IMG/VR virus record: IMGVR_UViG_3300008050_000323
Span: 1 to 23,545 of that record
From: a virus
DNA: 23,545 nucleotides
Strand: one strand, 5' to 3'
Of the stretch, positions 1 through 23,545 are shown piece after piece (the stretch's first letter is position 1; the number at the start of each line of letters is the position of its first letter). A program made the position numbers and the translations under genes. The notes beneath the pieces were generated by a model that was not told the DNA's origin, did no database searches, and saw only the letters and a program-made list of their open reading frames with translations.

Positions 1-2
1 AT

Positions 3-119
3 GATCAGGCATGGGATATTTGTTATAATACTCCCATAACATCCGATGTTATTGTGTGTGCTGATCCCGTTGAGGTTGAAAATATAATGATACAGATTCA
101 GGAGTTAGAAAATGTATGA
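3..119 (+). CDS. Partial gene, 3' end only, hypothetical
   Basis: An open frame enters the window from the left edge and runs 38 codons to a TGA at 117-119. The visible C-terminus is acidic (DPVEVENIM, then QELENV). The next small gene starts inside its last codons (ATG at 112), and the GGAG at 101-104 that serves that start lies inside this frame, which is typical of coupled phage genes and supports this being real coding sequence. No family is recognised from this short tail. Confidence 0.55.
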   Translation, partial: DQAWDICYNTPITSDVIVCADPVEVENIMIQIQELENV

Positions 120-201
120 GTGGTTTATTTACATTGGACTTCTTGCATCTATTAGTTTGGGATTGTGGCTATTTTATCTAGCCTTTGCTGACAAAAATTA
201 A
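112..201 (+). CDS. Tiny single-pass membrane peptide (29 aa), copy 1
   Basis: ATG at 112 follows GGAG with 7 nt spacing and overlaps the end of the upstream gene. The 29-residue product begins MYEW and is almost entirely one hydrophobic helix (about residues 5-24), ending in a short polar tail (ADKN). It would sit in the inner membrane. The adjacent gene at 215 has the same size, start context and YEW-x-IG pattern, so the two look like a tandem duplication. Function is unknown; a membrane-modifying or small holin-like role is possible but unsupported. Confidence 0.6.
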   Translation: MYEWFIYIGLLASISLGLWLFYLAFADKN

Positions 202-214
202 ATTGGAGTTAAAA

Positions 215-307
215 ATGTGGTATGAGTGGATTTTGGTTATTGGATTTCTTGGTATATTGATCACCGGTGTATGGATGATCACTTCGGCGTTGGACCACAG
301 GGATTGA
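215..307 (+). CDS. Tiny single-pass membrane peptide (30 aa), copy 2
   Basis: ATG at 215 follows a GGAG (204-207) in the context GGAGTTaaaaATG, nearly the same as for the preceding peptide. The product starts MWYEW, has one hydrophobic segment (about residues 6-24, containing VIGFLGILITGVW) and ends with a charged tail (DHRD). Similarity to the 29-aa peptide at 112-201 in length, YEW start, IG(L/F)L core and leader suggests tandem duplication and divergence. No function can be assigned. Confidence 0.6.
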   Translation: MWYEWILVIGFLGILITGVWMITSALDHRD

Positions 308-323
308 CAGAAGGTTTTTAGCC

Positions 324-638
324 ATGTTACAATACACACATGAAGGAAAACAAGTAATGACAGTTATTCCCATTGAGGAAGAATACGGTTTCCGTCATTG
401 GATTTGGGAAACACCCGATAAATTCGAGTCTGCTAAGGCAAGATTCGAAAATATTGTAGAAGATCCAGATTTTTTTTGCAATGAACCCGTTGAATTGGAT
501 CTTGGTGGGGACTGGAAACAGGTTGGATATGAGGAATATGCTGCTGTTGCACGCACAACAGGCATCAGCGGACACCTTCACGATTCTGAAGACAGTTATA
601 TAATTCGGTTATATCAGGACAAAGGAGACATTAAATGA
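324..638 (+). CDS. Hypothetical protein, 104 aa
   Basis: The frame is open from ATG 324 to TGA 636-638. Two starts are possible: 324 (GAAGG 9 nt upstream) and in-frame ATG 357 (GAAGGA 9 nt upstream), which would remove 11 residues. The protein is soluble, acidic and rich in aromatic residues (RHWIWETPDKF near residue 24), with no signal peptide or membrane segment. Its stop overlaps the start of the next gene (ATG 635), so it belongs to the operon running to 1659. No family is recognised. Confidence 0.7.
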   Translation: MLQYTHEGKQVMTVIPIEEEYGFRHWIWETPDKFESAKARFENIVEDPDFFCNEPVELDLGGDWKQVGYEEYAAVARTTGISGHLHDSEDSYIIRLYQDKGDIK

Positions 639-871
639 CGACTTGCATGATTAGTGATGGATTACATTTGGCATCACAACATTGGAACGTATATCAGTAC
701 GATCTTGGAAACAGACCTGAGGTGCTGTTTGAGGGTATGGGTATTGTTAAAATTCTTCTTGAAAAATACCCGGTAGATATGTTTGCCAGTAGTGAAGTTG
801 AATTTCTTGCTAGTTATATTGGTGAATGTGCCAGTATTATGACTGATGGTGAGTCAGATTATGCCTCTTGA
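635..871 (+). CDS. Hypothetical protein, 78 aa
   Basis: ATG 635 lies 8 nt downstream of AAGGAG (621-626) and overlaps the TGA of the preceding gene, implying translational coupling. The product is a small acidic soluble protein with helix-like C-terminal half (EVEFLASYIGECASIM). The following gene starts inside its last codons. No motif or family is recognised; it is part of a run of short accessory phage genes. Confidence 0.7.
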   Translation: MTTCMISDGLHLASQHWNVYQYDLGNRPEVLFEGMGIVKILLEKYPVDMFASSEVEFLASYIGECASIMTDGESDYAS

Positions 872-1190
872 TAAGATAATCCCAGAATATAGAGTTGTCT
901 ATACGTTTCCGGATAAGAAAACCAGAGCATCTTTTTGTGAGGGAAAATATCTTGAACTGGTTGGTTCACGTGAGGATTTCATGGATTCTGATTTAGATCT
1001 TCATTTACACATTCGGGGGCAGGCAAAATCTAATATCACTGCATGTAATACGGCTGCAGAACTATATGGTGCAGATATCCATTACACATGTAGTGGTAGT
1101 TGTTTAAATGAATGTTTTAACTTTCAAAACAGCTATGGAAAAACCTGCAGTTACTGTGAATATGTTGAATCTAGAGTATTAACTCCATGA
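861..1190 (+). CDS. Small Cys-rich hypothetical protein, 109 aa
   Basis: I prefer the ATG at 861 (product starts MPLDKI) because GGTGAG lies 7 nt upstream; the in-frame ATG at 846 has no ribosome binding site. It overlaps the previous gene by 11 bp and the next by 4 bp (ATGA). The C-terminal third carries five cysteines in a C-x3-C-x3-C-x8-C-x2-C arrangement (YTCSGSC, then ECF, then TCSYC), which suggests a small zinc-binding or disulfide-stabilised module. The N-terminal half resembles no family I can name. Confidence 0.65.
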   Translation: MPLDKIIPEYRVVYTFPDKKTRASFCEGKYLELVGSREDFMDSDLDLHLHIRGQAKSNITACNTAAELYGADIHYTCSGSCLNECFNFQNSYGKTCSYCEYVESRVLTP

Positions 1191-1477
1191 AACAAGATTT
1201 AACACCAATCTCAAAATTTACTCGTGGTATCCTTTCCAAATCTCTTTTATCTGGTATTTGCGAAGTCCACTACATAAATAATGATGGAATCGAAGAAGAT
1301 ATCGCATGCACTCTTAGGCGGTTCCATATGGATAATTCTAAAGAAAAAGACTGGGTTGATCTTGAATTCAACCAAAACGATATTATCGTTTGGAGCATGC
1401 GAGATATTGGATGGAAGGTCATCCCTATTAACAAAATTGTTTCATATGAACAATTGACCGGAGTACCTAAGGTATGA
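1187..1477 (+). CDS. WYL_2 / Sm-like SH3 beta-barrel family protein, 96 aa
   Basis: The ATG overlaps the upstream TGA (ATGA). The C-terminal ~70 residues fit the small phage family named WYL_2, Sm-like SH3 beta-barrel (formerly DUF2693): a segment LLSGICEVHY, then the conserved ACTLRRF, then IIVWSMRDIGWKVIP and a terminal IVSYEQL. This domain is common in T4-like marine phages and is thought to bind nucleic acid or ligands, but its role is unproven. It is embedded in the small-gene operon. I am fairly sure of the family and unsure of the function. Confidence 0.75.
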   Translation: MKQDLTPISKFTRGILSKSLLSGICEVHYINNDGIEEDIACTLRRFHMDNSKEKDWVDLEFNQNDIIVWSMRDIGWKVIPINKIVSYEQLTGVPKV

Positions 1478-1659
1478 GTGACACACGAAATTTTTCGGTA
1501 GGAGACAAAGTTTCTGTTATTGGTGATTTAAAAATGGGAACAATATCCGATATCACTAAAGAATCTGGAGAAGTTTCCAAAGTGAAAGTTAACTATGGGG
1601 ATGGCATATCGGAATGGTATGTGGCAGGAGATGTTCGAAAACTGCTTCTTGAATGGTAG
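1474..1659 (+). CDS. Small SH3-like barrel protein, 61 aa
   Basis: The ATG overlaps the stop of the WYL_2-like gene (ATGA). The 61-residue product has the alternating pattern of a small beta-barrel: FSVGDKVSVIGDLKMGTISDI, then VKVNYGDGISEWY, similar to KOW/SH3-type folds in which a G-x(I/V) turn follows the first strands. That fold is inferred from pattern only. It is the last gene of the overlapping operon; a late promoter follows directly after its stop codon. Confidence 0.65.
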   Translation: MSDTRNFSVGDKVSVIGDLKMGTISDITKESGEVSKVKVNYGDGISEWYVAGDVRKLLLEW

Positions 1660-1662
1660 TTT

Positions 1663-1670
1663 TATAAATA
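1663..1670 (+). promoter_or_regulatory. T4-type late promoter TATAAATA
   Basis: An exact match to the T4 late promoter core lies just after the stop of the upstream operon. By T4 geometry the transcript would start near 1676, giving a leader of about 25 nt before the GTG start at 1701 and reading on through tRNA-Lys. Confidence 0.75.
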
Positions 1671-1700
1671 CCATAGAAAAATATCGGGAGATCTTGTGCT

Positions 1701-1910
1701 GTGTCACGGAAGAATGATAAAGATAACTGGCAAGAACCAAAAGATAAAACACAATGGCTACTGGATTTAATTGATGTGAGTGAAGCGGCAGTAAAAACAT
1801 ATGAAAAATATCTTTTGGATAAAGCGGATCATGACGATTTATCACACGTCATGATTTGTTTACGTAAATTGCTCCCTATGTCTATTGAGGACAAATACAA
1901 AGACAATTGA
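1701..1910 (+). CDS. Hypothetical protein, 69 aa (GTG start)
   Basis: The start is GTG at 1701, supported by GGAG at 1687-1690 and by a TATAAATA element 30 nt upstream; no in-frame ATG is nearby. The protein is charged and mostly helical in appearance (KTQWLLDLIDVSEAAVKTYEKYLLDK), with no membrane segment or recognised motif. It ends 10 nt before the tRNA gene, so gene and tRNA are probably on one transcript. The product may be a small late or accessory protein; the function is unknown. Confidence 0.65.
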   Translation: MSRKNDKDNWQEPKDKTQWLLDLIDVSEAAVKTYEKYLLDKADHDDLSHVMICLRKLLPMSIEDKYKDN

Positions 1911-1920
1911 TCGTTCCTTC

Positions 1921-1993
1921 GGGGACGTAGCTCAGCAGGTAGAGCACCGGTCTTTTAAACCGGTGGTCGTGGGTTCGAGTCCCACCGTCCCCA
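1921..1993 (+). tRNA. tRNA-Lys (anticodon UUU)
   Basis: A full 73-nt cloverleaf is visible: acceptor GGGGACG (1921-1927) pairs perfectly with CGTCCCC (1986-1992), the D-arm has GCTC/GAGC, the anticodon stem CCGGT/ACCGG encloses loop CTTTTAA with anticodon TTT, and the T-arm is GTGGG-TTCGAGT-CCCAC. The discriminator base is A and CCA is not encoded, so host CCA addition is needed. It reads AAA/AAG, codons that are abundant in this AT-rich phage. Confidence 0.96.
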
Positions 1994-2005
1994 TTATTTT
2001 CTCTT

Positions 2006-2013
2006 TATAAATA
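2006..2013 (+). promoter_or_regulatory. T4-type late promoter TATAAATA
   Basis: An exact TATAAATA sits between tRNA-Lys and the virion-like gene at 2052. The predicted start near 2019 leaves a leader of about 33 nt containing AGGGAGAG before the ATG. Confidence 0.8.
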
Positions 2014-2051
2014 ATTCGAACAATACCCCACATTAGGGAGAGATAACACCA

Positions 2052-3389
2052 ATGGCATCTAATGAAATTAATACATTCTTATGGAAGGGAAGCACTTGGC
2101 CAGTTGGTGCAGGCACTGGCCCCGGTTTCACAGGCGGATACTGGAATTATGCACCCAACTGGTATGAAAAAATAAGTGGTATTAGTAGTGGTTATACCGG
2201 CGCCACCGAACCGAGCGGCTATTGGTACAAAGTAGCAGATCGATTTCCAAGAGGAAATGATGTTGTAATACTTGATTCATATAATACCACTGATATCGGA
2301 ATCCAAAAAAATGGTCCTGATGTTACACTTTCGTGGGGTGGATATACTAACGGACATTGGCTCGGTGCAACTGGGGAATCTGGCTCTGGTGCATCGGGTA
2401 ATTCCTTGATAATGTTTATTAAACCAGATTATCCAGCCACGTGGCACATTGGGATGGGCGGACCAACATCTGGTGGTGGATCTTTTGGTGTTGCGAGTAC
2501 GGATCGGCAGGTACTGATGGTTAATTCTCTTGAATGGTCCACACACTGGCGGCGAGCAAACACCCCACCGAGTGGAGTACATTTATTTAATTCTGAATTC
2601 GATATGCTTAAACATAAAGGCACGGCACAAGTTCATCTACGGAACTCAATTATTAATAGCAATTATGATTGTACAGTAGACAGCGATTGCAATGGATTGC
2701 AGGGATGGGCCATATTAATTGGTTGTACCTTTGGGTTTAGATTTGACGTTGGTGGCGATGTTGCACCGTATGTTTACTTAGGGAACTGTACCGGAACCAC
2801 TGGGGGGAATTTAAACCAGATTCGGCGTGTAAATATCACCGCCGGTGATTTTATAAATGACAAGATTGTTATTGGAGCAAATATTGAACGATTAAGTTAT
2901 TTCCCTTATGCGTCTGAGGGTTCGTCTGCCGCAAATACACTTATTTTAGATGCACCATCTGGAAATACCTCATGTGGGGAGAATAGAATTCATATTGGTC
3001 AGATTAATCAAGGATGGGATCCGGATATACCATGGGCGAATGGCAGTACACTTTCTGCAATTCTAGAATTACGTTGTGGTGCAACGATTGATAATCATAA
3101 CTTCCAAAGTGGTACACTGACGGTTTCAGAGGATGTTGGTCCCACCGAGAAGATCTGTGTTGTTGATGGAATGATAAATGCAAATGCTCTAGTAAAATCA
3201 TATCATCCAACAAATGGATCATATCAAGGATTCAGAATTGGTGCTGATAGAGGCAATACACAAGAAGGATATTTAATCCTTAATAAAGGCGCCCAATTTG
3301 ATTTTAACCCCGGTATGTTCGTGCTAGCAGATTATGCACTGGGTACCACTGGTGCTGGACTCGCCTTTGAAAGTGGCGGCGGCAAGTAA
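2052..3389 (+). CDS. Probable virion/fibre-type structural protein, 445 aa
   Basis: The gene has its own late promoter and an AGGGAG ribosome site. The product is rich in Gly, Ser, Thr, Asn and Trp and has the look of a phage surface beta-protein: an N-terminal FLWKGSTWPVG segment, then GGYWNYAPNWYEKISG and NDVVILDSY, resembling the W-x-G...NW...D-x-V-I-L modules that open parallel beta-helix or adhesin repeats. Turn-rich segments follow throughout (for example VHLRNSIINSNYDCTV) and the chain ends GAGLAFESGGGK. No catalytic motif is visible. Late expression fits a tail, decoration or receptor-binding role. The specific function is inferred. Confidence 0.7.
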   Translation: MASNEINTFLWKGSTWPVGAGTGPGFTGGYWNYAPNWYEKISGISSGYTGATEPSGYWYKVADRFPRGNDVVILDSYNTTDIGIQKNGPDVTLSWGGYTNGHWLGATGESGSGASGNSLIMFIKPDYPATWHIGMGGPTSGGGSFGVASTDRQVLMVNSLEWSTHWRRANTPPSGVHLFNSEFDMLKHKGTAQVHLRNSIINSNYDCTVDSDCNGLQGWAILIGCTFGFRFDVGGDVAPYVYLGNCTGTTGGNLNQIRRVNITAGDFINDKIVIGANIERLSYFPYASEGSSAANTLILDAPSGNTSCGENRIHIGQINQGWDPDIPWANGSTLSAILELRCGATIDNHNFQSGTLTVSEDVGPTEKICVVDGMINANALVKSYHPTNGSYQGFRIGADRGNTQEGYLILNKGAQFDFNPGMFVLADYALGTTGAGLAFESGGGK

Positions 3390-3411
3390 TTTTTAAATTA
3401 GTGCCTTTATT

Positions 3412-3594
3412 ATGAAAAAAATGAATCAAAATAATAAAAAATCCCCAAGATTTCCTCGTCGCATGGATGGAGAAGGCTGTTACAGCAGGCCCCATGCCAA
3501 AACATGGGGTGGCACGTTTTCCCGTAAAAAGGACCGCCGTATTTCAGCCTCCGAAATGCGCAGCCTAAAACAAGATAATTCCAGCCTAAAATAA
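3412..3594 (+). CDS. Possible small basic protein, 60 aa
   Basis: An open frame encodes a strongly basic, Arg/Lys-rich peptide (SPRFPRRMDGEG, then TFSRKKDRRISASEM). No good ribosome binding site precedes either candidate start (3412 or 3421), so expression is uncertain. A perfect 7-bp hairpin, CCCCATG (3490-3496) pairing with CATGGGG (3503-3509), lies inside it and could equally be a structural RNA element. The composition looks like a nucleic-acid-binding peptide, but no family is recognised. Confidence 0.4.
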   Translation: MKKMNQNNKKSPRFPRRMDGEGCYSRPHAKTWGGTFSRKKDRRISASEMRSLKQDNSSLK

Positions 3595-3597
3595 TGG

Positions 3598-3627
3598 TTG
3601 ACAAAATACCTTCAGCCATGGTATAAT
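3598..3627 (+). promoter_or_regulatory. Strong sigma70-type promoter, copy A
   Basis: TTGACA (3598-3603) and TATAAT (3622-3627) are both perfect consensus hexamers separated by 18 bp. The 19-mer running from CAGCCATGG through the -10 box to GTGT is identical in the promoter at 9922-9951. Transcription should start near 3634 and read the leader and winged-helix gene. Confidence 0.85.
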
Positions 3628-3637
3628 GTGTTACACA
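3627..3637 (+). promoter_or_regulatory. Candidate operator palindrome TGTGT-T-ACACA
   Basis: A perfect palindrome with 5-bp arms begins at the last base of the -10 box and covers the predicted start site. The same arms with a 3-nt centre occur at the matching place in the promoter of gp32 (9951-9963). It could be a repressor site or, as RNA, a hairpin at the 5' end. Confidence 0.5.
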
Positions 3638-3640
3638 AGT

Positions 3641-3714
3641 GGGGAAAGAATCCCCCTGAATCGAAGATCCTAACCGGACCGGATCTGAGATAATGAAGTG
3701 AGTCCGGATTTTTT
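3641..3714 (+). promoter_or_regulatory. Structured 5' leader: hairpin plus H-type pseudoknot
   Basis: The leader contains hairpin GGGGA-aagaa-TCCCC (3641-3655). Downstream, AGATCC (3665-3670) pairs with GGATCT (3681-3686), and the enclosed CCGGAC (3674-3679) pairs perfectly with GTCCGG (3702-3707), making an H-type pseudoknot with loops of 3, 1 and 15 nt. The long loop is purine-rich (3687-3701). A run of six U follows (3709-3714) and then the GGAG ribosome site (3715-3718). The layout suggests control of translation or attenuation; the ligand or protein partner is unknown. Confidence 0.5.
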
Positions 3715-3727
3715 GGAGAGCATGAAA

Positions 3728-4045
3728 ATGCCAATGTCCCCCGTATCGAAGACCCGTCAGCTTGTCAACTACCTGTACAACACGGGCAACACCATCAGCG
3801 AATCACAGATTCGTGCACAATTCGGAATTAAGCACCCGAAGCGTGTTATGTCGATTATTTCCAACCTCGTTGAGAAGTACGGCAACTGGGAAATCGTCAT
3901 CACAGAGAATAGCGGTCGCCTCAATGGTGCTACCACCTATTCGATGGTTGACACCCATCCCGGCGACCGGACTTTCCAGTTTGATCGCACTGGCAAGCGT
4001 TTTGTCCCTCAGGGCAATGCTAAGCGTCTGACGACCGTCTGCTGA
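3728..4045 (+). CDS. Winged-helix/HTH-like phage regulator, 105 aa
   Basis: The frame is open from a GTG at 3698, but GGAG at 3715-3718 fits ATG 3728 (9 nt) better than ATG 3722 (3 nt). The product has a helix-turn-helix-like N-terminal half: RQLVNYLYNTGNTISESQ, then IRAQFGIKHPKRVMSIISN, then LVEKYG, followed by a beta wing-like segment (WEIVITENSG, TTYSMVD) and a basic C-terminus. Similar small proteins occur in marine T4-like phages. Codons are richer in C/G at third positions than neighbours, as in gp32, which suggests high expression. It sits under a strong promoter with a structured leader and is followed by a structured RNA. DNA or RNA regulation is inferred, not shown. Confidence 0.7.
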   Translation: MPMSPVSKTRQLVNYLYNTGNTISESQIRAQFGIKHPKRVMSIISNLVEKYGNWEIVITENSGRLNGATTYSMVDTHPGDRTFQFDRTGKRFVPQGNAKRLTTVC

Positions 4046-4068
4046 TCGGTCCTTCTTTGTTATGAAAG

Positions 4069-4150
4069 ACCCTGGCCTCCAACCAGTTGTGGGAACGCCA
4101 ACAGCATACGTGCTGAGTCCCACCGGCAATGAATGAAGTCGTGGCCAGGG
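4069..4150 (+). ncRNA. Candidate structured RNA between genes
   Basis: No gene lies between 4045 and 4236, but the strand folds well by eye. Outer stem CCCTGGCC (4070-4077) pairs perfectly with GGCCAGGG (4143-4150). Inside, GTGGGA (4089-4094) pairs with TCCCAC (4118-4123), enclosing CAGCA-TACG-TGCTG (4102-4115). A further GCC (4097-4099) could pair with GGC (4125-4127) as a pseudoknot. A terminator follows immediately. It may be an independent small RNA or a processed 3' region of the winged-helix mRNA. I could not match it to a known riboswitch or ribozyme. Confidence 0.5.
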
Positions 4151-4153
4151 AAC

Positions 4154-4202
4154 GAGATTTCACCGGGTGACGGAGGGGAAACCCTCCTGATCTCATTTTT
4201 TT
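4154..4202 (+). terminator. Rho-independent terminator with three-way junction
   Basis: GGAGGG (4172-4177), tetraloop GAAA and CCCTCC (4182-4187) form a strong hairpin. It is enclosed by GAGAT (4154-4158) pairing with ATCTC (4190-4194), with a small side hairpin TCAC-CGG-GTGA (4160-4170). Seven T follow at 4196-4202. It ends the transcript carrying the winged-helix gene and structured RNA. Confidence 0.85.
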
Positions 4203-4235
4203 GTTCTTTTCACAACATCACACACAAGGAGAAAT

Positions 4236-4469
4236 ATGATGAGTGGAACACCCTACAGTTTGCGTTTTGAGGTTTATCAAGAAGCACGGTCGAATTTAAT
4301 GGACCGCTTTCACAGCGATCACGAAGTTTGGACCAATTGGACATTTGCTTCGGAAGATGACCGTTCTGCCATGGGTAATTGCCCAGTAGAAAAAAGACCT
4401 TCCGTCCCGTCCAATAGTGAAATTTTGGAAGAGGCAGAAAAAATCTACAATTTCGTTTGCACGAAATAG
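4236..4469 (+). CDS. Conserved-looking small phage protein, 77 aa
   Basis: AAGGAG precedes ATG 4236 by 4 nt and the adjacent ATG 4239 by 7 nt, so the second ATG may be used. The product has a helical N-terminal half (SLRFEVYQEARSNLMDRF) and a C-terminal SNSEILEEAEKIYNFV segment. That start and end pattern recalls a short protein widespread in T4-like marine phages that carries a (E/D)I-x-x-EAEK-(L/I)Y-x-FV ending. Its function is not known to me. It lies between two terminators; no promoter of its own is clear. Confidence 0.7.
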   Translation: MMSGTPYSLRFEVYQEARSNLMDRFHSDHEVWTNWTFASEDDRSAMGNCPVEKRPSVPSNSEILEEAEKIYNFVCTK

Positions 4470-4497
4470 TTTTGACAATTGAATAAACAATCATGTA

Positions 4498-4532
4498 GGG
4501 AGGAGGGGATAATACCCCTTCTCCCTTATTTT
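4498..4532 (+). terminator. Rho-independent terminator
   Basis: GGGAGGAGGGG (4498-4508) and CCCCTTCTCCC (4515-4525) form an 11-bp stem with one G-U pair and loop ATAATA, followed by TTATTTTAT. It closes the gene ending at 4469 and lies directly before a late promoter. Confidence 0.85.
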
Positions 4533-4533
4533 A

Positions 4534-4541
4534 TATAAATA
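4534..4541 (+). promoter_or_regulatory. T4-type late promoter TATAAATA, touching the start codon
   Basis: The element ends 6 nt before the ATG at 4547. With T4 late spacing, +1 falls on the A of that ATG, predicting a leaderless mRNA. It also overlaps the tail of the preceding terminator. Confidence 0.7.
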
Positions 4542-4546
4542 ATACT

Positions 4547-4846
4547 ATGGAACGAAAAGTGACCCCAAAGAAAAAACCACCAGTAAAGAAACCCATGGTT
4601 AAACCACTCCCCTTGGTAGAAGTTATCTGGGTTGATGCCGAGGAACATGGTGATGTCGGGTGGAACTGCCTTGAAGAAATGATGGAAACTGCCAAGTCCG
4701 AACCAAAAGAAATGCGGACTGTTGGTTATGTTTTATTTAGAGGCGATAACCATGTTTCTTTAATTTCAACTGTTGGTGTCGAAGAATGTTCTTCTTTGAA
4801 TAAAATACCGACCGAATTTGTAAGAGAAATCCGGGAGCTGAATTGA
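4547..4846 (+). CDS. Hypothetical protein with Lys/Pro-rich N-terminus, 99 aa
   Basis: The first ATG (4547) has no ribosome binding site; the late promoter immediately upstream would produce a transcript starting at this ATG. A second in-frame ATG at 4595 also lacks a clear site. The first ~22 residues are Lys/Pro-rich (KVTPKKKPPVKKPMVKP), then a compact soluble domain follows: LVEVIWVDAEEHGDVGWN, EEMMETAKSEP and MRTVGYVLFRGDNHVSLIS. The pattern looks like a small alpha/beta domain conserved in phages, but I recognise no family. The gene is followed closely by the zinc-ribbon gene. Confidence 0.7.
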   Translation: MERKVTPKKKPPVKKPMVKPLPLVEVIWVDAEEHGDVGWNCLEEMMETAKSEPKEMRTVGYVLFRGDNHVSLISTVGVEECSSLNKIPTEFVREIRELN

Positions 4847-4847
4847 T

Positions 4848-5141
4848 ATGCCAATTTACGAATATGCATGCACTGAATGTAAAGAAATCTGGGAAGAAAC
4901 TAGAAAAATCAAAGACTGTCTTATTCCAACCAACAAAAAATGCCCCAAATGCGATGCCAAAAGAGGCAGTGTTTATAGACATCTTAGTGTCGCTCCCGCA
5001 TGTGGGATTGAATTTGGACATCGTGGGGTAGGAAAACATAATGTCAGCGGATGGCAGGAAACAGTGGCAAAAATGGTTGATGCGCCGGGTATCAAAGGTA
5101 CATCCGCCGAGAAAAAATTGCGTGATAAGCACTTACACTAA
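4848..5141 (+). CDS. FmdB-type zinc-ribbon protein, 97 aa
   Basis: The N-terminus MPIYEYACTEC is the signature of FmdB-family putative regulatory zinc ribbons. Two CxxC knuckles are present, C8/C11 and C32/C35 (KCPKC), spaced as expected for one zinc ion. The C-terminal half is basic and polar (GVGKHNVSGWQETV, then TSAEKKLRDKHLH). It starts 1 nt after the previous stop, with GGGAG 11 nt upstream. Members of this family are common in phages and are thought to bind nucleic acid or regulate transcription; the partner is unknown here. Confidence 0.8.
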   Translation: MPIYEYACTECKEIWEETRKIKDCLIPTNKKCPKCDAKRGSVYRHLSVAPACGIEFGHRGVGKHNVSGWQETVAKMVDAPGIKGTSAEKKLRDKHLH

Positions 5142-5147
5142 TAAATA
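5140..5147 (+). promoter_or_regulatory. Variant late promoter AATAAATA
   Basis: AATAAATA, within CTAATAAATAATG, overlaps the stop codon of the zinc-ribbon gene and lies 35 nt before the purZ-like start. It differs from the T4 consensus only at the first base. The same variant is seen before gp32 (9914-9921). Confidence 0.4.
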
Positions 5148-5181
5148 ATGTACCTATTTTTTACATCATGACAAGGAGAAC

Positions 5182-6285
5182 ATGAATATGATTGAAAGTG
5201 GCAAGGTTAGTTTTTTAATTGATGCTCAGTGGGGAAGTACCGGCAAGGGAAAACTTGCTGGTTATCTTTATGAAAAAAATCCAAATCTTAAATATGCTAT
5301 TAGTAATAATATGCCCAATGCTGGACATACTTATACAAAAAATGGCAAAGATTTTATTTTTAAAGTTCTCCCCGTTGGTGCTGTGTTTCCGGGTGTGACA
5401 ACTTTACTTGGTCCCCATGCCGCAATCCGGGTCGATTTGTTAGAGTACGAAATGGAAATGGTGAAGAATGAAACTGGTGAATACCCCACGGTTTTTATTC
5501 ATCCTATGGCAACTATTGTAACAACAGAAGACATCACCGAAGAATCTACACTGGTTGATGGAATTGCTTCTACTGGTCAAGGTGGTTGTGCTGCTATGAC
5601 TAAGAAAATCTGGCGACGAGGAGAAGCAAACCTCGCAAAAGATTGCGAAAAAGTTAAACATCTCATCGGCGACACCCATCAAATTCTCAGAGAAGGAATT
5701 AGGTCGGGAGAAGAGGCGGCACTGGCAGAGGGCTCGCAGGGGTTTGATCTCAGCCTCAACTGCGGACACTCCTATCCACACACCACTTCACGCGATTGTT
5801 TGGTTGGTACAATGATTGATAACTGTGGTATTCCTTTAAAAAGCGTCGGTTCTATTATTGCCTGCATGCGAACCCTTCCGATCAGAGTCGGTTCCACCAA
5901 GAATACTAGTGGTCCTTTCTACAGTGACCAAAAAGAACTTAACTGGAAAGAAGTCTCTGAAATGTGTGGTTATGAGGTAGAAGAGAAAACCACTGTCACC
6001 AAGAGAATTCGGCGTGTGTTCACTTTCTCAGAGACACAAACCCGGAAATTCTGCGAGTATATTCGTCCAGATTATGCTTTCCTTAATTTCGTTAATTATT
6101 ATCCTGAGGGAGAAAATAGAGATTCAATGGTTGATTATATTGGGTCTATCCTAAGCGATTATGGTTGTACTCTTCGTCTTCTTGGAACCGGTGCAGAACT
6201 TGAAGATATGCAAGACCTGCATGTTCCCAATGAAAATATAGAACAATTGTTTTTGTGGGAAGGGCAACCGGAGAACGTTCTGTGA
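5182..6285 (+). CDS. purZ: PurZ-like adenylosuccinate synthetase homologue, 367 aa
   Basis: The enzyme belongs to the PurA/PurZ family (IMP or dGMP plus aspartate). In order: QWGSTGKGK (residues 16-24), NAGHT with the catalytic His (H49), ASTGQGG and KIWRRGE (R143-type region), ALAEGSQGF, SYPHTTS, ACMRTLPIRVGS, the aspartate-loop EKTTVTKRIRR, LNFVNYY and a final LLGTGAE. In PurA the first motif is QWGDEGKGK with catalytic Asp; here that Asp is Ser (S19), as in phage PurZ. The guanine-reading TKLD motif of PurA is NFVN, suggesting a non-GTP phosphate donor, also a PurZ trait. Length is shorter than PurA (~430). AAGGAG precedes ATG 5182 by 3 nt and in-frame ATG 5188 by 9 nt. An NMP kinase gene overlaps its end. 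The family is certain; PurZ specificity is inferred. Confidence 0.8.
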   Translation: MNMIESGKVSFLIDAQWGSTGKGKLAGYLYEKNPNLKYAISNNMPNAGHTYTKNGKDFIFKVLPVGAVFPGVTTLLGPHAAIRVDLLEYEMEMVKNETGEYPTVFIHPMATIVTTEDITEESTLVDGIASTGQGGCAAMTKKIWRRGEANLAKDCEKVKHLIGDTHQILREGIRSGEEAALAEGSQGFDLSLNCGHSYPHTTSRDCLVGTMIDNCGIPLKSVGSIIACMRTLPIRVGSTKNTSGPFYSDQKELNWKEVSEMCGYEVEEKTTVTKRIRRVFTFSETQTRKFCEYIRPDYAFLNFVNYYPEGENRDSMVDYIGSILSDYGCTLRLLGTGAELEDMQDLHVPNENIEQLFLWEGQPENVL

Positions 6286-6857
6286 TTCAGCACAGCATTC
6301 TAGGACAAGCAGGATCCGGTAAATCTACCTTTATCAAACAGCAGTTTGGAGAGGATTTTAAATGCATTTACTTCTCCGTGGGGTCGCTTCTTCGAAAGAT
6401 GCTGGACCAGTCGGGCATTGTGGACTCTCAACACAACAAAAACGCGTGGGAGTCCGCAAACCCGCTGGTCTATTCTACATATAAAAATCTTTGCCTTTTG
6501 TCAGAAGACCTGCAAGTCCCTTTAGTTTCTGACGGATTTCCTAGAAATGGCGATCAAGTTATAACAGGAATAAACATTTTAAAAAAACTACCTGCCTCTG
6601 TCCGGGAAATTCAACTTCAACTTCATATGTTAGATATAACAAAAGAAGAGCAGATAAAAAGAATAAGTGATAGACAAGGCATCAGTGAATACCAGATCAA
6701 AAGAATCCACCAGTCAAGACTTGACTATGATAGTGTAATTAGTTTACTTTCGAAAGAAAAAGAAAAACTGGATGATATGAATTGCGGAAGACTAAGCCTT
6801 CAGTTTAACTGGTGGAAACCGGTTGATGGAAAATTTGAACTCGTGAATATCGCCTAA
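6282..6857 (+). CDS. Adenylate-kinase-like nucleoside monophosphate kinase, 191 aa
   Basis: I place the start at GTG 6282, with GGAG 8 nt upstream (6270-6273) and GTGA overlap with the purZ-like stop; the frame is open further upstream to 6255. The P-loop GQAGSGKST is at about residues 8-16. Next come FSVGSLLRKML (NMP-binding helix, like STGDMLR of adenylate kinases), SDGFPRNGDQV (the DGFPR-x-x-Q signature) and RISDRQGISEYQIKRIHQSR, a short LID-type segment with arginines. The role would be phosphorylating a (deoxy)NMP with ATP. Coupling to the purZ-like gene suggests the kinase acts on the related nucleotide, for example dZMP, but this is inference. Confidence 0.8.
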   Translation: MIQHSILGQAGSGKSTFIKQQFGEDFKCIYFSVGSLLRKMLDQSGIVDSQHNKNAWESANPLVYSTYKNLCLLSEDLQVPLVSDGFPRNGDQVITGINILKKLPASVREIQLQLHMLDITKEEQIKRISDRQGISEYQIKRIHQSRLDYDSVISLLSKEKEKLDDMNCGRLSLQFNWWKPVDGKFELVNIA

Positions 6858-6865
6858 TATAAATA
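6858..6865 (+). promoter_or_regulatory. T4-type late promoter TATAAATA
   Basis: An exact match starting on the last base of the kinase stop codon (TAA, 6855-6857, is adjacent). The predicted start near 6871 would leave the mRNA beginning at the GGAG of the ribosome site of the 6881 gene. Confidence 0.75.
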
Positions 6866-6880
6866 ACCAAGGAGATACAA

Positions 6881-7417
6881 ATGGCACAGTTTAATTACGA
6901 AATTCCACAAGAATACATGTCTCAGGACTTTGGTTTTACTACAGTTGATGCTGATGAATTTGATAGACAGCATCAAGTGGAAGAAGACATTTCTCGCGAA
7001 GTTGCTGGTGAGGTTTCTTCATCTGTAGCCTCTTCTATATCTCAGGTCGAGTCAAAAATAGATGCAATCCTTCTCAAACTCTCTAGTACAGGGGAGGACC
7101 AATCGATAGATCTGAGAGTAGATTTACAGAGACTTGAGGAAAAAGTGGATAATATTGTATCTATGGAAACTGATGAACTATCAAGGGCGATTCAGGATCA
7201 AAGTGAAGGCATAAGAGCCGTTATTGATGAAGTAGAAGAAAGAAAATCTGTTTTAAATGCCCAATATCAGGAAAAACTAGTTGGTGTGGAAAAACTTGTG
7301 CTACCGCTATTAATTAACCTAACTAAAAATGCGGATCAGGAATATCTTTACTGGCCAGACCGAGCAGCAAATGTGCAAAATCAGATACAAAAGATTTTGG
7401 AATGTACTAGGAGTTAA
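6881..7417 (+). CDS. Conserved marine T4-like coiled-coil protein, 178 aa
   Basis: AAGGAG lies 6 nt before ATG 6881. The N-terminus NYEIPQEYMSQDFGFTTVDADE and the C-terminal EYLYWPDRAANVQNQIQKIL match, from memory, a protein widely shared by marine T4-like phages, where the ends are the conserved parts. The middle (about residues 35-150) is a heptad-like helical coiled coil rich in E, S, D and V (ISQVESKIDAILLKLSST, LQRLEEKVDNIVSM). No membrane segment is present. Late promoter control suggests a role in virion assembly or late functions, but the biochemical role is unknown. The gene is followed directly by the nuclease gene. Confidence 0.75.
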   Translation: MAQFNYEIPQEYMSQDFGFTTVDADEFDRQHQVEEDISREVAGEVSSSVASSISQVESKIDAILLKLSSTGEDQSIDLRVDLQRLEEKVDNIVSMETDELSRAIQDQSEGIRAVIDEVEERKSVLNAQYQEKLVGVEKLVLPLLINLTKNADQEYLYWPDRAANVQNQIQKILECTRS

Positions 7418-7421
7418 TAAT

Positions 7422-8069
7422 ATGAGTGAAATAAGTGATAATATTACATTATGCGATTTAAAATGTATTACAGGAGAAGACTATAGGTATTACATCACAC
7501 CGGATGGAAAAAAATACTATAGCACAACAACCGTCATTAACTGGGATAAACGAGAGTTTTTCAAAGAATGGCGAAAAAACAACCCCAATAAATCAAAAAA
7601 TATTCTGAATCGTGGAACAGCTGTTCACGAAATGGCTGAAGAATATTGTAAAAATGGCATTTGCCCTTCTAGCGAAGACAAAACCATTAATGAAATGTAT
7701 TCTAATCTCACATCGATGATTGACACATTAGATGAAATAGTTGGTGTTGAAATACCACTTTATAGTGATACACTTGAACTTGCTGGAAGAACAGACTGTG
7801 TTGGTATTTTGAATGGCGAACTTTGCATCATTGATTTTAAAACTAGTCAAAAGATTAAACCGGAAAAATGGCTAACCGAATACTGGTGTCAAGCAACTGC
7901 CTATGCCATCATGTGGCAGGAGAGAACGGGGATTCCTGTCCCTAAAATTGCAATTATGATGGTTTCAGAAGATGGAAAGAAAAAATTCTTTACTAGAAAT
8001 AGTATGGAATTTGTTCCTCTTCTTAAAGATAAAATCGATCGATTTAAAGAAGAATCAGGATCGATCTAA
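7422..8069 (+). CDS. PD-(D/E)XK exonuclease, RecB/MGME1-like, 215 aa
   Basis: The start is ATG 7422, with AGGAG 8 nt upstream; an upstream in-frame extension overlaps the previous gene and lacks support. Motifs of the RecB-like PD-(D/E)XK superfamily appear in order: the RGTAVHEMAEEY helix (about residue 66), GRTDCVGILNGE (acidic metal ligand), CIIDFKTSQ (catalytic D-x-K) and the downstream QATAYAIMW helix. Similar small exonucleases occur in T4-like marine phages and probably act in DNA degradation, recombination or replication. Its end overlaps by 15 bp the end of a convergent virion-like gene. Confidence 0.82.
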   Translation: MSEISDNITLCDLKCITGEDYRYYITPDGKKYYSTTTVINWDKREFFKEWRKNNPNKSKNILNRGTAVHEMAEEYCKNGICPSSEDKTINEMYSNLTSMIDTLDEIVGVEIPLYSDTLELAGRTDCVGILNGELCIIDFKTSQKIKPEKWLTEYWCQATAYAIMWQERTGIPVPKIAIMMVSEDGKKKFFTRNSMEFVPLLKDKIDRFKEESGSI

Positions 8070-8909
8070 GTAAGTAATCGTTAATTTCGGTCGGAATTCG
8101 TCCCAAACATGATTAACTGAATAAAGTCTTGTCAGATTTTCATTGTTGTCACCAGTATCATCACTTCCTCGATACATCTGAACACAAAATTCTGAATCCC
8201 TCGATGACATAGCATATTTTGCATGTTCAGTTACATCTATTTCATACATGGCATCATCGCCCGGATCGTTGGGAAGATTTGGATTAATACCGAGTTCAAA
8301 TTCAGCATATCCGCTGACATTAATGTCATCGGTTGTATCTTCTGCACCTGCCAGTGTCCAGTTTTGACCACCAGCATAATTATTCCAGTTTAGTCTATCG
8401 ATTGCCGGATGATTTGGTGAGTCGGGTCGATGGGAATAAACGACAACAGGATATGGAGCATAAGATACGGGGGTGGCTCGACGGTGGGTATCCCCACCAT
8501 GTAAAATTTCATTCCAAGTCGTCAAATCAACTGTTAGTAATTTGGCTGGTATTCCGGGGAAGGTTAAAGAATATGGATAGTCGTCGGGATCACCATGGTG
8601 GGGGTCATTGGTTCCAGCACTTCCTGCAATACTGTCTGCAAACACTGTTAAAGTGGCAGATAAAATAGTATCGTTTGTATTGATACCCCATTTATCCGCA
8701 TCACTTAAATCGGCTTTAAAAACAGGGCGAGCACCACCGGTAAAATCACCACCGGACCCCAAAAGTAATAGTGTTTCATCATTATAATTTACGTACGGAG
8801 TGTGAACAAACATAAATGTATCACTATCAATGGTAAAGTCTGCGGTTTTCTTTACGCCTTGCTTGCCATCGTGCTGGTGTCGTCTGGTTAGTCGGTGTCT
8901 TGCTTTCAT
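8055..8909 (-). CDS. DNRLRE-like virion adhesin/decoration protein, 284 aa
   Basis: The pattern fits a DNRLRE-type beta-sandwich found in secreted and phage surface proteins. It has LLLLGSGGDFTGGARPVFKADLS near residue 45, then TILSATLTVFA, and at the C-terminus MYEIDVTEHAKYAMSSR, FCVQMYRG, RLYSVNHV and RPKLTITYLD, matching the usual 'sharing-strand, D-V-T, R-P-K-L-x-(V/I)-x-Y' arrangement. No catalytic site is visible, so I infer a tail-fibre or capsid-surface binding role. Its ATG overlaps the stop of the upstream gene (ATGA) and no separate ribosome site is clear. It ends convergently with the nuclease. Confidence 0.72.
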   Translation of the reverse strand: MKARHRLTRRHQHDGKQGVKKTADFTIDSDTFMFVHTPYVNYNDETLLLLGSGGDFTGGARPVFKADLSDADKWGINTNDTILSATLTVFADSIAGSAGTNDPHHGDPDDYPYSLTFPGIPAKLLTVDLTTWNEILHGGDTHRRATPVSYAPYPVVVYSHRPDSPNHPAIDRLNWNNYAGGQNWTLAGAEDTTDDINVSGYAEFELGINPNLPNDPGDDAMYEIDVTEHAKYAMSSRDSEFCVQMYRGSDDTGDNNENLTRLYSVNHVWDEFRPKLTITYLDRS

Positions 8910-9628
8910 GAACCAAATATTCTAAGGTCTGTTGTTCCTGTTATTGTTCTGGTGAAGATACCTGATGAACCCGTTGCTTCAATAAAGATTTCATCATATT
9001 GTGCTAGTGGATATCCATCCATGGTAATAGACCCACCCATGGTAGGACCAACAAAAGCCGTTGCCGAACCATAATTTTTAACTTTAAATCCAGTTTGGAA
9101 AGTCCTATCTGGCAGTCCAACGCATGTATTACCTACTGTTTGCTGAGCAGCTGTTATTCCTGCCGGTCCGGGGAGTACAATTGCACCAATACCAACTGTA
9201 CCACCAACATCCAGTGTACCGAAGGTAGCTGCTACAGATACGGGGGTAACTCCACCGGCATGACCAACAACTCCAATAGTAAGACCGTTGGTACTACTAA
9301 TATAACAAGTTACACCAGAAGCAATTGCGTCTAAAGTACCACCTGTCACAATCATTGATCCAATACTTAAAGTAAAACCACCAGTAATGGCCACCAAAAC
9401 TGGAGTCTGACCATTAGTAGATCCAGCAACCGGGACATAAAAGTTGGGTGGCATTAAAATAGTAGTTGGATATGCAGCACCCGCAGTTTTGTTGACCATG
9501 GTTTTTGATCCGCTGCCTGCTCCATAAACCTGCTGATTTAACTGGTAGTGTACGCCAGCCACATAGTCAGTAGCTAAAGTTGCTCCCCCAGTTCCCGGAT
9601 TCAGTACAATGTGATCGTCTAATGGCAT
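8906..9628 (-). CDS. Probable virion/tail structural protein, 240 aa
   Basis: On the minus strand GGGAG lies 10 nt before ATG 9628. The product starts MPLDDHIVLNPGTGG, then ATLATDYVAGVHYQLNQQVYG, a start seen in structural proteins of marine myoviruses. The middle is Gly/Thr/Val-rich beta-structure, and the end has FKVKNYGSATAFVG, DGYPLAQYDEIFIEATG and a terminal TGTTDLRIFGS, typical of small virion beta-barrels. It pairs with the DNRLRE-like gene as a two-gene late cassette. A specific particle location cannot be named. Confidence 0.68.
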   Translation of the reverse strand: MPLDDHIVLNPGTGGATLATDYVAGVHYQLNQQVYGAGSGSKTMVNKTAGAAYPTTILMPPNFYVPVAGSTNGQTPVLVAITGGFTLSIGSMIVTGGTLDAIASGVTCYISSTNGLTIGVVGHAGGVTPVSVAATFGTLDVGGTVGIGAIVLPGPAGITAAQQTVGNTCVGLPDRTFQTGFKVKNYGSATAFVGPTMGGSITMDGYPLAQYDEIFIEATGSSGIFTRTITGTTDLRIFGS

Positions 9629-9641
9629 TAAAATGGCTCCC

Positions 9642-9670
9642 TTGACAGTTTTATATCTATAGTATATATA
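9642..9670 (+). promoter_or_regulatory. Sigma70-type promoter for gp33
   Basis: TTGACA (9642-9647) is followed at 17 bp by TATATA (9665-9670); nearby TATACT at 9667 is an alternative -10. The AT-rich region and the AAGGAG before GTG 9694 support an early promoter for gp33-gp32. Confidence 0.6.
9648..9655 (-). promoter_or_regulatory. Candidate variant late promoter TATAAAAC (minus strand)
   Basis: On the minus strand TATAAAAC would start transcription at about 9642, leaving the mRNA to begin with AAGGGAG, the ribosome site of the 9628 gene. That geometry matches other late promoters in the window. The element overlaps the gp33 promoter spacer. Confidence 0.4.
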
Positions 9671-9693
9671 CTAAGAACAAAGGAGACACGGAC

Positions 9694-9912
9694 GTGCTCA
9701 ATGACCCGGCAAAATTTTGTAAAAAAATAGAAGAACTGGTAAAAAATGATACATATGACAACTATATTGATGCCGTTTTGCACGTTTGTGATGAGATTAA
9801 GATAGAGCCTTTTGTGGGAGCACGGCTTTTGTCCCAGCCAATAAAAGAAAAAATACGAAAAGAAGGGCAAGATGTTAACCTATTACCAAAAGGCGGAAGC
9901 CTGCCTTTGTAA
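9694..9912 (+). CDS. 33: gp33-like late transcription co-activator, 72 aa
   Basis: Start is GTG 9694, with AGGAG 8 nt upstream. The small helical protein (LNDPAKFCKKIEELVKND, then YIDAVLHVCDEIKIEP, and ending GARLLSQPIKEKI, LLPKGGSLPL) resembles the short gp33 of marine T4-like phages in length, pattern and position directly before gp32. In T4, gp33 binds the RNA polymerase beta flap and links it to the sliding clamp for late transcription. This fits the TATAAATA promoters here. The match is by memory of pattern and synteny, so a search is needed to be certain. Confidence 0.72.
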   Translation: MLNDPAKFCKKIEELVKNDTYDNYIDAVLHVCDEIKIEPFVGARLLSQPIKEKIRKEGQDVNLLPKGGSLPL

Positions 9913-9921
9913 TAATAAATA

Positions 9922-9951
9922 TTGACACATTATATCCAGCCATGGTATAAT
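9922..9951 (+). promoter_or_regulatory. Strong sigma70-type promoter, copy B (for gp32)
   Basis: Perfect TTGACA (9922-9927) and TATAAT (9946-9951) are spaced 18 bp. The 19-mer from CAGCCATGG to the GTGT after the -10 is identical to the promoter at 3598-3627. An AATAAATA variant late element (9914-9921) abuts its left edge, so gp32 may have both early and late promoters. Confidence 0.85.
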
Positions 9952-9963
9952 GTGTATAACACA
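9951..9963 (+). promoter_or_regulatory. Candidate operator palindrome TGTGT-ATA-ACACA
   Basis: The same 5-bp arms as at 3627-3637, here with a 3-nt centre, cover the predicted start of the gp32 transcript. It could be bound by a phage regulator or form a 5'-end hairpin in the mRNA. Confidence 0.5.
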
Positions 9964-9996
9964 TCGGATCATACAATACAACAAGGAGACGAAACG

Positions 9997-10911
9997 ATGG
10001 GATTTAATGATATGAAGAAAAACTCGGGAATTAACAAATCGCTGCTAGAAGAGCTGAATAAGATTAGCAGCGGAAGCACTAAAAGCTACCAAGATGATCG
10101 ATTTTGGAAGCCAGAACGAGACAAGGCGGACAACGGCTTTGCTGTGGTCCGATTCCTTCCTGCAGTAGACGGGGAAGATGTACCTTTCGTTCGCATTTTC
10201 AACCACGGGTTTAAGAGTGTTGGTGGATGGATGATTGAAAACTGCCCAACCACCATCGGTCTGACCTGCCCAGTCTGCGAAGCAAATAGCAAACTGTGGA
10301 ACAGTGGTGTAGAATCTGATAAAGATATTGCACGAAATCGCAAGCGGAAGTTGCAATATATTGCAAACATCCTCGTAGTGAGCGACCCCAAAAATCCTCA
10401 CAATGAGGGCAAGGTGTTCCTTTATAAGTTTGGGAAAAAGATCTTTGACAAGATTCAGGAAAAAATGCAACCTGAATTTGCAGATGAAGAAGAAGTGAAT
10501 CCATTTGATTTTTGGAAGGGTGCAAATTTCAAAATTAAGATCCGCAAGGTCGGTGGTTTTGTGAATTATGATAAGAGCGAATTTGATTCACCGTCTGCAC
10601 TTGCTGATGGAGATGATGCTGCATTGGAAACAATCTGGAAGCAACAGCACCCACTGCAAGCATTTATTGCTCCGGATCAATTCAAAAGTTATGACGAGCT
10701 GAACACTCGTTTAACTACAGTCCTTGGTCGAGGTGGGGGTGGTTCCCGCGTGGCCCGAACTGCTGAGGAGATGGATGTCTCTTCCGAAAGTAAGACTTCC
10801 ACTACCGGTGTTGAAGCAGCAAGTTCGCCTTCTGTTGCAGATGAAAGCAACAATGCGGAAGAAAGTGAAGATGCACTTTCATATTTTGAGAAACTCGCCG
10901 CTGAGGACTGA
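9997..10911 (+). CDS. 32: gp32 single-stranded DNA-binding protein, 304 aa
   Basis: ATG 9997 has AAGGAG 8 nt upstream. The zinc motif of T4 gp32 is clear: H (in IFNHGFKSV), then 12 residues to C (ENCPTT), 7 residues to C, and CPVC, so H-x12-C-x7-C-x2-C. The basic N-terminus (MGFNDMKKNSGINKS), OB-fold strands (FAVVRFLP, FLYKFGKKIF, FKIKIRKVGG) and an acidic tail (DESNNAEESEDA, then KLAAED) complete the architecture. It coats ssDNA in replication, recombination and repair. It is preceded by gp33 and a strong promoter, and followed by a strong terminator. Codons are relatively C/G-rich, consistent with high expression. Confidence 0.93.
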   Translation: MGFNDMKKNSGINKSLLEELNKISSGSTKSYQDDRFWKPERDKADNGFAVVRFLPAVDGEDVPFVRIFNHGFKSVGGWMIENCPTTIGLTCPVCEANSKLWNSGVESDKDIARNRKRKLQYIANILVVSDPKNPHNEGKVFLYKFGKKIFDKIQEKMQPEFADEEEVNPFDFWKGANFKIKIRKVGGFVNYDKSEFDSPSALADGDDAALETIWKQQHPLQAFIAPDQFKSYDELNTRLTTVLGRGGGGSRVARTAEEMDVSSESKTSTTGVEAASSPSVADESNNAEESEDALSYFEKLAAED

Positions 10912-10914
10912 TTT

Positions 10915-10985
10915 TTCGCTAACACCGGCATATGCTGGTGGCGAAGTAAGACTGGGAGGATGGTTTGTTCCATCCTCCCTTTCTT
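10915..10985 (+). terminator. Hairpin plus rho-independent terminator after gp32
   Basis: First hairpin: CACCGGC-ATAT-GCTGGTG with outer TTCGC/GCGAA, bulge TAA (10915-10945). Second: perfect 10-bp stem GGGAGGATGG (10954-10963), loop TTTGTT, CCATCCTCCC (10970-10979), then TTTCTT. The second is the terminator of the gp32 transcript. Confidence 0.9.
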
Positions 10986-10988
10986 GTA

Positions 10989-13436
10989 TTAATGATCACA
11001 TAGTGTTTTAATCCACGTGGGACCACTCGGTGAAGTTGCTGATGGGGTAAAATTCATATGATTACTGCTGCTTTGGTTGTTAACAATATTAACATTAGTT
11101 TTTGTGGCGGACGGTGTGCCTGTACTATCATTCACCGCATTTAATGCATTTCGTTGAGAGGCTAAAGCCAGCATGGAAGGTGATTGGAGTGCTTTAGATA
11201 AGGCAGAACCGATAACACCGGCTGCTCTATCTAAAGGGATAACCGCTTCCGGTCCTGCTTCTCCAACAAGAGCATGAATTGGTTTTGTAACCAACCCACC
11301 CGATGCTAATTCAGTTGGACCGGGTAATGCATCCCACAGAGGATCACTAAATAAACCCTTCAAGGGGAATGTAGGCGATTTTTTATAATTTAAATAACCA
11401 CCGGCACCACCTTTACTATAAAAATTGTCGCCTTCGCCATAAATTCCTAGGGTTTTGGTACTTCCTGCTTCATCGACATATTCATTTCGATATCCATCCA
11501 TAATAGACCAAGATGTGGGGGCCATATGCCTTTTGAGTCTTTCATAAGCATTTATTACATCGGCTATTAATGGGTCACCTTCAGGAAGCTTTTTTAATCC
11601 TCTGTTGATTCCTTGGATTCTAGGTATTGTCTTTCTTCTGTAACCCTCCAGTTCTTTTTCAAGACCTTGTTCTGTTAGGTCCAGACTAGCATCATCATAA
11701 ACACCCTTTCCTATAACATTAGCAACTAAGTTATCAGCAGCCCTTACCATTTCTCCTACTTTCAGGAGGTCAAACTTAATTTTTGCATATTCCCCTTCTT
11801 TTTGACTCACATGTTTAATGGTTTCTTCGCCTGTTTCGGGGCTAGTGATTGAAATATTAATCCCGGATTTTCCTGCAGCCGACATATCATGAAGCTGACT
11901 CCTTCCCTTCATCTCTTCGGATTCTTTTTTTGCTGATTCTGCGGAAAATGTTTCAGTTCCCGATATCATAGAACCAGTGGATGATTCTTTTCTAAAAGTT
12001 GCCGCTCGTAGTCCAGAGTCGCCAGATTCGACTGCACCTTCAAGACCGCCTTCCATACCTTCTTTTTCTGCTATTTTTCTGGCGACTGTTTCACCAGCAA
12101 TTAAACCCCCACCAGTTAAATCTTTGTATTTTGCTGCTAACTCTTCCGAAAGGACATATGCATTTTCTTCTCCACCACCTTCAAGAGTTATTTTAGACTG
12201 ACCGACCTCAGAAGAGTCAAACATTGCTTCTTCTTGTTGTTTTCTTGCATAAAATTCATCAATCCATGGTCCAACCAGATTTTTGTACAAAGCATCTCCT
12301 GCGATCCAACCCAAAAAAGCAGCACCACCAAGCAGAGCACCAATGGCTGCTATGGGGGCAAGTGCGGCGAGAAGCGGTGTTACCATGCCCAAAAGAGGAG
12401 CAATAAGGGGGGTAAGAAGCTTCAAACCAAGGGGGAGCAGTGCCCCCGTTAACGCGGGGATAAAGGGCAAAGCAAGTAGTGCACCAATTCCTATCCACCA
12501 ACCGTTGTCTCTAACTAAACTTCCTAACCAAGAGTTTTCACCGAAAATACCATCAATTTTATCTCCCAGCCAACTACCAATCCAATCTCCTAAAAGAGCA
12601 CCAATTGCAGCAAGCATGGCACCTTTTTTTAACCACCCAAATATCTTCGAAATAAAACTAGTTTTTTTCTCTTTTGTGTCTCTTATTTCGTTGCCAAGTT
12701 CATCTGACATCAGACCCAAACCATCTAGTAAGGCCTTATGTTTTTCTGCTTTATCTCTTTTTATTTCTGCTTTTTCCTCTTCAGTCATAGAAAGGCGTGT
12801 CATGAATCTTGTTGCCAAACTTTGCTTTTTTTCACTTTTGTCCATTTTTTTAAGCATCATTTTGCGATAAGTTTTAGATCTTCGTAGTGCACTTTCCTGT
12901 AATTTTATCTGATATTCGCCAGTTTTATTCTGAATACCCTCTCGTCTTCTTGCCTCTGAAAGTGCCTGCTTTGCAGTTTTGCCATTCGATCTTGCTTCTT
13001 TATAAAATTCTTCTCTTTTCTTTTTTCTTTCTTTTCTTATCTTGTCTAATTTTGATTCTTCTTTTTTCTTATCTCCGGACCCTTTTTTCATCAGTTCTGC
13101 TATAATGCCCAAAGAAGATGTTCTTTTTATTGCAGCTTTTCTATCAATATTTTCTAGTTTTTCTTTTTTCGCCAGTGCTTTTTTCTGTTTCTTTGGACTA
13201 GTACCCAATTGATATCCCACCAGTTTAGACAGAGCCTCACTTTGTTTTTCCTGCACTTTGGCTAGGGCTTTAGCCTGCGGGTCAGAACCACTTTGGTTCT
13301 GATTCATGGGGTCTGACACCGAGTTAATTGCTTTTTTTTGTTCTTTCAGCTGGGCATCAGAACTTGCCTGTAATGATTCCATAGCCTTGTTAAGTTTACC
13401 AAAATCTTTTGATAATTTTTTAAAATCGTCTGCCAT
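10989..13436 (-). CDS. 29: Tail tape-measure protein, gp29-like, 815 aa
   Basis: This is the longest gene of the tail operon. It has an alpha-helical, Lys/Glu/Gln-rich N-terminus (about residues 1-260), a long hydrophobic stretch (about 270-390, including ALLALPFIPALTGALLPLG), then a polar region and a C-terminal SGGLVTKPIHALVGEAGPE-AVIPLD segment that is the hallmark of phage tape-measure proteins. T4 gp29 is the tape measure located in the hub. A GGGGGAT stretch precedes the ATG. Its place directly after the gp26-type ORFs agrees with tail-chaperone/tape-measure order. The gp29 symbol is by analogy. Confidence 0.85.
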   Translation of the reverse strand: MADDFKKLSKDFGKLNKAMESLQASSDAQLKEQKKAINSVSDPMNQNQSGSDPQAKALAKVQEKQSEALSKLVGYQLGTSPKKQKKALAKKEKLENIDRKAAIKRTSSLGIIAELMKKGSGDKKKEESKLDKIRKERKKKREEFYKEARSNGKTAKQALSEARRREGIQNKTGEYQIKLQESALRRSKTYRKMMLKKMDKSEKKQSLATRFMTRLSMTEEEKAEIKRDKAEKHKALLDGLGLMSDELGNEIRDTKEKKTSFISKIFGWLKKGAMLAAIGALLGDWIGSWLGDKIDGIFGENSWLGSLVRDNGWWIGIGALLALPFIPALTGALLPLGLKLLTPLIAPLLGMVTPLLAALAPIAAIGALLGGAAFLGWIAGDALYKNLVGPWIDEFYARKQQEEAMFDSSEVGQSKITLEGGGEENAYVLSEELAAKYKDLTGGGLIAGETVARKIAEKEGMEGGLEGAVESGDSGLRAATFRKESSTGSMISGTETFSAESAKKESEEMKGRSQLHDMSAAGKSGINISITSPETGEETIKHVSQKEGEYAKIKFDLLKVGEMVRAADNLVANVIGKGVYDDASLDLTEQGLEKELEGYRRKTIPRIQGINRGLKKLPEGDPLIADVINAYERLKRHMAPTSWSIMDGYRNEYVDEAGSTKTLGIYGEGDNFYSKGGAGGYLNYKKSPTFPLKGLFSDPLWDALPGPTELASGGLVTKPIHALVGEAGPEAVIPLDRAAGVIGSALSKALQSPSMLALASQRNALNAVNDSTGTPSATKTNVNIVNNQSSSNHMNFTPSATSPSGPTWIKTLCDH

Positions 13437-13453
13437 TTTATCCCCCGGTTATC

Positions 13454-13639
13454 CTAACCCGACTTCTGCTTTTGTTGTGCTGCCATTGCCTCAACATGAT
13501 CTTTTATCATCCCCAACATGATGTGTCTTTCCCACGGAAGCATATTTTCTATTTCCGTCAATGCAATTTTGTGATGAATCATTAATGACATATTAGATGC
13601 AATAAACGCCTGTAAATTATCATGACACATCATCAACCA
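13454..13639 (-). CDS. -1 frameshift extension of the gp26-type protein (gp51-like position)
   Basis: The frame is open in the -1 register immediately after the slippery heptamer, reading WLMMCHDNLQAFIASNMS-L-M-IHHKIALTEIEN and MLPWERHIML. The HHK-x-(S/A)L-x-E-(I/L)ENMLPWER pattern recurs in T4-like tail/baseplate assembly ORFs. No ribosome site of suitable spacing lies before its possible starts (TTG 13636, ATG 13633, ATG 13630). Expression as a fusion with the upstream protein (about 295 aa total) is therefore most likely. The position between hub chaperone and tape measure is that of lambda G-T type frameshift products, and of gene 51 in T4. Confidence 0.7.
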   Translation of the reverse strand, partial: WLMMCHDNLQAFIASNMSLMIHHKIALTEIENMLPWERHIMLGMIKDHVEAMAAQQKQKSG

Positions 13640-14340
13640 AAAAAATTTTCTAACCCTCTAACTCGTACATCGTTTTTGTGACCACACTTTAAACATTTTG
13701 CCTCTATATCTAGTTTTAAATATGGCATCGTAGAAAAAAATTTAACTACCTCTTGAAATTGCGATGATGTAAGACTGTTTACAAATTCTTCTATTTCTTC
13801 CTTGCTGGACTCACTTGCTTTATAAACAGAATCTTTTGTATAAATTTGATCAATGCATTTAACTGCAAGACCTATACCCACACTAACCTCATCTGATGTA
13901 TCTTCTGCAACATCCATATCAGAAATTGATGGATATCTCATAATAACACCAATGTCGTCAGTCAATTGAATTTTGTTATTATGACCTTCTGGTGTTTCAA
14001 CTTTAATATCATCAATATCACACTCTATGGGTATATGTGCATCGCACTTTTCGCATGCTCTTTGTGGTGTTATTACTTCACCAATAGATCTAGATCTAAG
14101 AGTAATCATGACATATTCAATATCAAATGCCGGTAAGTTATTTAAATCAAGACCTTCTGTTTCAATACAATTATTGAGAACGGTCATTAGTGATTCTATC
14201 ATAGAAGCACTATCTTGTGCTTCTATGCCCATGTGAAGAATTTTTTCCTCTTTTACAAGCATTGGTCTATAAGTTATTGTTTGACCCGTTGAGGGAAGTT
14301 TTAACTTATATTTTGGTGTGATTAATTTTGGTATAGACAT
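13633..14340 (-). CDS. 26: gp26-type baseplate hub assembly protein, 235 aa
   Basis: ATG 14340 is preferred: GGAG lies 6 nt upstream and overlaps an earlier in-frame ATG (14352). The family (T4 baseplate hub gp26) shows in MSIPKLITPKYKLKLPSTG-QTITYRPMLVKEEKIL, two CxxC pairs (RACEKCDAHIP and AKCLKCGHK) that look like a zinc ribbon, and the closing GLENFFG. In T4, gp26 aids hub assembly and is not prominent in the mature particle, consistent with a chaperone role. The minus-strand transcript probably starts at a TATAAAAT element at 14366. It ends in the slippery site and overlaps the frameshift ORF. Confidence 0.83.
   Translation of the reverse strand: MSIPKLITPKYKLKLPSTGQTITYRPMLVKEEKILHMGIEAQDSASMIESLMTVLNNCIETEGLDLNNLPAFDIEYVMITLRSRSIGEVITPQRACEKCDAHIPIECDIDDIKVETPEGHNNKIQLTDDIGVIMRYPSISDMDVAEDTSDEVSVGIGLAVKCIDQIYTKDSVYKASESSKEEIEEFVNSLTSSQFQEVVKFFSTMPYLKLDIEAKCLKCGHKNDVRVRGLENFFG
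13639..13645 (-). promoter_or_regulatory. Slippery heptamer U UUU UUU for -1 frameshift
   Basis: On the minus strand the codons AAT TTT TTT GGT TGA place T TTT TTT exactly in X XXY YYZ phase, two codons before the gp26 stop. A -1 slip continues into the 13454-13639 frame. Only a weak hairpin is seen downstream. Confidence 0.65.
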
Positions 14341-14358
14341 AATGTTCTCCATTAAAAA

Positions 14359-14366
14359 ATTTTATA
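14359..14366 (-). promoter_or_regulatory. Candidate variant late promoter TATAAAAT (minus strand)
   Basis: The element lies between gp54 and gp26. Predicted +1 (about 14353) leaves the mRNA beginning AATGGAG, with the ribosome site at its very 5' end, as at other late promoters here. Confidence 0.4.
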
Positions 14367-14385
14367 GCGGACCACCCACTTAGTT

Positions 14386-15219
14386 TTACGGCATAATCCC
14401 CGTAGTTAATGTTAGATCTAATAAACGCCCATTATGGGCATATGCTTCCTTTGTTGCACTTACCATGCCCCCAAAGGCACTGCCAAATCCATCTCCTATA
14501 GACTGCCCCAGAGAAGATAATCCATCAACAGCAGGACCGAATTTATTATTTAGTATACCAAATATAGGATGATCACTGTGAAGACCTTGTAATTCTGTTG
14601 AAAATTCATCTGGTACACCATTAGCAGTAGCCGTTGTTGCATTTAAATCAACGGGTCTATACAGTCTATATGCAAAATCAATTTGTTGCCTAATAACTTC
14701 CGGTGTTTCATTGCTCAACTGAATAGGAGCAACCATTTTTGGATATACTTCTTTAAATACAACCTTGTATCTTGGAAGGTTTTGTTTGTCAAATAATGTT
14801 AATTCAGCATCACAAACACAGTCATTATAATAGCTTAATATTCCTGATCTGGGATGTGACATCTGATCCATCCAACTTTCAAAAATTGTTCTCTCATAGG
14901 CTTCGCGACCAATAATCATGATACAGGTCAAATCACCCTCATACATTTTATTGTATGGTTGATCTGCAGCAACACCCATAGCACCATCTACAATATTTCC
15001 GATGGATCTACCCGGAACCTGAACTGAATCACATGAGAGAGACATTCTATCATAGTATGTTTCTCTAGAATTACCATCGGGCATAGCAACATTGCCGGTG
15101 ATATACATTCCCTTCATTGCTTCATCTGTCATGACTTTACCAAAGGTGATCTTCCAGTTATTTGCAGGAAGATTACCGTATTTTTGGATTCTTGAAACTA
15201 ATTCTGTTACGCCTGGCAT
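14386..15219 (-). CDS. 54: Tail-tube family protein, probably gp54 baseplate tube initiator, 277 aa
   Basis: The tube fold shared by T4 gp19 and gp54 is visible: WKITFGKVMT, then YYDRMSLSCDSVQVPGRS, KMYEGDLTCIMIIG, the IFESWMDQM segment and YRLYRPVDLNAT. At 277 residues it is longer than gp19 (~163 aa), with an extra C-terminal Gly-rich, helical tail (SIGDGFGSAFGGMVS), which fits gp54, the initiator joining baseplate and tube. GGAGG lies 4 nt before the ATG and a late promoter just upstream. gp19 remains an alternative; the order next to gp26 and the divergent gp48 supports gp54. Confidence 0.72.
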   Translation of the reverse strand: MPGVTELVSRIQKYGNLPANNWKITFGKVMTDEAMKGMYITGNVAMPDGNSRETYYDRMSLSCDSVQVPGRSIGNIVDGAMGVAADQPYNKMYEGDLTCIMIIGREAYERTIFESWMDQMSHPRSGILSYYNDCVCDAELTLFDKQNLPRYKVVFKEVYPKMVAPIQLSNETPEVIRQQIDFAYRLYRPVDLNATTATANGVPDEFSTELQGLHSDHPIFGILNNKFGPAVDGLSSLGQSIGDGFGSAFGGMVSATKEAYAHNGRLLDLTLTTGIMP

Positions 15220-15242
15220 AAAACCTCCGGTTTATTTAGTAT

Positions 15243-15250
15243 TATTTATA
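15243..15250 (-). promoter_or_regulatory. T4-type late promoter TATAAATA (minus strand)
   Basis: An exact match on the minus strand, abutting the stop codon of the 15251-15907 gene. The predicted start near 15237 gives a short leader carrying GGAGG before the gp54 start at 15219. Confidence 0.8.
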
Positions 15251-15907
15251 CTAGTATTTTGATCTTCTTGCGGCATCTTTCCATATTTTTCTTTTATCTC
15301 TTTCTGGTCCTCTCCATTGTGCAATTGGAAGAAAACAAACCACTGGCCATGTTTGTGTTGGAAATTCAATAAGTTTTGCTGATATATTACTGATGATGTA
15401 AGTTCTAACACACCTTCTTAATTTCGTTAAACCCCCTCTTTTAGTATAGTCATATCTGAGATCGAGAGTGTTTAAATCATAGTATTGACCTGCAGCCTCT
15501 TCTACGGCTGCAGCCTCATCACCTATTTCTCCTTCCATCTCTATAAATCTTTTTGATAATCTAAAAAGAGTTATTATTCGCTCTTTTGGGGGTAGATAAT
15601 GCCAGTTAAATGCATGAATTTTGCCGCCAGATACTCTTCTGAAGGGCATAACAAGTGGCCATTGATCCCAATACGGCAAGGTTTTTTTGCCCTTAGGAAC
15701 ATATCTGAATGTATATAATCCACCCCGCTTGGGTCGAATCACTTCTCTTGTCTCTGTCATTTCCCGTATAGTTCGTCTTTGTACAACCTTATAATTAGAC
15801 GTAATATACCTTTTAAACCACCTTAGAGCCATTGGTTTAAAATCATCTGCAAATTTTTCATCTTCGGCTTTTTCTAAAATATCCGCAATGATATTCTTAC
15901 TTGCCAT
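15251..15907 (-). CDS. Conserved T4-like virion or packaging-related protein, 218 aa
   Basis: The gene overlaps the gp4 end by 11 bp and has GGAG about 9 nt before ATG 15907. The basic protein carries RGGLYTFRYVPKGKKTLPYWD, then QWPLVMPFRRVSGGKIHAFNWHYLPP, a motif arrangement I recall from conserved marine T4-like proteins of uncertain role, and a basic, Trp/Arg-rich C-terminus (QWRGPERDKRKIWKDAARR). In T4, gene 2 (DNA-end protector) lies next to gene 4, so a gp2-like role is an option suggested by position. I cannot confirm it from sequence. Confidence 0.6.
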   Translation of the reverse strand: MASKNIIADILEKAEDEKFADDFKPMALRWFKRYITSNYKVVQRRTIREMTETREVIRPKRGGLYTFRYVPKGKKTLPYWDQWPLVMPFRRVSGGKIHAFNWHYLPPKERIITLFRLSKRFIEMEGEIGDEAAAVEEAAGQYYDLNTLDLRYDYTKRGGLTKLRRCVRTYIISNISAKLIEFPTQTWPVVCFLPIAQWRGPERDKRKIWKDAARRSKY

Positions 15908-16340
15908 TTTTGAATAGCTCCTTTTCGGTTAAAACCTTAAATCCCCATCCGCGATTTTCTGCAGTTTCTGTTGCTGCTTTCCATTTAGCCTGATTCACTC
16001 CCCACCGTTTAACTTCTCTCAAATATCTTTGTGTGACTCGATCTTTTTTCTTTGGTGGTACAGATTGTGCTTTTGGTTTGATTTCAATTAAATCTATTTT
16101 TTTGTGTCCATCTTTTGTTTTGTATTCAATAATAAAATCAACAAAATACCTATGATATCGATTGTCTATCGGCGATATATAAGGAATCACTACTTCTTCT
16201 GATCCCCATTTGAGTATCGATTTATTTTCATCACAAAATACCATAAATCTTCTTTCCCATAAAGATCTATAGGTGATTTTTGTTGGATCCCCAACGTATT
16301 TATCAAAATTTTTTGGAGAAAATTTTCCCTTGTACGCCAT
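15897..16340 (-). CDS. 4: gp4 head-completion nuclease-like protein, 147 aa
   Basis: The N-terminus MAYKGKFSPKNFDKYVGDP and KITYRSLWERRFMVF closely follow T4 gp4 (MAYSGKW-PKN-KYRGDPKKITYRSNWE). Further matches are ILKWGSEEVVIPY, RYFVDFIIEYK, DLIEIKPKAQSVPP and WKAATETAENRGWGFKVLTE. The D...E-I-K arrangement is that of TnsA/PD-(D/E)XK nuclease folds. In T4, gp4 completes packaged heads before tail joining. The start at 16340 follows AAGGAT, which would be the 5' end of the transcript from the bidirectional late promoter. Confidence 0.92.
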   Translation of the reverse strand: MAYKGKFSPKNFDKYVGDPTKITYRSLWERRFMVFCDENKSILKWGSEEVVIPYISPIDNRYHRYFVDFIIEYKTKDGHKKIDLIEIKPKAQSVPPKKKDRVTQRYLREVKRWGVNQAKWKAATETAENRGWGFKVLTEKELFKNGK

Positions 16341-16353
16341 ATGTAAAAATCCT

Positions 16354-16367
16354 TATAAATATTTATA
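16354..16367. promoter_or_regulatory. Bidirectional palindromic late promoter
   Basis: TATAAATATTTATA is a perfect 14-bp palindrome, so TATAAATA reads on both strands (plus 16354-16361, minus 16360-16367), sharing 2 bp. It lies between divergent gp4 (minus) and gp48 (plus), with ribosome sites right after each predicted start (AAGGAT on minus, GGAGG on plus). Confidence 0.8.
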
Positions 16368-16383
16368 GTAGGAGGAAAAGTAT

Positions 16384-18030
16384 ATGGCCGCTAACCTATC
16401 AACCGGAAAGTTCGTATCGTGGTATGATGTTGGGATAAATCCAAGCGACCTTACTGTGGATTTTCTTAGAAGTCACGGAAAGGGAAATCCATATATTACT
16501 GCAAATGGCGACAAAATTGTTAGTCAAGCATCTGACTATAAAAGCGGTGTCGGTGCCACCACCGTCCGAGGTGCATACGACAGCAGAATACTGGCTAAAA
16601 CACATAATCAAAATAAAAAAAATCCCCAAAACACAGCGGGCGAGGTCGGTAGAACCGTACCCGGTGCAAACACAAGCCGAATAGATGATGCTCTGGGGAA
16701 TGACTCGGCTGATGTGGCTCTTTCAACAGACCCCCACGACCCCGACAATTTTGTATCCAATGTCACTGTTCCTGTCACCGAAGGATCCACAGTATTGCAG
16801 CGAGGTGACGGTACTTATTTCAGCGGGCAAGACGGCGGCGGTGGTATGATGACAGTAAATGCCGGTGCAGACGGTCAGCAAGTAACCGACGAATCATTGG
16901 GAGATCAGGCTGTACGCGCAGCAGCAAACGTGACAAACTCACTGGTATTTGATGCATTTTCTGAGAGTGGGCAACTCAACAATTTAAATGGAAATGAACC
17001 AACATATGTCGTATACCCAGAATCTTGCGGCACAGACCCCGAATGCACACAAGCCGTTTTCTTTGAATTTTATTATAAAAAAGCACCCACAGTGGAACAA
17101 GTTTCTGAATTTGTTGAAAAGGCTGCACACGGAGCGATCTCTGCTTTTGAAAATGTAACAAGCATGGGTGCTGATATAATGGACACGCTGAAGAGTCCGG
17201 CAAAATCAGGCAGCACAGGTGGTAGCGATGCGTCGATGGGCATCGGCGAGGCTATTGCAAACAAAACTTCAGCAATTCTTGGTATGTTAAACGAACAAAT
17301 GGAAGGACCAGAAAAAGAAGTTTCTCAGGGAGAACTTACAAAAGACACCCGCCTTAGTGTCGCCAAAGAAAAATCCCTTGATAAATTGACTCTTTATATG
17401 CCTCAAGGAATGGCAATAAATCAAGCAACAAACTATCAAGATTACGATATGGGAACATTAAGGAATCTTATGTCTGGGACGGGTACTCTCATACCCGGAA
17501 TAGCAAAATCAGTAGCAGGATTTGTTGATGATGCAGCAAGCTCCCTCGCCGGACTTGAGCTCAATGTTGGTGCTGGCATTAATGCACTAACTGGAACAAT
17601 TAAAAATCCAAGAAAAGAAATGATGTTTTCTGGAACAGAAATAAGATCTTTCGATTTTGTTTTTAATTTCAAACCAAAAAGCAAAAAAGAAGCAATTGCA
17701 ATGGTTCAAGCAATTAAACTTCTAAGATTTCATTCTTTGCCCGAAATTAATCCCTCCATGTCATTTTTGTCCGTACCTTCAGAAGTACAAGTGACCTTTT
17801 TGGACTATCATGCATCAGGCAGCGAGCAGGGCGCGGGCACCGAATGGATGATTGAAAATTCGGTTTTACCAAAATTGGGAAGGTGTGCAATAACCAGTGT
17901 TAATGTCACGTACCAACCCGAAGACAATACCATTTTTGAAGGTGGAATACCTACCATGGCTGATGTAACAATAACTCTGACAGAATTAGAGGCCATTGCC
18001 AGAAATCACGTATCAGAATTGGGGATGTAA
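16384..18030 (+). CDS. 48: gp48 baseplate tail-tube cap, 548 aa
   Basis: GGAGG lies 8 nt before ATG 16384, downstream of the bidirectional late promoter. The C-terminal half matches gp48: RSFDFVFNFKPKSKKEAIAM, AIKLLRFHSLPEI, FLSVPSEVQVTFLDY, LPKLGRCAITSVNVTYQPE and GGIPTMADVTITLTELEAI, all typical of tube-cap proteins. T4 gp48 is 364 aa; the extra length here is mainly an N-terminal half of polar Gly/Asn/Ser-rich sequence and a helical AANVTNSLVFDAF...ATVEQVSEF region of unknown role. It caps the baseplate hub and starts the tail tube with gp54. Confidence 0.82.
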   Translation: MAANLSTGKFVSWYDVGINPSDLTVDFLRSHGKGNPYITANGDKIVSQASDYKSGVGATTVRGAYDSRILAKTHNQNKKNPQNTAGEVGRTVPGANTSRIDDALGNDSADVALSTDPHDPDNFVSNVTVPVTEGSTVLQRGDGTYFSGQDGGGGMMTVNAGADGQQVTDESLGDQAVRAAANVTNSLVFDAFSESGQLNNLNGNEPTYVVYPESCGTDPECTQAVFFEFYYKKAPTVEQVSEFVEKAAHGAISAFENVTSMGADIMDTLKSPAKSGSTGGSDASMGIGEAIANKTSAILGMLNEQMEGPEKEVSQGELTKDTRLSVAKEKSLDKLTLYMPQGMAINQATNYQDYDMGTLRNLMSGTGTLIPGIAKSVAGFVDDAASSLAGLELNVGAGINALTGTIKNPRKEMMFSGTEIRSFDFVFNFKPKSKKEAIAMVQAIKLLRFHSLPEINPSMSFLSVPSEVQVTFLDYHASGSEQGAGTEWMIENSVLPKLGRCAITSVNVTYQPEDNTIFEGGIPTMADVTITLTELEAIARNHVSELGM

Positions 18031-18036
18031 TAACCT

Positions 18037-18969
18037 ATGCAATATTTTAAGCCATTTACTAATATTAAATATCCAATGGACAAAGAAGGTAGTCATTTAA
18101 TCGAAGCAGTCGATTTGATGAAACGAGTTGCTTTTAGCGATAGCAATTTATTGAATCCCGGAAATTTTTCTCTTTATCAAATTCAGAATGGCGATACACC
18201 GGAAATTATAGCAGAAAAATTATATGGTTCTCAACATTTGTACTGGTTAATACTTTTATTTAATAAAAAATTTAATCAGTATACAGACTGGTCTTTGGAA
18301 CAAACAAATCTAGAAAATTATTATAAGTACAAATATCCCGGTACAGCATTATTTTTGCTAGAAGGTGGAACGGGGATAACACCCTCTACTAAACATTTTA
18401 ATAAAACAGACAAAGTATTCACATCGGCTGATGGCATCAACCCAGACGGAAATAGCGAGGCTATTGTACAAAGCTGGGATCCTGTATTATTAAAACTAGT
18501 AGTATACGGCATCACAGGATCTGTTGCCGATTTTTCTGCTGGTGATAACATTGGTGCAACTGCCAGTTATGGTCTTCTCGGAGAACATCTTAATTCTGGT
18601 GCCACCGGTTACAATAATGGTCGTGCTTACATATCAAAAATTGTAGAAAATGATTATAACTCAGTTCATCATTTTGAGGGGTTGAACGGAGAAAAATTAA
18701 ATCCATACGGATCTCCTATTCAAGCAAACCATATGCAAGTTGTTGTTGGTCAAACAGGTGGCACTGGAAGCTATAAAACCACTTCCGCTACATTTGGTTC
18801 TACAATTTTGCATCAATATGTTGTTAGCGGATCATCAATATACACAATTACCAACTCACAACACGAAGACAGGGAAAATAGAAAGTCAGGAAGTATCAGA
18901 GTTTTAAATCCCTCAGCCGTCCCAGCGGTGGCACAAATATATGAGAATTTATTAAAAGATGTCCAGTAG
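18037..18969 (+). CDS. 53: gp53 baseplate wedge protein, 310 aa
   Basis: The LysM-like core typical of gp53 is clear: YQIQNGDTPEIIAEKLYGSQH then LYWLILLFNKKFNQYTDWSL. T4 gp53 is 196 aa; here a long middle-to-C-terminal region (about residues 105-290, rich in Gly/Ser/Thr) is added, and the ending AVAQIYENLLKDVQ is helical. It lies 6 nt after gp48 and its stop is inside the start of gp27, so the genes are co-transcribed and coupled. gp53 links baseplate wedges into the ring. No own ribosome site is evident. Confidence 0.85.
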   Translation: MQYFKPFTNIKYPMDKEGSHLIEAVDLMKRVAFSDSNLLNPGNFSLYQIQNGDTPEIIAEKLYGSQHLYWLILLFNKKFNQYTDWSLEQTNLENYYKYKYPGTALFLLEGGTGITPSTKHFNKTDKVFTSADGINPDGNSEAIVQSWDPVLLKLVVYGITGSVADFSAGDNIGATASYGLLGEHLNSGATGYNNGRAYISKIVENDYNSVHHFEGLNGEKLNPYGSPIQANHMQVVVGQTGGTGSYKTTSATFGSTILHQYVVSGSSIYTITNSQHEDRENRKSGSIRVLNPSAVPAVAQIYENLLKDVQ

Positions 18970-20338
18970 AGAAGATTTATATGAAAAATTAAATGATATT
19001 TTTGTATTTGATGTTTTAATGACTTCTGACACGGGTGGTGATTTATCAATAATGGATCAGGTAAAACACATAAGCATATATGAAGATGTTACATCTACCT
19101 GTGTTAGAGCAGAATTATCATTTACTGATGGTCAAGGGTTGATTAATAACTTTCCTATAGTTGGACAAGAAACAATTAAAATCAAATTTGTTACACCCGG
19201 TATGGGACTTGCACCAACAACGTATAAACTAGATGTGGTGGGGATTTTAGAACGAACAAAATCAAATAGTGGAAAGTCTGAACTGGTTAAACTTGATCTT
19301 ATATCATCTCAAGCAAGATTAAATAAGGCATCCAGGATTAGTCAGACATTCAGAGGAAATATAGGTTCAATCGTATCAAATATTTTTACTAATTATTTGT
19401 ATAGTGAAAAACCAGTTGCAATAGAGCCTACTATAAACCAGATAACATATTGTGTTCCTAATAAAAATCCGATAGAAACAATTCAGTGGTTGGCTGCTAA
19501 GTCGATTTCTGGTGAAAGTTCTCCCGGATCATATAATTATTTGTTTTTTGAAAATGCAGCATCATTTGTATTTTCGTCTTTAGATAAAATGGCATCACAA
19601 GAATCTCATTTTAAATATATCCTTTCAACAGAAACACCTGTATCTGCTAACCCGACGAGCACACCCAATTTAATATCAAAAATATACAATATAGAAGAAA
19701 TTAACTTTACAAAATCGTTCAATCGTTTAAGTGAAATGTCCGATGGAATGTATGAATCGAAATTATTGGTGCATGATATAACACTAAAAAGTATAAAAGA
19801 AAACAAGTTCAATTATTATGTTGACTTTTTTAAGTTGAATCATATAGAATCATTTCCTACTTTACCTGCTAGAATAAACAAATATGCATCTTCAGAAGAT
19901 ACTAAGTTGATCGTTAAAAATAGGCAATCAGGGTTATTTACCGGGTCACCCGGATCTCAAAATTTTGAATCATATTTGCAGTATAGAGGGGTGTCCCTAG
20001 CAGAGTATGATATTAATAAAATTGAGATAGTGGTTCCGGGTAATTCAATACTAACCGTTGGTACACCTGTTTATCTTGACTTACCAAAGGCAGAACCCCT
20101 ATATAAAGAAAATACTAACAGGATGGATGAATACTCAAGTGGTAAATATTTGGTAACTGCCATTAGGCATATGATAGACTTGGGAACAAAACCCATATAT
20201 AAAAATGTGGTTCAGCTATCTCGTGGATCATCTCCAGTAAGATTCTCAGATAAAACCACATTTGATGGTAGAGAGGGAGAAAAACCAGTGGGTTCCGGTG
20301 TTTTTGGTATAATGGATTTTTTTAAGGGGTTATTCTGA
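18959..20338 (+). CDS. 27: gp27 baseplate hub subunit, 459 aa
   Basis: The ATG overlaps the gp53 stop by 11 bp. The protein has the gp27 pattern: VFDVLMTSDTGG, MDQVKHISIYEDVTSTCV, LSFTDGQGLINNFPIVGQE-TIKIKF, then SGKSELVKLDLISSQARLN, NKNPIETIQWLAAKS and NYLFFENAASFVFSSLD. T4 gp27 is a trimer forming the hub torus that receives gp5; 391 aa in T4. The C-terminal part (AEYDINKIEIVVPGNSILTVGTPVYLDLPK and YLVTAIRHMI) is the second tube-like domain. The next gene, gp5, is its partner. Confidence 0.87.
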   Translation: MSSREDLYEKLNDIFVFDVLMTSDTGGDLSIMDQVKHISIYEDVTSTCVRAELSFTDGQGLINNFPIVGQETIKIKFVTPGMGLAPTTYKLDVVGILERTKSNSGKSELVKLDLISSQARLNKASRISQTFRGNIGSIVSNIFTNYLYSEKPVAIEPTINQITYCVPNKNPIETIQWLAAKSISGESSPGSYNYLFFENAASFVFSSLDKMASQESHFKYILSTETPVSANPTSTPNLISKIYNIEEINFTKSFNRLSEMSDGMYESKLLVHDITLKSIKENKFNYYVDFFKLNHIESFPTLPARINKYASSEDTKLIVKNRQSGLFTGSPGSQNFESYLQYRGVSLAEYDINKIEIVVPGNSILTVGTPVYLDLPKAEPLYKENTNRMDEYSSGKYLVTAIRHMIDLGTKPIYKNVVQLSRGSSPVRFSDKTTFDGREGEKPVGSGVFGIMDFFKGLF

Positions 20339-21243
20339 TGATGGTTCCTATTTGGTTTTTTGGGGTTGTTGAAGATAGATTTGACCCGTTGCAGCTAGGT
20401 CGGTGTAGAGTGCGATGCGTTGGTTTTCACACAGATAATAAGCAGATCCTCCCCACACAGGATCTTCCATGGGCATATCCAATCTCCCCAATCACATCAG
20501 CCTCGATAAGCGGCAAGGGAGATACCCCCACGGGACCAGTAGAGGGTACTTGGGTAGTTGGTTTTTTCAGAGATGGTGATGATTGTCAAGAACCCGTGAT
20601 GCTAGGAACAGTTGGTGGCATGCCATCAGATAAGGCAGACCCCAGAAAAGGCTTTAATGACCCCCGTGGTGTTTATCCAACAACTCCCGGAGAGCAAGAT
20701 ACAAATAAACTTGCCAGAGGTCAGGCTAAAGGGACTGTTGTTGAAAAAAAGAAAGCATCCTTAGACTCTTCAGCAATACCCGGTGGTATGGGTTTTGGAG
20801 CAAAACAAGAGCCACCAACGCCTTTTGCAGCAAAATATCCATTTAATAAAGTACACGAGTCAGAAGCTGGACATATTATTGAAGTGGATAACACTCCCGG
20901 TGCTGAACGGTTACATAACTATCATAAATCGGGTACTTTTGATGAAGTTCATCCTGATGGTACAAAAGTAGAAAAAATTGTTGGAAAACACTATACCATT
21001 GTTGCAGGAGAAGACAATGTGCATATTAAAGGTGCATGCAATGTATCTCTTGATAGTGGATGCAATGTTTTTGTTAGAGGTTCTACCAATTTCAAATGTA
21101 TTGGCAGTGTAAAATATCAAGTTATTGGTGGGTGTTTCGAAGTTAGTTCTTTAACAACAATCAAACTGACATCTGGTGCGTCTAGTCTCATTTTAAATCC
21201 GGGAGCATGCATTATCAGAGCACCTGTAGTGCTTATTAATTAA
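20338..21243 (+). CDS. 5: gp5 baseplate hub/spike without lysozyme domain, 301 aa
   Basis: The N-terminal OB domain matches T4 gp5: WFFGVVEDRFDPLQLGRCRVRCVGFH, LPWAYPISPITSASISGKG and GPVEGTWVVGFFRDG, then GFNDPRGVYPTTPG. The C-terminal part has KVHESEAGHIIEVDNTPGAER, HPDGTKVEKIVGKHYTIV and the repeated VHIKGACNVSL, VFVRGSTNFKC strands of the spike beta-helix. T4 gp5 has a lysozyme domain between these parts; here only a ~45-residue linker is present, so cell-wall hydrolysis must come from another protein, as in many marine relatives. Its ATG overlaps the gp27 stop (TGATG). Confidence 0.88.
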   Translation: MMVPIWFFGVVEDRFDPLQLGRCRVRCVGFHTDNKQILPTQDLPWAYPISPITSASISGKGDTPTGPVEGTWVVGFFRDGDDCQEPVMLGTVGGMPSDKADPRKGFNDPRGVYPTTPGEQDTNKLARGQAKGTVVEKKKASLDSSAIPGGMGFGAKQEPPTPFAAKYPFNKVHESEAGHIIEVDNTPGAERLHNYHKSGTFDEVHPDGTKVEKIVGKHYTIVAGEDNVHIKGACNVSLDSGCNVFVRGSTNFKCIGSVKYQVIGGCFEVSSLTTIKLTSGASSLILNPGACIIRAPVVLIN

Positions 21244-21244
21244 T

Positions 21245-23452
21245 ATGGCTAATAAAAATAAAAAACCTTGTATCACTTGCAAAGAAGCGAGTGGTTTAAT
21301 ACCGGATAATCCATTAACAAACATGGCTTTGGAAATTGTTCGGAGTCTGACTTTAGATGGTATCAGTTTATATACTGATGGTGAATCTATACTGTTTAAA
21401 CCCACATCGTCTAGACAAATTAACCCAGCAGAACAAATGCTGTTGGACAAATATAAAGACGAAATAATTCCCCTTCTTGCCCCTGCACCAAAAGAAGTTG
21501 GTATTCCTCCACAGGTGCAAATAAGGAAAACAGTAAATACACACGGAATAACCGGTGTTGTATCTGATAGTGTATACAGTGGTGAACCTTTTTTTGACAT
21601 AGTTAATACTTGGAATGGAGAAACTGGGGATATATCATTTAATGATTATGTTAACACAGTTGGAACTATATTAGAAGATTATGAACTCCTCCAAGATCAA
21701 CCGGGCAATAGATTTTACTGGATAGCGGGAAAAAATAATTCGGGAAGTTCTTTTGGTCATACGCAATCACCAGAAAGCATATATGAAGAAGAATGGTGGG
21801 GAGTTATTAACTATTCTTCTTCTGGAAACACAGCCCCAAGATTTCCAGTCGCATATGGTTGGAACTGGGGAGGGGGCAGTGGTTCTTCACTAGATCCGGT
21901 CCCCGGTTGGACAAAAGCAAAATATGCTGGTGTAGTTAATCACTACCAAACTGATCCACAGTATGCAATGCAGTGGAAAGTTATCAATGATAATCTCTAC
22001 GCGGTTGATCAAACAATAAAACCATCAGAGGGTGGAACATACGATCTGGGTTCATTAAACAATAAATGGAAAAGTGTATATTGTGAACAACTTTTTGCTG
22101 ATACATTAGATTCAATTAGTTTCAATTCTATTATACTTGAAAATGATGAACTCCTTCAAGACCAGCCTGCGGGACAAAGTTATTGGATAGCGGGAAATAA
22201 TCATTCTTCGGGAGGCCATGATCAATCTCCTCCATCTGTTGATGGGGAAACATGGTGGAATGTTGTTAACTACAATTCATCTGATGCCTACCACAAAGCA
22301 AGATTTCCTATTGCTAGAGGATGGAATGGTTCATCTGATGGGGGATGGACAAAAACCCAATATTCTGGAAGAGGCAGTGAATCGTCTTGGAGTTCAGGTG
22401 ATATATTTTGGAAATTACAAGATAATAATTTATTGTCAGTTGACTCTGATATAATTCCTGATGGAGATGAAACTAGAACTCTGGGAAGTGACGATAATAA
22501 ATGGAAAGACCTTTATGTGGGTTCCGGAACCATCCACGTGGGGGATGCAGAAATTAAGTCTGATGGAACAGAAGTTGTTGTTTCTGAATTAAAAATTGGA
22601 ACAAAAGATAGCAATATTTCTCTTCAAAAATCTGGTAATCAATTAAAAATTATGTCTGGACTATCGTCTAGTTCTGTGGATGGTGCGGCAGGACCAACAG
22701 GTTCAATAGGAGCAACAGGAGCAACAGGAGAAAAAGGGTCCACCGGTGCGACTGGTCCACAAGGTGTGGCTGGACCGGTCGGTAATTATGTTTCACATTG
22801 GAATGGTATAACATCCGGTGGTGTTACTACTTCTAGTTTGGTAGTTGAATTTGCGGGAATATCATCTGGTGGCGGTGCAACTTTTGGTGGTAAAGTAATT
22901 GCCAATCAAGTAGACGCAGCCATCACTGCCACTGCACTAAATGTAGGTGGATATTATGCTTTCCCAGTCGGTGCGGGTGGCGCAACTGGTGATGTCCTGA
23001 TGATTGACAATGACGGTGATCTTGAATTTAGCCCATTCAGAACTACTGCAACATTTATAGTAGATTCAGATATTCCTCTTGCAACGGGTATTCGTTATAA
23101 GGGATTATATGCTGTTCCACTGCCAAAAATGGATGTGGTGTCCATCGAACTTCGTTCACACGATGTTTCGCCTGCTGGGTCTGGTGATTCGCTTTCTGTT
23201 GCACTCAAATTCATACGCACGGGCCTAGAATCAGCATCTCCAACAATACAGGGAACAGTAGAAACAGTTGCAATCCCGTTGGGTGGGGAATATCACACTG
23301 CTGTTAGTGAAGGGAGTATCGGCACTGGTTTATTGGAATCCTATGAAGTTGGTTCGGACAATGCTGCTAATTATTTGGTAGTGGATGTAGTGAGTAACGC
23401 AGGAAATCATACCAACTTTACAATGTTAGTGACAATGGAGGCTAGACCGTAA
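21245..23452 (+). CDS. Tail-fibre-like protein with tandem repeats and collagen segment, 735 aa
   Basis: The protein follows gp5 by 1 nt with no clear ribosome site. Two long repeats occur at about residues 140-290 and 297-435; each starts ILE-(D/N)-x-ELLQDQP, then YWIAG-(K/N)N, WW-(G/N)V-(I/V)NY, RFP-(V/I)A and GWN, and ends LGS-x-x-NKWK-x-(V/L)Y, the last a known phage fibre pattern. A collagen-like G-x-y stretch lies at about residues 483-512. The C-terminus has beta-rich turns (FIVDSDIPLATG, then MEARP). It is probably a trimeric fibre or baseplate-attached host-binding protein; the exact role is inferred. Confidence 0.75.
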   Translation: MANKNKKPCITCKEASGLIPDNPLTNMALEIVRSLTLDGISLYTDGESILFKPTSSRQINPAEQMLLDKYKDEIIPLLAPAPKEVGIPPQVQIRKTVNTHGITGVVSDSVYSGEPFFDIVNTWNGETGDISFNDYVNTVGTILEDYELLQDQPGNRFYWIAGKNNSGSSFGHTQSPESIYEEEWWGVINYSSSGNTAPRFPVAYGWNWGGGSGSSLDPVPGWTKAKYAGVVNHYQTDPQYAMQWKVINDNLYAVDQTIKPSEGGTYDLGSLNNKWKSVYCEQLFADTLDSISFNSIILENDELLQDQPAGQSYWIAGNNHSSGGHDQSPPSVDGETWWNVVNYNSSDAYHKARFPIARGWNGSSDGGWTKTQYSGRGSESSWSSGDIFWKLQDNNLLSVDSDIIPDGDETRTLGSDDNKWKDLYVGSGTIHVGDAEIKSDGTEVVVSELKIGTKDSNISLQKSGNQLKIMSGLSSSSVDGAAGPTGSIGATGATGEKGSTGATGPQGVAGPVGNYVSHWNGITSGGVTTSSLVVEFAGISSGGGATFGGKVIANQVDAAITATALNVGGYYAFPVGAGGATGDVLMIDNDGDLEFSPFRTTATFIVDSDIPLATGIRYKGLYAVPLPKMDVVSIELRSHDVSPAGSGDSLSVALKFIRTGLESASPTIQGTVETVAIPLGGEYHTAVSEGSIGTGLLESYEVGSDNAANYLVVDVVSNAGNHTNFTMLVTMEARP

Positions 23453-23498
23453 TGAAATTGATACTAAATAAAATAACTATGGAGGCTAGACCATAATG
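23435..23498 (+). repeat. 20-bp direct repeat, ATGGAGGCTAGACC(G/A)TAATG
   Basis: Copy 1 (23435-23454) forms the last codons and stop of the fibre gene plus the next start; copy 2 (23479-23498) does the same for a 14-codon minigene and the next gene. The copies differ at one base and begin 44 nt apart. GGAGG in each serves as the ribosome site for the downstream ATG. Confidence 0.8.
23452..23496 (+). CDS. 14-codon minigene or deletion remnant
   Basis: ATG 23452 overlaps the stop of the fibre gene and is preceded by GGAGG. It encodes MKLILNKITMEARP, ending in the same TMEARP as the fibre protein, and its stop overlaps the next start. It may be a leftover of a deleted paralogous fibre gene rather than a functional peptide. 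Confidence 0.35.
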   Translation: MKLILNKITMEARP

Positions 23499-23545
23499 GC
23501 AATTTATTATTTTAATCCAGATGCAACTGGGGCAAACGATGGCAC
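23496..23545 (+). CDS. Partial fibre-like gene, 5' end
   Basis: ATG 23496 has GGAGG 10 nt upstream within repeat copy 2 and runs off the window. The start MAIYYFNPDATGANDGT resembles the opening of phage pectate-lyase-like or beta-helix fibre proteins, where YFNP-(D/A)-(A/G) begins the first coil. The rest is outside the window. Confidence 0.6.
   Translation, partial: MAIYYFNPDATGANDG

Follow-up and report, generated by a model that had tools for sequence, protein, structure and literature searches.

Introduction

In Z-DNA, 2-aminoadenine (Z) stands in for one of the four standard bases. A gene at positions 5182–6285 of a viral DNA fragment had been read in an initial annotation as coding for a PurZ-like enzyme in a T4-like setting, which raised the question of whether a phage of the T4 type might make Z and place it in its own DNA. 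The fragment, referred to here as the window, measures 23,545 bases and was recorded in IMG/VR from an uncultivated T4-like virus of bacteria.

The Z phages described in the literature searched are sipho- or podoviruses whose polymerase is of family A or a PrimPol; their partner genes are MazZ/DatZ or DutZ/DmtZ, and the steps that follow PurZ are left to host enzymes. A kinase partner, a family B polymerase or a T4-like setting for Z-DNA genes was not mentioned in the open-licence literature searched, and an earlier description elsewhere is possible.

Gene organization of the window

The features around purZ are collected in Table 1. Ten IMG/VR contigs carry this PurZ beside the same genes, the order being small ORF, zinc ribbon, purZ, kinase, exonuclease and gp32 as far as each contig extends. 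The stop codon of purZ is overlapped by the start of the kinase gene, as GTGA in the window and as ATGA or a close equivalent at the other T4-like loci. Upstream of the cluster a tRNA-Lys (ttt) gene is located at 1921–1993.

Table 1. Positions of purZ, its neighbours and the T4-type genes in the window
Feature	Position	Strand	Basis or remark
purZ, succino-2-amino-dAMP synthetase (PurZ), 367 aa	5182..6285	+	ATG start, intact ORF; profiles, PDB match, tree, model
AAGGAG, Shine-Dalgarno-like, 4–9 bases before the purZ ATG	5173..5178	+	Sequence read
Adenylate-kinase-like P-loop kinase, candidate dZMP kinase, 191 aa from GTG at 6282	6282..6857	+	GQAGSGKST, DGFPRNxxQ
GTGA, purZ stop overlapped by kinase start	6282..6285	+	Sequence read
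FmdB-like zinc-ribbon protein	4848..5141	+	Directly 5' of purZ in every T4-like locus
Small conserved ORF, same gene run as purZ	4547..4846	+	Conserved among T4-like PurZ loci
178-aa ORF 3' of the kinase gene	6881..7417	+	Kept in some T4-like PurZ loci; not found in L014–L017
Cas4/RecB-like PD-(D/E)XK exonuclease	7419..8069 (start approximate; ORF opens 7329)	+	Profile matches
gp32-type single-stranded DNA-binding protein, T4-like marker	9997..10911	+	PF08804, 5e-52
T4-type baseplate hub protein	13633..14352	-	Profile match; context
T4-type tail tube protein	14386..15219	-	Profile match; context
T4-type head closure protein	15897..16340	-	Profile match; context

Identity of the purZ product

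The window protein was matched by the NCBIfam PurZ model NF038379 with an E value of 2.6e-67 and 227 bits, below the curated cut-off of 300, which is a naming threshold and no biological feature; the best PurA model gave 150 bits. The PurZ family phrog_1211 matched at E 2.4e-63, and the top PDB match was phiVC8 PurZ (E 1.5e-57), followed by S-2L PurZ. Judged from the sequence, the match of this open reading frame to PurZ is not due to chance.

Residues were aligned with those of the S-2L and phiVC8 structures. The nucleotide loop reads QWGSTGKGK at residues 16–24, as the initial annotation had stated, and Ser19, equivalent to S-2L Ser23 and phiVC8 Ser14, replaces the Asp of E. coli PurA. Its further motif readings were borne out: the His of NAGHT is kept (N46-A47-G48-H49-T50), as is the aspartate loop (T270–T273 and R277), and the TKLD of PurA is replaced by NFVN, the window reading LNFVNY. 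Within this stretch Asn302-Phe303-x-Asn305 equals Asn294-Phe295-x-Asn297, by which phiVC8 PurZ recognizes adenine. Also kept are S130, T131, R145, Q186, R235 and V236, while A129 stands for Gly, H200-T201 for Tyr-Cys and A338 for the stacking Pro; mapped on the S-2L residues published in PMC8342488, the dGMP pocket is mostly kept. The nucleotide-site residues correspond to the ATP-type site of phiVC8 PurZ. On the cofactor some caution is due: use of ATP/dATP has been demonstrated for S-2L PurZ (PMC8342488), while one sentence of PMC12884076 assigns ATP to PurZ0 and GTP to PurZ.

In a PurA/PurZ tree of 56 sequences, a check proposed in the initial annotation, the window protein grouped with PurZ and not with PurA. 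The T4-like PurZ proteins formed one clade (100/99), nested in a larger clade (100/100) of PurZ from uncultivated phages that is close to the classical PurZ; PurA (100/98) and PurZ0 (100/95) lay outside. The AlphaFold2 model (pLDDT 89) was nearest in fold to dGMP-bound phiVC8 PurZ (TM 0.80/0.85). Because of the tree, the main specificity residues and this fold match, the product of 5182–6285 is placed in the PurZ class with near certainty.

The gene could instead be an auxiliary one of the PurA type that boosts host AMP synthesis, with Ser19 incidental, and PurA-like genes do occur in other large phages (Vibrio Va1, Rhizobium TM30 and Mycobacterium ET08). Those genes, however, retain GDEGKG or GDAGKG and are not PurZ, whereas the window protein has the Ser, the adenine-recognition set and the Thr loop of PurZ and lies inside the PurZ clade. 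On the tree, the residues and the comparison with these true PurA-like genes, the auxiliary-gene reading was rejected as highly improbable. Gp250 of Mycobacterium phage ET08 (NC_013650, L251) is named '2-aminooxy adenylosuccinate synthetase' in RefSeq, yet it retains the PurA-type Asp (GYGDAGKG).

Between the window and L002 (84% identical), purZ is under strong purifying selection (dN/dS ~0.055, with dN 0.11 and dS ~2.1), and in the same pair its protein rate is slower than that of gp32. Bacterial and archaeal genomes were scanned with a T4-like PurZ profile in search of a host, and no relative was found.

T4-like background and near-complete relatives

The T4-type background proposed for the gene is real. 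The window holds gp32, as had been claimed, with T4-type tail and head genes, and the family B polymerase (PolB) was seen in relatives and not within the window itself. Three relatives that are near-complete by gene content, G002 (136,012 bases), G004 (136,240 bases) and G005 (126,210 bases), each carry a gp43-type family B polymerase of ~850 aa, which settles for them the polymerase type that the initial annotation had wished to see sought beyond the window. The T4-type structural and replication genes of G002 were named mostly by eye from the translated gene list. PurZ proteins of the T4-like relatives other than L002 showed 61–68% identity.

No family A polymerase, and hence none of the DpoZ type, was found in searches of the three genomes. 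YfbR-type DatZ, MazG and DUF550 were likewise not found in them; S-2L, the positive control (PF12917, PF04447), was positive for YfbR and DUF550 in the same searches. The absence of DatZ, MazZ and DpoZ noted earlier for the window extends genome-wide in near-complete relatives, and the classical Z cluster, with datZ and mazZ beside purZ, was not found. Motifs A, B and C were compared in ~80 PolB sequences for a Z-specific signature, and none separated the PurZ phages from PurZ-less relatives.

Two genes near polB were considered and rejected as substitutes. The dUTPase gene before polB, tried as a DutZ-type dATP/dGTP hydrolase, scored as an ordinary dUTPase with relatives in other T4-like phages, and for these reasons it was left out of the Z pathway. 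The small gene adjoining it, likewise before polB (phrog_1485), tried as a replacement for MazZ, gave a negative profile comparison with MazZ and is shared with Methylophilales phage Melnitz and Pelagibacter phage HTVC008M.

A glutamine synthetase-like protein (G002, L104:12583-13644) and an adenosylcobalamin-type ribonucleotide reductase are encoded near the polymerase in PurZ-bearing T4-like genomes. Positions 43964–58691 of G002 hold a large run which by eye resembles nucleotide-sugar and glycosyltransferase genes and is mostly missing from G004 and G005.

The kinase gene overlapping purZ

The initial annotation, correct as to enzyme class and upheld in each computational check that might have refuted it, had mentioned neither the kinase gene that adjoins and overlaps purZ nor the pathway genes of the relatives. 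The kinase resembles adenylate and UMP/CMP kinases, the similarity being weak: Pfam ADK gave 25.8 bits, just under its cut-off of 26.8. A P-loop, a DGFPR motif and a predicted kinase fold place it among the nucleoside monophosphate kinases of the adenylate kinase family. The model had a pLDDT of 87 and TM values of about 0.5–0.6 against adenylate kinases, or 0.45–0.6 when UMP/CMP kinases are included, and no close relative of the kinase was found in the phage collection searched.

A sequence-pattern scan of IMG/VR for the kinase returned 10 contigs, all with PurZ beside it, and a kinase profile was positive in 8 of 31 records, each of the 8 having PurZ. Kinases adjacent to purZ in other lineages are homologous to the window-type kinase (hhalign 99.3%), and in many of these a dUTPase-like gene then follows. 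Among the PurZ loci fetched from IMG/VR, 33 had the kinase beside purZ, 34 had MazZ and/or DatZ and none had both; the records are fragmentary and not phylogenetically independent, and since the loci share ancestry these counts stand for two types of cluster and not for 67 independent events.

In other phages the kinase beside purZ is fused to a C-terminal dUTPase_2/all-alpha NTP-pyrophosphohydrolase domain (L039 and L040, by Pfam). The same fusion was seen by eye in L051, L052, L054, L057 and L070; one suspected in L019 was not supported by the reading frames. A three-gene run of purZ, kinase and dUTPase-like gene was observed in non-T4-like phages (L018, L021, L022, L026, L028, L030, L031 and L033), and those tested had family A polymerases. 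The dUTPase-like protein of this run could be a DutZ-type enzyme.

The gene context suggests dZMP as the substrate of the kinase. It might also be an ordinary nucleoside monophosphate kinase, or act on something else, its place beside purZ reflecting shared transcription only and host enzymes acting on dZMP as they do in the Z phages already described. The weak resemblance to adenylate and UMP/CMP kinases, which leaves the substrate unfixed, and an evolution faster than that of purZ would agree with such a role; the gene overlap, its occurrence solely together with purZ in phages of very different kinds and the fusions with a nucleotide pyrophosphohydrolase domain argue against it. We regard this alternative as somewhat unlikely and favour a dedicated dZMP kinase.

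Other purine genes of the relatives

PurB, IMP dehydrogenase (IMPDH) and a DUF4406/nucleoside-deoxyribosyltransferase (NDT)-like protein are encoded in G002, G004 and G005. The PurB proteins matched TIGR00928 at 1.5e-84, below the equivalog cut-off, and have a GSSAMPYKxNP loop; the IMPDH proteins matched PF00478 at 5e-125, with a score under the equivalog cut-off. Adenosine deaminase is present in G002 and G004 (TIGR01430, above cut-off) and was not found in G005, where the contig ends ~1 kb after IMPDH.

PurB, kinase and NDT-like genes were present in 3/3 PurZ-bearing and 0/16 PurZ-less PolB records, the latter mostly fragments with two >110 kb; the samples are small and related, and Fisher values are indicative only. 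One of the relatives that have no PurZ, G029, carries IMPDH as well. In G002 the PurB gene is flanked by a gp47-type and a gp46-type gene, and its place is the same in two T4-like loci, L215 and L224; in L214 a gp47-type gene precedes it and the contig ends inside the run.

Being a fragment of 23.5 kb, the window does not itself show a polymerase, PurB, IMPDH or deaminase gene. One metagenome yielded both L224 and L002, the nearest relative of the window, which suggests that the window lineage has PurB; by comparison with relatives, the window phage itself probably carries the polymerase, PurB and other pathway genes.

The best matches in the phage collection for PurB, IMPDH and adenosine deaminase (e.g. 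MD-2021a, OR84xxxx) include many unverified records resembling host DNA, so that counts of phage carriage there are too high.

Further PurZ lineages

A second, distant lineage combining PurZ (~36% identical) with a family B polymerase was seen in G026 (141,960 bases) and L122–L129; it is without kinase, PurB, IMPDH and MazG. Three jumbo-sized records also carry parts of the gene set: G014 (262 kb) with PurZ, kinase, PurB and an NDT-like protein; G025 (370 kb) with PurZ (QWGSCGKG), IMPDH, deaminase and MazG; and G044 (341 kb) with a very divergent PurZ-like protein, PurB and deaminase.

Comparison with known systems

The PurZ/DgsS of Vibrio phage phiVC8 (PDB 6FM1, 6TNH) shares with the window protein the active-site Ser, the dGMP pocket, Asn-Phe-x-Asn and the fold at 40–42% identity. 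phiVC8 itself is a 39-kb phage with a family A DNA polymerase I and with MazZ-2 and DatZ directly 3' of purZ, whereas the window has a gp32-type T4 background, a kinase gene 3' of purZ and PolB in its relatives. In S-2L (purZ-mazZ-datZ), as here, purZ heads an overlapping pair of nucleotide-enzyme genes, but MazZ/DatZ occupy the place that an adenylate-kinase-like gene has in the window, and S-2L uses PrimPol.

The PurZ0 phage Gordonia Ghobes has PurB-like lyase and dUTPase-like genes in common with the present set, and phage-encoded PurB is therefore not new. The PurZ0 phages (Ghobes, Arthrobacter Wayne) have DutZ and DmtZ, DmtZ belonging like DUF4406 to the NDT family; they differ in that PurZ0 is a separate clade, the polymerase is of family A and no purZ-overlapping kinase is annotated in the stretch read. 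Marine T4-like phages (Melnitz, HTVC008M, cyanomyoviruses) share gp32 (~53% identity), the gp43-type polymerase and structural genes, and among the matches listed no T4-like isolate had window-type PurZ, PurB or adenosine deaminase. Adenylate and UMP/CMP kinases share with the purZ-linked kinase the P-loop kinase fold and the DGFPRxxxQ motif; they differ from it in structure, as the low TM values indicate, and in its exclusive link to purZ.

A proposed route to dZTP

It is probable, in our view, that the locus belongs to a largely phage-encoded dZTP route which PurZ would begin and whose product a T4-type polymerase would copy into DNA. PurZ would join aspartate to dGMP, spending ATP or dATP, to give succino-2-amino-dAMP (dSMP); the PurB-type lyase would release dZMP; the kinase overlapping purZ would make dZDP; and host nucleoside diphosphate kinase would yield dZTP, from which the family B polymerase would place Z opposite T. 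The chemistry of PurZ and PurB is established for the families (PMC8342488, PMC12884076). IMPDH may feed guanine nucleotides, and adenosine deaminase, in the genomes that have it, may drain adenine nucleosides; between them they would tilt the purine pool from adenine to guanine and do the job that MazZ and DatZ have in other Z phages. What the analysis shows directly are the sequences, the order of the genes, their families and their co-occurrence; the substrates, the order of these steps and the presence of Z in virion DNA are what we infer from the genes.

Several observations count against the route: the window is too short to show its own pathway genes, and the PurZ of its relatives, L002 aside, is 61–68% identical; the relatives lack DatZ, MazG and DUF550, which would exclude dATP or supply dGMP, and the small protein before polB does not match MazZ; no PolB motif marks Z; PurB and IMPDH score below equivalog cut-offs; IMPDH occurs in G029; adenosine deaminase was not found in G005; and the dUTPase is of the ordinary kind. 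Because no DatZ-type dATP hydrolase was found, Z in virion DNA may be partial. An outcome that we hold unlikely, if worth bearing in mind, is that PurZ is active and dZTP is made, with Z replacing A only in part, for instance against restriction, and with a polymerase that accepts both. The missing DatZ, MazG and DUF550 genes of the three near-complete relatives and PolB motifs like those of PurZ-less relatives would fit such an outcome. Adenosine deaminase, IMPDH and the NDT-like protein could nevertheless deplete dA in another way, and DmtZ, of the NDT family, removes dAMP (PMC12884076). Complete replacement of A is attained in S-2L by a polymerase lacking specificity for Z (PMC8065100), though with DatZ.

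Z or succinyl-Z might also be made for another end, as a different modified purine or as a free nucleotide against host defence, and be kept out of DNA. The tie between this gene set and DNA comes from comparing sequences, which leaves room for such a use; PurB and a monophosphate kinase, on the other hand, form the expected path to a triphosphate, and PurZ of characterised phages serves DNA (PMC8342488, PMC12884076). We consider a non-DNA use very unlikely and retain the dZTP route.

Taken more broadly, uncultivated phages may hold a second kind of Z cluster, in which purZ and a dedicated dZMP kinase replace MazZ/DatZ. The T4-like members would add PurB, IMPDH and, where it was seen, a deaminase. 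Almost every step to dZTP would then be phage-encoded, and a family B polymerase would write Z-DNA. To this broader proposal we give even weight for and against. That Z clusters fall into a kinase type and a MazZ/DatZ type, each excluding the other, can be tested directly. If the proposal is true, a T4-like lineage brings Z-DNA to the best-understood phage replication machine, and a family B polymerase would be shown able to write it. PurB and the dZMP kinase would then be candidate enzymes for host-independent dZTP, useful for making Z-DNA in the laboratory.
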